Part shown: positions 1 to 63,617 of the stretch, in pieces
Position numbering within the stretch: the first letter of the stretch is position 1
How the letters are laid out: each line of letters opens with the position of its first letter
IMG/VR virus record: IMGVR_UViG_3300031576_000041
Coordinates: 1 to 63,617 of that record
Direction: 5' to 3' (one strand)
Source of the DNA: a virus
DNA length: 63,617 nt
Program-made: the position numbers and the translations under genes
Notes under the pieces: model-generated
Database searches by the model: none
What the model was told of the DNA's origin: nothing
Seen by the model: only the letters and a program-made list of their open reading frames with translations

Positions 1-127
1 CCCCGATGGCCAGGTTCTTTCTCTTGGCGGAAGCGCCGTCACCGTCACCAAGGACGACATACTTGTGATTTCATTCTGGTTTCATGCGGTGCAGGGCATG
101 GCGGTGAATTATGAAAACCGCCTGCAT
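1..127. repeat. Terminal direct repeat, copy 1 (circle closure)
   Basis: These 127 bases are identical to 63491-63617. The reading frame of the tail-fibre gene continues through the join without a break, so the repeat is most simply the overlap of a circular assembly or a terminally redundant genome. It does not look like two gene copies. Confidence 0.95.
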
Positions 128-3100
128 TACAATGGCACGACGGACGTAATAGAAACGACAAACAGCGATGCGGCGAGCTACCTGGAGACGCCGCAAAACC
201 TCGTTTTCGCAACGACGGGCACCGCGCCGCGGAGAAGGATTCACATAATGCTTTTGTTGCCGATATGGCTGATTGGATTGTTGCGGGCCAGGAAGTACAT
301 GATCCTGAGCGCGCTCATAACGGTTTCCGCCATCGGCCAGCCCACAAACGTTCGCGTTACCGGGGTCACAAACACGCAGGCGCTGATTGAGTACACCGCC
401 CCGGATGCTGCGGCATGCACTCTTGAGGTCAGCGAGTCCTCGACCTACTCTCCGGTGGTATTCGACGTGGACACCGCCAAATTCGCTGGCTCCAGTTCCG
501 ACGGGCGCGCCGGCAACGTCACAAACGGGAGGGCGAGAATCTTTGTTGCCGGCAAGAGGGCGGCAGAAATAGCAGCAGACGGCAGGTTCTATTCCCGCGC
601 ATTGCAAGCCCTGACGCCACACTATTTTCGGATCACCTGTGGGGCATCTGCCACCGGGACATTTACAACAACGAACATTGGCAATGGGAATACATTCCCG
701 GACCCCATCTCGATAGACTCCGCAGGTATCTACGCCTACCCGACCGTGGACTGGTCGGGGGCCGGGGCCACAGGGAACAACCTCGCACCACAGAAGATCA
801 TCGACCACCAGACCGGGGCACTGATCCGGAGAATCACAAAACCGCAGACCTCGGCTGACAACAACGAGAGCAACGTTGTGTCCGACAATCCCGTTCTGGG
901 GGGGGCTGGTTGGACGACCCCGGACAGCGCTCGGGTTGACGACACCAACAACGCTACCTATGTAGGGGACGCCGCCCGGAACTGGCTCTGGATCCGGTTC
1001 ACGCCGCCGATAGGCCTTCAAGCGTGCTCCCATTCTCGGGAGTGTATGTTGCGGCAGATGGACTATGCGACTGCAACGTTCAAAGGGCGCATGTCGGCCG
1101 GAGCCGGAGAAGACCTGAAGTTCGAGTACTGCCTGACAATCGATGGGGCGAACTGCTGGTCCGCGCTGAAGGAGCAGGCCATCACCACCACCGAGGCCCC
1201 CTACACGCTCGGAACCACAACTCCGGTACTTGACTTCTGGAGGCCGACGACATACGCCGAAACGCTGAGCGCGAATGACCAGGCGCAGCGCACAGGGAAC
1301 GTGGATATCGCCGCTTCCGGAGTCGTCAACTGGGTGTCCGGGCACCAGTTCAGCATGAGGTGGGGGAACGGAAGTACCATCGTAATCAACGCCGTGCGGT
1401 ACGTGATTTCCGCCGTAAATAGCCCAAAGAAGCTAACCTTGACAACATCCCCGGCAACGGCCAGCAACGTCGCCTACACTGCCAGGAACTTCGGGCTATT
1501 GGTTCGCAAGAAGACCGCAACGGGCGACACCCTGTTTATCCAGTACGTATCCTCGAACACTGGTACCTCGCCGGGGAATCAGTCGGAGAGTGCCGGAAGC
1601 TTTGACGCCTGCGCACCGGTGACTGTGACGCGGGCGGGTGACGGCCAGGTGGGGTACCACTGTGCTCTATCCACTTACACTACCTCAGCCCTCTACTTCG
1701 TCGGCAAAGACACCGGGGATGCAGCCTTCCTGGGATTCATAGGACACGAGAAGGCGAATCCCGACGGTTGGGCGCTTGCAGCCTGCGGGGCCTATGGCTC
1801 CTCGGCCGTATGGGACAAGACCGACCCGAACACGTTTTACTGTACGATGGGCGGCCTCAACAACAAACTAATTCTTACCAAGGCGACGTACACAGGACCA
1901 AATACCGACATAGCCGCCGGGTACATTCCGGCGGCGCAGTTGACGCTCACAAATCTGACCCCAGGCGCCTTCGATGTTGACTCGCTTGCGAACACGCGCG
2001 ACTCGCGGTATACGCCAGCCAGATTCATATGCAACTCCTACTCCCGCCACGATAAATACGTGATGCTGCTCTGCACCACGGAGCAGGCGGTCGGCAGCGG
2101 CTTGACAGACACCCTGGGCTACATTCTTTTGGCGGACCCGACTCTTGGGGTTGCATCCGCCGGCAACAACATCATCGTGGCCGCCGTGCCTACATGGGAT
2201 ACATACCCGCTGCGATTCTGTGCTCTGCACGCGATAATCGGCGTGAACAGTGGGAACTGGGTGGCGGCTACGTTCAACCAGGGATCTGAATCTTCAACCA
2301 CCGGGGGTTCGGGTCCATGGCAGACGGACATAGTTACAACGGCAATGGAGGCTATTCCATCCGTTACCTGCCCGGCCAACGACGTCGGGATCTCGGGAGT
2401 AAACTGCTCGACAGTGACGGTTGGGGGCGAAATATTTGACCCAGGGCCATGCCTCGTTGCCAACTGCCCCTCATATCCAGAGACCTCCGCTAGGGGATTT
2501 TTTGGGAACGCGAAGATCAACGACGTGTTTTTGATCCAGACCGAGCTTGTGCAGCTCCTCGCCAAGGCCGGGGATTCATGGACATTTGCCAGGGGCCGCT
2601 TTGGGACCACGGCGGCGGGGCATGCCGTAGGGCAGGTGTTCAAGGAACAATGCCCGCAGGATTACGCGGCACCGTCAACTGGGGGCACCGCGCTCATCAA
2701 CATCCTGGGGGATATCTTGTTCGCTAACCCCGCCCCCTTCAATTCCAGCCGAAACTGGTCCAGCTTTCACGGGGACATCAGCCCCACCCGTGCCTTCGGA
2801 ATCCTTGATAACGGTACCGTCTACAACATTCAGAACAACACCACTTCAGGGAACTTCTGCACAGGGCTCCCTCAACCCCAGTGCTTCGGGGCGTTCTCGG
2901 GGGCCAACCTGGGGGCTGTGGGAACCTCCTATGCTACTTCGGGGGGGGCGTTCAAGATCATCGACTGGGCGCGGTTCGACGGCGCTGGCTCTCTGGATTA
3001 CAACGTCACCGATATTCACCCGTCCTGCCACCAGGCGAATGCCGTCGGGGTCGAGCAAGAGTGGTGCGTGGACTTCTCCTACCAGAACGGCACCGGCAAC

Positions 3101-4006
3101 GCCATGGGCTCGACCAACGGGATTGCAAACGTAACTGGCGATCTCTGGCGGATGGGGACCATCTACGAGCTGTACCGGAAGCGGCTCGGGACCCAGGCGT
3201 TCTGCGGGGAGAGACCCCTTCGGGATGTCAGCCCTACGGTTCTTGTGGGGACCGCTGGCGACAACTACAAATACTGTGTGGTGGAGGCGGTTGGAGAATG
3301 CCAGGCCGGGAGCGCGGTAGGGCAGATTTACTTCAATTGCCCGAACCTCACGGAAACGGTAGTCGGCGTCACCTCGCAGTGCGGCTACGGATCATCGGCG
3401 GGAGGGTGGTATGACGCTGCCTCGAACCCAGTGAACTGGGGGTGTATCTTCGGGGGTTCGCCTCGGTTCGACCGGATTGTGCAGTATGGGATCGGGAAGA
3501 ATGATGAGAACAGCGTGACTTCCCGGAACCTGAGCAATGGCTTCTATCGCAAGCAGGCCATCAGCCCCAACACCTCTGCGGCGATTCCAACGCCCGGCGG
3601 GGAGTGGGCATTGTGGCCCGGTCTGTGGCTTGACGGGCAGCGGAACGAAGTTATGGCCGTGAAAATTCCGCCGCAACCCGCTCACGACACGGTACAGCGC
3701 TATTTGTTCATCCGGGTTGCGCTGCGTCTCCAGCCGCCAAGCGGAGTGGATAACGCGATAGTCGAGTTTGGGTACAACACCAAAATGGAGTGCACTTCGC
3801 GCATCGAGGCCTGCGTTAAAGGGAACCAAGGTGGCACCGATTACGACTTCTCCGGGGTGGCGGTTACTGGTAAGCCCTGCTCTACGGGATGCACAATCGA
3901 GATTCCCGCCATACCGCAGCGCATGGTATACTATCGCTGGAAATACAGGAACGCGGGCGGGGTCGTACTGTATACCAGCAGCATTCATGTTGTTGCCTCG
4001 CCATAA
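2..4006 (+). CDS. Tail-fibre-like protein with Fn3-like domain (3' part)
   Basis: This is the main part of a gene that begins at 63045 and runs across the circle junction; the joined ORF is about 1483 aa. An Fn3-like beta domain lies at about 335-670, followed by a long Cys-rich region with repeated Gly/Ser/Thr beta-strand patterns typical of tail fibres or host-binding proteins. At 248 there is an in-frame ATG with a good Shine-Dalgarno (GGAGAAGG, 231-238) and a very hydrophobic stretch (LLLPIWLIGLL), so translation could also start there and give about 1252 aa. Whether one fused protein or two proteins are made is not decided by the sequence. The Fn3-like part resembles, from memory, Acidobacteriota proteins. 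Cell recognition is inferred from position among tail genes. Confidence 0.75.
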   Translation, partial: PDGQVLSLGGSAVTVTKDDILVISFWFHAVQGMAVNYENRLHYNGTTDVIETTNSDAASYLETPQNLVFATTGTAPRRRIHIMLLLPIWLIGLLRARKYMILSALITVSAIGQPTNVRVTGVTNTQALIEYTAPDAAACTLEVSESSTYSPVVFDVDTAKFAGSSSDGRAGNVTNGRARIFVAGKRAAEIAADGRFYSRALQALTPHYFRITCGASATGTFTTTNIGNGNTFPDPISIDSAGIYAYPTVDWSGAGATGNNLAPQKIIDHQTGALIRRITKPQTSADNNESNVVSDNPVLGGAGWTTPDSARVDDTNNATYVGDAARNWLWIRFTPPIGLQACSHSRECMLRQMDYATATFKGRMSAGAGEDLKFEYCLTIDGANCWSALKEQAITTTEAPYTLGTTTPVLDFWRPTTYAETLSANDQAQRTGNVDIAASGVVNWVSGHQFSMRWGNGSTIVINAVRYVISAVNSPKKLTLTTSPATASNVAYTARNFGLLVRKKTATGDTLFIQYVSSNTGTSPGNQSESAGSFDACAPVTVTRAGDGQVGYHCALSTYTTSALYFVGKDTGDAAFLGFIGHEKANPDGWALAACGAYGSSAVWDKTDPNTFYCTMGGLNNKLILTKATYTGPNTDIAAGYIPAAQLTLTNLTPGAFDVDSLANTRDSRYTPARFICNSYSRHDKYVMLLCTTEQAVGSGLTDTLGYILLADPTLGVASAGNNIIVAAVPTWDTYPLRFCALHAIIGVNSGNWVAATFNQGSESSTTGGSGPWQTDIVTTAMEAIPSVTCPANDVGISGVNCSTVTVGGEIFDPGPCLVANCPSYPETSARGFFGNAKINDVFLIQTELVQLLAKAGDSWTFARGRFGTTAAGHAVGQVFKEQCPQDYAAPSTGGTALINILGDILFANPAPFNSSRNWSSFHGDISPTRAFGILDNGTVYNIQNNTTSGNFCTGLPQPQCFGAFSGANLGAVGTSYATSGGAFKIIDWARFDGAGSLDYNVTDIHPSCHQANAVGVEQEWCVDFSYQNGTGNAMGSTNGIANVTGDLWRMGTIYELYRKRLGTQAFCGERPLRDVSPTVLVGTAGDNYKYCVVEAVGECQAGSAVGQIYFNCPNLTETVVGVTSQCGYGSSAGGWYDAASNPVNWGCIFGGSPRFDRIVQYGIGKNDENSVTSRNLSNGFYRKQAISPNTSAAIPTPGGEWALWPGLWLDGQRNEVMAVKIPPQPAHDTVQRYLFIRVALRLQPPSGVDNAIVEFGYNTKMECTSRIEACVKGNQGGTDYDFSGVAVTGKPCSTGCTIEIPAIPQRMVYYRWKYRNAGGVVLYTSSIHVVASP
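231..250 (+). promoter_or_regulatory. Internal ribosome binding site and start
   Basis: GGAGAAGG is followed by a 9-base gap and ATG at 248, inside the long tail-fibre ORF. In the +1 frame a TAA (246-248) overlaps this ATG, the TAATG arrangement also used at 7735-7739. This suggests the upstream gene may originally have ended here and was fused to the next by a one-base change. Confidence 0.5.
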
Positions 4007-4033
4007 AAAAAGCACGAGAGAAGGATGGACACG

Positions 4034-4543
4034 ATGGTACGACACAAATCTGTACCCAGTGGCTGGCAACAAAGCAACGGTGGGCCGTATGTCCGCCACA
4101 CGGACGGCTATTGGTATTACGTTAGCCCGTTCAATCCAACGCCCTGGGCGGTAGCGCAACAACCAACGCCATTGCCGCCCGGGTTTCTGGAAATGTTCGG
4201 GGCCGAGCCGGTCGGAGACATAGGAATCAAAACAAAGTGGCATCAAGATCTGGCCCTGTTCGTTCGGGCCGGGGCCCCCCACTGGATAAGCCCAGCAGTG
4301 AGAAGCCAAGCCGATAAGGTCTGCCAGGGATGGGGGATGGGCGCGGGACGCTACTATGTTTCCACCCGTGCCGACCTCGTTAGGTTCCCGAATAGCGCCA
4401 TCGCGTCGTTCGAGGTTGCGGCACACCTAATGGCCACGCATCCCCACATAGTTGTGGCGATGTATCAACTGGAATGCGCCAATCTTGGTATCCGCGTTGA
4501 GAAGGTGCACCCATTCGTTCGACTCCCGGGGCGCGAAGCCTAG
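4034..4543 (+). CDS. Hypothetical protein downstream of tail fibre
   Basis: About 169 aa and not recognised. It is rich in Trp, Pro and Tyr near the N-terminus (GYWYYVSPFNPTPW). ATG 4025 lies directly behind the AGAGAAGG Shine-Dalgarno, so ATG 4034 with normal spacing is preferred. It sits between the tail-fibre gene and a broken ParB gene and may belong to the fibre transcript. No signal peptide or membrane segment is seen. Confidence 0.6.
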   Translation: MVRHKSVPSGWQQSNGGPYVRHTDGYWYYVSPFNPTPWAVAQQPTPLPPGFLEMFGAEPVGDIGIKTKWHQDLALFVRAGAPHWISPAVRSQADKVCQGWGMGAGRYYVSTRADLVRFPNSAIASFEVAAHLMATHPHIVVAMYQLECANLGIRVEKVHPFVRLPGREA

Positions 4544-4570
4544 CGGTGGAACCACAGGAAGAAGTAAATT

Positions 4571-4806
4571 ATGGAGATCATCAACCGCGAATACCAGATG
4601 GTCCCGACCGCTACGCTACAGAAGCACCCGCGCAATCCCAGGCAAGGCGACATCGACCTGATCTCTGAGAGCATTGCGGAGAACGGGTTCTTCGGGGCAT
4701 GCATCGCGCAGCGCGCGACCGGGTTCATCTTGGTGGGAATCATCGATGGGAGGTGGCACACCGGCTGAAGGCGAAGGCTTTAGTTCTTCGTGGATTGGGT
4801 CGATAG
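4571..4806 (+). pseudogene. Truncated, frameshifted ParB-like nuclease domain
   Basis: The open frame (65 aa, ending 4768) matches the N-terminus of the ParB-methyltransferase at 25930: INREYQMVP and HPRNPRQGDIDLISESIAENG, then GFFGACIAQ and GFIL. After GGA at 4736-4738 the expected GNHR motif is missing in frame, but reading in the -1 frame from 4738 gives G-N-H-R-W-E-V-A-H-R-L-K-A up to TAG 4804. One A has apparently been lost. Even if repaired it is only about 77 aa, so it is a ParB N-terminal fragment without the later part of the domain or the methylase. Confidence 0.75.
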
Positions 4807-4824
4807 AAGGTCATGGAGGGCAAC

Positions 4825-4980
4825 ATGCCAACGTTTCAGGTTCGCGCTAAAGTAACGAAGGAGTGGTCGGGGGCGGTTGAGGCCGCCAGCCACAAAGAAG
4901 CAGAGCAAGCGGCGGTGGAAATGGCAGATCGCTCCGGTTCCTTGGTCGATGTGGTTTACTGCGAAAGCATCGAGCAGTGA
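4825..4980 (+). CDS. Small phage protein, 51 aa
   Basis: A short ORF with a clear Shine-Dalgarno (GGAGGG, 4815-4820). It begins MPTFQVRAKVTKEW and has a helical, Ala/Glu-rich middle. ATG 4813 is in frame but lies within the Shine-Dalgarno region. Function unknown. Confidence 0.55.
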   Translation: MPTFQVRAKVTKEWSGAVEAASHKEAEQAAVEMADRSGSLVDVVYCESIEQ

Positions 4981-5016
4981 AGGGGGGGGCAAGAAAGGTG
5001 GAAAGGCAGGCGCAGA

Positions 5017-5244
5017 ATGAAAGCGCTTCAGTTTTCATACGACTTTCGGCCTAGCACAACGGCAGAGCGTATGGCGAAAAGGGGGCATGCCCAGAAGTTC
5101 ATACCGGCATTCATCGGCGTGTGTGGCGAGTGCCACGGGCGATTCCTATATCGCAGGCACCCGGCGAGACCACACCAAGAGGTCAAATCGACTTGTTGTC
5201 GGGCCGCGCCGGAAAGCCTGGACCCCGATGACAGGATGAAGTGA
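5017..5244 (+). CDS. Small Cys-containing protein, 75 aa
   Basis: Contains CGEC (a single CxxC) and a later CC pair, which could bind zinc. The start follows a purine-rich stretch (GGAAAGG). It ends just before the tRNA-Ser gene. Not recognised. Confidence 0.4.
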   Translation: MKALQFSYDFRPSTTAERMAKRGHAQKFIPAFIGVCGECHGRFLYRRHPARPHQEVKSTCCRAAPESLDPDDRMK

Positions 5245-5247
5245 AAA

Positions 5248-5341
5248 GGAGGGGTGGGCGAATTGGATAAGCCACCAGTTTTGAAAACTGGCCCTGTATT
5301 GCAAGGTACAGGTGGGGGTTCGAATCCCTCCTCCTCCTCCA
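5248..5341 (+). tRNA. tRNA-Ser (anticodon UGA)
   Basis: A class II tRNA. The acceptor arm is GGAGGGG/CTCCTCC with one G-U pair. The anticodon stem CCAGT/ACTGG closes a 7-base loop TTTGAAA, giving anticodon TGA. A long variable arm (CCTGTA/TACAGG) is typical of Ser. The T-arm is GGGGG-TTCGAAT-CCCTC. The discriminator is T and CCA is encoded. A discriminator G would be usual for Ser. Confidence 0.9.
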
Positions 5342-5357
5342 TTACGATTATGAACGA

Positions 5358-5624
5358 ATGGGGTGCGATGACATGCCGGATATTGGTGCCGGGTTCACTC
5401 CGATCAATGATGGATGCACCCCGGTAGAAAGCCACAGCGACATGCAGGGCGGGACTATTGATGTGACGGTGCAGCAGTGCCCCCACTTCTGGAATCTTCA
5501 CTTCAAAGATCGCTGGGGCGTCTGGAGTAGCTGGAGCGGGGGTGGAAATTTGGAGTGGGATATGGTGCACTTGGATCTCCAGACGCACCGGCGTTTCAGT
5601 GCGGGAGCCAGCAGGAGGAACTGA
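5358..5624 (+). CDS. Hypothetical protein, up to 88 aa
   Basis: No recognised family. Trp- and Gly-rich centre (WGVWSSWSGGG). The in-frame ATG at 5373 is better placed behind GGGG (5361-5364) than the first ATG, so 83 aa is possible. It lies between tRNA-Ser and the ASCH-domain gene. Confidence 0.45.
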   Translation: MGCDDMPDIGAGFTPINDGCTPVESHSDMQGGTIDVTVQQCPHFWNLHFKDRWGVWSSWSGGGNLEWDMVHLDLQTHRRFSAGASRRN

Positions 5625-5630
5625 ACAAAA

Positions 5631-6020
5631 TTGAAAGCCCTCACATTGCTTCAGCCCTGGGCCACGCTTGTCCTGAGCGAGGCGACGTCAATGACGCGCT
5701 CCTGGCGGACAACATACCGGGGGCCGCTGGCGATCCACGCCGGCAAGGAATTCTCGCCAGAGACGCGCGCCCTTTGCGAACGGGAACCGTTCCGCAGTGT
5801 CTTGCTGCGTGCCGGCATCAAGCAGGCGTCGGATCTGCCGTTGGGTGCGGTCATCGGCTACGTGGATCTCATGGATTGCTACAAGATTACGACCAAGGAG
5901 CGCAGCTTTGGGACCTACATGTCGCCAGGCCGCTTCGCCTGGTACATCTGCGCGCCCGGAGAGGCCGTGCCTCCTGTGCCGGCGCACGGGAGGCCGGGGC
6001 TTTGGGAGTGGGGCGGGTGA
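5631..6020 (+). CDS. ASCH-domain protein
   Basis: 129 aa. The N-terminus MKALTLLQPWATLVL and the motif SWRTTYRGPLAIHAGKEF are the classic ASCH (ASC-1 homology) beta-barrel signature. The C-terminus PGLWEW also fits. The start is TTG with Shine-Dalgarno AGGAGG at 5613-5618. ASCH proteins bind RNA or modified nucleosides; the exact role in the phage is unknown. Confidence 0.8.
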   Translation: MKALTLLQPWATLVLSEATSMTRSWRTTYRGPLAIHAGKEFSPETRALCEREPFRSVLLRAGIKQASDLPLGAVIGYVDLMDCYKITTKERSFGTYMSPGRFAWYICAPGEAVPPVPAHGRPGLWEWGG

Positions 6021-6189
6021 TCTGGGTCCAGAGTTGGAAGATTCCAAGTTCCGAGCCGTCAGGCATGCGGTAAAATTAGGAGCATGAAGGCCAAGCCGGA
6101 CCGTTCGTGAGCTTCTGGAGGCCGCGTGAGCCAGGCACACAGATTTAGCGCACTACCCGATGGTGTGTGTTACCATCGAAAGGGAAAAC
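6021..6189. other. Short intergenic stretch before tail genes
   Basis: No gene seen. A TAAAAT element near 6072 could be a -10 box but has no good -35 partner. This is a plausible but weak place for a promoter of the tail-assembly genes. Confidence 0.25.
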
Positions 6190-6858
6190 ATGCCAGTCAC
6201 GTTCAGAACAATCGGCGGCGGGGACCCTGAGCAGCTAGTTCTCCGGCTCCGTGGCGCGGCGCAACCCAACATTGGCGACGCCCTTCACGCTGGACAGATT
6301 CTCCGCACCCGCATTCTGCAGAGGACCGCGCGTGGCGTGGACGTGAGTGGCGCGGCGTTCAAGCCGTACAGCACGACGGGGCCATACTATTGGTATCCGG
6401 GGCGCGCAGCCAAGAATGCCCGTGGGGCAGCGGCACGCACCGCCAAGAAGATCGGACGGGCGGGGAGCGTTACCGGCGGAGGGGGAATCAGGTTTTCCAG
6501 CTATGCGGACTTCAAGCGGGCGCTCGGGCGTAGCGGGGTTGACCTGCGCGGACCGCGTGCCCCTCACATGCTCCAGGCCATTGTGGTTCGGAGCGGGGGC
6601 GTAGAGCTTGGCCGCCTCGTCAACCTGCTAAACCCTGGAAGAATCGAGGCGACGAATCCTCAACCAGCTCGCGAGGTTACGATTGGAATCTACGGAGACG
6701 AGGCGAAACGCGCTACGGCCCACAACGTGGGGAGCCCGGGTCGCCTACAGCCCCGGCATTTCTTCGGAGCAAACCAGCAGGATGCCCGCCTGATGCTGGC
6801 GGATATGGCAGGCAGGATTCAGCGTCGTCTGCAACAAGTTGTGCGGGGAGCATCGTAA
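6190..6858 (+). CDS. Tail completion / neck protein (virion morphogenesis type)
   Basis: 222 aa from ATG 6190 (an upstream in-frame ATG at 6160 lacks a ribosome site). The C-terminal part, with GIYGDEAKRATAHNVG and LQPRHFFG, resembles the phage virion morphogenesis / HK97 gp10 group, in which a late A-x-x-x-x-x-G and R-x-F-x-G pattern is common. It precedes the tail terminator and tube genes, the usual place for a tail-completion protein. Confidence 0.65.
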   Translation: MPVTFRTIGGGDPEQLVLRLRGAAQPNIGDALHAGQILRTRILQRTARGVDVSGAAFKPYSTTGPYYWYPGRAAKNARGAAARTAKKIGRAGSVTGGGGIRFSSYADFKRALGRSGVDLRGPRAPHMLQAIVVRSGGVELGRLVNLLNPGRIEATNPQPAREVTIGIYGDEAKRATAHNVGSPGRLQPRHFFGANQQDARLMLADMAGRIQRRLQQVVRGAS

Positions 6859-6864
6859 AAACAC

Positions 6865-7392
6865 ATGCCACAGATTCACAGGGCTGTCCGAAACGCCGTC
6901 CGCGACCAACTGAAGGACGTGAACAACGGTTTCAACAAGAAGCTGGCGGACATCGCGTCCACCTACGACATCGCGGACCAGGTCTTCACCATCAATTTCG
7001 ACAACCCCGGCGAGAACTTCTACTACGGCCAGATATCAGAGGAAGTCCTGGACGCCCTGGAGGGTCCTGCCTATCCGCTGATGACACTATTCTCGATTGC
7101 TTCGGGAAATCAGAACTTCCAGAAGTTCACCACGTTCAGCGGGACCGTCGAGATTGGCATCCAGGTGTTTGTTTCCTGGGCAGAGGGGCGTCTGATCCCG
7201 AACTTCGAAAACCTAGGAGACGCCGTCATCGACGTGATGTACGACCTGTTCAACGCCAGTGCTCTGCAGTCCTGGGCCGTGCCAGTCGCCTACAACGGGG
7301 AAATTTCCTGTGCAAAGGGGCCGCTGGTTTTGGCGGGGGACAACTGGAGGCAGTTGCTCATTTTCCGCCTGGTCTTCCAGGTGGATGCGTAA
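6865..7392 (+). CDS. Probable tail terminator protein
   Basis: 175 aa, soluble, alpha/beta pattern. Assignment is mainly by order: it sits between the completion protein and the tail tube, and size and pattern fit tail terminators (lambda U-like). No catalytic motif expected. Confidence 0.5.
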   Translation: MPQIHRAVRNAVRDQLKDVNNGFNKKLADIASTYDIADQVFTINFDNPGENFYYGQISEEVLDALEGPAYPLMTLFSIASGNQNFQKFTTFSGTVEIGIQVFVSWAEGRLIPNFENLGDAVIDVMYDLFNASALQSWAVPVAYNGEISCAKGPLVLAGDNWRQLLIFRLVFQVDA

Positions 7393-7407
7393 AGGAGAAA
7401 ACCAAGG

Positions 7408-7737
7408 ATGATGATACGATTCGTAGGTGCCTTTGGGGACTTCGCCGGGAGACGCCTGGACCGCTTGGGGGATCGTGTAGACGTGATTCCAGAGGATTTC
7501 GAAGAAGCCGTCAGTGGTGGGTGCGCGTTGCTGCCGGATGAGGAGTTCGAGGCTATTGGCTTTACGGCTCAAGAACTTACGCGCTACGCGACAGCGGGTG
7601 ACCGCGCTCGTGGCATGGAGCCGGGGTTTGCCGCCAAGATGGAGAAGGCCCAAAACGCTTTCAGGGCGTGGTACTATGAGCTAAACGGGATCACGCCGGC
7701 ACAGCCTGTCGCAGCCGACGACCCAGGGGGCGAATAA
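7408..7737 (+). CDS. Hypothetical protein in tail operon
   Basis: 109 aa, acidic, not recognised. AAAGGAG precedes the start and its TAA overlaps the ATG of the tail tube gene by one base (TAATG), showing translational coupling. Confidence 0.6.
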   Translation: MMIRFVGAFGDFAGRRLDRLGDRVDVIPEDFEEAVSGGCALLPDEEFEAIGFTAQELTRYATAGDRARGMEPGFAAKMEKAQNAFRAWYYELNGITPAQPVAADDPGGE

Positions 7738-8969
7738 TGGCTTTTTCTCTCTCGCGCAATGAGCGGGTCTTTCTGCAACAGCAGACTGCGCTTCTGACCA
7801 TCCCCAACACCGCCGGTACGGCCACTGTCGGCAACTCGAATGCGTCTCGGCACGTCCGGGTTGGTTTGAACAACAACGTCGCACTCCTGGTGCGCCCGGA
7901 CAAGACCGGGACTCGCACGCAGACGGCGGGCACGGCTGGTCGGAAGTTCGCGCAGTGGTCCCTGGAGCAGGGCCTCGCCGCCAACGGCACCGCCGGCGTG
8001 AAACCTGACACCGACCCGGTTCTGAAGGCCCTCATGGGGCAGGACGGGACGACCCAAGCCGGCTCCGCGGCGATCACTGGCGCGACGAACGCCACACCCA
8101 TCGTGATCACCGCTACCGCGCACGGCTATGCCAATGGCGATGCGGTGTTTATCAGCGGGGTCCTTGGAAACACCGCCGCGAATGGGGCATGGATCATCGC
8201 AGCCGTTACGACCAACACCTTTGAATTGATCGGTTCTGCCGGCAACGGGGCGTACACGAGCGGTGGGACCGCCAGCCGTGTCAACGTGAAGTACCTGCTG
8301 TCCGACAGCATTCCGTTCTTCACGATGTACGCATTCCGAACACCGGCGGCCATCGAGCAGCGTTGCATCTTCGGCTCTGTGGTGTCGGAGGCCGTGTTCA
8401 ATCTTGGCCAGGACGTTGCAACTTGGTCCGCCAATGGTGAGGGGATTTGGGTTCTGGACAGCAAGTACTTCGCCAACGCCGACGCGACACAGAAGGGCGG
8501 GTTGACTTCCTTCCCGGCCGAGCCGGGCGCGCCAGTGACGAATGGCGGACTGATCACCGGGTTCACCGGTCGATTCGTGGTTGACGGCAAGAACATCGCC
8601 AATATCCAGTCGGCGACGCTGCGGATTGCGACCGGCAATCAGATCGTTAAGGACACCTTCGGCCAGAGTTACGGCGACGCGGTCGAGGGCGATGAGCGGC
8701 AGGTGACCCTGGACTTCTCGGTCTACGACGACGACGCCACGGCGTCGGACAACCTGAAGAAGGTGTCCTACGACAAGACCTCCGTCGAGGCCGTGCTGCA
8801 GGTTGGCAACGTGGTTGGGAACATCTGGATTTGGTACATGAAGGGCTTCCAGCTTGCCGCCCCGACCTACGACGACGGCCAGCGTCGGTTCAAGGTCAAC
8901 TTCAACGGCAGCCGGGGTTTCGGGACTTCCATCACGGCGCTGAACGAAATCGCCCTGCATATTGTGTAA
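7737..8969 (+). CDS. Major tail tube protein with inserted beta module
   Basis: 410 aa. Position directly upstream of the frameshifted chaperones and the tape measure, and the high-copy-type hairpins behind it, mark it as the tail tube. A module at about residues 111-181 (ITGATNATPIVIT, then TAHGYANGD, VLGNTAANG, NTFEL, SGNGAYTSGG) interrupts the tube fold. The same module recurs in the tail tip protein (about 17650-17880) and in a leftward structural gene (29202-29618). It resembles the FCCH-like barrel that structure-based databases report in many phage proteins (from memory). Tube decoration is inferred. Confidence 0.75.
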   Translation: MAFSLSRNERVFLQQQTALLTIPNTAGTATVGNSNASRHVRVGLNNNVALLVRPDKTGTRTQTAGTAGRKFAQWSLEQGLAANGTAGVKPDTDPVLKALMGQDGTTQAGSAAITGATNATPIVITATAHGYANGDAVFISGVLGNTAANGAWIIAAVTTNTFELIGSAGNGAYTSGGTASRVNVKYLLSDSIPFFTMYAFRTPAAIEQRCIFGSVVSEAVFNLGQDVATWSANGEGIWVLDSKYFANADATQKGGLTSFPAEPGAPVTNGGLITGFTGRFVVDGKNIANIQSATLRIATGNQIVKDTFGQSYGDAVEGDERQVTLDFSVYDDDATASDNLKKVSYDKTSVEAVLQVGNVVGNIWIWYMKGFQLAAPTYDDGQRRFKVNFNGSRGFGTSITALNEIALHIV

Positions 8970-8998
8970 AGACTTTCCTGCCAGGAACCGATTCTTAT

Positions 8999-9053
8999 TG
9001 GGTGGGGGCCAATGCCCCCGTCCAACCCACCACCCCCCCAAAAACCGGGGGGG
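8999..9053 (+). promoter_or_regulatory. Two G/C hairpins between tube and chaperone genes
   Basis: Hairpin 1: TGGGT then GGGGGC-CAAT-GCCCCC then ACCCA (8999-9029). Hairpin 2: seven C, AAAAACC, seven G (9033-9053). Neither is followed by a U tract, so they are not ordinary terminators. They could protect the tube mRNA or lower read-through into the chaperone gene. Confidence 0.5.
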
Positions 9054-9077
9054 ACCCATTCAAAAGGAGAAACCCAC

Positions 9078-9596
9078 TTGCTGTATGAATCCCGCAAGAT
9101 CGTAGAATCAAAGACCCCAGGATTTGAGGGGGTGAAGTTCATCATCCACCGCTTTAGCGAGGGGCGTCGGATCGCGTTGCGACTACAGACAGCCGATGCC
9201 CTGAAGCGACTGGAGGAGATTGCCGGCGAGACGGCGCTGCTTGAGGCTGGCGGGACAGACAAAGAAGAGCAAGAGCGCCGCTTCAGGTCTCTCGTCGCAC
9301 TTGGAGCAGAAACCGACCGTCTGATCCATGAGCAGATCAACCCGACCTGGCTGCGGTGGGGCATTGTCAGTATCGAAGGTCTGGAGATTGACAACACGCC
9401 GGCCACGGCGGAAAGTCTCTTCCAAAGCGGGCCGCGCGAACTGTACGCCGAGGCCGTAGCGTTGATCAAGGAGGAGTCGGGCCTGTCCGCTGAAGACCAA
9501 AAAAACTCCGAGTCGCCTACCACTTCTTCTGCACCGGTGGTTGGAGCGACGAGCGATTCCGGTGTGGAGAATGCAAACGCGCAGGGCACTTCATAG
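9078..9596 (+). CDS. Tail assembly chaperone (short, G-type product)
   Basis: 172 aa from TTG 9078, preceded by AAAGGAG (9063-9069). Upstream in-frame ATG 9012 lies in the hairpin region and is rejected. Size, acidic/helical character and place between tube and tape measure fit the G-type chaperone. Near its end it carries the slippery heptamer A AAA AAC (9500-9506) in the correct frame. Confidence 0.75.
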   Translation: MLYESRKIVESKTPGFEGVKFIIHRFSEGRRIALRLQTADALKRLEEIAGETALLEAGGTDKEEQERRFRSLVALGAETDRLIHEQINPTWLRWGIVSIEGLEIDNTPATAESLFQSGPRELYAEAVALIKEESGLSAEDQKNSESPTTSSAPVVGATSDSGVENANAQGTS

Positions 9597-9934
9597 GCCG
9601 GAACTGCCGGCGGTACTTCCCGGAGTTGGTTCAGATCGACCGCGCCCCATGCTGGAGCGCGACGTACAGGGAAGGCGAGGCCGTCGTTACCATCGATGGC
9701 ACGTCCACCGCGGAGTGCCCGGTCTCGTATATCACGGGGAAATCGTTTGAGCTTGTCTCTGCGTTCCATCGGGCAAACCTGGCCGGCGGGAAGGTGGGGA
9801 CGATGTACGGACCCGATATCAGCCAGTGGCCGGCGTGGGCGGTTGATGCCTGGTCCGTAATGGAGATGGAGCGTCGGCGCGTCGAAAGCACGTTGATGCA
9901 CGCGATGAGACAAAACAATGCCGAGCGGTCTTGA
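9078..9934 (+). CDS. Tail assembly chaperone, -1 frameshift (GT-type) product
   Basis: The -1 frame is open from 9506 without a stop to TGA 9932-9934, giving a fusion of about 285 aa (143 codons before and 142 after the shift). The extension contains four Cys spaced C-x10-C-x2-C-x10-C (codons 9530, 9563, 9572, 9605), a zinc-site-like pattern lost if translation began only at TTG 9626. This conservation of a sensible reading across the shift strongly supports programmed frameshifting, as in lambda G/GT. The stop overlaps the tape measure start. Confidence 0.75.
9500..9506 (+). promoter_or_regulatory. Programmed -1 frameshift slippery site
   Basis: The heptamer A AAA AAC is read as CAA AAA AAC in the zero frame. 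After slipping one base back the next codon is CTC (9506-9508). The placement is the canonical X XXY YYZ. Confidence 0.8.
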
Positions 9935-12900
9935 ACTACTCATCAACATCCGAACGCAGGGCGGCTCGGAGATGGACCAGCTTCGGCGCGCCACAGGTGG
10001 GATGGCCCAGGAGGCACTGCAAGCCTCCAGGGTCGTCGGCAACTTCGAAGCCAACATTCGCAATATTTCCAAGACAACAGCAGACACCAAGCGCGGCATA
10101 GAATCCCTTGCCGCATCTATCCGTTCGGGGGTTCAGGACCCATTTGGAGCCGCAGGACGTGCAGCAGAGCGGCTCGTGTTGCGTTTCGGTACGCTTGGCA
10201 TTGCCGCAGCAGGCATCGCGGCAGCGGCAGCCGTAGCCTCGAAACAGTTGTTCGATATGGCCAGGGTGACCGGCCAGCTTGCCGAGCAGGAACTTCTTCT
10301 CGCAGAACGAACCGGCCTTACCGTTAGAGAGGTCGGGCTGTATTCGGCAGCGTCGAAAATAGCCGGCGTCAACGTAGAATCCTTTGTCGTAGCCGTAAGA
10401 ACACTCAGCGAAGCACTCAGCGAGGGGACGGAAGAGGGGCAAAGGGGCAAACGCGCCCTAACACAACTGGGGATTGAGGCGACAAACTTAAATGGCCAGA
10501 TCAAGCCGGTTGGCCAACTGTTTTTTGAAATTGCGGACGCGCTGAATAGAATACCGCAACCGACAGAACGAGCCAGGATCGCCGTCTCCATATTTGGGCG
10601 TGGGGCGCTGGAGCTTCTTCCCCTGTTGCGTGGGAACTTCCGTGAGTTGATCACAGAAGTTGAACGAATGGGTGTAATCTTCACGGACTCTGGTGTTCGG
10701 ACGGCGGCCAGGTTCGACGATGCACTGGATCGGCTCGGGCTGAAGGCAAGAAAGGTTTCCAGGGATATCGGACTGGCCGTTGCCGAGACGGCAGACGCCT
10801 TCGGCCTATTGGGCCCCAAAACACCCCTGGAAGAAACACATATTGGGACTCGTGTTGTCGGACCCCCGTTGCCGCCCGGCGGCGGTGTTGGGACCATCCT
10901 GAAGGCACTGGATGAGCGCGACAAATCCAAGAGGGCCCAGGAATTATTCGAATCTCTTCAGGGCCCACAGGAGTCCATTCGCCGGCTCCAGGCGGAACGG
11001 CAGGCGATTCTAAAAAGCATACTGACAGCAACAGAGGCACAGCAGGGCAATTTGGCAGAAGAGGCCCGCGTTATCGACGGCAAGATCAAACAGGTCGAGC
11101 GTATCTTAGAGGCACAACGAGACGCTCACACTAAGCTCGCCCAGGCGCAGGCGAGAACAGCCGCCCTGCTGAACCAATTCCGGCCACAACCCAAAACCGA
11201 GATTGGGAGGTTTGATCAGCAGGTAGCAGACGCGCTACAAGAACTTCGGGGTTTTCCAGACCTTGCGAACCAGGTAACAGCGCGAGCCGCTGAGACCCGC
11301 CAGGCAATGGTTAAAGAAATCATTGCCAAATCCATCGCATCAGGAAAGGAGATGGCGAAGGAAGCCGTCGAGAAGCTGGAAAAAGCACCGGACAAAACAC
11401 CCGAGCAAATTGCCAGAGAAGTGATGGAGCGCGCGAAGCAGTCGCTCGAATCCCAAAACAAGATAATCGACGCCTTCAGAAAGGCCGAGCGAGACCGAGA
11501 CATCGATCGCTTACGGGCATTGGAGGATTACCAGAATCGTCGAGATGAACTCCTTGCTGGACCGGGTGGTGATGTGCGTGTGGCGCAAGAACAGCATGCC
11601 CGCCGCCTGCGGTTCATCGACATCGAGCTTGAGCGTCGGCTGGCTGCTGCCGCCATGGTTCTCGACGCAGAGGAGCGGCTGATTGCGGTGGAAGAAGCGC
11701 GACACCGCGCCGGGCTGGAGTTCCAGCAGGCACAGCACAATTTCGAGCTTCGGCTCCTGGAGATGCAACAGCAAAAGCTTCAGGAGTTCCGCGATATCGC
11801 TGGCAGGGTATTCGATGCCCTCGTTGCTGGCGGGCAGACCAGCCTCCGGGATCTATTCCGCGGCATGATGTTGACACAGCTTCGCACGATCTTCGTGAAC
11901 GTCGCGGCGGAGGCGTTCAAGGGCCTCGGAGGGGTTCTCGGGGGCGCGATTGGCGGTCAGCGCGATCCACAGTCCGGGAAGTTGACACCCCTCGGCAGGA
12001 TTCTCCAGGGGACCGTCCTGGGCATCGAAAACAAGGAACTGGCCGAGGCGACCAGGAACAGCACGGCCAGCCAGCAACAACTGAAGTCGTCCACTGATAA
12101 CCTCAAAGGGAGCGTGGATCGCCTTACCGCCACGATTTCCGGGGCGGCATCGGGGGCGGTTGGGGGAGGTGGCCTCCAGGGGGCGGTCGAGGGCGTCAAG
12201 GAAGCCCTGGACGAGGTATCCGACCCCTCTGCTGCAACGTCCGCCAAGCAGCGCTCGCGCGCGGGGCAGGTCCTGGGAGATATTGGGGGCCTCGCTGCGG
12301 GCGTTGCCGGCATCATCCTTGGCGGGAAGGCCGGCGCGCCTGGTCTTGCTGCTCTCGCTGCCGGACCGCTCATTGGCCAGAGCCTGGAGAATCTTATCAC
12401 CCAGCTTGGAGGCAACAAGGGGGTGGCGCATCGAGTAGGGCAGGCTGGGATTATTGCCGGTGGAGCCTTCGGCGTCATCTCTGGAATCAAGGAGGGTGGC
12501 ACGCGGGGCACGCTCCACGCCGTGTCCTCGGCCGCAGCTACGGCGGCAGCACTGGACCCGGAACCGATCAGCAAGGCTATCCTCGCGGCGATCGCCGTCA
12601 CCACGGATATCGTTGCCTCGTTCGTGGGTCCCAATGTGGAAAAGCGCAAGCGGGAAATCGCCGCGGCACTGGAAAGGAATCGGTATGCCGACCCGAGTTC
12701 ACAGGACCTTCTGGTTGATCTCTATGGCAGGCAGATGGATCGCGACGTGGCTGGGACTTTTCGGATGCTCCCACCGCCAATACCTGGCATTGGAGGATTC
12801 GGCACGGACTTCGGGGGCGGCATATTCAGCGACATGGGGAACCACATGATTATTGTGAACGTGGACACCATGGATGCCAAGAGCTTCCTGGACAACAGGG

Positions 12901-12986
12901 GAAGGATTGCGGAGGCCGTTCGCCGCAGCATCATTGACGGGCACCCGCTTCAGGCGGAACTGGACAGCATGTCGAGTAGGATATGA
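9918..12986 (+). CDS. Tail tape measure protein
   Basis: 1022 aa, starting 17 bases before the end of the frameshift product. It has long helical regions (about residues 350-620, rich in Q/E/R/K), an early hydrophobic Ala/Gly segment (about 85-105) and a Gly/Ala-rich hydrophobic region near 800-910, all typical of tape measures. Length implies a tail of roughly 150 nm by the usual 1.5 angstrom per residue rule (inference). Confidence 0.9.
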   Translation: MPSGLELLINIRTQGGSEMDQLRRATGGMAQEALQASRVVGNFEANIRNISKTTADTKRGIESLAASIRSGVQDPFGAAGRAAERLVLRFGTLGIAAAGIAAAAAVASKQLFDMARVTGQLAEQELLLAERTGLTVREVGLYSAASKIAGVNVESFVVAVRTLSEALSEGTEEGQRGKRALTQLGIEATNLNGQIKPVGQLFFEIADALNRIPQPTERARIAVSIFGRGALELLPLLRGNFRELITEVERMGVIFTDSGVRTAARFDDALDRLGLKARKVSRDIGLAVAETADAFGLLGPKTPLEETHIGTRVVGPPLPPGGGVGTILKALDERDKSKRAQELFESLQGPQESIRRLQAERQAILKSILTATEAQQGNLAEEARVIDGKIKQVERILEAQRDAHTKLAQAQARTAALLNQFRPQPKTEIGRFDQQVADALQELRGFPDLANQVTARAAETRQAMVKEIIAKSIASGKEMAKEAVEKLEKAPDKTPEQIAREVMERAKQSLESQNKIIDAFRKAERDRDIDRLRALEDYQNRRDELLAGPGGDVRVAQEQHARRLRFIDIELERRLAAAAMVLDAEERLIAVEEARHRAGLEFQQAQHNFELRLLEMQQQKLQEFRDIAGRVFDALVAGGQTSLRDLFRGMMLTQLRTIFVNVAAEAFKGLGGVLGGAIGGQRDPQSGKLTPLGRILQGTVLGIENKELAEATRNSTASQQQLKSSTDNLKGSVDRLTATISGAASGAVGGGGLQGAVEGVKEALDEVSDPSAATSAKQRSRAGQVLGDIGGLAAGVAGIILGGKAGAPGLAALAAGPLIGQSLENLITQLGGNKGVAHRVGQAGIIAGGAFGVISGIKEGGTRGTLHAVSSAAATAAALDPEPISKAILAAIAVTTDIVASFVGPNVEKRKREIAAALERNRYADPSSQDLLVDLYGRQMDRDVAGTFRMLPPPIPGIGGFGTDFGGGIFSDMGNHMIIVNVDTMDAKSFLDNRGRIAEAVRRSIIDGHPLQAELDSMSSRI

Positions 12987-12990
12987 CCAA

Positions 12991-13347
12991 ATGGCAACTT
13001 TCCCAAACCTGAAGAGCGGGAAACCGGCAATGTACCCGGCCACTCGCGGGCGCGGTTACATGACGGGCACGGTGAAGTTCCTGGACCAGTCCGAGCAGCG
13101 GTGGAAGGCGCGCGCCCCCTTGACGCGGTGGGAATTGACGTTCACGGGGGTCGACGGCTATGACCTTTCGCTCGTCCGGGCCTTCTTCAACTCCATGAAG
13201 GGGGCATTCGACAGCACATGGGACGTGACGATTGGTGGGGTGCTCTATTCCAACTGCGTGTTCGAGCAGGATGATTTCTCGCCGGTAGAGCAGCGGAACA
13301 ACCGCCACAACCTGACGCTGAGGTTCAGGCAGGTTAGGAAGAACTGA
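12991..13347 (+). CDS. Minor tail protein
   Basis: 118 aa from ATG 12991. It follows the tape measure and resembles small tail-tip proteins that contact the tube end (YDLSLVRAFFNSMKGAFDSTW; a compact beta pattern like the first part of distal tail families). Overlaps the next gene as TGATG. Confidence 0.55.
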   Translation: MATFPNLKSGKPAMYPATRGRGYMTGTVKFLDQSEQRWKARAPLTRWELTFTGVDGYDLSLVRAFFNSMKGAFDSTWDVTIGGVLYSNCVFEQDDFSPVEQRNNRHNLTLRFRQVRKN

Positions 13348-13499
13348 TGACGAACTCGGAAACCCTTCGGCTCATGCGTCTGATTCAGTGCGGATGCAAG
13401 AAACACCCGGAGTACAAGGCGAATCGTAAGCCACGGCCGGCTTGCCACGATTGTGCCGATATGTGGAAGGCCAGGCTGCGCCTGGCGGAAAGGGCCTGA
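13347..13499 (+). CDS. Small zinc-ribbon-like protein, 50 aa
   Basis: Coupled to the upstream gene by TGATG. Four Cys arranged CGC then CHDC suggest a zinc ribbon; the basic tail may bind nucleic acid. Unrecognised and unusual between minor tail genes. Confidence 0.6.
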   Translation: MTNSETLRLMRLIQCGCKKHPEYKANRKPRPACHDCADMWKARLRLAERA

Positions 13500-13505
13500 A
13501 CCAAC

Positions 13506-13883
13506 ATGGATGGGATGCGGAGAACCTTGGCAGTTGATCTGGACGGAACCGCTGCCATCAACAATGGGAAGATGGGGATTCAGATTGGCAAGCGAGCGCC
13601 CGGTGCCCTGACGACCCTGCGGGCGTTCAGGAAGGCTGGATGGCAGATCTTGATTCACACGGTTCGACCCGATGAGTGGGTGGTGAAGTACTGGTGCGAC
13701 AAGAACCTGCCGGGAATTGTTGATGGAATCAACTGCAACCCGGAGGACGTTGCTACGACCGGCATCGAGACCCCGAAACCCTATGCCGACGTGTACCTGG
13801 ACGACAAGGCCTGGCCGATTGTCGGGCAGCCCTTCAAATGGGCGGCGTTTCGGAAGAGTGCAAAGACGCGGGGATGGATTTAG
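13506..13883 (+). CDS. HAD-like hydrolase
   Basis: 125 aa. Motif I is AVDLDGT with the nucleophile Asp and the +2 Asp. A second acidic motif YLDDKAWP supplies the metal-binding pair. HTVRPDEWVVKYW corresponds to the motif II (T/S) region. It is a short cap-less member, probably a phosphatase. Placement inside tail genes suggests a moron-like insertion. Confidence 0.75.
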   Translation: MDGMRRTLAVDLDGTAAINNGKMGIQIGKRAPGALTTLRAFRKAGWQILIHTVRPDEWVVKYWCDKNLPGIVDGINCNPEDVATTGIETPKPYADVYLDDKAWPIVGQPFKWAAFRKSAKTRGWI

Positions 13884-14711
13884 GTGCCGATTTACTTCCC
13901 ACAACTGAACAGCAACGGGGTGATCACCCAACTCCCATACGAGACCAGTGCGGCTTTCCGCACGACGTTCAGTGAAGTGGCAACTGGGAAGCGCCACGCG
14001 TATTCGCAGTTCGCAACCCCCGTGTTTCGGTTCAAGCTGCACTACCGGTCCATCCCCGACTCGGAACTGACGACGCTGGAGAACTTCTTCAACGCACGCG
14101 AGGGACGCTTGGGAGAGTTCGCTTTCCTGGACCCGGCTGCCAACCTGGTGACCAGGAGCGAGGACTTCGCGGACGCCTTGTGGGTAAAGACCTTGGTAAC
14201 GGCCGGAGCATCCGTGACTGATCCGTTCGGTGGAGCGCTGGCGAAAAGCCTTGCTGCCGCCGCAGGCGATGCCTTCATGGTCAACACGGTTCTTCCAGAC
14301 GCCGCCGGCGCAGACGCCTTTGTGCTTTGTGGATCGGTGTGGGCGCGGGCGCTCTCCGCCGGCCAGAACATAGCCATCGGGTTTCTGAACAATCTGGATG
14401 TTCTGCTAAGCCAAACAACCTGGGCGCTTCCCCAGAATGCATGGAAGCGAGTTCACCACACGATCACCCTGGCCACTCCCGCGCCTGCCGCCGTAAAGCT
14501 CCGCATTGGGGGCGGTAGCACCTGGAATAACACGACAATCGAGATGTTCGGAGCGCAGGCCGTTCCATCCATGGGTCCTGGAGCCTACGCCAAGACCCCC
14601 GGCAACCCAGGCCTTCACGGGAAGTGCCGATTCGAAGCCGACGAGTTTGCTGTCCGATACCTCGGCCCAAACCAGAACTCCGTCCAGCTTGGAATCCAGG
14701 AGTACAGATAA
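13884..14711 (+). CDS. Minor tail protein (DUF2460-like N-terminus)
   Basis: 275 aa from GTG 13884, immediately after the TAG of the HAD gene. The stretch ENFFNAREGRLGEFAFLDP matches the common pattern of tail proteins that link tube end and tip. A beta-rich insertion (about residues 90-235, beginning NLVTRSEDFADALW) looks like a carbohydrate-binding type module. The family core resumes at the C-terminus. Confidence 0.65.
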   Translation: MPIYFPQLNSNGVITQLPYETSAAFRTTFSEVATGKRHAYSQFATPVFRFKLHYRSIPDSELTTLENFFNAREGRLGEFAFLDPAANLVTRSEDFADALWVKTLVTAGASVTDPFGGALAKSLAAAAGDAFMVNTVLPDAAGADAFVLCGSVWARALSAGQNIAIGFLNNLDVLLSQTTWALPQNAWKRVHHTITLATPAPAAVKLRIGGGSTWNNTTIEMFGAQAVPSMGPGAYAKTPGNPGLHGKCRFEADEFAVRYLGPNQNSVQLGIQEYR

Positions 14712-14720
14712 GAGTGTAGA

Positions 14721-17700
14721 ATGCCACTGACAACCATCAACGCGGCGAAGGACCTGAAGCCAACCAGCTACCAGCCACTGCTGATTGCTACGGTTACTTT
14801 CACCGATTCGCCAGCAACAATCTTGCGGCTCTGCACACACCCGCTGAGGGTGTCCGATGGTGGGTTCCAGTATGGCGGGAACGACTACCTGCCGCGCATT
14901 CTGAACCAGGATATTGCCGCTACACAAGCGATGAGCGAGCAGGGTATCGACCTGGCACCGAGCGTGAACCTGATTCTTTCTGATGGCGACCGTTTCATTT
15001 GGACGAACCATGAGAAGGCCATCGGGTTCAAGGGCGCGAAGTTGAAGCTGGAGTTTATCTTTTGGGACGCGGATACCGCGACGTTCTCCAGCGACATCAA
15101 GGTCATCTTCGTTGGAATTTGCGGGCCAGCGCAACTCGACAACGAGGACGAGATTTCCGTGTCGGCGGTGAACCTTCTTAACCTCTCGCGGTTCAACTTC
15201 CCGACGCTCCGAATCCAAAAGCGATGCCCGTGGGTATTCCCGACGACGGCGAAACAACGCGAGGCGGCCGTTCTTACAGAGGACTCGCCGTTCTTCTATT
15301 GCGGTTACGGACCGGACGTCGACAGCACCGGCACGGCCATCGGAAGCCCCCCAGTGACGCCCCATGCGGATGCGCGAGGCAACTTCAACGCCGGTGTCCC
15401 GTTCACGGTCTGCAACTTCACGAAGGCGGATTGCGAAGCCCGTGGGATGTACGAGAAAGACAACGCGACGCCGAACCGAAACACAGCGCGCTACGGCGGC
15501 ATTCAGTGGTCACCCCCGGAGAGCCAACACACGAAGGGCCTGGACGGGAAGTGGCTCGACGTTGGCCAGAACCCGAACATCGCAAAGTACAACGACTACT
15601 TTCCATTGGTCTACGGAAAGAGCAACGTCGAACCTCCGGTGATGAACATTGTCGGGGATGCGAACCTCACCAAACTGGAAGCGGTTTTGTCGTTCGGTGA
15701 AATCGACGCGGTCGAAAGGGTGATCATCAATGATGTCGTGGTTGCCCAGGGCACGCAGGGCGGCAACACCATCGCCGGATTCTGGAACTATGTGGCGACC
15801 GGAACGAGGACCGGCGCTCGCAACCTGGATGCGCTCTACACCGATAGCGCCGGCCTGCCCCTCGGAGACCCCTATGGGTCTCTGGCCTGTATTGAGGTAG
15901 TCATTCCAAGGGCGCTCTCAGAGACAACCAGCACGCCTCGCATCAGGGTTCTTCTCCGTGGCCGCAAGGTCCGAGTGTACACCAATCCGACCACTTTCAC
16001 GAGAACCTGGTCAGAAAACCCGATCTGGATCATGCTGGATGCGCTGGTTCTAGCTAACTGGGACTACGCCGACATCGACATCCAGAGCTTCATCGACGCT
16101 GCGGCCGTTTGCGATGTGAGCATCACGTACACGGACCTGAACAATCTCAGCCAGACTCATGCCCGCTACAAGGCCGGCCTGGTGATTCGCCAGCGCGTTG
16201 CGGCGAACGAGTTTATCCGGGGCCTGCGGAACAACTGCAAGGCGATCCTGGGAATAGTCGACGGGAAGCTGAAGGTTTCCATCAAGCGAACTCTGGCAGA
16301 CCAGCAGCCATCCACCATTGCCGGTTCGAACTACAACACGGCGGTCGCGTCGAAGAACGCAGCGGGAACAGCGACGGATGGCTTCGTGGCGCACAAGTTT
16401 GACGAGGCAACGCTGCGTCTGGTGGATGACGGGGGCCGCTCCAAGAGCACACTGACGGTCAGTCAATCATCTCTGCAGGAGACGCCAAATCGAATCGGAA
16501 TGCCGTTCTCTAATGAGTTCAACGACTACGCTCGTGACAGCATTGAGGTTGCTAACACTGCGGATATTGTGAGGTCCGGCCAGGAGGTTCCGGCTCTTGC
16601 GCCGGCAGAGGGGATCACGAACTTCGATCAGGCAACACGCATCATCAAGTGGATGATGGCCGAAGGATTCCAGGGAAATACGCGAGGCGGAGCAGCAGGA
16701 GACACTGGCGGTACCCTGGTGTTCAGCTTCGAGACCAGCTTCACGGCCCTCCATCTTCAGGTGGGGCGGGTTTGCCTTTTCAGCCACACGCAACTTGGCA
16801 TCACCAACAAGCTGATCCGCATCCTAAAGATTCAACCTGCAACCAACTTTGAAACCTGCAGGATCACAGCAGCGCTCCACAGCGACGAGTGGTATCTGAA
16901 CTCCTTCGGCCAGGACGCCGAGCCTCGGTACGATGGCCGGCGGCGGGACCAACTCGACCGGCCCCCGTTCGCATGGCAGCCCTACGAGGTCCAGCCGAGG
17001 ACGACGGACCCGCTGTACGACTCTACCGAATGGTCCTTCGGGTTGGCCCCGATCTACGAGGCCGCTGGAGACAAAACGGCCCTCGCCCGCCTGCGCGTTT
17101 CGGGCAAGCTCCCCGTGAACGATTTCAGCGTCAACACGCGCCCGCCGTGGGTTCCGCTTCAGGGAACGACCGCCAGCACCGGAGGCGTTCTGGCCGGCGG
17201 CAAGACTTACTACTGCGCGCTCGTGGCCAAGGACACTGTTGGGGCAGAGTATGGAGTCACCGCACCTTCGGAGCTTGTGCGGATCGCAGTTCCCGCAGGG
17301 ACCAATACCAACACGATCACGATCCCTGATATCGCTTGGGCGGCGGGTTCTGTAGGGTACATCCTGTTCGCCGGGACAGATCCGACCAAGCTGGCGTTCC
17401 ACTCCACGAGCGATACGACGCCTACTTCCATCACGATCACGACGGCCCTGAATACCGCCGCCTACGGGATGCCAGACGTGGAGTTCGACAAGGCCCGCTA
17501 TAAGGTCAAGCGCGTCCTGCATTCCGGTGTCGTCGGGATCGCGCTTACTGGTTGCAACTTGAACAAGCTCATTATCCAGAACGCTGGATGGACGGTGAAC
17601 GAATGGACCAACTACGATTGCTCCATCATCGCGTTCAAGGATGCAACCCTGGCCAGCGGCGTGGCGATCACCAACGCGACCAACGCATCCCCAATTTCCA

Positions 17701-20700
17701 TAACCGCCGCCGGCCACGGCCTTGCAACGGCAGATCGTGTGTTCATAACCGGCGTGCTCGGGAACACGGCGGCCAACGGATGGTACATCGTCACCGTCGT
17801 CGACGCGAACACTTTCACGCTGAACGACTCCAGCGGCAACGGTGCGTACACGTCTGGAGGAACATCCCAAAAGGTAAACAGCCTGACCCCGTCAACGGTG
17901 GCGATGGCAATCGCCAACTATACCGTTGCTTCCAACACCGCGTCCGTCCTTACCCTCACCGCAGGGAACCCCCTTGACGACGGCGTTGGCACTGGGGACG
18001 TGCTCATTATTCGCTCCCGCCCAAACACCACCACGCCTACGACCCTCGGTGACTCTAAGTGGATCAACGCCCAGGGACCTTCCGGCCTGAACGTAAACGA
18101 AGAAACCGGGCGCATCGTTAGGTTCATTGCTGGCAAGGGCAAGGGACAGGTCGCCCGAATCAAGAGCAACACGTCAACCGTTCTGACCATCGAGGGAACA
18201 TTCCAGATTACCCCCGACGTGACGAGCCGGTACATCATCGAGGAACCAGACTGGCCGTACTCCCTGGACGATACGCCGGCGGATGTGAACCATCCCCTAC
18301 GTTCATACAACTTTGATATGCCGGTGGACAACCTGGCAAATCAAGCAGTACTCGTGCAGGGTGTTCTTGTAGATGGCGGGGAGAACGAGTCTTTTCCACA
18401 CCAGTCTCCAGTGCGAGAAATATACCTGTATGGGGATGCGGGGACCGGCGCTGCGGTTCCGCCAGCGAATATTACGGGGCTGACCGTAACCGTGGATGGG
18501 TACTCAGACCCATCGGATGATGGCTCCGTCAATGTGCGGCTGAAGGTTACGTACGTCAACCCCGTTCCCCTTGGCACCTTTGACGGCGTGCACGCTTATC
18601 TCGACGCACCAGACACGCTCGGAGGACTCTCCGTCGGCTCGATGACCGCCGGCGGCTCCGCGATACCGTTGTTCTCGCCTCTGGATCTAGGGAAGAAACC
18701 ACGGGCAGAAAACCCCTTCTTCGTTCAACGGCGAGCCCCGCAGGAATCCGAAATCTGGAGAATATACGGGGCCTCGTACAGCGACGAGGTAGACAACACC
18801 CTGGTCGCGGTAGGCGGTGCCGGGGCTACGCCTTCCGCAACCGTGACCGTCTTTACGCCGGCCCAGGCCAGCGGGGAGAACTTCGCGCAACTCGTAACCA
18901 ACCTGGCGGTCACGGTTGAGTTTGACCCGGTGTCGGGATCGCTACCACCGCGCGTTCGAGTCGGATTTCGTCGGTGGAGATTCACGGCTACCTGGCAGGT
19001 CCCGGTGTTCCCGCCGCGCAGCCGTCAGCAATCGACGTTCGGCGGCATAGACATATTGCTGGAGGAGGCCACCCTTGGCAACCGCAGCTTGCTCGCCAGC
19101 GAGCAGGGTGCCACCTACACGAGCCCGTGGTTCGACCTCCCCCGCGTGACCACGGAGTTCTGGATTTGGGGGCTCTCCTACGATAGCCGCGGCAGGCGCA
19201 ACAGCCTTCGGACGGGCGTAACCCCGCGCGCGGTTGTGACGATTCAGGCCAACGCCGCTGCCGGTGTCGCCGGACAAGAGAACACTCCGAACGTCACTGC
19301 AATATCCGCAACTTTCGTCTATGTTACAAACGCCCAGGGTCAAAAGGTCCTAATCATCACGACCGCCTATACAAAGCCAAACGACCCACGGTGGGGCGGC
19401 GTCGACCTCGGCTACGATCGCGGCGACGGCGTGTGGCGACCACTGACCGGCAGCTACTACGCCAGCGGAGCATTCACCGATACCAGGCACGAGATCACCA
19501 ACTTCCCGGAGAGTAACCAAACCTGGAAGATATACTTCTGGAGTCGGGACGTCAGCGGACAGCACAACGTATTTTTCGCGGCCGACGCTACGAAAACGCC
19601 GCGCGTTGATCTGCTCGTCACCCCACCCCCATCGGGAAGCGCAGGGGTAGAGTTCTGCGCCAACGTGACCGGACTTGGGGTTGGTGTTGCAACATTCAAC
19701 TCGGCCGACGGCGGCTACATCACCAAGCTCACGGTGACCTTCACCAAACCGACGGACCCGGCGTTCGCCGGCGTCGATGTCGTTCGCCTGGTGAGCGGGC
19801 AAGCAGACAGAGACATCAGCCTGGGCGTCACGTTATCTCCGACCGAGTTTGAGGTTCAAACCCCGGCAGCCGTGGAAAGCTGGAGCGTTTACACGCCCGC
19901 GTTCGACGTCAACGGCAGGCGCAACACGTTGACCCCCGGCGTGACTCCGGTCGTGGCTGTAAGCGTGGGCGACGGGGGTGGACAAAGCGATTTTTCCAGG
20001 GCCAGGGCGGGAACGTTCGATGGCGCAGAGTTCATCGTAAGCGCTGGTTCGTTTCGGATGAACTCCATAAGCGCCAACAAGATCCTCACCGGGCAGCTTT
20101 TGGTCGGGGGAGGCGGCGGCAAGCCAACACGAGTGGAGGTGTTTAATGTCGCCGGTACGCGGATTGGACAGATTGGCATCGATGGGACAGATGAAAGCTG
20201 GCTTAAGAGCTTGCGCGTTGGTGGCACAAGTTACGCCACCGCACAGTTCCAGGCGGACGCTAGCGGAAACGTGTCGTTGACAAACGGCACACTCGATGTC
20301 ACGGCAGGAGTAACGCGGGTCAAAATCAATCCAACAGACGGCCTCAAAGTATTCGAATCTAACCTGGCGCGAACAGCGCGGGTATTTGGAGCCGCGGGCG
20401 GGTTCTACGTCGTAAAGGATGCACAAGCGTTTTCCTTCGGTGATCTTAGCCCGTCTAGCGTATCTGTCAGCTCCGGGGTCGGAACCACCGCGTCGTTCGC
20501 GGAAATGTTCGCTGTAGCAGCGACGAACGACGCCTTCGTTCGCCTTTACGGAACCGGGGGATACAGAACGTCGCTGGAGGCCAGTGACGCTGCCGGCGGA
20601 TCGTTGGAGTTGCTACCCGTTTCGGGCAGCGCTCTTCGCCTCCGGCCCACGACCGCTACGGCCGCCACTGCCGGGGCCCAAACCTTGCCCGCAAACCCCG

Positions 20701-20762
20701 CCGGGTTTCTCAGCTTCCTGCTCGGCGGAGCGGTCATAAAAATACCGTACTACAACTCTTAA
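14721..20762 (+). CDS. Tail tip / host specificity protein (J-like)
   Basis: 2013 aa. The N-terminal ~200 residues resemble tip-associated domains (DUF2163/BR0599-like), including a Cys-rich CGYGPDVD...C-N-F-T region. The middle resembles tip attachment protein J (repeats around QTHARYKAGLVI and a long beta pattern). The FCCH-like module shared with the tube protein is at about residues 976-1053. From about 18480 to 19970 there are four Fn3-like repeats with recurring GVD and RRNTLTPGVTP-type segments. The C-terminal part, with repeated short beta strands, is fibre-like. Role: adsorption and contact of tail with the cell surface (inferred). Confidence 0.8.
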   Translation: MPLTTINAAKDLKPTSYQPLLIATVTFTDSPATILRLCTHPLRVSDGGFQYGGNDYLPRILNQDIAATQAMSEQGIDLAPSVNLILSDGDRFIWTNHEKAIGFKGAKLKLEFIFWDADTATFSSDIKVIFVGICGPAQLDNEDEISVSAVNLLNLSRFNFPTLRIQKRCPWVFPTTAKQREAAVLTEDSPFFYCGYGPDVDSTGTAIGSPPVTPHADARGNFNAGVPFTVCNFTKADCEARGMYEKDNATPNRNTARYGGIQWSPPESQHTKGLDGKWLDVGQNPNIAKYNDYFPLVYGKSNVEPPVMNIVGDANLTKLEAVLSFGEIDAVERVIINDVVVAQGTQGGNTIAGFWNYVATGTRTGARNLDALYTDSAGLPLGDPYGSLACIEVVIPRALSETTSTPRIRVLLRGRKVRVYTNPTTFTRTWSENPIWIMLDALVLANWDYADIDIQSFIDAAAVCDVSITYTDLNNLSQTHARYKAGLVIRQRVAANEFIRGLRNNCKAILGIVDGKLKVSIKRTLADQQPSTIAGSNYNTAVASKNAAGTATDGFVAHKFDEATLRLVDDGGRSKSTLTVSQSSLQETPNRIGMPFSNEFNDYARDSIEVANTADIVRSGQEVPALAPAEGITNFDQATRIIKWMMAEGFQGNTRGGAAGDTGGTLVFSFETSFTALHLQVGRVCLFSHTQLGITNKLIRILKIQPATNFETCRITAALHSDEWYLNSFGQDAEPRYDGRRRDQLDRPPFAWQPYEVQPRTTDPLYDSTEWSFGLAPIYEAAGDKTALARLRVSGKLPVNDFSVNTRPPWVPLQGTTASTGGVLAGGKTYYCALVAKDTVGAEYGVTAPSELVRIAVPAGTNTNTITIPDIAWAAGSVGYILFAGTDPTKLAFHSTSDTTPTSITITTALNTAAYGMPDVEFDKARYKVKRVLHSGVVGIALTGCNLNKLIIQNAGWTVNEWTNYDCSIIAFKDATLASGVAITNATNASPISITAAGHGLATADRVFITGVLGNTAANGWYIVTVVDANTFTLNDSSGNGAYTSGGTSQKVNSLTPSTVAMAIANYTVASNTASVLTLTAGNPLDDGVGTGDVLIIRSRPNTTTPTTLGDSKWINAQGPSGLNVNEETGRIVRFIAGKGKGQVARIKSNTSTVLTIEGTFQITPDVTSRYIIEEPDWPYSLDDTPADVNHPLRSYNFDMPVDNLANQAVLVQGVLVDGGENESFPHQSPVREIYLYGDAGTGAAVPPANITGLTVTVDGYSDPSDDGSVNVRLKVTYVNPVPLGTFDGVHAYLDAPDTLGGLSVGSMTAGGSAIPLFSPLDLGKKPRAENPFFVQRRAPQESEIWRIYGASYSDEVDNTLVAVGGAGATPSATVTVFTPAQASGENFAQLVTNLAVTVEFDPVSGSLPPRVRVGFRRWRFTATWQVPVFPPRSRQQSTFGGIDILLEEATLGNRSLLASEQGATYTSPWFDLPRVTTEFWIWGLSYDSRGRRNSLRTGVTPRAVVTIQANAAAGVAGQENTPNVTAISATFVYVTNAQGQKVLIITTAYTKPNDPRWGGVDLGYDRGDGVWRPLTGSYYASGAFTDTRHEITNFPESNQTWKIYFWSRDVSGQHNVFFAADATKTPRVDLLVTPPPSGSAGVEFCANVTGLGVGVATFNSADGGYITKLTVTFTKPTDPAFAGVDVVRLVSGQADRDISLGVTLSPTEFEVQTPAAVESWSVYTPAFDVNGRRNTLTPGVTPVVAVSVGDGGGQSDFSRARAGTFDGAEFIVSAGSFRMNSISANKILTGQLLVGGGGGKPTRVEVFNVAGTRIGQIGIDGTDESWLKSLRVGGTSYATAQFQADASGNVSLTNGTLDVTAGVTRVKINPTDGLKVFESNLARTARVFGAAGGFYVVKDAQAFSFGDLSPSSVSVSSGVGTTASFAEMFAVAATNDAFVRLYGTGGYRTSLEASDAAGGSLELLPVSGSALRLRPTTATAATAGAQTLPANPAGFLSFLLGGAVIKIPYYNS

Positions 20763-20803
20763 GCGATGCAATGTTATGACGCTGCCATCTCTTGAGGATG
20801 GGG

Positions 20804-20809
20804 TATAAT
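20804..20809 (+). promoter_or_regulatory. Possible -10 box
   Basis: A perfect TATAAT lies 29 bases before the next start, but no TTGACA-like box is found 15-19 bases upstream. It may need an activator or be chance. Confidence 0.3.
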
Positions 20810-20837
20810 TGGAAAGTAAGAAAGGGCCGGGTGGAAC

Positions 20838-21020
20838 ATGCTGATTGCAACCATGCTAGTGAACGTGGTCCTGGTGCTCAACGGGTTATTCCCCCTAACG
20901 GTGCGGGTGGCGACGTTCGATTTCCTCGGTGACCTAAGTGGACTACAGGCGGGTCAATGCGCCAACTGGGAAGCTCTCTGGCCCGGAATACCGCGCCCAG
21001 ACTATTGTCGCGCGCCGTGA
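20838..21020 (+). CDS. Small protein with hydrophobic N-terminus
   Basis: 60 aa. The N-terminal segment MLIATMLVNVVLVLNGLF is hydrophobic, like a membrane anchor or signal. A weak GGGTGG precedes it. Function unknown. Confidence 0.4.
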   Translation: MLIATMLVNVVLVLNGLFPLTVRVATFDFLGDLSGLQAGQCANWEALWPGIPRPDYCRAP

Positions 21021-21040
21021 ATGAACAAAAAGGAGCACAG

Positions 21041-21271
21041 ATGCCAGAATCAGACGTCGAACCGAGAATCGTTCTGAGTCCAGCCGAGCGGGAGTTCGTT
21101 GTCGCCTATTCCGCACAGGGCATGGAGGCGCGACAGCGTGCTGCCGTGTGCGCCGAAACTATCCGTAACTTCTTGAGCGTTGTGGTCAGAAACCATGGCC
21201 ACGAAGCCGGAATCGAGTTCGAACTCTCGGCGGATTGCTCTACCTTGACGCGCCGGAAACAGGAAGGATAA
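21041..21271 (+). CDS. Hypothetical protein, 76 aa
   Basis: ATG 21041 has a good Shine-Dalgarno (AAGGAG, 21030-21035). Mixed charged protein with a central helix. Not recognised. Confidence 0.55.
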
Positions 21272-21281
21272 CCAAAGCACA

Positions 21282-22109
21282 ATGCCATATCCGTCAACGT
21301 TCGTCGCGGCCGACCCGATCTTGCCCAAGCTCAACGATTGGCTGGTCGGCATTCCCACCTGGCTCGACAATATCAACGCTGCGAGCTTTAACCTCAGCCA
21401 ATTGAAGAACCTCACGTTTCGTCAGAACGTGGCCCCGGCGGCCCCGGCATCGGGAGACATTTCTGTCTACATGGACTCGGGCGATGCCAAGCTGAAATGG
21501 AAAGATTCAGCGGGCACTATTCACTTTGTCGCCAGCAACGCCGCGCTTTTCACCGCCGGCTCGGTAGCATTTGCCGATTCCTCGGGCAGGCTCACGCAGG
21601 ATAACCCCAATCTTTTTTGGGACGACGTCAACAATCGTTTGGGCATCGGCACGGCAGTCCCTACGTCCCGGATTACCGTTGGCGCAGCTTTCGCCAACAC
21701 CGCCAACTCCGCAATTCTGTCAACCAACGCCGGCGCTCTCGGGACCGTCGCGGCGGACGAGATTCGCATTGCCAGCATTGGGTTCACGGCGACGAACGAG
21801 ACACACCTGGGAATCTATGCGTACCGCGTGACCGCCGGCTCCGATTACACTACGGCCGGGATCGGCCTGGGCGTCGACGTTGACAACACTGGCCGTATCG
21901 GCGGGATGCAGATCTTCCTGCATTCGAACGGGAACCTCGGGTTCGGGACCCCCTCCGAATTCGGCGGCGGCACCAAGGTGATAGGCCTGGTCAACAGCAC
22001 CGCGGTGCCGACAACGAACCCCGTCGGGGGAGGAGTCATGTACGTGGAGGCGGGCGCGCTGAAATACAGGGGTTCTGCTGGGACAGTAACAGTGATCGCG
22101 GCAGCCTAA
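21282..22109 (+). CDS. Tail-fibre-like structural protein
   Basis: 275 aa. [20 protein letters not shown] followed by GIGT is the widely shared beta-strand motif of phage fibre and adhesin proteins. Gly/Ala/Thr-rich with repeated short strands. Probably an accessory fibre or tip component. Confidence 0.6.
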
Positions 22110-22137
22110 AAAAAAACGGAGGAGGCTTACCAAACAT

Positions 22138-24747
22138 ATGGCTGGTGCACAAAAGACCACCCGAAAGTGCCCTATCTGCCAGCAGACTAAGGAAATCGAG
22201 AACCGCTGCGAGACGTGTAGCAACGAGTGCGCCGTGGAACTTCGGAATCGCCGGTTCGCCGAGAAGAAAGCTGCGGCAGAACAAAAACGCATCGCCGCGC
22301 TCTCCACGCTCTCCAATCTGGAGGCGGCCGTGCTCGTGGCGCTACGGAAGCCCGACTCGACCATCGACACCGTTGCGGAAGCCGTGGACCGTTCGCCCAA
22401 AACGGTCCAGGGCATCGTTGTGTCCCTCCAGAAGAAGAGTTTCAACGTCAAGCTGGCGGCCGGGGGCAGGGCCGCGCTTTCTCCCGAAGTGGAACCTGGC
22501 GGCGAGATTGTTCACCCCCTCGGGGACTTCAAGGGTGGATGGCAGGCATTCGGCGCACTGGGCGATAATCACCTGGGAAGCAAGCATGAGCGCATTGATG
22601 TGTTGCGGGCGCTCTACAAAATCTATGCGAATGAAGGTATCGCCACCGTTTACAACCTCGGCAACTGGATCGAGGGAGAATGCCGGCTGAACACGCACGA
22701 CATCAAGGTGTTTGGACTCGACAGACAGGTCGAGTACTTCATCGAGAACTACCCCCAGGAGAAAGGGATCAAGACGTTCTTCATTTCCGGGGACGACCAC
22801 GAGGGGTGGTACCAAAAACGGGAGAGCCTCGTCATCGGGGAACACGCTATGCTACGCGCCCGAGCCGCCGGCCGCCAAGACCTGGTCTGGATCGGACACC
22901 TGGAAGCCGACGTGGAGCTAAAGGCGAAGGATGGAGGGTCCTGCTGGATGAAGCTGATGCATCCTGGCGGCGGCTCTGCCTATGCGCTGAGTTACGCGCC
23001 ACAAAAAATGGTCGAGTGCGTACCGCTAGACTCCGAAATTCTCTCCGAATCTGGCTGGAAGAAGCACGATGAAGTCTCCACCGGGGAGAGGGTCATGGGA
23101 TACCACATAGCAACCGACCGCTGCGAATGGACTACGGTAACCGGCGTAAATCACGGCAGGGCGGAGGTTGTCACCTACAAGAACGATCAGTTTGTGGTCC
23201 GTTGCACACGGAATCACAAATGGGCGATGGAATGGGAGAGCCGTGGAGGGCCAAACCCGAAGAGCCTAGAGCCGGGGACCTATGTGCGTCGGAGCAAGAT
23301 GCTTACAACCATCGACGAAGCCAAGGAGCGATCACGAATTATTCAAACGGCCGTTGGGCCGGATGGGCCAGGCGCTTCGTGGGACGATGAACACGCGGCC
23401 ATCCTTGATCGCAAAAACGCCACAGGATGGGTTTTGAAGATGACGGCCCCGCAACGCGCCGCCTTCGTTTACGGGATGATGCTCGGCGAGGGGGGATTTT
23501 CCGGGAACGGCAACACGCTAGTGTTTTCACAACGGCCAGGTCCAATCCAAGACGCTTTTGTGCTCGCATGTTTCCTTGAGGGAAGGGCGACAGGGGCAAA
23601 CCGCAAGACCACAAAGAAGTTGAACGGCGAGGACAAGGTGTGCTGCAGGACAACCGTAATGAAGAAGCGTATGCGTATGGCCAGCCGCTCACTGCGAGAA
23701 GTTGCGTCATCCGTTCAAGACGTTTGGTGTCCATCAACGGAGCTTGGTACCTGGGTAATGCGTCAGGGCGATATCGTAACCATCACCGGAAACTCCTTTC
23801 AGGGCGGGGAGAAGCCCCGCGTGCTGCTGCTCGGCCACTACCACAAGTTTGACCACTGCGTCCCGCTTACCTCAGACATCCTGACCCCATCCGGGTGGAG
23901 AAACTTCTACCAAATGGAGGAAGGCGAGACCGTGCTCGGCTACAACACAGAGACAGATAGGTGCGAATGGACCACATTGCGCGCCATCAATCTCTACTAC
24001 GACCTGCCGGTCCGAACCTACAAAAGCTCAGTCTATGAGGTCCGCTGTACCGTGGATCATCGGTGGCCAATGGTCAAAAAGTTTTCTGACAGCGTCCTTA
24101 TGGGCAGCATCGATGCAACACCATGCCAACCCCGTATAGTCCAGGCTGCCGTGGGACCAGAAGGTCTTGGGGTCGGCCAGCTTTCGCATGCAGATTGGCT
24201 CAATCGCGGCGATGGGGTAACCTATGTGCTGCGAATGACAAGCAGCGAGAGACGGACGTTTATCCAGGGCATGACTGTCGGTCGAGGCACGCTCCGTTTT
24301 GGCCAGAACCCCGTAAATGAAGCATTCTTGCTGGCATGTTTCTTGGAGGGGATCGCAACCAGTACGTCGCGTTTGGCGACCAGCTCGAATTGTCTGGTCA
24401 CATCGATGCTACGGAGACGCTTTCGCGAGACGCGCTGCTTGAGGGTTATCGATGAAAGAACGGAACCGACATGGTGTCCCACAACCGATCTGGGCACCTG
24501 GGTAATGCGGCAAGGTAGCACCATTACGATCACCGGGAACTGCTACCCTCGAGAGGTCGACGTTTTGCAGACTGGATGCACGTGCGATCAATCAATTTTC
24601 CTGCGGAAGATGAAGATTCAGGCCCACGTCGGTGGTTGCATCGTCCGATACCATCAGCGGCCTGACGGGGTCCTGAACCGCTTTTCGGTGGAGTGGATTC
24701 CATTCTACGACCGCGACTTCTACAGCAACCGGAGGAGCTTCAGGTGA
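22138..24747 (+). CDS. Metallophosphoesterase precursor with two inteins
   Basis: 869 aa. Residues 1-130 hold a zinc-finger-like CPICQQ...C-E-T-C...C and a helix-turn-helix-like segment (TIDTVAEAVDRSPKTVQ). The enzyme core has GDNH (about residue 142), YNLGNWIEGE, SGDDHEGW and GHYH (566-569), the calcineurin-like metal ligands. Two inteins interrupt it: Cys294-Asn552 before Ser553, and Cys574-Asn801 before Cys802. Removing them leaves a 382-aa enzyme. The strong Shine-Dalgarno GGAGGAGG precedes ATG 22138. Role unknown; similar phage enzymes are usually associated with nucleic acid processing (inference). Confidence 0.9.
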   Translation: MAGAQKTTRKCPICQQTKEIENRCETCSNECAVELRNRRFAEKKAAAEQKRIAALSTLSNLEAAVLVALRKPDSTIDTVAEAVDRSPKTVQGIVVSLQKKSFNVKLAAGGRAALSPEVEPGGEIVHPLGDFKGGWQAFGALGDNHLGSKHERIDVLRALYKIYANEGIATVYNLGNWIEGECRLNTHDIKVFGLDRQVEYFIENYPQEKGIKTFFISGDDHEGWYQKRESLVIGEHAMLRARAAGRQDLVWIGHLEADVELKAKDGGSCWMKLMHPGGGSAYALSYAPQKMVECVPLDSEILSESGWKKHDEVSTGERVMGYHIATDRCEWTTVTGVNHGRAEVVTYKNDQFVVRCTRNHKWAMEWESRGGPNPKSLEPGTYVRRSKMLTTIDEAKERSRIIQTAVGPDGPGASWDDEHAAILDRKNATGWVLKMTAPQRAAFVYGMMLGEGGFSGNGNTLVFSQRPGPIQDAFVLACFLEGRATGANRKTTKKLNGEDKVCCRTTVMKKRMRMASRSLREVASSVQDVWCPSTELGTWVMRQGDIVTITGNSFQGGEKPRVLLLGHYHKFDHCVPLTSDILTPSGWRNFYQMEEGETVLGYNTETDRCEWTTLRAINLYYDLPVRTYKSSVYEVRCTVDHRWPMVKKFSDSVLMGSIDATPCQPRIVQAAVGPEGLGVGQLSHADWLNRGDGVTYVLRMTSSERRTFIQGMTVGRGTLRFGQNPVNEAFLLACFLEGIATSTSRLATSSNCLVTSMLRRRFRETRCLRVIDERTEPTWCPTTDLGTWVMRQGSTITITGNCYPREVDVLQTGCTCDQSIFLRKMKIQAHVGGCIVRYHQRPDGVLNRFSVEWIPFYDRDFYSNRRSFR
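23017..23793 (+). other. Intein 1 in the phosphoesterase (259 aa)
   Basis: Begins with CVPLDSEILSESGW (block A nucleophile Cys). Block B is VRCTRNHKW with the T-x-x-H motif. The end is GTWVMRQGDIVTITGN followed by Ser+1; the penultimate residue is Gly where His is commoner. A degenerate LAGLIDADG-like segment YGMMLGEGGF (E451) lies in the middle, so a homing endonuclease may be present in reduced form. Confidence 0.9.
23857..24540 (+). other. Intein 2 in the phosphoesterase (228 aa)
   Basis: Begins CVPLTSDILTPSGW; block B is VRCTVDHRW; ends GTWVMRQGSTITITGN followed by Cys+1. Clearly homologous to intein 1 (GY-x6-TDRCEWTT in both). The endonuclease remnant reads QGMTVGRGTL with Arg716 where intein 1 has Glu, so it is probably inactive. 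It is inserted four residues after the GHYH metal motif. Confidence 0.9.
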
Positions 24748-25304
24748 TCGTCGGAGTGCATGGGAGGTTTGGCTCCGGCAAGGATGAGGTCGCCCGGTTC
24801 TTGTCGGAAGCCGGTTTTAAGCGGCGGGCATTCGCCGACCCACTGAAGATCGAGGTCGCCACATTGCTGGCCGGCGCACCCCTTCCGCCAGGACTCCCCG
24901 AAAACCTGGTCGCCCTTATCGATGACCTGGATGGAAAGCCTGCCGCGGTTTTCCGCAAGCCAACCAGCAGAGACGCCAGAGCGCTGCTGCAAGGCTACGG
25001 GACGGAGTTCCGCCGCCGCCAGGAAGATGGATATTGGCTTCGAAGCCTTGAGCCTTATTTGCTCGGGGTCGTGAATGTCGTGATCCCCGATGTACGATTC
25101 AAGAACGAGTTGGGGTTTGTGCGTTCCAAGGGCGGGGTGTGCTGGACAGTCCGGCGGCCAGGACATAACTGCCTGTACGGGGAGGATATCGAATCACACG
25201 AGAGCGAGCACGACCTCGTAGATGCCGTGTTCGACGCCACGGTTTTGAACGACGGGACGCTAGAAGAACTGCAAGCGAAGGTATACGCCCTGTGCGTCTC
25301 GTGA
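24744..25304 (+). CDS. Deoxynucleoside monophosphate kinase
   Basis: 186 aa from GTG 24744, which overlaps the TGA of the phosphoesterase and has GGAGGAG seven bases ahead. The P-loop GVHGRFGSGKDE (G-x-x-G-x-G-K) is at the N-terminus. The later RRQEDGYWLRSLE and VIPDVRFKNEL match the T4 gp1-like dNMP kinase pattern. It converts dNMPs to dNDPs to feed phage DNA synthesis. Confidence 0.85.
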   Translation: MIVGVHGRFGSGKDEVARFLSEAGFKRRAFADPLKIEVATLLAGAPLPPGLPENLVALIDDLDGKPAAVFRKPTSRDARALLQGYGTEFRRRQEDGYWLRSLEPYLLGVVNVVIPDVRFKNELGFVRSKGGVCWTVRRPGHNCLYGEDIESHESEHDLVDAVFDATVLNDGTLEELQAKVYALCVS

Positions 25305-25329
25305 TACGATGGAAGCAGAGGCCCCCCCC

Positions 25330-25584
25330 ATGAGCGATCTAAGCTGGCTGCAAAAGTTGGAGTGCAAGGGGGCCACGATTTTGATCCTGGCGATCCTAAA
25401 TATCGGCGTCCTCGCCTTTCTCGGGGCCGCCACGATCCTGCGCCCGGATGCGGTTTTCGATTCCGGGGTCCGGCAGATGTTCTGGCTCTCGACGCAGACC
25501 GGTCTTCTGGGCGGCCTCCTGACCGCTCTCAGTAACTCCAAAAAGAACGGCGGGGCCAACGGTAACGGCGCGGCAGGCGGATAA
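25330..25584 (+). CDS. Small membrane protein, holin candidate
   Basis: 84 aa from ATG 25330 (in-frame ATG 25309 has no ribosome site). Two hydrophobic helices: GATILILAILNIGVLAFLGA and QMFWLSTQTGLLGGLLTAL. The short charged ends fit a class II holin. No adjacent lysin is recognised, so the assignment is by topology only. Confidence 0.5.
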   Translation: MSDLSWLQKLECKGATILILAILNIGVLAFLGAATILRPDAVFDSGVRQMFWLSTQTGLLGGLLTALSNSKKNGGANGNGAAGG

Positions 25585-25600
25585 CGAAGGATGATATGCC

Positions 25601-25930
25601 ATGCGCCGGTTGGTGTTCCTGTTCTTGCTGACGGCCCTGTTGGGCGGGCAAAGCGAATCCTTCGACTTTCGTCTACTGGAACTGTATATGCGGGCCATGC
25701 GGGATGCGGAGGTCCAGAGGGTCATCGCCGAACGCGGGCGGGCCAAGCTGGAGGCCGCAGCCTTTCAGGAACGACTGCAGGCCGTGGCCGAGACATGGAG
25801 CGACTTCACCACGGAATATTTTCACGGCGGGACATTCAACATCCGAAAGGCGCAGGAGTTTAACCGGGCCGTGGCTGATCTTCAGTCCGGTCTTGGATGG
25901 CCCAAGGGGAAAAAGACCCCCAGACGCTGA
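25601..25930 (+). CDS. Secreted small protein, 109 aa
   Basis: The N-terminus MRRLVFLFLLTALLGGQ is a signal peptide. The mature part is helical and amphipathic (a coiled-coil-like stretch, residues about 30-75). No lipobox. It could assist lysis together with the preceding membrane protein, but no family is recognised. Its TGA overlaps the next gene as TGATG. Confidence 0.55.
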   Translation: MRRLVFLFLLTALLGGQSESFDFRLLELYMRAMRDAEVQRVIAERGRAKLEAAAFQERLQAVAETWSDFTTEYFHGGTFNIRKAQEFNRAVADLQSGLGWPKGKKTPRR

Positions 25931-27154
25931 TGCAAGTCATCAACCGCGAGTACGAGATGGTGCCGGTTGGGAACATCCGACGTCACCCCAGGAACCCAAG
26001 GCGAGGCGACGTGGATGTTATCGCCGAGAGCATCGGAGGAGAACGGGTTTTTCGGCGCATGCGTTGTCCAGAAATCTACCGGTTTCATCTTGGCCGGCAA
26101 CCACAGGTTCGAGGCTGCCAAGAAGAACGGAGCGGAAACCGTCCCTGCCATTTGGGTCGACGTGGATGACGCCACGGCGTTGCGGATTCTCCTGGCGGAC
26201 AACAGGACCAGTGATGTGGCCACCTACGACTTCGAGGTCCTGGCCAGGATTCTGCTGGAGGTCCAGCAGGCGCAGGGGAGCGCGAAGGGTACCGGCTACG
26301 ATGAGGCCGCCGTCCGGCGCGTCATGGCGCAGGCAAACGTCGTGGTAGCGGCGCGGGATGCTGGCCCCACGGAACCACAAGCCCAGGCCGTCTGTCAGAC
26401 CGGTGATATCTGGGTCCTGGGAAGGCACCGCCTGATGATCGGAGATGCATTGGTGGATGCCGGGACTCTGATGGCTGGCGAGCAGGCCGACTTGGTGTTC
26501 ACCGACCCGCCCTACAACGTCGATTACGAAGGCTATACGGAGGATCGTCTAAAGATCGAAGGCGACAGGATGACCGCGGAGCAGTACTGCGACTTCCTGG
26601 CCTCTGCTTTTGTCGCCTACCGAGCCATCATAAAGCCCACGGCCTCCCTCTACGTCTGCCATCCAGCGTTCTGGCAGCGGCAGTTTCAGGATGCCCTCGA
26701 TGGGGCCGGCTTCGAGATGCGATGCCAGATCATCTGGGCCAAGAACACCTTCGCCTGGGGCTTTGGGCGATACAAGTTCCAGCACGAACCGATCTTCTAC
26801 GCGCACGTTGCCGGCGAGAGCGATGCGTGGTATGGCGATAAGTCGCAAACGACGCTGTGGCAGGTCAACAAGCCATCAGCCAACCGCGAGCATCCCACCG
26901 CCAAGCCAATCGAACTGGTCGAGCGCGCTATAGTGAACAGCAGCCGGCAAGGGGACGTGGTCGTCGATCTATTCGGTGGTTCCGGGTCAACTCTGATAGC
27001 GGCCGAAGGCCTGGGCCGTCAGGCGAGACTCATGGAAATCGACCCGGCCTACGGGGATGTGATTATCAGGCGGTGGGCTGGCTCTGAAGGGAAGGCTACG
27101 TTGGGAGGCCAGGCGTTCGAGGAAGTGGCCCGGCGGCGCGACAAACCCGTCTAG
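25930..27154 (+). pseudogene. ParB-like nuclease / DNA methyltransferase fusion, frameshifted
   Basis: True start ATG 25930 (TGATG coupling): MQVINREYEMVPVGNIRRHP. After GCCGAGAGCATC the frame breaks: one extra base in GGAGGAG (26034-26041) moves the ENGFFGACVVQ segment into the frame that stays open to 27154. Downstream are GNHRFEAAKK, the ParB tail, then a methylase with DPPY at about 26507 (DPPYNVDYEG), HPTAKPIELVERAI, and FGGSGSTLIAAEG. The motif order DPPY before FxGxG is the beta-type N6-adenine/N4-cytosine class. Product if the frame is repaired: about 407 aa. It may be a sequencing error or a real switch-off; the sequence does not decide. Confidence 0.8.
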
Positions 27155-27216
27155 GCCGACCAGACCGCCCAGGGCGCGCCCAGGGGGAGGGTTGGCCTCC
27201 AGCTACCACCCAGGCC
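27155..27216. other. Convergent junction of rightward and leftward arms
   Basis: 62 bases between the methylase stop and the stop of the leftward head gene. Rich in G/C with GGGCGCGCCC but no U-tract terminator seen on either strand. Confidence 0.4.
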
Positions 27217-28104
27217 TCACCGACGCGCCCAGCGCATCCCCTGGGGGGCCGGCCAGGGTCTGGCGCCCGCCCTTGCCTGTAGTGTCATTTGCTCCTTATC
27301 GGGTTGGATGATCCACTGGTGTCGGCAGTTGTACCCGCCGCCAGTCACAAATGGGTTGGGCAACTGCCCGTTCCGCATGTCCGTGATTTGCTCGCGGGTG
27401 TATGTCCGCTGCGACTTCATGAGGCGCGCGCAGAATGGACGGATCAGCTTGTCAACCGGCCCTTCGTAGCGATAACGCATTGCCTCTTCCGTGGTGGTCG
27501 AGTCGCGCTCTATGATCTCGAATCCGCGCGCCGCGATCCCCCGGTAGAACGTAGAGAGGGAAGTCCCTGCTAGCGTCGTGGCGTCGCCCAATGATACGCT
27601 TAGTCGGTCGGCGATCATGCTGGTCAGATCTCTAAACGGGAGACCACCAACTGAAAATAGGCTCTGTTGCTGCGCGAGTTCGGCGGCGCGGGACACCATC
27701 CCCCGAAGTGAGGTATCTGCGCTAAGCTGCTGCGACGAGAACAGCGCCAAGTCCCGCTGTGAGAATTCGAACCGCGCAAGTGGGGTCTTGATGGTCTCGC
27801 TGATTTCCTGGATGACCTGCTGGAAATACTGGAACTGGCCGGGGAACTGCCCGACGAAGGCCTCGACCAGGGTCCCATAGCCGGCCCGATCCATGGTCTC
27901 CATGAACATCGTGCTGAATCTACGGAGCACAGCGCGGTTGCCCGCTGTGTTCTGAATTACCCCTTGCTCGATGATAAGCTCCTGCTGTAGCTGTGCGGTT
28001 ATGGAGGCCTGGGCCTGACCGATAATACGCTGGAGGCGGTTGGTGAACTCGGACGTTAGTGACTCGATGGAGCCGACTTGCCTTCGGATTGCATCGCTTG
28101 GCAT
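27217..28104 (-). CDS. Minor head / head morphogenesis protein
   Basis: 295 aa. Long helical N-terminal part (Q/E/I-rich). The C-terminus has FEIIERDSTTTEEAMRYRYEG, then FCARLMKSQRTYTREQI and GGGYNCRHQW, the pattern of MuF-like head proteins: a Cys with a nearby His pair. It is the last gene of the leftward head operon. Confidence 0.65.
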   Translation of the reverse strand: MPSDAIRRQVGSIESLTSEFTNRLQRIIGQAQASITAQLQQELIIEQGVIQNTAGNRAVLRRFSTMFMETMDRAGYGTLVEAFVGQFPGQFQYFQQVIQEISETIKTPLARFEFSQRDLALFSSQQLSADTSLRGMVSRAAELAQQQSLFSVGGLPFRDLTSMIADRLSVSLGDATTLAGTSLSTFYRGIAARGFEIIERDSTTTEEAMRYRYEGPVDKLIRPFCARLMKSQRTYTREQITDMRNGQLPNPFVTGGGYNCRHQWIIQPDKEQMTLQARAGARPWPAPQGMRWARR

Positions 28105-28128
28105 TTATCGGTCCGGGGGCAAAGAGGC

Positions 28129-29103
28129 TTACGCCCGATTCAGCATCTGGTAGATGGTGTGGTACACATCGGCAACCTGGCCCTCGTCCAGCAGGGTTCC
28201 GCTCAAGATCGGGGCCGCCGCCAGCGTGTAAGTCTTTGTGGCGTAGTCGATCAGCGTGGAGTTTTGCAGATACATCTTGTCGGCTGTTGATCCGACGTAG
28301 ATGTTCCAGTCCGTTGCCTTGAGTGGAGTCAATGCTCCCTGCGCCATCCCGATCTTAGGGTGCTTTCCGTCCGGGGCGGTTAGGTTGCTGATATCGACCT
28401 TGAGGACGTTGCTGGCCGGAATGGTAAAGGACAGCGGCTCGCTCGGGCCGGATTCCCCATTCCCCTTGTCCGTGGCGCTCTTGTACTTGGAATCGTCGAC
28501 CCACGTGATAGCCACGAAGTAGGCCCCTTCCGCGGCCGCCCCGCTCGCTACGGTCGTGAGGTTCCCCGACTCGCTCCATTCGCCGGCCCCGAACTCATGG
28601 AGCGCTCCAGGGCAAGCCATGGGAGACAACACCAGAGGGACCCCGAGATTCATGACCATCGGCCAGACGCGCGACCGTAGTTCGTCTGCATACAGCGTCG
28701 CCTTCTTCTCGAAACGGTCTGAAACCTTCCTGGCGTAAGCAGCACGAAAAAGCCTTTGCAGGGCGTAGTAGGTGACCCACTGCTTCAGGTGGGACATGTA
28801 CCCCGGCTGCTGGCTGGTGACGCAGACCTGGGAAAGATGAAAGCGTGGTACGTTGCCGGGCGTTGCTACTGGCCAGACGTTCAGCAGCGCCCCGATGTGC
28901 GGAGCACTGATTCCGGGGGGGGCCATGTGACCGAAGCTCTGTGCGGCATCCAGAAGCCGACGTCCACACTCGTCGCATGCCTGGCGACCCAGGCCATTCA
29001 CTCCGTCGATGGCAAGCTGCTCTGTTGTGACAACGGAAGGGGTCTCGCCATCGATCATGGCGAGGTCGGCTTGGCGGACAAAGTCGCGGTCAGTCCAGAG
29101 CAT
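28129..29103 (-). CDS. Structural protein of the head-neck operon
   Basis: 324 aa, not assigned to a family. Helical first half with CDEC; second half beta-rich with VDDSKYKSATDKGNGESGPS and WNIYVGSTADKM, as in Fn3-like decoration modules. Its position after the decoration genes suggests a neck or connector part. Confidence 0.45.
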   Translation of the reverse strand: MLWTDRDFVRQADLAMIDGETPSVVTTEQLAIDGVNGLGRQACDECGRRLLDAAQSFGHMAPPGISAPHIGALLNVWPVATPGNVPRFHLSQVCVTSQQPGYMSHLKQWVTYYALQRLFRAAYARKVSDRFEKKATLYADELRSRVWPMVMNLGVPLVLSPMACPGALHEFGAGEWSESGNLTTVASGAAAEGAYFVAITWVDDSKYKSATDKGNGESGPSEPLSFTIPASNVLKVDISNLTAPDGKHPKIGMAQGALTPLKATDWNIYVGSTADKMYLQNSTLIDYATKTYTLAAAPILSGTLLDEGQVADVYHTIYQMLNRA

Positions 29104-29201
29104 TTTGGTGCCCCCTGAAAATCAAAACTGCCGCCGGCCGCCAAGACCTGGTTGGGTCCCAAGCGGCCGAGCGGCAGCCTTGGAAGCTCGTTGATTCCTG
29201 G

Positions 29202-29618
29202 TTACGGGTTCGGGCCGCCGAACGGGAAGATGGTATCCAGCAGGTCCTCGACCCCTGGGCTGTGGATGCATCTCACGCTCCGAACGCGGCTCAGGGCATC
29301 CAGAAGGTCGTACAGGTCGTTTGGCTTCAGGTCGCACCTGATCCGCTTCACGCTTCCGCCCGCGGTAAACGCGCCGTTGCCGGACGAGCCGTCGAGCGTG
29401 AACGTATTGGCGTCCACGCGGGTCACCGCGAAGTAACCATTGGCCGCCGTGTTGCCGCCGACGTTGTAGACTGCGACCTTGTCGCTGGTCTGAAGCCCGT
29501 GCGCCGTCGACGTAACGGAGATGGGCGTCGCGTTGGTCGCCCCCGTGATCGCCGTGGCTGCCAGCGCCGTGGCCTTATCGAGCACGGCACGAATCTGAGC
29601 GTTTGTCAGTTTTGGCAT
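29202..29618 (-). CDS. Small virion protein with the shared beta module
   Basis: 138 aa from ATG 29618. After a short helical head (KLTNAQIRAVLDKATALAAT) comes the module seen in the tube and tip proteins: ITGATNATPISVT, TAHGLQTSDKV, NVGGNTAANG, VDANTFTL, SGNGAFTAGG. Putative head or neck component. Confidence 0.65.
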   Translation of the reverse strand: MPKLTNAQIRAVLDKATALAATAITGATNATPISVTSTAHGLQTSDKVAVYNVGGNTAANGYFAVTRVDANTFTLDGSSGNGAFTAGGSVKRIRCDLKPNDLYDLLDALSRVRSVRCIHSPGVEDLLDTIFPFGGPNP

Positions 29619-29685
29619 GGTGTTTTTTCCCCTTCTTTCGCTGGCGGCGGCCCTGCAAAAACCGCCGCCAGAAAGGGCGGAGTCT

Positions 29686-30051
29686 TTACGACTCCAGCCA
29701 GGCCTCGTAGTCCACCGATGGCGACGCCCCCGTGATCTCGTCCAACTGGCAACGGATCACGGCGCTCGCGGTCCCGAACCGTAGCGATGGGAAGTCGTTC
29801 TTGGTGACGCTGAAAACCTTCGGGGCGTCCGCCTCAACCTTGCCCTGCACGCTGAACGCCGGGCCGGGCAGTTGCGCGGTGAAGGCGTTCACCGAATCCG
29901 GGAAACTGAAACGAATCTTCCCGCCAGCCGGCACCGCCTTCAGGACCTTAAGATGCAGAGTCCAGTACCCCGAGATGCCGGAGACATCGACGCTGGAGCC
30001 GTTGGCAGCAGCCGTCCTGGTGACCTTCGCCTGAACAGAGGTGATAGCCAT
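29686..30051 (-). CDS. Putative head decoration protein
   Basis: 121 aa, all-beta, soluble, directly downstream of the coat-protein region. Size and position fit a capsid decoration protein; not recognised by motif. Confidence 0.45.
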   Translation of the reverse strand: MAITSVQAKVTRTAAANGSSVDVSGISGYWTLHLKVLKAVPAGGKIRFSFPDSVNAFTAQLPGPAFSVQGKVEADAPKVFSVTKNDFPSLRFGTASAVIRCQLDEITGASPSVDYEAWLES

Positions 30052-30123
30052 GGTTGTTTACTCCCTTTCGTGTTTTCCTTTTCCGCCCGCCCCCCCCGCG
30101 CTCAGGCCAACAGCCTGGGCCAT

Positions 30124-30414
30124 TTAGGGGTTGACGATCCTGATGTTCTGCAACGCCCGTTTCATTTCCTGCTCCGCCAACTTCGCCCCATGCTCTGACT
30201 GACGCTTCTCGTAGGCCCGAACCTCGACGTCAGTCGCAACCCGGTGTGTCTGATCCACAAGGCAGCGGGCGGCCGTCAGTGAATCAGCCAGCACCACAGA
30301 ACCAGGCAACGTGCCCTTGTCGTGGTTGGCAATCGAGATGAGCCAGTGATCCTTCTCCGACCCGATCTCCGCTTGCTTCTCCCGCACCACCCTCCAGTAA
30401 CTTCGTGCGTCCAT
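30124..30414 (-). CDS. Hypothetical protein next to the coat protein
   Basis: 96 aa, helical and charged (YWRVVREKQAEIGSEKDHW). It shares an unusual leader, GGACACGGAGAGGACAAAA, with the scaffold gene: on the minus strand both starts follow that block. Confidence 0.5.
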   Translation of the reverse strand: MDARSYWRVVREKQAEIGSEKDHWLISIANHDKGTLPGSVVLADSLTAARCLVDQTHRVATDVEVRAYEKRQSEHGAKLAEQEMKRALQNIRIVNP

Positions 30415-30480
30415 GTTTTGTCCTCTCCGTGTCCGGGGGGGGCCGCTGGCAGACGACCCCCCTGCATTTTATCAGCCCGG

Positions 30481-31380
30481 TTAGCTGAGTAACCGCACCC
30501 CGAACTGGCCGCGCAGCACGGCAGAACCGTAGAGCACGTCGACCGTGAACTGCTGCGACAGCGTGTTCGGCTGGTAGCTCATCACCACCCGAAGTCCGAA
30601 ACTCCCGAACTCCGCGAACTCGGCGATGGCCCCGGTGCCAGGCAGCGGCTGAGGGAGCCGACGAGTCACCAGGGCGAAGGCGTCCCGCGCGAAGGCCAGG
30701 TTGTAGATCGTCGAACCGACCTTCTTCACGTTCTGGCTGCGGAAAACTTCGAAGTTCTTCAGCCGCCCCACCATGCCCGTGCGGATGGCCGAGCCTTCGC
30801 CAACCTTCTCCGCCTCGGTAAAGCGTGGAAGCTGGCGGACGTCCCCATACCCGTCGCCGCTCAGCACGAGCACGCGGCCAGCGGCCTCGGGGACCTTCGC
30901 CGCAAACAGGCTGCGCTCGGCGGCGTCCACCGCGGACTCCGTGATGGCGGTGTTGGCCGTGCCCACGTCGGCGTTGTATGTCAACAGGGCGTACAGCCCG
31001 AACAGGTCGGCCTCGATCCTCTCCGCCACAGCAATCACCGAGGGGTCCATGTAGGTCCGAATCAGATCCGGGCTGGCCAGGGCCTTGGCGATGTCCGTGA
31101 TGACAAAGGTGGACTCGGCGTGTGTGTTCAGAACGACCTGGGCGTTACCGAGCGCCGGGTTCTGGTTTGTGACCGACCCGCCCTCGGCGATGTTACTCGC
31201 CACCATCGGAGGCGCGATGGGGACGTTGACCGTGTCGCCTACCGCCGCCAGATCGGACTCGTAACTGCGGTTGACCAGGTTCCCCATCACGAGGTTGGAC
31301 ACCAGCGCCGGAAGCGCATCGGTGGCCACCATCTTGACAATTGCCTGCGCTGCATTCTGGCTCGTGATTTCGTTTGCCAT
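30481..31380 (-). CDS. Major capsid (coat) protein, P22-like
   Basis: 299 aa. TVNVPIAPPMVASNIAEGG, AESTFVITDIAKALASPDL and VIAVAERIEADLFGLYALL match the P22 coat family (HK97 fold, from memory of the P22_CoatProtein Pfam family). It lies directly behind a scaffold gene. Shine-Dalgarno GAGGGGTG precedes ATG 31380 on the minus strand. High-copy shell protein. Confidence 0.9.
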   Translation of the reverse strand: MANEITSQNAAQAIVKMVATDALPALVSNLVMGNLVNRSYESDLAAVGDTVNVPIAPPMVASNIAEGGSVTNQNPALGNAQVVLNTHAESTFVITDIAKALASPDLIRTYMDPSVIAVAERIEADLFGLYALLTYNADVGTANTAITESAVDAAERSLFAAKVPEAAGRVLVLSGDGYGDVRQLPRFTEAEKVGEGSAIRTGMVGRLKNFEVFRSQNVKKVGSTIYNLAFARDAFALVTRRLPQPLPGTGAIAEFAEFGSFGLRVVMSYQPNTLSQQFTVDVLYGSAVLRGQFGVRLLS

Positions 31381-31430
31381 GTGTGTTCACCCCTCTTTTT
31401 GAAGGTCTCCTGTTTCCTTTCCTTTTTCCC

Positions 31431-32099
31431 CTATTGGCCGACTCCCAGTGCCACTCGGGTTGCTCCGAGAATCCTGACCCGATCAGCCGCCGTCATCCCC
31501 TGTTTGATCTCGTCGAGGGATGCCTTACCGCCCACTGCCGGCTTCCCGCCAGGCCCCGCCCCGGCCCCGCGCTGCTCTTTCGGGGCCAGCAGGTTTGGCA
31601 TGGCGGCCAATTGCTCATCCACGAACTTCTCCAAAGGCAGGCCGCCGGCCACAAGTTCGCCAGACTCGGTGCGGCTGATTTCCGCTGTGACGCCACGCAC
31701 GAAGCTCGCGCGAGATGCGTCGTTGGCGAAAGCGTACTTCCCAACGGCGGTCAGCAGCGCCGACTGCCGTTCCGTCAGGTCCGCCTTTTCCTCAGCCTTT
31801 TTCCTGGCCTCGGATTCGGAATTCACGCGCCCTTCGAGCGTCTTGGTCAGCTTGGTCAGGTCGGCGATCTGTGCGTTCAATTGCGGATCGCCCTTGTCTT
31901 TGTCCTTGTCGGCATCCGGCTTCGGCTTCAGGGCCTCAACGGCACTCACGATCCCCGTGATCTGCTCCGTAACACCCTTCAGTGCTGTCGGCAGGTCGGT
32001 CTTGAGAAACCCGGCCTTGAAATCCGCGATCCCCCTTGCGACGGCCGCCGTCACATCTTCCAGGTTCAGCGGCTTTGGTTCGGCGTTCGGTTCTGGCAT
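31431..32099 (-). CDS. Scaffolding protein
   Basis: 222 aa from ATG 32099 (longer start rejected; RBS AAAAGG). Acidic, Lys/Asp-rich coiled-coil centre (KPKPDADKDKDKGDP, then LTKLTKTLEGRV and EARKKAEEKADL) and a C-terminal region that could contact coat protein. The portal-scaffold-coat order is canonical. Confidence 0.85.
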   Translation of the reverse strand: MPEPNAEPKPLNLEDVTAAVARGIADFKAGFLKTDLPTALKGVTEQITGIVSAVEALKPKPDADKDKDKGDPQLNAQIADLTKLTKTLEGRVNSESEARKKAEEKADLTERQSALLTAVGKYAFANDASRASFVRGVTAEISRTESGELVAGGLPLEKFVDEQLAAMPNLLAPKEQRGAGAGPGGKPAVGGKASLDEIKQGMTAADRVRILGATRVALGVGQ

Positions 32100-32321
32100 T
32101 TGCCTTTTGTCCTCTCCGTGTCCACCCGTGGCTTTTTCGGGCGGCGGGTTCGTGGTGGCCAACCCCCGCCGCCCTCGGGCCACGGATTACTTTCAGCGTA
32201 ACATGGCCTCCAAGCGTTTTTCGTGCAACAGCCATGCAAGCGAGGGGCGCAGGAATCGCCATTTGGCGCTAACCCCATGCGCTGCAACGACTTGCCGCCA
32301 CGCTGAAAATCTTGAGCAAGC
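32100..32321. other. Gap between portal and scaffold genes
   Basis: 222 bases on the leftward strand without a supported gene. No clear promoter or terminator. Confidence 0.4.
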
Positions 32322-33845
32322 CTACTCACCGCCGAATCCACCGGCCGCGGCTCCGCCCATCGCGTTTTCCATTTCCTTGAGTCGCTCCTCTTTCTCCGCT
32401 GCATCGCGATCACTTTTGGGCGGGGCCGATTCCAGTTCCTTCATGACCTTGTCTCGCACGCTCTGCTCAACGTCTCCGAGGGCGGCTGTCGCCACGCGCT
32501 TCGCAAGAATCAGATCGAGCGTGTCACTTGGAAGTGCCAGACGTCGGACTGCTTCCGTATCCAGAACCTCCTTCTCTGTATCAGCCTCATCGAAGCTGAA
32601 CCCGCGAACCGTAATGGGTTCGGCATCGTCAGCTTTGCCAAGAAGCCCGCCGCGCGCCGTCAGAACGTCGCGGAGCACGCTCTTCATCCCGGCTCGCACG
32701 CGATCACCGAAGTCGTTCAAGACGTCGTGCGCCGGCATCATGTCCAGTTCCTTCGAATACCCGGACTGCATCGCTGGCGTGGCAGCGGCGCTCCGGCCCT
32801 GGGCCTGCAAGTATGCCTGGCGGTAGGCCTCTTCACGGAGAGAGTCCAACCGCTGCGCGGAGCGCTCGAAGGAGACCCCTCCCGGCTCCGCATACGAGAC
32901 GCTCGAACCCTTCCCAAGTTTGAAGTACCCCAACTCGCTCAACGTCACATTGGTGATTTCGTCATCCGTGATGATCACCGGCATCGCCAGATTTGCGACG
33001 AAGAGCGCCCACTTGTAGGTGTTATCGGTGTTGATGTGGTCGATCAACTGCAGATGGGTCCGGTTTCCAATCCACAGCGTGTCCGCGATGCTGAGGCGGC
33101 AAATCGGGACGCGCTTTGCGGCCGCCAGCGCGTGGATTCCTGAATCCAACAGCACGGCCTCGTCCTTCTTTTCCCGCTCGCCAACCTTGGTTCTGCGCTC
33201 GTAGACGGCGAACTCCTGGGTGCTGAAGTAATTCCATCGTTCGATGCAGACAGCAACATCCGCCAGGAATCCCTGCTCAATGTGCTCTGTCGCAATGACG
33301 GCCCACTCCAGGTTCCCCCAGGGGTCCATCTTCCAGTTGATGATGTTCAGTGGGGCGTAGGCGACCAAGTATGGGTCGAGCAATCCGGCCGCGACCTGCT
33401 CGGCGTAATTTTCCGGCGTGGACACACGGGCAGGAAGGTCGAGAAGCACGTAGGCGTTCTGATAGAGCAGCATGTAGCGGAACACGCGCCGGAAGAGGTC
33501 AACGAAGGTCGTACCCTGGCGGTCGCAGTTCTCAAGGAAGCCCTTCAGGAAGGCATCCTCGGCGGGGAGGTCGATTTCGGGGTCACGTCGAAACAGCGCG
33601 CTCTCGTACCAGCCCGCGATGGTGCCGAGGATGTTCTGGTAGGTAAACATCTGGAGCCTGGCCTCATAGACCTCGTTCGGCTCCTTCGGCCGCCTTATCA
33701 GAAACAGCCCGGCCTTGGATTTCAGGTGAGCGCCCCCCTCGCATAGCAGACTCACCGTCTCCCACGTGCCAGCATTGGAGGTCCAATCGGGGTGCTTTGC
33801 GTCAAGCACGCTGGCTTTAACCGTAGATGGAAATGGTTGCGCCAC
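32322..33845 (-). CDS. Portal protein (DUF4055-like)
   Basis: 507 aa. Early motif KEPNEVYEARLQMFTYQNIL, then GTIAGWYESALFRRDPEI, and VFRYMLLYQNAYVLLDLPA are typical of the DUF4055 portal group, as is the late acidic tail. It forms the dodecameric entry at the capsid vertex where terminase docks and DNA enters. Confidence 0.9.
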   Translation of the reverse strand: MAQPFPSTVKASVLDAKHPDWTSNAGTWETVSLLCEGGAHLKSKAGLFLIRRPKEPNEVYEARLQMFTYQNILGTIAGWYESALFRRDPEIDLPAEDAFLKGFLENCDRQGTTFVDLFRRVFRYMLLYQNAYVLLDLPARVSTPENYAEQVAAGLLDPYLVAYAPLNIINWKMDPWGNLEWAVIATEHIEQGFLADVAVCIERWNYFSTQEFAVYERRTKVGEREKKDEAVLLDSGIHALAAAKRVPICRLSIADTLWIGNRTHLQLIDHINTDNTYKWALFVANLAMPVIITDDEITNVTLSELGYFKLGKGSSVSYAEPGGVSFERSAQRLDSLREEAYRQAYLQAQGRSAAATPAMQSGYSKELDMMPAHDVLNDFGDRVRAGMKSVLRDVLTARGGLLGKADDAEPITVRGFSFDEADTEKEVLDTEAVRRLALPSDTLDLILAKRVATAALGDVEQSVRDKVMKELESAPPKSDRDAAEKEERLKEMENAMGGAAAGGFGGE

Positions 33846-33889
33846 GCCTTACTCCATGTGTTCCCTGTGCGCGGTGTCTCCAGAGGAAG

Positions 33890-33966
33890 TGGTGGACCGG
33901 GTGGGGATCGAACCCACGACCTCCTGAATGCAAATCAGGCGCTCTCCCAGCTGAGCTACCTGGCCC
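33890..33966 (-). tRNA. tRNA-Ala (anticodon UGC)
   Basis: Cloverleaf on the minus strand with an anticodon stem CCTGA/TCAGG and loop TTTGCAT (anticodon TGC), T-arm GTGGG-TTCGATC-CCCAC, D-arm GCTC/GAGC, discriminator A and encoded CCA. The G3-U70 pair, the main alanine identity element, is present. One acceptor mismatch at 6-67 (A-C). Confidence 0.9.
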
Positions 33967-33969
33967 ATC

Positions 33970-34299
33970 CTACTTCGTCCAGTAGGCGACCATCACATCT
34001 TCGTTCGCTACGTTCGCGTCAACCCAATACTCGGAAAGCTGGAGGCCATTCGCGCCAGACAGGTCCTCGACCCAGAACTCGTCTGCGATGGCTCCGCTGA
34101 CCCCGGTTGTCCAGAGTTCCTTCAGGACACCCGCTCCCGTGGTCTTGTTGAATCCGCTCAACCCGACGAACGTCCGCCCCGTCTGGCCGATAACGGCAGC
34201 AAAGCGGATGCGCTGCGCTCGGATCGTCGCATCGGTCGTCACCTGGACCGGAGTTCCCGGAGTGACGACGTTGACCTGCCCAAGTGAGAATGCTTGCAT
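33970..34299 (-). CDS. Hypothetical virion-like protein
   Basis: 109 aa, beta-rich with two Gly/Thr-rich stretches, between the tRNA-Ala and a secreted protein. Size and pattern could fit a decoration protein. Not recognised. Confidence 0.45.
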   Translation of the reverse strand: MQAFSLGQVNVVTPGTPVQVTTDATIRAQRIRFAAVIGQTGRTFVGLSGFNKTTGAGVLKELWTTGVSGAIADEFWVEDLSGANGLQLSEYWVDANVANEDVMVAYWTK

Positions 34300-34385
34300 T
34301 TGTTTTTTTCAAAAACCTCCATTATCGATGGAGGCCAGCCCCCGTCTGATTACCAGTCTATCACGGAGGGCCAAGCTTAAAAACA

Positions 34386-34826
34386 CTAATTTGCGGAAAG
34401 CGTTCCTGTGTGGGGGGCTGTTCGTCGCCCCGGCAGGCGGCCGGCGGCAGGTATTCGACCCGGCAGTGGTGTGCGAGAGACTCCCCCGTTGTGAAACCAG
34501 TGCATGCTTTCCTCGATGTACCGTCCAAGCAACATGCTCAGCAGGCCCTCGACACGCTCCGCTTCCTCGATTGTGAACGGGTAGCTTTTCCCGCCGCACT
34601 TCATCCTGGGAACCTCGAAGGTGATTGAGCAGGACATCAGTTTCTTGCCAGCCAGGGGAGGGGCCTGGCGCAAAACCTCATGGACATCCCACCTCAAAAG
34701 CCCCCCGTTAAGGTCATAGCGGATGTTCTTGGCAATCTCCAGGCCAGGAATGGCTTGGCCGAAAAGTTGGCCGGCAGCCAGCATACCGGTTACCAACAGA
34801 GAAAAACGAAAAGCAAAACGGAACAT
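34386..34826 (-). CDS. Secreted protein with signal peptide
   Basis: 146 aa. Signal peptide MFRFAFRFSLLVTGMLAAGQLFGQA with likely cleavage after GQA. The mature part contains C-S-I-T-F and MKCGGKSYPF. Function unknown; perhaps a host-exclusion or lysis accessory. Confidence 0.6.
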   Translation of the reverse strand: MFRFAFRFSLLVTGMLAAGQLFGQAIPGLEIAKNIRYDLNGGLLRWDVHEVLRQAPPLAGKKLMSCSITFEVPRMKCGGKSYPFTIEEAERVEGLLSMLLGRYIEESMHWFHNGGVSRTPLPGRIPAAGRLPGRRTAPHTGTLSAN

Positions 34827-34829
34827 CGG

Positions 34830-35012
34830 TCACCCCCTCGGGTCGTCCGCTGGCCAAACCTGCCGCCGGCGCGTGAACATCTCCTTCAGGATAGCATCGC
34901 GGTCTCTGCGCCGCAAGACCCTGGAGCGCCAATGAGCCACGAGGATAAAAACCAGCGGCACGAACCCCAAAAGCACGTACCACGGAACTAACGAAAAAAC
35001 TGTCATCCCCAT
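34830..35012 (-). CDS. Single-span membrane protein
   Basis: 60 aa from the most likely start 35012. Hydrophobic span VFSLVPWYVLLGFVPLVFIL followed by an Arg-rich cytosolic tail (RSRVLRRRDRD). Begins 10 bases after the tRNA-Thr on the minus strand. Unknown function, possibly lysis-related. Confidence 0.5.
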   Translation of the reverse strand: MGMTVFSLVPWYVLLGFVPLVFILVAHWRSRVLRRRDRDAILKEMFTRRRQVWPADDPRG

Positions 35013-35022
35013 ATCATGCACC

Positions 35023-35099
35023 TGGAGGCCCCCGATGGATTCGGAACCACCGAATGGCCGATTACGAGTCGGCTGCTGTTACCACTGAGCCAGGGGGCC
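35023..35099 (-). tRNA. tRNA-Thr (anticodon CGU), atypical
   Basis: Acceptor GGCCCCC/GGGGGCC, anticodon stem GCCGA/TCGGC with loop CTCGTAA (anticodon CGT), discriminator T, encoded CCA. Unusual points: the D-stem has a mismatch (GCTC/CAGC) and the T-loop is eight bases (TTCCGAAT), one more than normal. It may be a weak or decaying tRNA. Confidence 0.7.
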
Positions 35100-35142
35100 C
35101 CTGAACTGATTCTAGCATCGTTCAGGTTTGCGTCAGATTGCG

Positions 35143-35439
35143 TCAAATACCCTTCAGGACGGCGGCCATACGACCGGACCTTGTTGGTCGCCTATCCTTG
35201 GTGTCGATGAGCAATCCAATGGCTTTCAATTCTGCGATCCGTGCGCCCGCCGTCTGGTGGAGTATTCCTAGCTCAACCTCGACCTCGTCGCACGTCGATG
35301 GCCTCCGTCTGCAGACCTCAAGGATCGCCGACGACATGGCTTTCTTGCGGTTAATGATCGAGGCATGTGCTGCAGCGGATTCCGGGTTGCCTTTGTGCCG
35401 GCGCGCGCAGATATCGAACATCAAGTCCAGTTGGCTCAT
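35143..35439 (-). CDS. Winged-helix DNA-binding-like protein
   Basis: 98 aa. SAILEVCRRRPSTCDEVEVE and HQTAGARIAELKAIGLL fit a winged helix-turn-helix; the tail RRPTRSGRMAAVL could be the wing. Its start overlaps the upstream gene's end (ATGA). Possible small transcription factor of the leftward arm. Confidence 0.6.
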   Translation of the reverse strand: MSQLDLMFDICARRHKGNPESAAAHASIINRKKAMSSAILEVCRRRPSTCDEVEVELGILHQTAGARIAELKAIGLLIDTKDRRPTRSGRMAAVLKGI

Positions 35440-35621
35440 TGCGGCGGCACAAATCTCTTCACGACAGAATCGGCTCCGGCCCCCGTCTCGGAATAATGGG
35501 TTGGGCGTCTGTGCTCAAGCCTGGACGGGCATCTCCTGTAAGGGCACCTTGGCCTGCCAAGCGTTATGAGCAGGACGCGACCGCATTCCCCGCATCGAGG
35601 CGTGTTTGGGTTATGGGTCAT
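35436..35621 (-). CDS. Small zinc-ribbon protein
   Basis: 61 aa. C-G-E-C then C-P-Y-R-R-C provide two Cys pairs. It overlaps both neighbours by a few bases, so the three genes are translated together. Confidence 0.6.
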   Translation of the reverse strand: MTHNPNTPRCGECGRVLLITLGRPRCPYRRCPSRLEHRRPTHYSETGAGADSVVKRFVPPQ

Positions 35622-35820
35622 CAAGAAAAAGGTTGTTCTCCATGGCGTACTGCCGCAGGGAGCGGTGGGCGGCCGTCAGAATGGTGAACGCCTCGCCTTC
35701 TGCCTCAATAACGGCCCTCATCATCGATGGGGCCAGGACCCTATGCATCAGGGAGTTCACTTCCTGATACAGGGACAGGGCCTCGCGGACCTCGCCGAGC
35801 ACGGTTGCTGAAATGGTCAT
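35611..35820 (-). CDS. Small helical protein, 69 aa
   Basis: An all-helical small protein (EALSLYQEVNSLMHRVL). Overlaps the next gene by 11 bases. Not recognised. Confidence 0.55.
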   Translation of the reverse strand: MTISATVLGEVREALSLYQEVNSLMHRVLAPSMMRAVIEAEGEAFTILTAAHRSLRQYAMENNLFLDDP

Positions 35821-35841
35821 AGCCCTCCGAGAAAGCGATTG

Positions 35842-36144
35842 CTAAACAGGGGGAGGTTGCGGCTGCCTGCGCTTCTTCAGGCGGCCGCTCATCACCTCGA
35901 CCAAGAGGTCGCGGATCATGTTGCGGCTCCGGCAGATGACTTCCGCGTTCGCCTCATCCTCCTGGTGTTCTGCGTCGCTGTTGTCGATCAATCCGAACGT
36001 CGCGGCAAAAAGTTCTCCGCTCCCGTTCTTGAGGTTCCGACAGCCTCCAGGCGCGTCGTCACCGGGTGGTTCGATGGACCACGGCCCTCGCGACGCCACG
36101 CGCAGGAACTTCTGAAGCTCCCGGATTTCTTTTATCTTGATCAT
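35842..36144 (-). CDS. Small helical protein, 100 aa
   Basis: Start ATG 36144 with GAGAGG/AAAAAGGG upstream. The N-terminus MIKIKEIRELQKFL is helical and the middle is acidic (NSDAEHQEDEANAE). Function unknown. Confidence 0.55.
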   Translation of the reverse strand: MIKIKEIRELQKFLRVASRGPWSIEPPGDDAPGGCRNLKNGSGELFAATFGLIDNSDAEHQEDEANAEVICRSRNMIRDLLVEVMSGRLKKRRQPQPPPV

Positions 36145-36179
36145 GCGGCCCTTTTTGCCTCTCTGCGCTTTCCCTCCAG

Positions 36180-37091
36180 CTATTCCGGCGCGAACTGCTT
36201 CTCCAGTAACTTTGCCTTGTACCATTCCGGCAGACCGCGTATGATCCCTCGCCGGATTTGCGGCCAGGCCCAAGACCACAGAACATGGCGAATTTCGTCG
36301 CCGCACTCGCGTTCCACGTCCTCTGGAACCTCCAGAATAAGCGCGCCGATGTCGCGCGGACTGTTTTCCAGCGTGCCGCTTTCGAGTAGGTGCTGAACCG
36401 CCTTCGCCCACCGCGTTTCTGCCCTGTACTGCGAGCAGATGCGTTCCAGGATATCCCCGCTTTGCGGGTTGGCCTGTTTCCACTGGTGCGCGTGGACCTC
36501 CCTGTATGCCGGCGAGACGTATTTGCCCATGAGGCACTTCTTGTCCCGACCAAAAAGACCGTACCCCGCTGGCTTGATCACGACGCCTTCGATCTTCTGG
36601 CCTCCAAGGATGCTGGTGGTCTCCAGGAGGGCGACGAACTGCTCTGTCCCCGCAACCACCCCCTCGAAGAGGAGGGGCACAACCTCAAGCCCGAGGCGGC
36701 CGGCTTCTTTGGATTTTTCGTGGACGGATAGGTAGGACTCCAGTCCAGTAGAAACATCGAAAAGGATCAGATTCTTTTCAGGAACTCGCCCGTAGGCCAA
36801 GGCGTTGTGGTGTGGTTTCGACAGGAACTCAGCCCGGTACGTCCAGTCCGGTTTCAGCAGGGGAGCCAGGCCCTTGGCCGTCTGGACCGCCTTGGCGAAC
36901 ATCTTCTCTGGAGCGCCCAACTGGATTTCCTTGCCCTTCGAACGGACGCGGAGTTCTCCGTCGTCGTCCACTCCAAACGCGAATTGGGAGCCGTCGATTT
37001 TCTCCTCGACAATCACTGGACCGCTGAAAAGTTCCGCGACAGCCGCGTGACCGAGGTTGTAAATCGACGGGTAGCTGGTCCAGCTTTCCAA
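36180..37091 (-). CDS. RNA ligase (Rnl2-like nucleotidyltransferase)
   Basis: 303 aa. Motif I KIDGSQF with the nucleophile Lys31; motif III-type YRAEFL; motif IIIa FDVS; motif IV EGVVIKP; motif V near MGKYV. This is the covalent nucleotidyltransferase core of RNA/DNA ligases, closest in pattern to T4 Rnl2. Probably repairs RNA (for example tRNA) cut by host defence. Confidence 0.85.
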   Translation of the reverse strand: MESWTSYPSIYNLGHAAVAELFSGPVIVEEKIDGSQFAFGVDDDGELRVRSKGKEIQLGAPEKMFAKAVQTAKGLAPLLKPDWTYRAEFLSKPHHNALAYGRVPEKNLILFDVSTGLESYLSVHEKSKEAGRLGLEVVPLLFEGVVAGTEQFVALLETTSILGGQKIEGVVIKPAGYGLFGRDKKCLMGKYVSPAYREVHAHQWKQANPQSGDILERICSQYRAETRWAKAVQHLLESGTLENSPRDIGALILEVPEDVERECGDEIRHVLWSWAWPQIRRGIIRGLPEWYKAKLLEKQFAPE

Positions 37092-37096
37092 GACTT

Positions 37097-37615
37097 TTAC
37101 TTTACCCTCCAGCCAGTGTTATCGTCACAAACCGAGAAATTCTGTTTAGGTTTGGTTGCGCTCTGCCAGACTGAGCTACGTGCGATCAGGTCCCGTAGAG
37201 GTGTGTCGAGAGGAATGCCTGTCCGCCCGGCCACGTTGATGGCGTACCGCCGTGGGTCGTTTGCGTCCGCGGCCGGCGCGTAGCGCTCGAACATCTCTGC
37301 CAGGTTTGGGCTGCGGCTCTGATGGTAGTGGCCGTCAATGTACTTCCCAACCAGTACGGCGAGGACCCGCCAGCCCTCAACCAAGCCGGCCCCCACGTTG
37401 CCCTTCGCCCAGGCGCGGAAGTCCACCTTGCCATCTGCCTTCGGATACGGCGCGCCCTTGTTCTTCCACTGGATTATGTTTCCAGGGTTGCAGTTGCGCT
37501 GCGCCAGGGTCGGGAACGCGATCCCCCTGCTACGTGCCTGCTCCAACGTGACGTAGAATCCTTCCTCGTGCCCGATGGCGTCCGTGATCAGCGAGACCAG
37601 CAGTCCTCGTGTCAT
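37097..37615 (-). CDS. Putative endolysin (NPGN-type)
   Basis: 172 aa from ATG 37615. HEEGFY (possible catalytic Glu), NCNPGNIIQWK, FRAWAKGNVGAG, LVGKYIDGHYH, FERYAPAADANDPRRYA and TGIPLDTPL match a phage lysozyme-like pattern. No signal peptide. A TATAAT lies just before the start, but the gene lacks a clear Shine-Dalgarno. Substrate: peptidoglycan (inferred). Confidence 0.65.
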   Translation of the reverse strand: MTRGLLVSLITDAIGHEEGFYVTLEQARSRGIAFPTLAQRNCNPGNIIQWKNKGAPYPKADGKVDFRAWAKGNVGAGLVEGWRVLAVLVGKYIDGHYHQSRSPNLAEMFERYAPAADANDPRRYAINVAGRTGIPLDTPLRDLIARSSVWQSATKPKQNFSVCDDNTGWRVK

Positions 37616-38063
37616 CACTTCATTATACCAATGGCTTTCAGTGGGGGCCGGCGGGGTCGAAGATGAGAGCGATGCCCAACGAAAAGAATCGACCTGGGCA
37701 GGCCGGCGCTTCGGCCTCCTCCGCGTCATCGCTCCCTGGGGATATTGCCGCCGGTCTGCGCCGAAGCCCCTGGCCCGCCTCGCTCTTTCGCTGCGTCCGC
37801 GAGCGAGTCCCCCGAGGGGCCGTTGCAGGGGGCTAATCGATGGGTGTTTTGTGATCATCCGTCTAACGGTCGGGGCGCACCTTGACGATATCATTGTTTG
37901 AATGGGAAAGGGCGTGATGGGAAAGACCTGGTGGGGCGAATGACCCAAGCGATGGGAAAGAAAAACGGGCAAGATCATTGACCTCTAACCCGGTGCCAAC
38001 GCGCCGGTAGCGCCTTCCTGCGTGGCCACATGGGGAGGGCACAGCGGACCCGGAGGTGAAACC
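37616..38063. other. Non-coding stretch with repeat arm
   Basis: About 450 bases without a supported gene. It contains the left 49-bp inverted-repeat arm (37751-37799) and three direct copies of ATGGGAAAG (37902, 37917, 37952). Confidence 0.5.
37751..37799 (+). repeat. 49-bp inverted repeat, left arm
   Basis: Begins CCGGTCTGCGCCGAAGCCCC and ends TTTCGCTGCGTCCG. It is the exact reverse complement of 39172-39220. The block GGATATTGCCG flanks the unit on its outer side here and on its inner side at the other copy, as if both came from an iterated ~59-bp unit. Confidence 0.95.
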
Positions 38064-38270
38064 ATGAGCGGCTACTACCCGGACGGTTGCACGCAGGCGG
38101 ACTTCGACCGGGCGATGGAAGGGCTGGACGACCCCGACGAACAGAAAGCAGAGGCGCGCGAGGAGCGCAACTGGACGGAATCTTTTCAGGAGAATCCTGA
38201 GGGCATGACGCTGGAGGAATTCGAAAATGCAATTGACGGACGCGATTTCCCGGAAGTCTTTCTAGTATGA
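38064..38270 (+). CDS. Small acidic protein, 68 aa (rightward cassette)
   Basis: ATG 38064 with Shine-Dalgarno GGAGGTG (38052-38058). Acidic, helical (DFDRAMEGLDDPDEQKAEAR). Overlaps the next gene. First gene of a rightward cassette inside the leftward arm. Confidence 0.6.
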   Translation: MSGYYPDGCTQADFDRAMEGLDDPDEQKAEAREERNWTESFQENPEGMTLEEFENAIDGRDFPEVFLV

Positions 38271-38512
38271 CGCGCGTGGTCAACGGCCAGCTTGAGGAGT
38301 TCGACGTTTACATCGGCAGGCCCTCACCATATGCCAGGTTTAGCGTGGCGAGCCGTGACGAGGCGGTCGCGCGATTCCGCGAGTGGTTCTTGTCTCAGCC
38401 CAATCTCGTCGCACGCGCCCGGCGAGAACTCAAAGGCAAGACGCTCGGATGTTGGTGTAAGCCAGCCGCATGTCACGGGGACGTGATCGCGGAGGTCGTG
38501 GATGCTTCCTGA
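38267..38512 (+). CDS. DUF4326-domain protein
   Basis: 81 aa. VYIGRPS, FREWFLSQ, ARRELKGKTLGCWCKP and ACHGDVI are the DUF4326 core. The usual WGNPF near the start is replaced by PYARFS. Cys and His at the end could bind metal. Function unknown. Confidence 0.75.
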   Translation: MTRVVNGQLEEFDVYIGRPSPYARFSVASRDEAVARFREWFLSQPNLVARARRELKGKTLGCWCKPAACHGDVIAEVVDAS

Positions 38513-38720
38513 AACGACCAAGGCCGAAGCGCTGAAAGGTCGCATGTACGAGCGCGCCGTCCTGGAACGCTCCGCGCTCCCGCTGTGCTGGTTCGACGCC
38601 GCCGGATACCGCGTAGAGCTTTTCATCTTCTCGGATGGTTCGGTTGCGGCATGGCAGGCTAGCAAGAAAGATCAGGGGCTTGGCACCGTGGTGGGAGCAG
38701 GAAAGGATTTCACATCATGA
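38502..38720 (+). CDS. Small protein, 72 aa
   Basis: Overlaps the DUF4326 gene. Mixed alpha/beta with LCWFDAAGYRVELFIF. Not recognised. Confidence 0.5.
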   Translation: MLPETTKAEALKGRMYERAVLERSALPLCWFDAAGYRVELFIFSDGSVAAWQASKKDQGLGTVVGAGKDFTS

Positions 38721-38767
38721 CCATTTCAAGCAACCGTAAGTCCTTGATTCTACGGTAAATATAAGCC

Positions 38768-38796
38768 TTGACATGCGGCCCCATTGAAGCTAAACT
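38768..38796 (+). promoter_or_regulatory. Sigma-70-type promoter
   Basis: TTGACA (38768-38773), 17-base spacer, TAAACT (38791-38796). The twelve bases TAAGCCTTGACA (38762-38773) recur exactly at 46982-46993 before another rightward gene. Confidence 0.7.
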
Positions 38797-38833
38797 GTAT
38801 CTGTAAGCCGCTACCAGCGGCAGGAGACGGAAA

Positions 38834-39088
38834 ATGGAAATCACCAGCGGAGTATACAGCCACGGCGCCTACGGGTATTCCAGCGACCCACCCGGCACCA
38901 CCATGGCTCTCTACCATTGTGGCGTCCACATTTACAAGCGCCGGCTCTACGATCACAACCCGGTGGGCTACGTCGGAGATCACAGCAGCCCGTGCATGCA
39001 CCCCACGCGCAAGTACGCTCGCGCCTGCCCCAACCGTGCCGCATGGCTTACGGTCGGCGATGGTGCGACAGCCCCCTCCGGCTCGTAA
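38834..39088 (+). CDS. Small protein of the cassette, 84 aa
   Basis: Driven by the promoter 38 bases upstream. Contains many Tyr, His and Cys (ALYHCGVHIYKRRLYDH, C-M-H, C-P-N), suggesting a metal-binding or redox role. Not recognised. Confidence 0.5.
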   Translation: MEITSGVYSHGAYGYSSDPPGTTMALYHCGVHIYKRRLYDHNPVGYVGDHSSPCMHPTRKYARACPNRAAWLTVGDGATAPSGS

Positions 39089-39171
39089 TCGGCCACCTCC
39101 GCCGTGCGCCACTCCGCGCAAGCGGAGCGTCCGGCGTGGTCGTCGGGGCCGCTACGTAACGCGGCAATATC

Positions 39172-39220
39172 CGGACGCAGCGAAAGAGCGAGGCGGGCCA
39201 GGGGCTTCGGCGCAGACCGG
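39172..39220 (-). repeat. 49-bp inverted repeat, right arm
   Basis: Reverse complement of 37751-37799, identical over all 49 bases. It follows the last gene of the rightward cassette. Confidence 0.95.
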
Positions 39221-39242
39221 CCGCCTGGAAAAAACAGGACCG

Positions 39243-39506
39243 TTACTTGTCCAGAAGGTTGCACAGCCTGTTCAGGGCCGTCGTGTTCTCCTGTACGATA
39301 GATCGGAAACTAGTTGCAACCTCCCGTAGGCCGTCCTCGCTGCGCTTCCGGTCCATGCGGTAGAAATAGAAGATGATCCCCGCAAGCGCGCCGCCCACCC
39401 CCAACGAAGAAAACCACCGAAGCGACGGCTCCAGATCGTGAGCGAGAAGAAACAGGGCCATGGGCGGCCACAACGTGAACAGGAGCAAATAGGTCTTGGC
39501 GATCAT
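39243..39506 (-). CDS. Two-span membrane protein, holin candidate
   Basis: 87 aa. Hydrophobic spans YLLLFTLWPPMALFLLAH and GVGGALAGIIFYFY, then a short amphipathic helix (REVATSFRSIVQENTTALNR). This is a good class II holin or spanin-anchor topology. The start overlaps the next upstream gene end (ATGA). Confidence 0.5.
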   Translation of the reverse strand: MIAKTYLLLFTLWPPMALFLLAHDLEPSLRWFSSLGVGGALAGIIFYFYRMDRKRSEDGLREVATSFRSIVQENTTALNRLCNLLDK

Positions 39507-40066
39507 TTGATGGGCCTGCCTTTCATGGGGGGATTGAGGTACGTCCCGAGTGGGTAGACACCATAGGGCTTGGTTTCCGCGAAGGCCTGGCCGAGTACCT
39601 GCTTGATCCGGTAGGCCACATAAAAATATCTGTCACGGTTGACGCCTGTTACGATACAGGTCCTCCCCCGCTCCTCTCCTAGAATCCACCGCCGCCGGAA
39701 GAAAGCAAACTGCTGGCTCGTCAGGTTCCGGCGCGCGATCAGCGTGACGTCCGAGATGTAATCGATCTTGCGGAACGTCCCGGTCGTCCGGTGCAAACTG
39801 AACTCCAGTTGTTCGACGAACCGAGCATAGGCTTCCATGCACGAGTCGAAGATTTTGCGGTAGGCACAATGGCAGATTCTCCGTTCAACTATGCCGGTCC
39901 CATAACACCTACCGCAGTCCTTGTCTGCCATGTACTGCCGAGGCAGAAGGCGAGACTCGCTCGACGGTTCGTCTTTCGATTCTTCTTCCTCTTCGTGGAT
40001 CAGTCCGGCAAGTACAGCAGCAGCAGCCATGTGACCTCCGCCGGTGACAACCACTGTCGTTCCCAT
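39503..40066 (-). CDS. Zinc-knuckle protein of the leftward arm
   Basis: 187 aa from ATG 40066. CGRCYGTGIVERRICHC is a DnaJ-type zinc pattern. The rest is basic and helical (LTSQQFAFFRRRW). Possibly a regulator or nucleic-acid-binding factor. It is the first leftward gene beyond the mobile element. Confidence 0.55.
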   Translation of the reverse strand: MGTTVVVTGGGHMAAAAVLAGLIHEEEEESKDEPSSESRLLPRQYMADKDCGRCYGTGIVERRICHCAYRKIFDSCMEAYARFVEQLEFSLHRTTGTFRKIDYISDVTLIARRNLTSQQFAFFRRRWILGEERGRTCIVTGVNRDRYFYVAYRIKQVLGQAFAETKPYGVYPLGTYLNPPMKGRPIK

Positions 40067-40111
40067 GGTTGTAATGTTTTTGCTACCCCTCTCCCCCAAG
40101 GGTAGCACGAC
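40067..40111. other. Hairpin and target duplication upstream of 40066 gene
   Basis: TGCTACCC / GGGTAGCA forms an 8-bp stem (40081-40107). No U tract follows it on either strand. Its right end overlaps AGCACGAC (40104-40111), one copy of the 8-bp target-site duplication. Confidence 0.6.
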
Positions 40112-40134
40112 GGTAGTGTCTGAAAGGTGCGTTG
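40112..40134 (+). repeat. Terminal inverted repeat, left
   Basis: GGTAGTGTCTGAAAGGTGCG followed by TTG. Matches the right end with one mismatch (T versus C at position 3). Confidence 0.9.
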
Positions 40135-40252
40135 GGCCGTCCTCAGTATTATCACGCGCACCGGGGAAAGGTTGCGCCAGTGGTGCAAGCGGCTCACCAG
40201 GTTGACCTACGCCTTCTCGAAAAAGTGGGATAATCTAAAGGCAGCTGCAAGG
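40127..40252 (+). pseudogene. IS1-type transposase C-terminal remnant
   Basis: The frame reads ER-L-R-Q-W, KRLTRLTYAFSKKWDNLKAA, which is the well-known IS1-family motif RRLTRLTNAFSKKWENLKAA near the transposase C-terminus. After LKAA the expected VALHFAYYNFCRVH is only faintly visible in another frame. The rest of the catalytic region is absent, so the gene is non-functional. Confidence 0.75.
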
Positions 40253-40285
40253 CCACGTCCTTTGCGTCTACGCGCAACGGATGCG

Positions 40286-40327
40286 CCCCGGCAGGAGCGT
40301 CAACTTCTGCCGGGGCTTTTGTCTTTT
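40286..40327 (+). terminator. Rho-independent terminator
   Basis: CCCCGGCAG / CTGCCGGGG stem of 9 bp (40286-40294, 40307-40315) followed by CTTTTGTCTTTT. Positioned to stop rightward transcription that would otherwise run into the divergent promoters. Confidence 0.75.
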
Positions 40328-40340
40328 CAACCACGGTACT

Positions 40341-40369
40341 AGTATACGTGAGCGGTCACGTAATGTCAA
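40341..40369 (-). promoter_or_regulatory. Leftward promoter of the divergent pair
   Basis: On the minus strand TTGACA (40364-40369), 17-base spacer, TATACT (40341-40346). A perfect palindrome TACGTGA-GCGG-TCACGTA (40345-40362) overlaps the -10 end and the spacer and is a likely operator. The transcript would run into the transposase remnant in antisense and then the 40066 gene. Confidence 0.8.
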
Positions 40370-40379
40370 CAAGAATCTC

Positions 40380-40409
40380 TTGACTTTTTCGTAACCGCTC
40401 ACGTATACT
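40380..40409 (+). promoter_or_regulatory. Rightward promoter of the divergent pair
   Basis: TTGACT (40380-40385), 18-base spacer, TATACT (40404-40409). The expected transcription start, about seven bases later, coincides with the GTG at 40417, so the mRNA may be leaderless. Confidence 0.8.
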
Positions 40410-40416
40410 AGGAGCC

Positions 40417-40584
40417 GTGGGTAAACGAAAGAATCCAGCCGCCGTCGCCTTGGGGCGTAGGGGTGGCCAAAAAGGCGGCGCAGCACGGGCCGCCAAGATG
40501 ACGCCGGAGCAACGTAGTGAAAGTGCCAGAAAGGCCGTCAGCGCCAGATGGGCTAGAATCAGAGCGCAAAAGGCGGTAGACTGA
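40417..40584 (+). CDS. Small basic DNA-binding-like protein, 55 aa
   Basis: Starts GTG 40417. GKRKNPAAVALGRRGGQKGG and KMTPEQRSESARKAVSARW match a widespread small Lys/Arg/Ala protein family of phages and plasmids (histone H1-like tails). A possible autoregulator of the divergent operators; this is inference. Confidence 0.65.
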   Translation: MGKRKNPAAVALGRRGGQKGGAARAAKMTPEQRSESARKAVSARWARIRAQKAVD

Positions 40585-40587
40585 GTT

Positions 40588-40663
40588 TGGTACCCCCGGC
40601 CCGACTTGAACGGGCATCCCGAGCTTAGTAGGCAGGTGCTCTATCCGGTTGAGCTACGGGGGC
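40588..40663 (-). tRNA. Decayed tRNA, Arg(CCU)-derived, anticodon reads ACU
   Basis: Acceptor GCCCCCG/CGGGGGT, D-arm GCTC/GAGC, perfect T-arm GCCCG-TTCAAGT-CGGGC, discriminator A and encoded CCA are tRNA-like. The anticodon arm is CCTGC-CTACTAA-GCTCG, a mutated form of the Arg CCTGC-CTCCTAA-GCAGG: the anticodon is ACT instead of CCT and two stem pairs are lost. It is probably a pseudo-tRNA. Confidence 0.65.
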
Positions 40664-40729
40664 CAAAACGCCGGGGGGCGCATCTAGGCATGCGCTCTCC
40701 GGTACCTTCCTGGTTTTGTTGTCCCACAG

Positions 40730-41212
40730 CTAGAAGGGTACGTCATCGTCACCGATTTCCTCTACGGCCTCCTTTTCGTGTTCATCAACAAGCCCGAAAG
40801 TCGCAGGCGGCTCTTCTGTTGTGGCTTCCTGATGATTCTGGTTGAGTTCGATTAGACCGAACGTGTTCGGGGCAGGCCGCGTGAATACTTCCTCATTCCT
40901 GACGTATCCTGCCAGGCTGCCAGTGAGGGCCAAGCGGTTTTTCTTGTCCGCTGTCCGGCCCATGGCTTTGAGAATCTCCGTAATATGCAGCGGCTTCCCC
41001 GCCGCCTTGATGGCATCCCTAGCTTGAGCAATCGCCGTTCCGGGCCGGAGAGTACGTTCCGGACTGGCTGCCGATGCATCTTTCGGAAGCAGCCGAATGG
41101 TATCTTGCAGCCCCTGCATGTAGGCGTTCGCCTCCCGAATTTTCAGGTTAAGCTCGACGACCTCTTGTTGCTTTCTTTCAATTCTCTTCTGGAGTTCTTC
41201 ACGCAAGCCCAT
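40730..41212 (-). CDS. Coiled-coil / HARE-HTH-like protein
   Basis: 160 aa from ATG 41212. The N-terminal half is a coiled coil (RIERKQQEVVELNLKIREAN). PLHITEILKAMGRTADKKNR followed by LALTGSLAGYVRNEEVF is a HARE-type helix-turn-helix. The acidic tail DEHEKEAVEEIGDDDVPF resembles tails of ssDNA-binding proteins. Probably a DNA-binding regulator. Confidence 0.65.
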   Translation of the reverse strand: MGLREELQKRIERKQQEVVELNLKIREANAYMQGLQDTIRLLPKDASAASPERTLRPGTAIAQARDAIKAAGKPLHITEILKAMGRTADKKNRLALTGSLAGYVRNEEVFTRPAPNTFGLIELNQNHQEATTEEPPATFGLVDEHEKEAVEEIGDDDVPF

Positions 41213-41234
41213 TGGCACTTTTCCTCACGGAATC

Positions 41235-41263
41235 ACTATAGCATGGGAGTAGAGGAAAGGCAA
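41235..41263 (-). promoter_or_regulatory. Leftward promoter for the HTH gene
   Basis: On the minus strand TTGCCT (41258-41263), 17-base spacer, TATAGT (41235-41240), 22 bases before ATG 41212. Confidence 0.6.
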
Positions 41264-41373
41264 AACTGATTGCCGAGTATGGTGGACTAGTTAAACCATC
41301 TGTGGAAAAACCTGTGGAAATCTATCCTTTCCAAGCACTTAACAGATGTGGTACCATTCAGGAAGGAGCTTGT

Positions 41374-41637
41374 ATGGAAAACAGCGTTTCGTATGACGAA
41401 TTTGTCGTCGGACTGGAAAATCGCAAGAAGACTGCACCAAACGGGGCCGAGTACTGGCTGGGGCGCGATATCCAACGCGCCCTTGGGTACGCTAGGTGGG
41501 AGAGCTTTCGGGACGTGATAGAGAAGGCCCAAATGGCCTGCGAGAGCGCGGGCGTGGCTGCTGACAACCAATTTCGTCAAACGGCGAAGATGGTTGACAT
41601 CGGAAGTGGAGCGCAACGGCAGATGGAGGAAAAGTGA
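41374..41637 (+). CDS. Truncated DinD-like protein, 87 aa
   Basis: N-terminal part of the DNA-damage-inducible D family: SYDEFVVGLENRKKTAPNGAEYW, then LGRDIQRALGYARWESFRDV and GSGAQRQM. The gene stops where full-length DinD continues with a YFLSRYACYL-type segment. Start ATG 41374 with GGAAGG ahead. Probably a fragment; it might keep a binding or dominant-negative role. Confidence 0.65.
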   Translation: MENSVSYDEFVVGLENRKKTAPNGAEYWLGRDIQRALGYARWESFRDVIEKAQMACESAGVAADNQFRQTAKMVDIGSGAQRQMEEK

Positions 41638-41731
41638 CGGGGCATCGTAAACATCTCCACGCTATGACCCCACTACCAGGCGGGCCGCCAAAAGAGAAGA
41701 TTGGGGACCAGGGCGAAATCCCGTTTTGATC
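41492..41731 (-). CDS. Doubtful ORF antisense to dinD fragment
   Basis: Minus strand ORF from TTG 41731 (MTDQNGISPWSPIFSFGG) with AAAGGTG upstream. It overlaps the dinD fragment, lies partly inside the right terminal repeat and has no recognised family, so it is weakly supported. Confidence 0.2.
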   Translation of the reverse strand, partial: DQNGISPWSPIFSFGGPPGSGVIAWRCLRCPVTFPPSAVALHFRCQPSSPFDEIGCQQPRPRSRRPFGPSLSRPESSPT

Positions 41732-41734
41732 CGT

Positions 41735-41757
41735 CAACGCACCTTTCAGACACTGCC
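41735..41757 (-). repeat. Terminal inverted repeat, right
   Basis: On the minus strand it reads GGCAGTGTCTGAAAGGTGCG followed by TTG. AGCACGAC follows immediately outside. Confidence 0.9.
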
Positions 41758-41771
41758 AGCACGACCGGCGG

Positions 41772-43112
41772 TCAGATTGGGGGTGCGCCGGCCATCAAGC
41801 CAGCTTTCGGGCGGATGCCGAACTTCTGCCAAGCGAAGTACCCCAACGCGTCCGAGAGATGGGTTAGCTTGAAGTTCCCTTTGTCTATATCGCCGTAGGC
41901 GTTCCCGCTGGCATCCGTTTTCCAGGAAACCTGACGGAAATCTGTCATTAACCCTGCGCAGGACTGATCCACGAAGAGACGTCTGGACCCGTTGTACGCC
42001 TTCAGGAGGGCGTTCATGGAATTCACCCGGTCCTTGACGGGTGGGTTGGCGGGGGGGACGTGGTACGTAGGGGCGTAGTTGGGGTGCTGGCCGAGAACCT
42101 GGCGCACCTGTACCCAGTCGGTTACCCCCGTCGCCCCCTGACGCGCACCGCCGCTGGCGTCGCCGTATACCTCGACGTGGAGCTTGCGGCCGGCCCGTGT
42201 CCACTGATTGGTGTAGTTCAGGAACGCATCACATGCCTGCGTCGTGCTGGCGTCTGGCAGAACAAGCTCGTGGAGAATCTGGACTTCTCCGCGGTCGTCG
42301 TATTGCCCGATGATGCTGCTCTCACGGATGACGTTGAAGTCCATCGCCCAAAAGAGCGGGCGAGTCGGGTCGTACCCCCCCTCCCGGATATTCTCGTCCC
42401 CGAAACAGTAGTAGACCTGCCCGCTGAACACGTTAAGGTAAAGACCAAGCGCCTCCTGTTGGTAGAACTTCTCATCGTAGCTGCTCTTCAGCTTCTCATA
42501 GAAGTCCGGTGTGCTCTTCAGGATAGCGGTGTTCTCGAATGGTTGCGCGATGACAGCTTCGTGGTCCGGTAGCCGGCGGGCCGGGTCCACAAATCTGCTG
42601 TACACCCAATCAAACCCCTTTGGGGTCCATGCACCGAAGCCGCACAGCAGAGTGGCCTTCGGGTGCCGCAGACGGCCGTCGAGACGCTTCAGGGATTCCT
42701 CTTTGCAGTACGTCATCTCGTCGACCCCGAACCAGGCCAAGTTTGGACCGCGGAGGCGTTCCGGGTTCTCCATCGTGCGGAGTAATATCGTGCTCCCGAT
42801 TTGTGTCAGCTTGATGTGGGAGTTTTTGATGTGGAGATACGGAATTTGAAATTGATTTAGTTGCGCCAGAATTTCTGGTACATCGACATCGTATAGCATG
42901 CGGTATGTCGGGGCGGCAATCAAGCCAACCAAACCAGGATTCACGGTCGATAGCCGGATGGATTCGTGCGCAAGGGCCACCGTCTTCCCGCTTCCGAGCG
43001 GGCCGGAGAACCCCTTATACCGGGCGGTGCTCCTCCAGAATCGAAGCTGACTGGGGTATCCGTCCCCGCCATCAGGACTCCGATATTTGATTGTTCTTAC
43101 GCGCCGGAGCAT
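41772..43112 (-). CDS. terL: Terminase large subunit
   Basis: 446 aa. Walker A GPLGSGKT (37-44), Walker B LAWFGVDE with D131/E132, and nuclease acids D258 (FWAMDFN), D318 (YGDAS) and D421 (LSDALGYF). It drives DNA packaging at the portal. It lies next to the small subunit. Confidence 0.95.
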   Translation of the reverse strand: MLRRVRTIKYRSPDGGDGYPSQLRFWRSTARYKGFSGPLGSGKTVALAHESIRLSTVNPGLVGLIAAPTYRMLYDVDVPEILAQLNQFQIPYLHIKNSHIKLTQIGSTILLRTMENPERLRGPNLAWFGVDEMTYCKEESLKRLDGRLRHPKATLLCGFGAWTPKGFDWVYSRFVDPARRLPDHEAVIAQPFENTAILKSTPDFYEKLKSSYDEKFYQQEALGLYLNVFSGQVYYCFGDENIREGGYDPTRPLFWAMDFNVIRESSIIGQYDDRGEVQILHELVLPDASTTQACDAFLNYTNQWTRAGRKLHVEVYGDASGGARQGATGVTDWVQVRQVLGQHPNYAPTYHVPPANPPVKDRVNSMNALLKAYNGSRRLFVDQSCAGLMTDFRQVSWKTDASGNAYGDIDKGNFKLTHLSDALGYFAWQKFGIRPKAGLMAGAPPI

Positions 43113-43132
43113 GAGGCCTTCGCGCAGCGCCT

Positions 43133-43429
43133 TCAGAGCAGTGCTGTTGCGGGAAGTGGCCCGCCGCCCTCAATCTGTGCCTCCTTCACCGCCGCCCGAC
43201 TTCGCCTGCTCCACGAACCTTCCGTTAGCACGCCTGCCGCGCGCGCAGCGTGCAGCCACAGATGGCAGACCTGGAAGGCTGCGTACAGAAAATCGTCGCG
43301 ACGCTGTGCCGGCATTGAGAACTTCTCAAGCGGCGGAAACTGGCAGCGCATTTCACGGATGAGCGCCCTGTACGCCGCACGCTGCGCGCCGCTCACTAGC
43401 TCATCGTCACTCGGTTTTTTTAGTTTCAT
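43133..43429 (-). CDS. Hypothetical protein between terminase subunits
   Basis: 98 aa from ATG 43429, overlapping the small-subunit gene end. Helical with AALF-type stretch (FLYAAFQVCHLWLHAARAAG). Not recognised; perhaps a packaging cofactor. Confidence 0.5.
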   Translation of the reverse strand: MKLKKPSDDELVSGAQRAAYRALIREMRCQFPPLEKFSMPAQRRDDFLYAAFQVCHLWLHAARAAGVLTEGSWSRRSRAAVKEAQIEGGGPLPATALL

Positions 43430-43994
43430 CTGTGTACTCGAATCGGTACTCAATACCCTTATCGTCAGCCCCGGCCTGTTCCGACACTTCTTTGAACGCC
43501 TGGATGCTCCTCAAAAGCATGAGCGCCGCATCGCGGATTGCGAACTTGCCGGGCTTGATGATGTTGGTGATCTTCCCGTTCTCCTCCGTCGTCGTGATCT
43601 GGGCCAGCGGGAAGTCGAGCATCTGGTTAGCTTTCTCCAGGGCCTTGTTCCTGAACCGGAAAACAGCCAGCTTGAAGTCCCGTTGCTCCTCGTCAAGCAT
43701 CCCCTGCTCAACCCTGGCCGCCTCTTCCATCTGGCGAACGCGAATGCGCTCCAGGTTGTTGTCCCACTCTCGCGCCCGGTCCTTCCATCTGTTCGCCGCC
43801 GACCAGTTGAAGATGGTGCTACGAGCGGAACGTGGCGGGTTCGCCTCTTGACCATAAAACTTGATGGAAGCCGCCAGAAGGCTCCTGTATTCGGGGGCCA
43901 ACTCCATATAGACGCGGAAGGCCCTGTACTGTTTGGCTGTTTCCCCCGGCTGGCGCTCCCATGGATTGGTGGTTTCTGGAGCCAGTTCTGGCAC
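43407..43994 (-). CDS. terS: Terminase small subunit
   Basis: 195 aa from GTG 43994. HTH-like STIFNWSAANRWKDRAREWD for DNA recognition, followed by a long coiled coil (EEAARVEQGMLDEEQRDFKL) for ring assembly. Position upstream of the large subunit supports it. Confidence 0.75.
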   Translation of the reverse strand: MPELAPETTNPWERQPGETAKQYRAFRVYMELAPEYRSLLAASIKFYGQEANPPRSARSTIFNWSAANRWKDRAREWDNNLERIRVRQMEEAARVEQGMLDEEQRDFKLAVFRFRNKALEKANQMLDFPLAQITTTEENGKITNIIKPGKFAIRDAALMLLRSIQAFKEVSEQAGADDKGIEYRFEYTDETKKTE

Positions 43995-44000
43995 AAGTGC

Positions 44001-44165
44001 TTACGTGACAGTGACTTTGCCGTTGTAGGGTGGAAGGTCAATCAGCGCCTCTGCGGCCCGAAGCATCTTCTTGGCCAGCCTCAGCGCACAGAGGCGAACG
44101 ACGACTTCCTCGACCTCCAACCTTTTCACCACCGATTGACGACGCTTTTTACGTGTTCTGGTCAC
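44001..44165 (-). CDS. Small basic protein, 54 aa
   Basis: GTG 44165 with AAGGAG eight bases ahead (upstream in-frame ATG 44186 is less favourable). Begins with a basic patch RTRKKRRQ. First leftward gene of the packaging operon. Not recognised. Confidence 0.5.
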   Translation of the reverse strand: MTRTRKKRRQSVVKRLEVEEVVVRLCALRLAKKMLRAAEALIDLPPYNGKVTVT

Positions 44166-44357
44166 CGACAAGTCTCCTTGGCCCATTATGACACCAAACC
44201 GGCTCGGGGGGTGTAGCTGAACATAGGGAAGCCCGGGCCGATGCGCGATCAACCCGAAGGGATCGTGCCGTTTTGCCCCTTTGGATTTGACGCACGTCGC
44301 CGCCGGTCTCGCCTCGCCATCTTCATCGCCGTGCCAGAAGCTTGGCCCCTGCCGCGG

Positions 44358-44480
44358 TCATGGTTTTGCCAAAGAAATGGCACCGCAAGAGGCACAGTAA
44401 CCGCTGTACTCTGGACGGTCAGTGGCCAGCTTTGTGGTGTACACCCATATCAGGTGTCTCGCCGCAGCAAGCTTCAACAT
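44358..44480 (-). CDS. Possible 40-aa zinc-ribbon peptide
   Basis: MLKLAAARHLIWVYTTKL and a CASC pair near the end. The upstream frame ends in TGA overlapping its ATG. Weak; may be chance. Confidence 0.25.
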   Translation of the reverse strand: MLKLAAARHLIWVYTTKLATDRPEYSGYCASCGAISLAKP

Positions 44481-44580
44481 CGCGGCGTGGCAATTGCCTT
44501 CCGCAGGCTGACCACCTCGGTGATCACGCCGCATTTCACTTCTTTTTTCGCGCATGGACATGTTTTTTTTAAGCCCGGCC

Positions 44581-44620
44581 CCCGGCTTCCCCGATACCGA
44601 GAGGCCGGGATCTTTCTTTT
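44581..44620 (+). terminator. Terminator-like hairpin
   Basis: CCCGGC / GCCGGG (44581-44586, 44604-44609) followed by ATCTTTCTTTTT. Rightward orientation, although no rightward gene directly upstream is clear. Confidence 0.5.
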
Positions 44621-44798
44621 TGGGAAGCCGTCTTTCCTTTCTGGGCTGTCGGGGCCAACCCCTGAATTTTACTGCAACCTATATTTCGTCCATGGCTTCG
44701 AGAAACTTTACTCTACCACAATCATTCTCTGTTTGCTTGCAACACCAGAAAACGACAGGGAACGCAAACTGCCCTGAGGGTTTTTCCAGCTTCCTGGG

Positions 44799-44825
44799 TT
44801 GACATTATTATGGTTTCCGTAAGAT
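44799..44825 (+). promoter_or_regulatory. Possible rightward early promoter
   Basis: TTGACA at 44799-44804 with a weak TAAGAT at 44820-44825 (15-base spacer). Would serve the gene at 44982 and the operon after it. Confidence 0.35.
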
Positions 44826-44981
44826 CATGGAACCAAGAATGCGCTCGCGCACAAAACTTCCCATACCAGCCCCGGTTGGCTCAGAGTTCGAGAACTTCGA
44901 CCGGCTCATGGCTGCTGTTCCGGCGGTGCCACGCTAAAGTCCTGTCTGGAGATGGACGAACTGAGATGAGGGCGAAACCAA

Positions 44982-45293
44982 ATGCCCTGTGATACGATTC
45001 AAACGAACACCGTCGACCTGAGCGCATCGGATCACGGCCTTCTAAGGCTGGCGCTCGAAGCCCTGGGGTACGATGTTCAATCTCATCTAAACGGGGCCAG
45101 CCTGCTCTTCTACCGACGCGGCAGTTACGTTGGGGTCCACGAGGCCGGAAAGCTGGAGGTGGTCCAGGGGGCCGACATCGATGCCATCAAGCGTGCCTAC
45201 TCGACCCAGGTCCTGAAGGCCGGTGCCGCCCGGTTCGGCTGGCGGCTGCAACAGAAGGATGATACCAGATTCGCCATCGCGAGGAGGGCGTGA
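44982..45293 (+). CDS. DUF1257-type protein
   Basis: 103 aa. The MPCDTIQ start is diagnostic of DUF1257 (Ycf35-like) proteins; the rest, GYDVQSHLNGASLLFYR and GVHEAGKLEVVQ, fits. Coupled to the next gene by overlap. Unknown role, often in operons with a small DUF2997 partner. Confidence 0.75.
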   Translation: MPCDTIQTNTVDLSASDHGLLRLALEALGYDVQSHLNGASLLFYRRGSYVGVHEAGKLEVVQGADIDAIKRAYSTQVLKAGAARFGWRLQQKDDTRFAIARRA

Positions 45294-45490
45294 TGAACGA
45301 CAACATCGAAATCACGATCCTGCCGGACGGCACACTGAAGATCGAGACCGACAAGGTGTCGATGCCGAACCACAAGAACGCCGAGGAGCTTCTTCAGTGG
45401 TTCGCCCGGATGACAGGCGGGGAGTCGAAGCGGGTCCGTAAACCGCACGCCCACGCCAACGTTCACCAACACGAGGAGGCGCATCAATGA
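45293..45490 (+). CDS. DUF2997-like small protein
   Basis: 65 aa from ATG 45293 (TGATG). IEITILPDGTLKIETDKVS is the pattern of this family and its pairing with DUF1257 supports the call. His-rich tail (HAHANVHQHEEAHQ) might bind metal. Confidence 0.6.
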   Translation: MNDNIEITILPDGTLKIETDKVSMPNHKNAEELLQWFARMTGGESKRVRKPHAHANVHQHEEAHQ

Positions 45491-45600
45491 GCCAGTGGTG
45501 TGATGACCACACGCCCCCGTCGCGCCTGGAAACGGTGCTGACCACAGTAGCGGTCATCGGACTCGCCCTGCTTTTCTGGTTCCCGTGGGGGCGATTATGA
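45487..45600 (+). CDS. Small single-span membrane peptide, 37 aa
   Basis: Overlaps the preceding stop as ATGA. Hydrophobic C-terminal half (TTVAVIGLALLFWFPWG) is one membrane span. Confidence 0.55.
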   Translation: MSQWCDDHTPPSRLETVLTTVAVIGLALLFWFPWGRL

Positions 45601-45689
45601 AAACAGGCCCCACTATCATCAGCTTAGATTGGGACTTCTTCGTCGAGGAGGACCCAAGTATGCCAGAAACGGGTGGGTGTGTCAAGTAA
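45597..45689 (+). CDS. Tiny protein, 30 aa
   Basis: ATGA overlap with the upstream gene. TIISLDWDFFVEED resembles the start of a longer family; may be a fragment. Confidence 0.35.
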   Translation: MKTGPTIISLDWDFFVEEDPSMPETGGCVK

Positions 45690-45718
45690 ATTGTTACTCA
45701 AGTTTGAAAGGAGCAACC

Positions 45719-46723
45719 ATGCAAGCACAGGTAGCTGAAGCAACGGGCGCGCCCCCGGCGCCCCCGTTCAACGGCGGGCAGGCCCCTGCGCCACGCCCCC
45801 CTATCAACATTTTCGACAAAGCGGTTTGCCTTGCCGTCACCTATTCGGGCATCGGGAATCGGCGCAAGGTCTCCACCGCAACCATCGAAGTTGATGCCGA
45901 CAAGTCCATGATCGCCGTGAGCAAAATCCTTCTGGATAGCAAGGAGCTTCAGGCGATCCACCTACTGGACGCCAGGGTCCGTATCTACCTCCACGGTATC
46001 TGCCTTCCGAGCCTGTTCCGAAATGGCGTCTTTCTCCTACCCGTGGAACTCGTCGAGGAGGTGGAGGGCCGACTCAAGGATTTCGAGGTTGAGCGGAAAA
46101 ATCTGGTCGATGACCTCGTCCGGGCCATTCCGCAGCGCGTCGGCGAGGCGGCCGCCCGGCTCCGCGGCCAGTTCAACGAGGATGACTACCCCGGCGTCGA
46201 GCGGGTGAGCGAGACCCAGTTCCGCGTGGCGGATGCATCGAAGATACGGAACGAGTTTGATCTGTCCTGGCAGTACGTCGCCTTCAGCGTGCCAGGCAAG
46301 CTGAAGCAAATCAACGCCTCCATCTTCGAGTCTGAGCGCAAGAAGGCGGAGCAGAAGTGGGCCGAGGCTACCATCGCCATTGAGCAGATGCTTCGCACGA
46401 GCATGTCATCCCTCGTGGACCACCTGGTAGACAGGCTTAGCGCCAGTCCCGATGGGAAGAGGAAGAGGTTCCACGCGACGGCCATCACCAACCTGCAGGA
46501 ATTCCTCGGTACGTTCCGGGCCCGCAACATAACGGAGGACAAGGAATTGTCAGACCTGGTCGAGAGGGCGCAGCAATTGATCGACGGCGTGGACCCCGCT
46601 CTCCTTCGTACCAACGAGGGACTCCGTGACGTCATCCGCTCTGGTTTCGAGCAGATCAGGGGCAAACTGGATACAATGGTGGTCGACCAGCCGGACCGCA
46701 TGATCACTTTTGACGACGAATAG
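45719..46723 (+). CDS. DUF3150-like protein
   Basis: 334 aa from ATG 45719 with AAAGGAG. A Pro-rich N-terminus, KAVCLAVTYSGIGNRRKVST, then DARVRIYLHGICLPSLFRNG, VFLLPVELVEEVE and a long helical part. From memory this matches the DUF3150 group often found with an AAA+ ATPase. Its pairing with the Ycf46-like ATPase gene nearby supports this. Confidence 0.55.
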   Translation: MQAQVAEATGAPPAPPFNGGQAPAPRPPINIFDKAVCLAVTYSGIGNRRKVSTATIEVDADKSMIAVSKILLDSKELQAIHLLDARVRIYLHGICLPSLFRNGVFLLPVELVEEVEGRLKDFEVERKNLVDDLVRAIPQRVGEAAARLRGQFNEDDYPGVERVSETQFRVADASKIRNEFDLSWQYVAFSVPGKLKQINASIFESERKKAEQKWAEATIAIEQMLRTSMSSLVDHLVDRLSASPDGKRKRFHATAITNLQEFLGTFRARNITEDKELSDLVERAQQLIDGVDPALLRTNEGLRDVIRSGFEQIRGKLDTMVVDQPDRMITFDDE

Positions 46724-46759
46724 GGTGGGGGGCCGCCAGCACCAAGGCGAGGAACCGTC

Positions 46760-46978
46760 TTGCACGTAACTTGTCCCAATTGCCATACGGAGTTTCCGTC
46801 CTCTGAGATCCCCGATGCCGTCCTGCTGTCAGAGCGTGGCCGGCGCAACTCGATGAGGCGAAAAGTACGCTCTGGCGCTCCCGCGGGCCGAAGGCGCAAG
46901 CGTTGCCGTGGATGCAAGAAGCTTTTTGGACAAACCTACTTTTCACGCCACAGGTGCGAAGGTGTAATTGACGATTAA
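46760..46978 (+). CDS. Small zinc-ribbon protein
   Basis: 72 aa from TTG 46760 with GCGAGG. Two Cys pairs (CPNC and CRGC) and H-R-C near the end, basic centre (RRRKRCRG). Nucleic-acid binding likely. Confidence 0.6.
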   Translation: MHVTCPNCHTEFPSSEIPDAVLLSERGRRNSMRRKVRSGAPAGRRRKRCRGCKKLFGQTYFSRHRCEGVIDD

Positions 46979-46987
46979 CATTAAGCC

Positions 46988-47017
46988 TTGACACACATCG
47001 CTTGTTGGGAGTAATAT
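46988..47017 (+). promoter_or_regulatory. Sigma-70-type promoter with possible operator
   Basis: TTGACA (46988-46993), 18-base spacer, TAATAT (47012-47017). The region GGAGTAATATACTCC is an imperfect palindrome at the -10. The upstream block TAAGCC-TTGACA equals that at 38762-38773. Confidence 0.65.
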
Positions 47018-47043
47018 ACTCCTAGGTGTAGGAAAAAGAAACA

Positions 47044-47259
47044 GTGACACTTAGGACGATTACGATGCACGCGCGTATCCTACAAACGATTGACGCGCGC
47101 CGGGTAAGGGAAGGGTGCCCGGACATTGGGGCGGCGGTCGAGGCACAAATTCTCGCTCTCCACATCGATGGATTGGAGGAGGAGGTGGAAAAGCACGGAA
47201 ACAATTGGGACGACGCGCTGGGCCTCATCACAGGACGTCTTTACGGGAGGCTCCGATGA
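47044..47259 (+). CDS. Small early protein, 71 aa
   Basis: GTG 47044, first gene behind the promoter. Helical (ARILQTIDARRVREGCPD). Its stop overlaps the ATPase start. Unknown. Confidence 0.55.
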   Translation: MTLRTITMHARILQTIDARRVREGCPDIGAAVEAQILALHIDGLEEEVEKHGNNWDDALGLITGRLYGRLR

Positions 47260-48752
47260 TGAACATGCTCCAGCAATTCAAGGCGGCGCGCCGAGTCAGT
47301 ACCCCACTCCTGGCAGTCCAGACGCCCGACCCGGCGGCGACCATTCGGACGATTATGGGAAGCCTCAACGGCGACGTCACCCCCGTGCTGGCCTGGGATA
47401 TCGTCCAAGCGCTCCATGCGCGCAATGAGCCAGGGCAGGCCGTCCTGGACAAACTCCTGGGGGGTGGTGACCCGGCATTGACCACCGGCAACCCGACCGA
47501 GATGCTTAGTCTGCTCAAGGGCCTACCGGGAGCGACGCGCGGAAAACCTGGCGCTGTGGTGTTCATGCACAGCGCGAACAGATTCATCCAGGAGACCAGC
47601 GTAGCGCAGGCGGTCTGGAATCTTCGGGACCGATTCAAGATGGATCAGCGAACGCTGGTTATGCTCGGGCCGTCGTTCTCGTTCCCGACAGAAATCACGC
47701 AGGACGTGACGATCCTCGATGAACTCCTGCCGGACGCTGCGGAACTTGTGGAAATCGTCCAACGGTGCTTCAAATCGGCCGGCAAGGACAACGTCGATCC
47801 GCAGGTCCAGGAGCGCGCCGTCGATGCCCTGTTGGGCCTCGCAGCATTCCCGGCTGAGCAAGTCACCGCGATGAGCATGACGTCCCAGGGCCTTGACCTG
47901 GCTGGAGTTTGGGACCGGAAACGGCAGATGATCAACCAGACCCCGAGCCTTTCTGTCTGGCGCGGCGGGGAGTCATTCGCCAGCATCGGTGGCTGCCAGA
48001 ACGTCAAGGAGTTCCTGCGCCGCGTGATGTTCGGTATGGAACGACCACGGTCCATCGTTTTCATCGATGAAATCGAGAAGGTCCTGGCCGGCACCGGCGA
48101 CACATCTGGAACCAGCCAGGCCATCCTTGGGTACCTGCTCACGTGGATGCAGGACAACAACGCCACGGGGGCGATCTTCATCGGACCGCCCGGTGCGGCC
48201 AAGTCCGCCGTCAGCAAGGCCGCCGGGAACGAGGCCGGAATCCCCACCATCGCTCTGGACTTGAGCGGGGTCAAGAACAGCCTGGTCGGGGAGACGGAGG
48301 GCCGGATGAGGAACGCCCTCAAGGTCATCCAGGCCGTCTCACAGAACCGCGCCTTCTTCATCGCCACCTGTAATTCCATCGGGGTTCTACCGCCCGAGCT
48401 TCGAAGGCGTTTCACCTACGGGACGTTTTTCTTTGATCTGCCAACCGCTGAAGAGCGCGAGGCCTGCTGGAATATTTACTGCAAGACGTACAGCGTGGGC
48501 GGGGATATACCGGACGACGAGGGCTGGACGGGTGCGGAGGTTCGGCAGTGCGCGATGCTCGCCCGGCAATTGTCATGCTCTCTCCAGGAGGCGGCGAAGT
48601 ACATCGTTCCCGTCTCTGTCAGCGCATCTGAGCAGATCGACCGGCTCCGGCAACAGGCATCTGGCCGGTTCCTGTCGGCCAGCAACCCTGGCATCTACCG
48701 CGCGGCCAAGCCTGCCACAGTGGGTTCGGGCGAAGCCCGCGCATTCGCATAG
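47256..48752 (+). CDS. Ycf46-like AAA+ ATPase with permuted core
   Basis: 498 aa from ATG 47256 (47259 also possible; GGGAGG ahead). The N-terminal ~230 residues match the Ycf46 N-domain pattern (AVVFMHSANRFIQ, VMLGPSFSFP, ITVLDELLPDAAEL-type). In the core, the Walker-B-like IVFIDEIE (D271, E272) precedes the Walker A GPPGAAKS (K316, S317). After it come VGETEGRMRNAL, sensor-1-like ATCNS (N373) and an Arg finger RRRF (383-385). In ordinary AAA+ proteins the DE motif lies between GETE and ATCN. The segment appears moved in front of the P-loop. Possible chaperone or motor with the DUF3150-like partner. Confidence 0.8.
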   Translation: MMNMLQQFKAARRVSTPLLAVQTPDPAATIRTIMGSLNGDVTPVLAWDIVQALHARNEPGQAVLDKLLGGGDPALTTGNPTEMLSLLKGLPGATRGKPGAVVFMHSANRFIQETSVAQAVWNLRDRFKMDQRTLVMLGPSFSFPTEITQDVTILDELLPDAAELVEIVQRCFKSAGKDNVDPQVQERAVDALLGLAAFPAEQVTAMSMTSQGLDLAGVWDRKRQMINQTPSLSVWRGGESFASIGGCQNVKEFLRRVMFGMERPRSIVFIDEIEKVLAGTGDTSGTSQAILGYLLTWMQDNNATGAIFIGPPGAAKSAVSKAAGNEAGIPTIALDLSGVKNSLVGETEGRMRNALKVIQAVSQNRAFFIATCNSIGVLPPELRRRFTYGTFFFDLPTAEEREACWNIYCKTYSVGGDIPDDEGWTGAEVRQCAMLARQLSCSLQEAAKYIVPVSVSASEQIDRLRQQASGRFLSASNPGIYRAAKPATVGSGEARAFA

Positions 48753-48774
48753 GGGGGGGGTGGGCTGCAAAAAA

Positions 48775-49500
48775 ATGGCCAAGGCCAATGACAGCCAGAT
48801 GATGGTCGAGAAGTACATGTCCAAGGTCGTCGCGATTGCCGAAAGTGTGTATGGGAATCTCCCGACTCGATTTGACCGGGAAGACCTAATACAAGAGGGA
48901 GCGTTGGGTCTCGTGGATGCCGCGGCAAAGTACGATTCAACCAAGAACGCGTCATTCGGTGCGTATGCCACGTACCGGGTCCGGGGGGCGATTCTGGACA
49001 GCTTGCGGCGGGGCGATTGGGTCTCGCGGACTTTGCGAAGGCAATCCAAACTGGCCGCCGCAAAGGAGCAGGATCTCGCAACAAGACTCGGCCGCAGCCC
49101 GACTGGATCTGAGATGGCACACGCGCTCGATGTCAGCCTGCGCACTTGGCAACGCATGTCGGCGCAGTTGTATGCCGCCGGCCTGGGGGAGAACTCGGCA
49201 GGGCACGGCGCGGAGGTCGACCAGCAGCCATCCACATACGATAGCCCAGAGCGTGCCTGCGCTAAGGCCGAACTCGCCAGTGCGCTGCTGTGTGCGATGC
49301 AGGGCCTGCGACCGCGATATCGGCGGGTGGTGGTCCTTCTGTACAGCCATGGGTGGACAATGAAGCAGATTGGGCGGGACCTCGGTGTCAACGAGAGCCG
49401 AACCAGCCAAATCCACAAGGCGGCCATACGAATCATGCGCGCCTCCATGCGCGACAGGGGGTTCACGAGCACGGCCCCTTTCCAGGAGGCCCTCGGGTGA
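48775..49500 (+). CDS. FliA/WhiG-like sigma-70 family factor
   Basis: 241 aa from ATG 48775. Region 2: DLIQEGALGLVDAAAKYD and FGAYATYRVRGAILDSLRR, the FliA/WhiG pattern. Region 3 has LGRSPTGSEMAHALDVSL and region 4 an HTH, TMKQIGRDLGVNESRTSQIH. Phage-encoded alternative sigma factors switch host polymerase to late genes; this one has no recognised anti-sigma partner. Confidence 0.85.
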   Translation: MAKANDSQMMVEKYMSKVVAIAESVYGNLPTRFDREDLIQEGALGLVDAAAKYDSTKNASFGAYATYRVRGAILDSLRRGDWVSRTLRRQSKLAAAKEQDLATRLGRSPTGSEMAHALDVSLRTWQRMSAQLYAAGLGENSAGHGAEVDQQPSTYDSPERACAKAELASALLCAMQGLRPRYRRVVVLLYSHGWTMKQIGRDLGVNESRTSQIHKAAIRIMRASMRDRGFTSTAPFQEALG

Positions 49501-49682
49501 TTCAGGAGATGCGGAACTGTCCTTGTTGTCATCGCCGGATGCTCCCGCCAAAAGGCGGCGTAGAATCGCTCGATACTGCTTGCCAGAACACGGAATGCCG
49601 ATATACGTTTGACCGCACGGGAAAGGTTTCGGGCCGGTGGACGGAGGGATACGGCGAGTGGAAGAAGCGTGGAAAACCATGA
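49497..49682 (+). CDS. Small zinc-ribbon protein
   Basis: 61 aa from GTG 49497, overlapping the sigma gene stop (GTGA). Motifs CPCC and C-Q-N-T-E-C. Ends with an ATGA overlap to the next gene. Confidence 0.6.
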   Translation: MIQEMRNCPCCHRRMLPPKGGVESLDTACQNTECRYTFDRTGKVSGRWTEGYGEWKKRGKP

Positions 49683-49972
49683 CAACCTACCAGGAACACG
49701 CTGAGCATATCTGCGCCGTCCTTGGCGTCGATCAGGAAACAGCCAGACTCAGCGGCTTGGCCACGTATCTGGAATGCTATGTGGTTGGCCCGATAGTGGC
49801 AACGGTCGGGCAGGTCCTAAAAGACCTTGGAGAATCACCCAACGCAACGGGTATACTTGCGGCGGTCTTGAGGCTCAATCGGATACTACGGACAGCACCC
49901 AGCAGTGCGGCCCGGATGGAGGGACCACGAAAATCCCTCCGAAGAATGGATGGGGGAAGCAGCCCCAATTGA
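49679..49972 (+). CDS. Small hypothetical protein, 97 aa
   Basis: ATG 49679, coupled on both sides by overlaps. Helical with ICAVLGVDQETARLSGLATYL. Unknown. Confidence 0.55.
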   Translation: MTTYQEHAEHICAVLGVDQETARLSGLATYLECYVVGPIVATVGQVLKDLGESPNATGILAAVLRLNRILRTAPSSAARMEGPRKSLRRMDGGSSPN

Positions 49973-50103
49973 TGAAAACTCCGGTTCGGGGTCGGCGCCT
50001 GTTCGCGGTGTGCAGACTAGCTCGGCGGCTAACGGCACAACCGAGGATGAGAACAAAGGCAGATTTGATCCGGGATGGCAAGGCCCGTCGGAGGAAGTCA
50101 TGA
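49972..50103 (+). CDS. Small Arg-rich protein, 43 aa
   Basis: TGATG coupling from the upstream gene and ATGA overlap with the next. Very basic (GRRLFAVCRLARRLTAQPR), probably nucleic-acid binding. Confidence 0.5.
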   Translation: MKTPVRGRRLFAVCRLARRLTAQPRMRTKADLIRDGKARRRKS

Positions 50104-50594
50104 ACGTAGCACTACTGAATAGGATCCGTCAGCATATTACCGAGGATCCCCGTAGATTTTTTATGGGTGTTTTTTTTGCTTTGTGGGACGAGAGATGGTA
50201 TACGACCAGTCCTTTCTCGGACGCCGACGAACCGGACGATGAACTGGACGATGAACTGGACGACGAACCCGAAGAAGCGGCTGCCCCCATGCTTCCTATA
50301 ACCCCTCCCGCTTGTGGAACTGCTGCCTGCATCGCGGGATGGGCGTGTCTCTTGGGAGGTGATGAAGAACTCGCAACGAACATAAGGGACTTTCGGTCCG
50401 GGTGGCGCACAGTCGAATTCAGGGCTAGAGACCTTCTGGGTCTTGACGAATCCCAAGCCAGGCGCTTATTTTATCAGGGCCTCTGGCCCACCCAATTCGC
50501 CGTCCCCGCGCAGAGAATGTCTGTTGGAAGCGCGGAATATGCTCAGATCGCCTGCAAGCGTATCGATTGGATGATAAAAACGGGGGGGGAATGA
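50100..50594 (+). CDS. Hypothetical protein, 164 aa
   Basis: ATG 50100 with GGAGGAAG (50090-50097). Contains an acidic repeat (DDELDDELDDEPEE) and a GTAACIAGWACLLGG motif with a Cys, a pattern I associate with conserved small phage proteins. Function unknown. Confidence 0.55.
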   Translation: MNVALLNRIRQHITEDPRRFFMGVFFALWDERWYTTSPFSDADEPDDELDDELDDEPEEAAAPMLPITPPACGTAACIAGWACLLGGDEELATNIRDFRSGWRTVEFRARDLLGLDESQARRLFYQGLWPTQFAVPAQRMSVGSAEYAQIACKRIDWMIKTGGE

Positions 50595-50650
50595 ACATGA
50601 TCCAACCCTACACCACCAGAGAGGAAATAGCGGGACGGGCGGGTGACTGA
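50591..50650 (+). CDS. Tiny ORF, 19 aa
   Basis: ATG overlaps the preceding stop. Too short to assess; listed because the coupling pattern matches its neighbours. Confidence 0.25.
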   Translation: MNMIQPYTTREEIAGRAGD

Positions 50651-50662
50651 AGCCTGGACAAC

Positions 50663-50770
50663 ATGAAAATGCCCCAAACCCAAACTGACCTAATGTACGC
50701 TGGCCTGCCAGAAAGTTTACGGGGCTGGGGCGAGTGGCTGGAAAGACCTAACGTCTATGCGAGAATCTGA
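50663..50770 (+). CDS. Tiny ORF, 35 aa
   Basis: Possible small protein MKMPQTQTDLMYAGLPESL. Weak Shine-Dalgarno. Last ORF before a terminator. Confidence 0.3.
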   Translation: MKMPQTQTDLMYAGLPESLRGWGEWLERPNVYARI

Positions 50771-50803
50771 CGAACATGATATCGGAAAGTCGTGGGAGTC
50801 TTT

Positions 50804-50849
50804 CCGCCATCGGGGGTGTCCCGATGGGAAGGCGGCGGCTTTCTGTTTT
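50804..50849 (+). terminator. Terminator of the early operon
   Basis: Stem CCATCGGG / CCCGATGG (50807-50814, 50820-50827), extended by CCGCC/GGCGG with a bulge, followed by CTTTCTGTTTT. Confidence 0.75.
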
Positions 50850-50873
50850 GACCGTCGTGTGTTCAACTAGAAC

Positions 50874-50901
50874 CCCGGTGGCGCGCTAGCGCGCCGCCGG
50901 G
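50874..50901. repeat. 28-bp near-perfect palindrome
   Basis: CCCGGTGGCGCGC / GCGCGCCGCCGGG with one G-T mismatch, no U tract, 28 bases before the recT start. May be a protein-binding site or an mRNA 5' structure. Confidence 0.6.
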
Positions 50902-50929
50902 CCATTAAGAGAAAAAAACGGAGGGATTC

Positions 50930-51994
50930 GTGGCGGAAAACAGATCAATCGTACCCGCACCAATCGACAAGCGCGTCGTGGAGGTCAGGGGATTCCTGGA
51001 GAAGGCGACCCGTGATATCGCCCGAGCGATGCCCAAAATCCTGGCCGCCGACGGGAAGTCGATGGTGCCGAGGATCGACCCCGACAGATTCAAACGCATC
51101 ATCCTTTCGCTGGTCGGACGGCCGGGCATGGACTACGTAACGCCTGTGAGCTTCGCCAAAGCCGCGATCCGTGCGGCGTCCCTGGGGCTGGACCCCGAGC
51201 CGACCCTCGGGCAATTCTCGCTCGTTCCATTCGGGAAGGAACTTCAGGTCATCGTCGGCTACCGTGGCATCATCGAGCTTGCGTTGCGATCCGACCGTGT
51301 CGAGTACGTGCGCGCCGATGTGGTCTACTCCGAGGACGTTTTTGTCTACAGCACGGGCCTGATTCAGGAGTTGAAGCACGAACCGAACCTCGACGCCGAT
51401 CAAACCGGAAAGGAGCCGCGCCTGGCTTACGCCGTGGCGCTCCTGAAGGGTGGCTCCAGCATCGTGATGGTCCTCCCGAAGTGGAAAATCATGGCCCGCA
51501 AGGCCAGGTCCAAGGCGGTCGTCAGGGCGCAGGAAAAGAACGCGAAGTTGCGGCCAGGCGAAAAGCAGAGCACGACGCCGTGGGATACGGACCCGAACGC
51601 CATGTGGATGAAAACGGCGGTGCGCGCCCTGTGGCCGTGGCTGCCTCAATCGACCGACTCCCCGGTTTCCTTGGCCGTTGACGCCGATGCCGATGTGGAT
51701 ACCGAAGATCAACCCATCGAGGCGGAGTTCAATATCGTTGACGGGCAGGAGGAAGCCACGGACGAACCGCCCGCCCAAGAAGGACCTGCCAAGCCGCCGA
51801 AGAGCGGCACAGGCTTGAAGCTGTCGGATTTCGTGGAGTTCGAGCAGGACAGACTTCTCCATGCGATGAAAACCGCCGAGGGAATGAACCGCGCCAAGGT
51901 GGAAGCCTGGCTGGCGACTTTCCAAGGCAATGCCCAGGGCGCTCTCGACTATGCAGACGAGCGGCTGGCGATCAAAACGGAGGGAAGTAAATGA
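50930..51994 (+). CDS. recT: RecT-family single-strand annealing protein
   Basis: 354 aa from GTG 50930 with GGAGGGA. FAKAAIRAASLGLDPEPTLG, FSLVPFGKELQVIVGYRGII and ELALRS are classic RecT motifs. The C-terminal third (Pro/Lys linker) is variable. Works with the exonuclease further downstream to recombine phage DNA. Confidence 0.9.
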   Translation: MAENRSIVPAPIDKRVVEVRGFLEKATRDIARAMPKILAADGKSMVPRIDPDRFKRIILSLVGRPGMDYVTPVSFAKAAIRAASLGLDPEPTLGQFSLVPFGKELQVIVGYRGIIELALRSDRVEYVRADVVYSEDVFVYSTGLIQELKHEPNLDADQTGKEPRLAYAVALLKGGSSIVMVLPKWKIMARKARSKAVVRAQEKNAKLRPGEKQSTTPWDTDPNAMWMKTAVRALWPWLPQSTDSPVSLAVDADADVDTEDQPIEAEFNIVDGQEEATDEPPAQEGPAKPPKSGTGLKLSDFVEFEQDRLLHAMKTAEGMNRAKVEAWLATFQGNAQGALDYADERLAIKTEGSK

Positions 51995-52632
51995 AACACG
52001 CAGCAACACCAGCCAGAATCGTAACAATCACGCCGCCGAACTTTCAGGTCGCGGCTTTCAAAATCACCGGAACCGCCCCATTGGTAATCCACCGAATGTC
52101 TGCCAAGCTCAAGTTCGAGATGTTGCAGCGGCAGACAACCGGCGGCGTCTCCAGCAGGGGCAAGAAGGTTCGGGAAGCACAGGACCCCGAAGCCATTTTC
52201 AACCTGGCCAGATACAGGAGCAGTCAGGGGTGGGACGGCTTTCATGCCGGGGCCATTCGCAACGCGATGATCTCGGCTTGCCGTGTGGCGAAATTCCACA
52301 TGTCCCTTGCGAAGCTGTCCATCTTCGTCGAGGCCGATGGATGGGATGCGAGTGAGCCGCAGATCCCACTGATACGCATTGAGGGAGAAGCGGCGATGCA
52401 GCAGGACTTGGCCCGCGTTGAGACCGGCCAACCCTATGTGACGATTAGGGCGGCGTACTATAACTGGAAGGCGACAGTCAGGATCAGGTGGGACGCTGAC
52501 CAGTTCAGTATTACCGACATATCGAATCTTTTATCCCGCGTTGGATTGCAAGTCGGGATCGGAGAAGGCCGCCCCGATAGCAAGAAGTCGAGCGGTCTGG
52601 GGTGGGGCTTGTTCGCCCTGGAGCAAAAGTAG
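51991..52632 (+). CDS. Conserved recombination-operon protein, 213 aa
   Basis: Overlaps the recT end. Contains GTAPLVIHRMSAKLK, GWDGFHAGAIRNAMISACRV and GLQVGIGEGRPDSKKS. It looks like a beta-rich fold; I do not recognise a named family. Neighbourhood suggests a DNA-recombination helper. Confidence 0.55.
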   Translation: MKHAATPARIVTITPPNFQVAAFKITGTAPLVIHRMSAKLKFEMLQRQTTGGVSSRGKKVREAQDPEAIFNLARYRSSQGWDGFHAGAIRNAMISACRVAKFHMSLAKLSIFVEADGWDASEPQIPLIRIEGEAAMQQDLARVETGQPYVTIRAAYYNWKATVRIRWDADQFSITDISNLLSRVGLQVGIGEGRPDSKKSSGLGWGLFALEQK

Positions 52633-52863
52633 GGGCAAAGGCAGGCGGGGCGAGGCAGGGCAAGGCAATGCAGGCAAGGCATGGCCGGGCAAGGTACGGC
52701 ATGGCAGGCCAAGGCGTGGCAAGGCAGGCAGGGCCTGGTGGGGCGAGGCAGGCTTGTCTTGGTGAGGCGCTGGGGGGCTGGGCGTGGCCGGGCCCGGTAA
52801 GGGGCATTGGGGCAAGCCAAACAAAAAAAGCTGCCCCACATAATGAGGTAAAGGGGGAAACGA
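52633..52863. repeat. G-rich degenerate GGCAAGGC tract
   Basis: From about 52634 to 52815 the plus strand consists of short variants of GGCAAGGCA / GGCATGGC / GGCAGGC. No supported ORF here. It could be a cis-acting site near the replication and recombination genes. Confidence 0.7.
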
Positions 52864-53337
52864 ATGATAACCGACGAGAAACTGATCGCAGAACTTACGA
52901 ACATTGCGGAGCAGAATGGCGGCACGATTCGACCGGATGACGTCGTTACAGCGGCGCAGCCGGAGGAATCTCCTCTCCATTCATTTTTCGATTGGAACGA
53001 TTCCGAAGCAGCATACAAGTACCGACTCTGGCAGGCTCGCCAGCTTATCCGGGTGATGGTCACCTACGTCGGGGATGGCGAAAACAAAACTCCAACGAGG
53101 GTTTTTGTCAGCCTGACCACAGACCGCAAGTCCGGGAACGGCTACCGAAGCATCGTCAGCGTGCTTTCTGATACGGAACGTCGGCGACAACTCCTCGCCG
53201 ACGCACTGACGGAGATGCTGGGCTTTCAAAAGAAGTACGCTGCGTTGAAGGAGCTTGCTGCGGTATTCTCTGCTATGTCCAACGTGATCGCGGAGCGGGG
53301 CGCACAGATCAGCTTTCCGATGGAGTTCAAAAAATGA
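52864..53337 (+). CDS. Hypothetical protein, 157 aa
   Basis: ATG 52864 just after AAAGGGGGAAA. Contains SPLHSFFDWNDSEAAYKYRL and QARQLIRVMVTYV, a pattern common in phage replication operons. Not assigned. Confidence 0.6.
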   Translation: MITDEKLIAELTNIAEQNGGTIRPDDVVTAAQPEESPLHSFFDWNDSEAAYKYRLWQARQLIRVMVTYVGDGENKTPTRVFVSLTTDRKSGNGYRSIVSVLSDTERRRQLLADALTEMLGFQKKYAALKELAAVFSAMSNVIAERGAQISFPMEFKK

Positions 53338-53362
53338 ACACAAGGCGAGAACGGAGGGCTGT

Positions 53363-54568
53363 ATGAATCAGCCACAGCATTCGCTGTTGCCGATCATTAC
53401 CCAGCGGCCCATCTCCAAGAGCACCGTGCGCGCGATGGGCTGCGAGCGTCACTATGCCGAGTACCATCTCGGCAATCCGATCCTCCGACAAGTCGCTTCC
53501 CCCCTCGCCCAAACGGGAACGGATTTCCATGTCTATCGACAGGAATACGTCGCACACCTGATCGATGTGGGGCAGGAACAAGACGGCCCGTGGGTTGAGG
53601 CTTGGCTGTCGAAACGGGCAGTGTCCGACGAGGCCCGCGCCATGATCGAGAGGGACCTTCGGTTCTTCCGGGTGGACCCGGAGGCCGTGTTCGGGAGCGA
53701 GGTTTTCCTGTCCATAAATCGCGACATGGAACCCCTGGAACGGCTGAGCGGCCTTGCGCCTGGCACCACGTCGGAGCGGCCGGACGCCTACGTTACAGGA
53801 ATGCTGGACCTCTTGATTCTGTCAGGGGCGTTGGCTTCCATTGTAGATTACAAGACCGGCTGGAATGCCTCTGGCGTTCAGGATCACGAGGCCGCCATCA
53901 ACGCCCTGCTGGTTTTCGCTCACTTCCAGCAGGTTGAGGAGGTCTACTTTACGTGGGAATTTGTGCGGGCCGGTGCCGGCAAACCTCCCGTCCGCTACAC
54001 CAGGGATGATATGGACTGGCTCCGCCGCATGGCCCACAGCGCACACGCACGGCGCGAGGATATCGAACGGCGTCGGACCAGAGGCGAACCGCTGTCCGTA
54101 AACCCATTCGCTGGGCTGTGCCAGTTCTGCCAGTTGACGTGCCCGTTACGGGAAGCGGTCACCAGGGGCCTCGTGGAAATTCCTCCGATTCAAACAGACG
54201 ATGACGCCAGGCTGATAGCGCAGCGAGTCGCGGTTGCGGAGGCATACGTTCGGGGCGGCCGCGCTCTGCTTCGTCCGTTTCTCGACCAGCGGGGAGCGCT
54301 TGACCTCGGAGGCGGGTACGAGGCTACAATGGCGGTGAGGACCGAGCAGAAGTTCCCGCTCGACGCTGTACTTCGGGTTCTTGGTCAGCAGGAATGGGGA
54401 ATCCCGCTGAGTAGCCTGACCGTTTCGGCGTCAAAGCTGAAGGGCTATGCGAAGGCGAAGAAGCGAGCCGGCCTGTCGGAGCTTCTTGATGCTATCGCCA
54501 TCAAGTGGCCAAAGTCAATCCTGCGGCTCGGAAAGGCGAACGACGAACTTGAGGAAGGGGATGTCTGA
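53363..54568 (+). CDS. RecB-like PD-(D/E)XK nuclease
   Basis: 401 aa. GMLDLLILSG and ASIVDYKTGW give the D...DxK core; C-E-R-H near residue 27 and C-Q-F-C-Q-L-T-C (about 253-260) form the Cys cluster seen in AddB/Cas4-like nucleases, likely binding an Fe-S cluster. Exonuclease partner of RecT. Confidence 0.85.
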   Translation: MNQPQHSLLPIITQRPISKSTVRAMGCERHYAEYHLGNPILRQVASPLAQTGTDFHVYRQEYVAHLIDVGQEQDGPWVEAWLSKRAVSDEARAMIERDLRFFRVDPEAVFGSEVFLSINRDMEPLERLSGLAPGTTSERPDAYVTGMLDLLILSGALASIVDYKTGWNASGVQDHEAAINALLVFAHFQQVEEVYFTWEFVRAGAGKPPVRYTRDDMDWLRRMAHSAHARREDIERRRTRGEPLSVNPFAGLCQFCQLTCPLREAVTRGLVEIPPIQTDDDARLIAQRVAVAEAYVRGGRALLRPFLDQRGALDLGGGYEATMAVRTEQKFPLDAVLRVLGQQEWGIPLSSLTVSASKLKGYAKAKKRAGLSELLDAIAIKWPKSILRLGKANDELEEGDV

Positions 54569-54851
54569 AGCCGAACACATAGCTAAGATTGAGGTGGAGC
54601 TGGAGCGCTACCGCCAGATGCTTGGCTGCCAGGAGAGAACGGTTCCGAGAACCTTCCGCATCGAGATGGCTATCACGCCGGATGGAGGAGTAGTGATCAT
54701 TGCGACAGACACGCATGGGGCAGAGGAGCGTCTCGTGAAACTGATCGCGGCGCAGCTTGGTCTCGTTTTGCGGGTTTCCATGCGTTTGGCCAAACGCATA
54801 CCGCCCCCCACGATCTCACCGCTTGAGGGGGCGCCCCCCGCCGATGCCTGA
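54561..54851 (+). CDS. Small hypothetical protein, 96 aa
   Basis: ATG 54561 overlaps the nuclease stop (TGA 54566-54568). Central FRIEMAITPDGGVVIIATD is alpha/beta. Unknown. Confidence 0.55.
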   Translation: MSEAEHIAKIEVELERYRQMLGCQERTVPRTFRIEMAITPDGGVVIIATDTHGAEERLVKLIAAQLGLVLRVSMRLAKRIPPPTISPLEGAPPADA

Positions 54852-56196
54852 TTTACTCCAGAATGGCCTGCCCTCCAGCCTCGAAGCCGAGCAGTTCGTT
54901 CTGGGTAGCGTCCTGCTCGGCGACCAAGCCCTACCCCAGGCCGCCGGCATTTTGCGATCTGAGGACTTCACCATCGAGAAGCACAGGCGCATTTACGCCA
55001 GGATGCTCGATCTGTACGCGCGCGGCGAGAAGATCGACTACCTGACGCTGATGGAGGAATTGAATCGCAACGGGCAGCTCGCATCGGTAGACGGCGTTGC
55101 CTACCTCTCGGCGCTCACCGAAGGCATGCCGCGCTTCGAAAACATCGAAGCCTACGCGCGCATCGTTAAAGGGAAAGCCGTTCTGCGCCAGACGATCTTT
55201 GCGTCGCAGGCGACCATCGACGACTGCATGGCTTCCGGTGATGAGCCAGGCGAGGTCCTCAACAGGGCTGAGGAACGGCTGCTTCAGGTCGGAGAGCTTC
55301 GAATGCGCGGCGGTTTGCTTACGCCACGCGAGGTTCTCGATGCGTTTCCTGGCGGACTGGAAGCTTTTCTGGACCCGACCAAGAGGAAGCGCGGGCTGGA
55401 AACCGGGTTCCTGAAATTCGACGAGATGACCACTGGCCTCCATCCCGGCGACCTCATGATCCTGGCTGGCCGCCCCGCGATGGGCAAGACGGCCATGGCG
55501 CTCACAATTGCCGGCAGGGTCGCGCTGCAGAATGTCCCTGTGGCGATCTTCTCGTTGGAGATGACTTCGAGCAGTCTGCTTACCAGGATGCTATCGGCCA
55601 TTGGACGGGTTGATTCCGTGAGGTTCAGAAGCGGTTTTCTCGGTCAAGAGGAGCGGCAAAGGCTACGCGCCGGACTCAACCGCATAGTTCAGATGCCAAT
55701 TCGGATGGACGACACCTCCGCGGTCAACTGCATGGATATTCATGCGAAGTGCCGACGCATGAAGCAAGCCACAGGGCTTGGCCTGATCGTAATCGACTAC
55801 CTGCAGTTGATGGTGTCTGGCGAGAAGGCGGAGAACCGGAACCAGGAAGTCTCGCGTATGACGCGGTCGTGTAAAATGATCGCCAAAGACCTGGACGTTC
55901 CGGTGCTACTTCTTTCGCAACTGAACCGTTCTGTCGAGACACGCGGTGGTGACCACCGACCCCTGCTCAGCGATCTGCGCGAAAGCGGTTCCATCGAACA
56001 GGACAGCGATATTGTCGCCTTCGTTTTCCGCGAAGAAATCTACAAGCCAGACCGTGAGGACCTCCGGGGCCTGGCAGAGTTGATTGTTCGGAAGCAGCGC
56101 AATGGGCCAACCGGAACGGTTGACCTCGTTTTTCTGGATACATGCACGCGATTCGAGAACCGAGTACGGGCTGGTGACCTGGTAGAATCCGAGTGA
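54844..56196 (+). CDS. dnaB: DnaB-type replicative helicase
   Basis: 450 aa from ATG 54844. N-terminal helicase-primase interface domain, linker, then RecA-like core: Walker A GRPAMGKTA (K215), Walker B LGLIVIDYLQLM (D318), and H4-type SQLNRSVETRGG with GSIEQDSD. It unwinds DNA at the phage fork. Confidence 0.95.
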   Translation: MPDLLQNGLPSSLEAEQFVLGSVLLGDQALPQAAGILRSEDFTIEKHRRIYARMLDLYARGEKIDYLTLMEELNRNGQLASVDGVAYLSALTEGMPRFENIEAYARIVKGKAVLRQTIFASQATIDDCMASGDEPGEVLNRAEERLLQVGELRMRGGLLTPREVLDAFPGGLEAFLDPTKRKRGLETGFLKFDEMTTGLHPGDLMILAGRPAMGKTAMALTIAGRVALQNVPVAIFSLEMTSSSLLTRMLSAIGRVDSVRFRSGFLGQEERQRLRAGLNRIVQMPIRMDDTSAVNCMDIHAKCRRMKQATGLGLIVIDYLQLMVSGEKAENRNQEVSRMTRSCKMIAKDLDVPVLLLSQLNRSVETRGGDHRPLLSDLRESGSIEQDSDIVAFVFREEIYKPDREDLRGLAELIVRKQRNGPTGTVDLVFLDTCTRFENRVRAGDLVESE

Positions 56197-56199
56197 GTA

Positions 56200-56388
56200 A
56201 TGGTGCGCAAAGCGAAGGCCGAAGAAGCGGAAGAGGCGAAGACGGCGGAGACCAAGGGCTACATCGCCGCCCAGTCCCGAAAGGAGCACGCCTGCCCATA
56301 CCAGCAACCCAATCTCCGGGACGCGTGGGGGCGCGGGTGGGCGCAGGGTCGGAAAGCGATGGAGGAATGGCACGAACCGGAACGCTGA
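56200..56388 (+). CDS. RMF/CrpP-like small protein, 62 aa
   Basis: GYIAAQSRKEHACPYQQPNL followed by RDAWGRGWAQGRK matches the short Rmf/CrpP pattern (A-x-C-P-Y ... L-R-x-A-W-x-x-G-W). Role in phage unknown; RMF itself dimerises ribosomes. Confidence 0.65.
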   Translation: MVRKAKAEEAEEAKTAETKGYIAAQSRKEHACPYQQPNLRDAWGRGWAQGRKAMEEWHEPER

Positions 56389-56786
56389 TCTGTAAGTTCA
56401 CTATCCTGGGGCCACCCCGAACGAAGAAGAACCATGGTGCAATTGTCCGTCCAGGCTATGGGAACAGGGGGCGACCGATTATCCTACCGAGCAGACAGTA
56501 CCGCCGGTGGTTCTCAGATTCCATGGTGCAAGTACCCCAGATCTTGCGTTTGCTGGCGCAGGGAGCGCCCCTGGCGCGTCCCGTGAACGTCGGTGCCATA
56601 TTCTATCGGCAAACCGCCTGCGGCGACGCCGTGGGCTACTACCAGGCCCTGGCCGACTGGCTGGAGGGGGCGGGGGTGGTCGAAAACGACCGCTGGATCA
56701 CGTCGTGGGACGGCAGCCGGATGCGGAAGGACAGCGCGAACCCCAGGGTGGATGTGGAAATCTCGGAGGCCCCGTGGGAAGGCTGA
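56367..56786 (+). CDS. rusA: RusA-like Holliday junction resolvase
   Basis: 139 aa from ATG 56367. LGPPRTKKNHG, DAVGYYQALADWLEGAGVV, then ENDRWITSWDGSRMRKD and NPRVDVEI match RusA, with the conserved D residues and the Lys-rich start. Cleaves recombination intermediates. Confidence 0.9.
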   Translation: MARTGTLICKFTILGPPRTKKNHGAIVRPGYGNRGRPIILPSRQYRRWFSDSMVQVPQILRLLAQGAPLARPVNVGAIFYRQTACGDAVGYYQALADWLEGAGVVENDRWITSWDGSRMRKDSANPRVDVEISEAPWEG

Positions 56787-57574
56787 AATATTTTCATTTC
56801 TTCCCCGACGACTGGTTGTCATCGACCAAAGTCAACTCCATGAGCCTGGCGGAGCAGGGGGCCTACCTTCGATTGCTCTGCCACGCATGGACCGCCCAGG
56901 ACGGTGGTGTTCCGAAAGATGAAGAATCCCTGGCTCGATTGAGCGGTCTCGGCGACGAAGGGTGGTCGAAGGGTGCTTCAAGGGTGCTTCGATGCTTCGA
57001 TGTGGAAAAAGATGGTCGTCTATTCAACGTGAGACTTCTCCAGGAGGTCACGAAACAGGAAGAGTGGCTTGAAAGGTCTCGGTATGGAGGGGTTAATTCC
57101 GGTAAGTCTCGTAGAATTAAGGCGTTGGGAGACGTAGCGGTCGAGCAAGCAGTGGCCGAGGCACTGAAGGGAGGCCGAAGCACCCTTGAAGCACCCTTCA
57201 AGCACCCTTCCAAGGGTGGTTCAAGCACCCTACCAAGCACCCTACCAAGCAAAAGCGAACAGGGGGACACAGAGACTGTAGTTGACTGTTTTAATGACTT
57301 CTTAAAGAAATACCCAAGGCAGGAAAAACTTGATGAATGCTGCCGCTGCTATATTTCGGTGATCGATTCACCTGAAAAGCACGCGCAGTTGATGGCCGGA
57401 TTGGAAAGGTGGCTGGCCAGCGACCAGTGGAATCGGGATGGGGGCCGGTTTGTGCCTACCCCGTCAAGGTTCATCATGCAGAAGCTGTATATCGACAACC
57501 CAGCCCCGGCGCGCGCCAGCGGTCGGACAGCCAGCGCGCTGGAGGAAGCACAGGGCCGCCTGAAGGGACGATGA
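56774..57574 (+). CDS. YdaU/DUF1376-like replication protein
   Basis: 266 aa from GTG 56774 with CGGAGG ahead. LKYFHFFPDDWLSSTKVNSM, LAEQGAYLRLLCHAWTAQDG and VPKDEESLARLSGL match the DUF1376/YdaU family of phage replication proteins. The middle is low in complexity (ending LPSTLPSKSEQ), because the DNA there consists of iteron repeats. Probably an initiator-like protein, as in lambda O. Confidence 0.8.
   Translation: MGRLKYFHFFPDDWLSSTKVNSMSLAEQGAYLRLLCHAWTAQDGGVPKDEESLARLSGLGDEGWSKGASRVLRCFDVEKDGRLFNVRLLQEVTKQEEWLERSRYGGVNSGKSRRIKALGDVAVEQAVAEALKGGRSTLEAPFKHPSKGGSSTLPSTLPSKSEQGDTETVVDCFNDFLKKYPRQEKLDECCRCYISVIDSPEKHAQLMAGLERWLASDQWNRDGGRFVPTPSRFIMQKLYIDNPAPARASGRTASALEEAQGRLKGR
56958..56990 (+). 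repeat. Iteron cluster A (forward, 11-bp units)
   Basis: AAGGGTGGTCG, AAGGGTGCTTC, AAGGGTGCTTC in tandem (56958-56968, 56969-56979, 56980-56990), inside the replication gene. Confidence 0.8.
57177..57244 (-). repeat. Iteron cluster B (reverse, 11-bp units)
   Basis: Copies in the opposite orientation to cluster A: GAAGCACCCTT, GAAGCACCCTT, CAAGCACCCTT, CAAGCACCCTA, CAAGCACCCTA, with one forward AAGGGTGGTTC at 57212-57222 between them. With cluster A this suggests an origin of replication. Confidence 0.8.
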
Positions 57575-57819
57575 CCATGACGGAGAAAGAAGCCGCCGTT
57601 GTTGCCAGCCGGCTAACTATTCTCAGGAGGTTTCCGATAGACTCTGTTACAATTGAACAGTTGGCCAGATTCTTTGTGGCCCTCTGTAGAACACGAGAGC
57701 GAGCTGATTGGTTGGTGGACGCCATTATCGAGGAATGCGATGAGTGGCCAGGCCCCAAAACGGCGCGAGAGATTTTCTGTCGCCGGTTTCAACCGGCAGA
57801 CGGCAAGGAGCCCAAATGA
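57571..57819 (+). CDS. Small hypothetical protein, 82 aa
   Basis: ATG 57571, ATGA overlap with the replication gene. Helical (TEKEAAVVASRLTILRRFP). Possibly a helicase loader or replisome helper by location only. Confidence 0.5.
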   Translation: MTMTEKEAAVVASRLTILRRFPIDSVTIEQLARFFVALCRTRERADWLVDAIIEECDEWPGPKTAREIFCRRFQPADGKEPK

Positions 57820-58019
57820 GCAGCCCTTTTTTTGAAGCTTTCCTTTTTCTTCTGGAGGATCGCGTTCGCCATGGCGATGGCCCGACCTCGGAGCAGGCGA
57901 CCCGGAAGCTGCAGGCCCTTCAGGATTTCGTCCGCGAGACCACTGCTGGCATCGCGGCCGAGGAAGCGCCATTGTCTGCCGAGCCGCCGGACCCGGAAAG
58001 CGCCGAAAGGTGGCGGTGA
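57816..58019 (+). CDS. Small hypothetical protein, 67 aa
   Basis: ATG 57816, overlapping. Hydrophobic start (SSPFFEAFLFLLEDRV) then acidic. Unknown. Confidence 0.45.
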   Translation: MSSPFFEAFLFLLEDRVRHGDGPTSEQATRKLQALQDFVRETTAGIAAEEAPLSAEPPDPESAERWR

Positions 58020-58144
58020 TGGCGAGGGACCGGCAAGCCTTCAGGGATTTGATAGGCTAAGGCGCCTGACGGCTTTGGGGACTACGTCGGGGCCGCCACT
58101 ATACCCTCCGGGAACAGGTTCCCAATCCGGGGGAGAAGAGGGCG

Positions 58145-58498
58145 ATGGCAAAGTCTTGGACATCCCGTCGTATACTGGAAACGTGCCGCGCCCCTACAAG
58201 GAGCCAGGAGTACCTGAACTTCATTCGGTACCAGCCGTGCCTAGTATGTGTGATAAGAATCCAGAGGCAGGAAACCAGAACAGAGGCCTCGCACACGGGA
58301 CCGCATGGCCTTGGCCAGAAGTCATCGGACCTCACGGCGATTCCGCTTTGCGCCGGGCACCATCGCACCGCTCGCGATGGATATCACCAGATGGGGCCGG
58401 TTAGATTTCAGGAGCATCACGGCTTCAGCATCCCGGAAGCCATTGAGAGGTTGAACACGATGTTCGACGCCCGAAAAGGAGAACACTATGCGCCGTAA
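58145..58498 (+). CDS. HNH-type nuclease-like protein
   Basis: 117 aa. YLNFIRYQPCLVC with CLVC, then EASHTGPHGLGQKSSDL, TAIPLCAGHHRTARDGYHQM and FSIPEAIERLN fit a Ref/DUF968-like HNH fold (C-x2-C, H, C-x-x-H-H). Close to replication genes, so recombination or defence role. Confidence 0.7.
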   Translation: MAKSWTSRRILETCRAPTRSQEYLNFIRYQPCLVCVIRIQRQETRTEASHTGPHGLGQKSSDLTAIPLCAGHHRTARDGYHQMGPVRFQEHHGFSIPEAIERLNTMFDARKGEHYAP

Positions 58499-61400
58499 CG
58501 AGTTCCCGCCGACGACCCTGAGCGTCGCGCGGGCTGGCCGCCGGGAACGCCCCCTCCTGCGTTCCTGGCGGCCGTTTCTGCTGGCGGCGGCCCTGGCGGT
58601 TTTACCGGTGACCGCTGCCACAACCACCATCAAGGACATCCTCTACCGCGCCAACAACACCAAGGCCTCCGGCCTCGTGGTGATTTCCTGGGGTTCCTTC
58701 GCATGCGGTGCGCGGACAATTGCCGCCGGCCAGGTGTCCGTAAACGTGATCGCTGGGGCATTCCGCATCGACCTCGAAGCAAACGACGCCTGCACGCCGG
58801 CAGGAACCAGCTATGCTGTTCGGTACAACCTCGATGATCGTACGACGAAGTTCGAGAACTGGGTCGTGCCGACCAGCGCGACAGCAAAAACCATCGCGGA
58901 TGTTCGGGTCACGAGCGTACCGACCCCAAGCGTTCTCCTCCAACTATCGCAACTGGCTGGCTCCGGCGCGAAGGGTGGGATGCTGGCCTCAAGTGGAACG
59001 GGATGGACAAGGGTTGGCGTGGGGGCGAACAACGATGTGCTCACCGCAGATTCGACTCAAGCAACCGGGGTCAAGTGGGCGGCAGGGGGAGGCGGGACCT
59101 TCTACCAGACGTGGCAGAACACCGGAACCGCCGTTACGCAGCGGCCCACAGGGAACTTCGGCAACGGCCTTCAGGTGGTCGACAACGCCGGGTCCACGAG
59201 GACCGAGGTAAGCCCTGTTTACGGAACCGCCACCAACACCGTTGCCCAGGGGAACGATGCTCGATTTCCAGTAACAGACGAGAAGGCTGCGCTGGCCGGG
59301 ACCAGCGGGACACCGAGCGCGACCAACAGGTACGTCACCGATGGCGACGCCCGCAACACGAATGCCCGAACGCCGAGCGGCACGGCGGGCGGGGACCTGA
59401 CTGGCACATATCCGAATCCAACCCTCGTCACATCTGGGGTAACGGCTGGAACCTACACGAAGGTCACCGTGGATGCGAAAGGCCGGGCGACCACAGGGGC
59501 GACGGCGGGATCGACAGACCTCAGCGATTCGGCTTCGCTGGCGCGCAGGGATGCCTCGAACACGTTCTCCGGTACGACCACGCACGACTTTGGGGCCAGC
59601 ACGATTACGGTGGTGATCCCGAAGAAAACCGATCCCGGCACGCCGACGGCAGGTGAGTGCTGGATCAACGGTGCCGCGATCAAGTGTCGGGACAATGGTG
59701 GGACGCCGGCGACGCGCTCCGTGGTTCACGATGGTACCTCTGCCGGGGGGGACCTGACGGGGACTTACCCAAGCCCCACGCTGGTGACCAGCGGGGTTGC
59801 CGCGGGGACCTATGGGAGCGCGACCCAGTCACCGCAGATCACAGTGGATGCCAAGGGCCGCTTGACGGCGGCATCCAACGTAACAATCACGTCGTACTCG
59901 ACGGTTCAGGAAGAGGGCACATCGCTGGCACAAAGGGCGCTCCTGAACTTCGTAGGCAGTGCCCTTACTGCAGCCGACAACGTGACAAAAACCGACGTCA
60001 CGGTTGACGCCGAGGTTAATGCTTTAGCGGACCTGGCCGCGAACGGGCTTGTAACGAGAACCGGCGCGGGCGCGATAACCGCACGCTCTATAGCCGGTAC
60101 GGCCGGCAAGATCGTCGTGACCAACGGCGACGGCGTCTCTGGTAACCCATCGCTCAACACTGGCACTGACATCGTGGACGAGACGCAGGCGAACACCTAC
60201 GCGGTGGGGGCAAAGCAGACATTCCGCAATTCAGCAACCACCGCCGGCGTCAACCTAGAATCCAGCGCGGACCCATCCACGTTAAGCCAGGGAGATTTTT
60301 GGCTCAACACAGATGACGTACGGTGGCGGGGCGCAACCGTAACACAAACAGCAGAACGTCTAGCGAACAAAAACGCCGCAAGCGGATACGCTGGCCTTGA
60401 CTCGGGATCGCGCATCGCGAAGGCGCAAGCCCCAGCGGTCACAGTCTATACCGATCAGGGAAATACGTGGACTACCGGAACACAGGACTTTACGGTAGCC
60501 GGCGTTACGAGGCCGTTCCGAAGGCTTGCGTTCGCCGGCTTCCCAGGGACATGTACCATCAATCAGGACATGCTGATTCGCACGGACCCGTCAGCGGCGG
60601 GGCTTGTCCTGTACATCTGCAATTCGGCCGGCACTGGGTGGGACCTCGTAGGCGACGCCGGGTCGGGCTCCGGCATCACAACACTGAACAGCCAGACTGG
60701 GGCGGTACAAACGTTCACAAACGACACAAACGTCACAATCACCAGCGCCAGCAACGCCCATGCCCTGGGATGGGCTGGGAACCTTTCGGTGGCGCGCGGG
60801 GGAACAGGAGTAGGGACGTTGGCACTGAACGGGGTTTTGATCGGCAACGGAACCAGCAACGTAGTTGTCACGGCCGCCGGCACGGCTGACAAGGTGCTTG
60901 GTGTTCCGAACGCCGGAGGAACACCGACCTTCGATCAACTGATGATCGCGCGGGTTGGCGATCTGGATGTGGTTCGCACCAACGCAACAACGCTCACCAT
61001 TGGGACAAACTGCACCACCACATATCCGTGCAACGTGCGTTTCGGCAACACGGTCTACAGCTTCACCGGCTCGGCCACGGCGGTCATTACGGCTGGAACA
61101 GGGACCGCTTACGTGTACGTCGCCCTGGACGGTACGTTGACCGTGGGCCACAACGTTACGATCACCTGTACTGGATGCACCCAGGTCCCTGGCGTCACAG
61201 CATTTCCAGTGGATTCAATCCCGTTGTGGGCATGGGGTGCGGCGGTAGCTACCACGTGGGACGCCAACGGCGTGTCGCCAGGGAACGGGAACAGGCGCGC
61301 CTTCCTGGGTGCCAAAAACGTCATTAGCGGAACGGGCATCACCACGACAGAAAGTGCAGGGAGAACCACCGTTGCGGCTGACACCGCAGTGGTGTTCCTC

Positions 61401-61700
61401 AAGAATCAAGAGGTGGTAACCTTCTCCGCTACGCCTACATTCAACGCGGCCAATTTCAACTCTTTCAAAATGACGCTCACCGCCAACGTTACGAGCAGCA
61501 CGCTGAGCAATCAGGGGGCGGGTCAAATAGTGACGTTTCTGTTGTGCCAGGACGGGGTTGGAGGCAGAACGATGACGTGGCCGGCGAACGTAAAGGGCGG
61601 CATGACCCTGGGGGGAACGGCAAGCACCTGCTCCGCCCAGCCGATGCTTTGCGATGGCACGAACTGTTACGCTCTGGGATCAGGAGTTCAGAACCAGTAA
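58488..61700 (+). CDS. Large tail-fibre-like protein with signal-type N-terminus
   Basis: 1070 aa from ATG 58488, RBS AAAAGGAG. RPFLLAAALAVLPVTAA looks like a signal peptide, unusual for a virion protein. Repeats of the form GGDLTGTYPNPTLVTSGVTA and KVTVDAKGRATT occur twice (near 59391 and 59748), as in fibre and adhesin repeats. Small-residue-rich throughout. Probably binds host surface. Confidence 0.65.
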   Translation: MRRNEFPPTTLSVARAGRRERPLLRSWRPFLLAAALAVLPVTAATTTIKDILYRANNTKASGLVVISWGSFACGARTIAAGQVSVNVIAGAFRIDLEANDACTPAGTSYAVRYNLDDRTTKFENWVVPTSATAKTIADVRVTSVPTPSVLLQLSQLAGSGAKGGMLASSGTGWTRVGVGANNDVLTADSTQATGVKWAAGGGGTFYQTWQNTGTAVTQRPTGNFGNGLQVVDNAGSTRTEVSPVYGTATNTVAQGNDARFPVTDEKAALAGTSGTPSATNRYVTDGDARNTNARTPSGTAGGDLTGTYPNPTLVTSGVTAGTYTKVTVDAKGRATTGATAGSTDLSDSASLARRDASNTFSGTTTHDFGASTITVVIPKKTDPGTPTAGECWINGAAIKCRDNGGTPATRSVVHDGTSAGGDLTGTYPSPTLVTSGVAAGTYGSATQSPQITVDAKGRLTAASNVTITSYSTVQEEGTSLAQRALLNFVGSALTAADNVTKTDVTVDAEVNALADLAANGLVTRTGAGAITARSIAGTAGKIVVTNGDGVSGNPSLNTGTDIVDETQANTYAVGAKQTFRNSATTAGVNLESSADPSTLSQGDFWLNTDDVRWRGATVTQTAERLANKNAASGYAGLDSGSRIAKAQAPAVTVYTDQGNTWTTGTQDFTVAGVTRPFRRLAFAGFPGTCTINQDMLIRTDPSAAGLVLYICNSAGTGWDLVGDAGSGSGITTLNSQTGAVQTFTNDTNVTITSASNAHALGWAGNLSVARGGTGVGTLALNGVLIGNGTSNVVVTAAGTADKVLGVPNAGGTPTFDQLMIARVGDLDVVRTNATTLTIGTNCTTTYPCNVRFGNTVYSFTGSATAVITAGTGTAYVYVALDGTLTVGHNVTITCTGCTQVPGVTAFPVDSIPLWAWGAAVATTWDANGVSPGNGNRRAFLGAKNVISGTGITTTESAGRTTVAADTAVVFLKNQEVVTFSATPTFNAANFNSFKMTLTANVTSSTLSNQGAGQIVTFLLCQDGVGGRTMTWPANVKGGMTLGGTASTCSAQPMLCDGTNCYALGSGVQNQ

Positions 61701-61726
61701 AAAAAGAAAGGAAGAGGCACCGAAAC

Positions 61727-62713
61727 GTGAACACGAAAACACAGCTTAGCACCTTGGTGGTGTGCGTCGTAGCCGCTGCCGTTCTCTTGGCCCAAGACAG
61801 AGACGTTCCGGCGCGGGTTTTCGATGCAGTGACCGGTTTCCGCATTGGCGGAGCGGCCACGACTGGGCGGCATCTTCGCGGCAACGGCACAAACTATGTT
61901 CAGTCGACCGGGGCGTTTGCAGGCACGGGCTCCTGCACCAACCAGTTTCCACGAACCCTCAACGATGATGCTGTCCCAACATGTGCGGACGTAGTCCCGG
62001 CAGACTTCGCCTCACAGACGGCGAACTTTTTACTCATCGCGCCCGATGGAGCGGCTGGCGAACCAACGTTCCGGGCCATGGTCGATGCGGATATTCCCGC
62101 AGCAATAACCAGAGACACAGAGTGGCCAGGTGCGTCGGCGACACTGACGAACAAGACCATTGACGTAGAAGCCACCGGAAACGCTGTCACTACGGTGACG
62201 AAGATCAACCTTGTGGCGGCGGGCTGTAATAACGCCACGGCAGGGCCGGGATGGGACGTTCCAACCAGCAACGGCCCGACCGGGACATGCTACGGCACAT
62301 CGCCACAACGATTTGGTGGTTTGGATTTCGCCGACGGCGCATCAGCGCTAACATCGACCACGCATTTCCGTTTGCCCTCAGACTGGACCGGAGCAACCGA
62401 TGTGCAGTTTATATGGTTCTCGGGGTCCACGTCTACGAATTCGGTTGTGTGGACACTGGCGACAGCCTGTATTGCAGACGCCGAGGATTTGCTTGCCCCG
62501 ACATTCAACGCCGTCCAAACCGTAGCCGATGCCAACAACGCGACCGCCAATACGAGGAATAGCGCATCCATCGCCAGCATAACGGTAACGGGGTGCGCTG
62601 CGGGGGAGACACTGTTTGCGCGAATCGGGCGCGACCCCACCAACGCCAGCGATACGCTGGCCGCCACGGCGGCTCTGTTGGATCTGGAAATCACAATGCG
62701 GAGGCTACAGTGA
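61727..62713 (+). CDS. Fibre-like protein with signal-type N-terminus
   Basis: 328 aa from GTG 61727 with AAGGAAGAGG. Hydrophobic start TQLSTLVVCVVAAAVLLAQ. The body has YVQSTGAFAGTGSC and Thr/Ala/Gly-rich strands typical of fibres. Possibly an auxiliary fibre. Confidence 0.55.
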   Translation: MNTKTQLSTLVVCVVAAAVLLAQDRDVPARVFDAVTGFRIGGAATTGRHLRGNGTNYVQSTGAFAGTGSCTNQFPRTLNDDAVPTCADVVPADFASQTANFLLIAPDGAAGEPTFRAMVDADIPAAITRDTEWPGASATLTNKTIDVEATGNAVTTVTKINLVAAGCNNATAGPGWDVPTSNGPTGTCYGTSPQRFGGLDFADGASALTSTTHFRLPSDWTGATDVQFIWFSGSTSTNSVVWTLATACIADAEDLLAPTFNAVQTVADANNATANTRNSASIASITVTGCAAGETLFARIGRDPTNASDTLAATAALLDLEITMRRLQ

Positions 62714-62715
62714 AA

Positions 62716-63048
62716 ATGACGCGTCGTGGTTTGTTGGCCCTGTTCCCGGCCATGTCCTGCGTGGGCGGGATCAAGACAGAGGACCCAGGCGTGGTCATTA
62801 CCGACTGGCGGCCGGGTTGCGTGACGTACCAAAGCGACAAGGAGGCATGGGTGATAAATGGTGTGTGTATCGCCTGCGGTGAATGTGAGGTCGGCAGCCG
62901 GAATCCAAACCTCGTGTGGACGGGGAAGCTGGTAGGGACTCCGGGCGCATGCCTGGACAGAACATTTGGGAAGCGCCGCGACGTTCCGGTTAGGCCGGAA
63001 ATCTCGGAGCATCCGCACTGCACGCTTTCGGGGAGGTACATCCGATGA
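62716..63048 (+). CDS. Small protein with Tat-like start
   Basis: 110 aa from ATG 62716 (GTG 62710 also possible). MTRRGLLALFPAMSC resembles a twin-arginine or lipoprotein signal (A-M-S-C). Later Cys-rich (C-I-A-C-G-E-C). Overlaps the next gene as ATGA. Confidence 0.5.
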   Translation: MTRRGLLALFPAMSCVGGIKTEDPGVVITDWRPGCVTYQSDKEAWVINGVCIACGECEVGSRNPNLVWTGKLVGTPGACLDRTFGKRRDVPVRPEISEHPHCTLSGRYIR

Positions 63049-63617
63049 TGCGATTACTCATTGCGGCCCTGTTTGTAATCTGTCAGGGCCAGGCAGCCAC
63101 GAGGCTTTACCTACGGGACCTTGCTCCGACAAGCAACCCAACGGCCGGTGAGAAATCAACGGCGCTACCAGTTGGCACATTCGCGGAGTGCGGCCTTGCT
63201 GAACGAGCGCTACGGACGAATAAGGGCGCGGCGCAGGTAACGGCCAGTTGCTTTTCTCTCAACCAGACTGCTCACCAAGATCTAATCTTGCAGAGATTTA
63301 GCTCGGAGGCCCTGGACCCCCAAACCATAAACGCGAACACATGGATCTTGGCGGTTGCCACAGACGAAGGGAACGGCAACGCCAACACGTTCACCATAGC
63401 ATCGGTATATGTGTGGCGGCCGTCTACCAGCGCGGTCGTTGGTTTTCTGTATGACTCGGATACCGCACTAGGGGTTGAGTGGTCCATTAGCCCCGATGGC
63501 CAGGTTCTTTCTCTTGGCGGAAGCGCCGTCACCGTCACCAAGGACGACATACTTGTGATTTCATTCTGGTTTCATGCGGTGCAGGGCATGGCGGTGAATT
63601 ATGAAAACCGCCTGCAT
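63045..63617 (+). CDS. Tail-fibre-like protein (5' part)
   Basis: The start of the gene that continues across the circle junction into 2-4006. ATG 63045 with GGGGAGG ahead. MMRLLIAALFVICQGQA is a signal-type N-terminus, then a beta-rich segment. Confidence 0.7.
   Translation, partial: MMRLLIAALFVICQGQAATRLYLRDLAPTSNPTAGEKSTALPVGTFAECGLAERALRTNKGAAQVTASCFSLNQTAHQDLILQRFSSEALDPQTINANTWILAVATDEGNGNANTFTIASVYVWRPSTSAVVGFLYDSDTALGVEWSISPDGQVLSLGGSAVTVTKDDILVISFWFHAVQGMAVNYENRLH
63491..63617. repeat. Terminal direct repeat, copy 2
   Basis: Identical to 1-127; the circle-closing overlap. Confidence 0.95.

Follow-up and report, generated by a model that had tools for sequence, protein, structure and literature searches.

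We find two related inteins in one metallophosphoesterase gene of a tailed phage, and we consider it probable that both are cis-splicing members of a single phage intein family that occupy separate, established insertion sites, here called A and B. The window, meaning the whole stretch of DNA analysed, is 63,617 bases long (virus record IMGVR_UViG_3300031576_000041, positions 1 to 63,617). Its reading frame of 869 amino acids at 22138-24747 (+) is divided between exteins and two inteins, I1 and I2 (Table 1), whose removal would leave a joined extein of 382 residues (869-259-228). A first-pass annotation made from the sequence alone had proposed two inteins of 259 and 228 residues lying 21 residues apart in one metallophosphoesterase, and both the splice points and the intein-free homologues agree with it.

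Table 1. Coordinates in the window of the exteins, inteins and nuclease motifs of the interrupted gene.
Feature	Position	Strand	Description
N-extein	22138..23016	+	Cys-rich N-terminus, winged-helix segment and start of the phosphoesterase domain, from homologues and the fold of L006
Intein 1 (I1, site A)	23017..23793	+	259 aa; Cys1 ... Thr257-Gly258-Asn259, +1 Ser
I1 single LAGLIDADG motif GMMLGEG	23473..23493	+	Glu158 codon at 23488-23490
Middle extein	23794..23856	+	21 aa, SFQGGEKPRVLLLGHYHKFDH; metal-ligand motif GHYH at 23833-23844
Intein 2 (I2, site B)	23857..24540	+	228 aa; Cys1 ... Thr226-Gly227-Asn228, +1 Cys
I2 degenerate LAGLIDADG motif GMTVGRG	24268..24288	+	Arg143 (CGA, 24283-24285) replaces Glu/Asp; loop deletions after it
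C-extein and stop	24541..24747	+	Overlaps the GTG start of the next gene

The interrupted gene and its host protein

The comparison with intein-free homologues that the first-pass annotation had called for is clear: 47 such homologues from IMG/VR, 42-56% identical, align to the joined extein without a gap at either junction. The inserts are in frame and absent from these homologues, and the extein is continuous over both junctions, as is expected of inteins. HxGGG and GHYHK could both be located in 124 of 126 fetched loci (a count that includes some contigs fetched twice) and always lie 32 residues apart, a constancy far beyond chance; in the other two the motif pair was not found. The same spacing in the window is 291 residues, which comes to 32 once the 259 residues of I1 are subtracted. 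The inteins flank the GHYH ligand motif, one on each side, and the sequence they interrupt is near-invariant; the second insertion, previously placed directly after GHYH, really lies four residues on (GHYH-KFDH/C, the slash marking the splice point). A profile search with the inteins found no third copy in the window.

The host protein is a phage metallophosphoesterase with a winged helix and a fold like that of PolD-DP1 and Mre11. The phosphoesterase motifs of the N-extein are LGDNHLGSKH, GNWIEGE, GDDHEGW and MHPGGG, and homologues carry calcineurin-like phosphoesterase and HTH domains (Pfam). Modelled with AlphaFold2 (pLDDT 85.9), the intein-free homologue L006 resembles in fold both DP1, the exonuclease subunit of DNA polymerase D (Z 19.7, rmsd 3.2, 229 aligned), and, with a Z of about 15, Mre11, so a role in DNA processing seems likely. 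Tail genes precede the reading frame, and portal, major head and terminase genes lie farther on, on the opposite strand. The gene directly downstream encodes a dNMP kinase, its GTG start overlapping the stop codon as GTGA (24744-24747). Elsewhere in the window, a single reading frame at 25967-27154 joins a ParB-like domain to a DNA methyltransferase, and ARAGORN finds four tRNA genes: Ser at 5248-5341 (+), Ala at 33890-33966 (-), Thr at 35023-35099 (-) and Ser at 40588-40663 (-).

Splicing residues and fold

I1 and I2 are homologous, as had been suggested (40% identity over 260 columns; blastp E 1e-61). Both start CVPL and finish ITGN, and the TGN endings, before Ser in I1 and Cys in I2, had been read correctly in the first pass. 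Both contain every residue associated with splicing, namely Cys/Ser at position 1, TxxH, a C-terminal Asn and Ser/Thr/Cys at +1. They have the position-1 nucleophile and the Thr of TxxH that mark class 1, and the class 3 triad Trp-Cys-Thr is also complete in each, giving catalytic sets of Cys1, Thr64/His67, Trp69, Cys238 and Thr257 in I1 and Cys1, Thr65/His68, Trp70, Cys207 and Thr226 in I2. The class 3 signature positions are Trp B:12, Cys F:4 and Thr G:5 (PMC5222942, PMC7891396), and these three residues, together with Cys1, TxxH and the Asn, are present in 17 of 17 family inteins compared. Throughout this set the Trp sits two residues after the His of TxxH and the Thr two positions ahead of the C-terminal Asn; Gly is penultimate in 16 inteins and Ser in one, and the spacing from Cys F:4 to Thr G:5 is 19 in 16 of the 17. 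Class 3 inteins have been described as having no nucleophile at position 1 (PMC7664689) and I1 and I2 both have Cys1, so from their residues we describe these two and their family as class 1/class 3 hybrids, and do not file them as class 3. This hybrid signature was absent from the first-pass annotation. It does not by itself settle the mechanism, because Cys ranks second among the residues that inteins at large have at F:4, and B:12 of class 1 inteins takes large hydrophobic residues, Trp included (PMC7891396).

The AlphaFold2 model of I1 (pLDDT 77.7, from a nine-sequence alignment) has a Hint fold with an inserted segment. Its top hits in the PDB are inteins, among them TliVMA (Z 16.9, rmsd 3.6, 236 aligned) and the class 3 AceL NrdHF intein (Z 15.5, rmsd 2.2, 143 aligned), and it also matches NpuDnaE (Z 15.2). 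The Hint fold is thus predicted for I1 from its model, and for I2 only from homology to I1. Searches of Pfam, PHROGs and NCBIfam with the two inteins returned nothing above cut-off. A few inteins that mix class 1 and class 3 motifs were reportedly noted by Tori and Perler in 2011.

Relatives and insertion sites

Plain-sequence searches with I1 or I2 singly gave little, and it was alignment-based searches that found the relatives. Their hosts are metallophosphoesterases, DNA polymerase I, a head-tail connector (L073), a DUF6321 protein (L074-L077), tape-measure proteins, and a protein of L070 and L072 that has no library match and for which the label of portal is a guess. In another phage (L056/L057) a relative of I1 stands exactly at site A (QKLIE/C...N/SITGGEKP), and in two phages (L058 and L059) relatives of I2 stand exactly at site B (GHYHKQEY/C...N/CFPRNV), while the uninterrupted gene of L044, whose protein is 79-80% identical to the L058/L059 exteins, provides an empty site B. 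I1 and its site-mate in L056 are 54% identical in exteins that are only 29% identical, which argues for horizontal movement at site A. At site B, intein and extein identity are both about 46%, a pattern compatible with shared descent. A search of IMG/VR for near relatives of the phage carrying the TDRCEWTT stretch in synonymous variants found none.

The family extends further. One distant member is the intein found in DNA polymerase I of many Escherichia and Klebsiella phages (Stephanstirmvirinae; L002, L003, L060); in most records the gene as a whole is called DNA polymerase or hypothetical protein, with the intein left unmarked. Related inteins with Asp in the motif stand at KFDVYP/SAYANGWAAKEYKKAGG in L074:3001-3729, L076:3001-3729 and L077:3001-3762; the host protein in L076 carries the DUF6321 domain, and such insertions occur in several viral contigs. 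A member of 195 residues in a phage family A DNA polymerase (L066:3001-3585) is a natural mini-intein that has lost nearly the whole nuclease segment and kept all splicing residues. A two-motif relative from Nocardia cyriacigeorgica (NZ_BAFY01000188; L069:3001-4065) has Gly at the place of Cys1 and a TAH end, and this short reading frame without a recognisable extein is probably a decayed intein. Its row had an artificial Cys1 in one alignment, and it was left out of the trees and of the 17-intein residue comparison.

Nuclease segments

The difference first noted at the endonuclease motif, Glu against Arg, is real: I1 reads FVYGMMLGEG (Glu158) and I2 reads FIQGMTVGRG (Arg143). Residues 135-214 of the I1 model run in the order helix-strand-strand-helix-strand-strand, which together with the acidic motif gives I1 the features of a LAGLIDADG segment; I2, with Arg143, lacks the acidic residue. 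The intein family also gives a weak profile match to the second motif of I-DmoI (E 0.2). Among the relatives that bear the motif, the catalytic position is always Glu or Asp; I2 alone departs from this. Its Arg143 codon, CGA, is at least two base changes away from any Glu codon and so is not a single sequencing error, and the I2 deletions fall in the strand-loop-strand that follows. I1 and I2 themselves have no close relative from which a dN/dS could be taken. In the L058/L059 pair, the nuclease core has a dN of 0.054 and a dS of 1.3, and the splicing domain a dN of 0.16 with dS saturated. The low dN of the core relative to its dS points to purifying selection on the site-B nuclease in that lineage. 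Given this selection and the conserved acid, nuclease loss in I2 probably came later than the establishment of its lineage, and the putative nuclease of I1 may still be active. The suggestion that only one of the two is still competent therefore stands as far as I2 goes, which lacks the motif acid and nearby loop residues that I1 keeps; for I1 we would soften it to "may be", since I1 has a single LAGLIDADG motif, like all its close relatives.

With one motif per chain the nuclease would have to work as a dimer, and neither site A nor site B has the dyad symmetry expected for a dimeric one-motif enzyme. A tenable though less probable reading is that both nucleases are dead, the single motif being the relic of a two-motif enzyme, and that the inteins persist by splicing cleanly. 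Cousins in tape-measure proteins (a Gordonia phage, L053 and L062) do have two motifs, only the second of which aligns with the metallophosphoesterase inteins, where the first is missing, and I2 has lost its motif acid; but the acid is conserved across inteins in several unrelated host genes, the L058/L059 nuclease core has a lower dN than the splicing domain, and the scattered, site-specific presence of these inteins implies that homing continues in the family.

Origin of the pair

Local duplication and two homing events had been offered as alternatives, and our comparisons disfavour the first. An intein copied to a second site within the gene in this phage lineage, and then diverging, would account for homologous elements 63 bp apart, but other phages carry relatives at exactly the site of each intein, and the identity between I1 and I2 (40%) is below that of I1 with L056 (51-54%) or of I2 with L058 (44%; 44-46% over L056 and L058). 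The tree groups inteins by site and not by genome (I1 with L056, support 86/92; I2 with L058 and L059, 91/85), while a tree of the splicing domain alone does not separate the sites. Forcing I1 and I2 into one clade costs 7.8 log units and is marginally worse, without being rejected at 0.05 (AU test, p-AU 0.0705 and 0.0805), so that a recent local duplication appears disfavoured and, in our judgement, quite improbable.

Sites A and B are themselves slightly more alike than most in-frame pairs: at best they share 15 of 30 bases, and 1% of in-frame pairs are as alike, a figure that becomes 2.8-10% at other widths. We rejected this likeness as proof of ectopic homing because it weakens at other widths and the width was picked post hoc, but it may reflect seeding of one lineage by the other. 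Either one of the two lineages gave rise to the other at some point, or a third gene was the source of both.

Proposed splicing and homing

We suggest that after translation each intein would fold as a Hint domain and excise itself, joining the exteins into the 382-residue enzyme. The N-terminal junction would be attacked by Cys1 or by the block-F Cys (Cys238 in I1, Cys207 in I2), and either could start splicing because neither the class 1 nor the class 3 set lacks a residue. Splicing would then pass to the Ser or Cys at +1 and be resolved by Asn cyclisation. A non-splicing gene product, with all 869 residues kept in the functional protein, is hardly credible: a protein may accept loops close to its active site, but both inserts have all splicing residues and a predicted intein fold, and they break near-invariant sequence beside GHYH.

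For the history of the pair, we favour arrival of each intein by site-specific homing within its own lineage over a recent duplication here. Both appear to carry a reduced, one-motif LAGLIDADG segment, and I1, with its acid, may still home. For I2, which has lost the acid, the only remaining routes of spread would be vertical descent and co-conversion with its neighbour.

The pair bears on a question raised for genes with several inteins, namely whether all of the nucleases are kept functional, or whether one of them travels as a hitch-hiker by co-homing and can then degenerate freely (PMC10643990). In I1 and I2 nature provides a test for the carriage of a dead intein by a live one nearby, and the case material includes an intein with the acid, one without it a short distance away, and genes from other phages that are empty or are occupied at A only or at B only. 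The hybrid signature, conserved over at least five kinds of phage gene, likewise provides a test for the reported idea that class 3 inteins arose from a phage progenitor (PMC3196547). A bolder reading, which we think unlikely, is that the hybrid family is the living form of that progenitor, with either Cys initiating, I2 a passenger and I1 a driver acting as a dimer. Should the pair prove ordinary, it would still be a well-bounded double intein that escapes the Pfam and NCBIfam models.

Comparison with known inteins

Phage metallophosphoesterase inteins, neighbouring inteins and an annotated polymerase intein of this family are already known; the unusual features here are a hybrid signature that is conserved, a nuclease segment with a single motif, and the pairing of two related inteins of which one has a disabled nuclease. 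The Stephanstirmvirinae DNA polymerase I intein (Escherichia phage PaulScherrer, MZ501100, annotated 'intein'; phi92; Klebsiella phage KP13-16) resembles I1 and I2 in its end-to-end homology (about 30% identity), Cys1 with WCT, TGN end, single LAGLIDADG motif and length of about 245 aa, and differs in its DNA polymerase host, its one intein per gene and the Asp as motif acid. The class 3 inteins MchDnaB1, Msm DnaB-1 and AceL NrdHF have the same Trp B:12, Cys F:4 and Thr G:5; MchDnaB1 also shares the Cys-to-Thr spacing of 19 (Cys124 and Thr143; PMC7664689), and AceL NrdHF is among the best structural matches of I1. These inteins have no position-1 nucleophile and generally no Thr of TxxH, whereas in I1 and I2 both Cys1 and Thr B:7 are retained, and Gly takes the place of the penultimate His.

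Compared by description, the mycobacteriophage RDF intein (Bethlehem gp51), which lies in a metallophosphoesterase-domain protein and has a penultimate Gly (PMC5050341), is like I1 and I2 in its phage metallophosphoesterase host and its insertion beside a conserved motif, but is treated as class 1 and occurs once per gene (PMC5050341). Neighbouring inteins in one gene have been described in haloarchaeal MCM (MCM-a/MCM-d) and in Mycobacterium smegmatis DnaB (PMC10643990, PMC6195587), where, as here, two inteins lie close together, each with its own site. I1 and I2 differ from these pairs in that the gene belongs to a phage, the sites are only 21 residues apart, the inteins are related and one motif is disabled.
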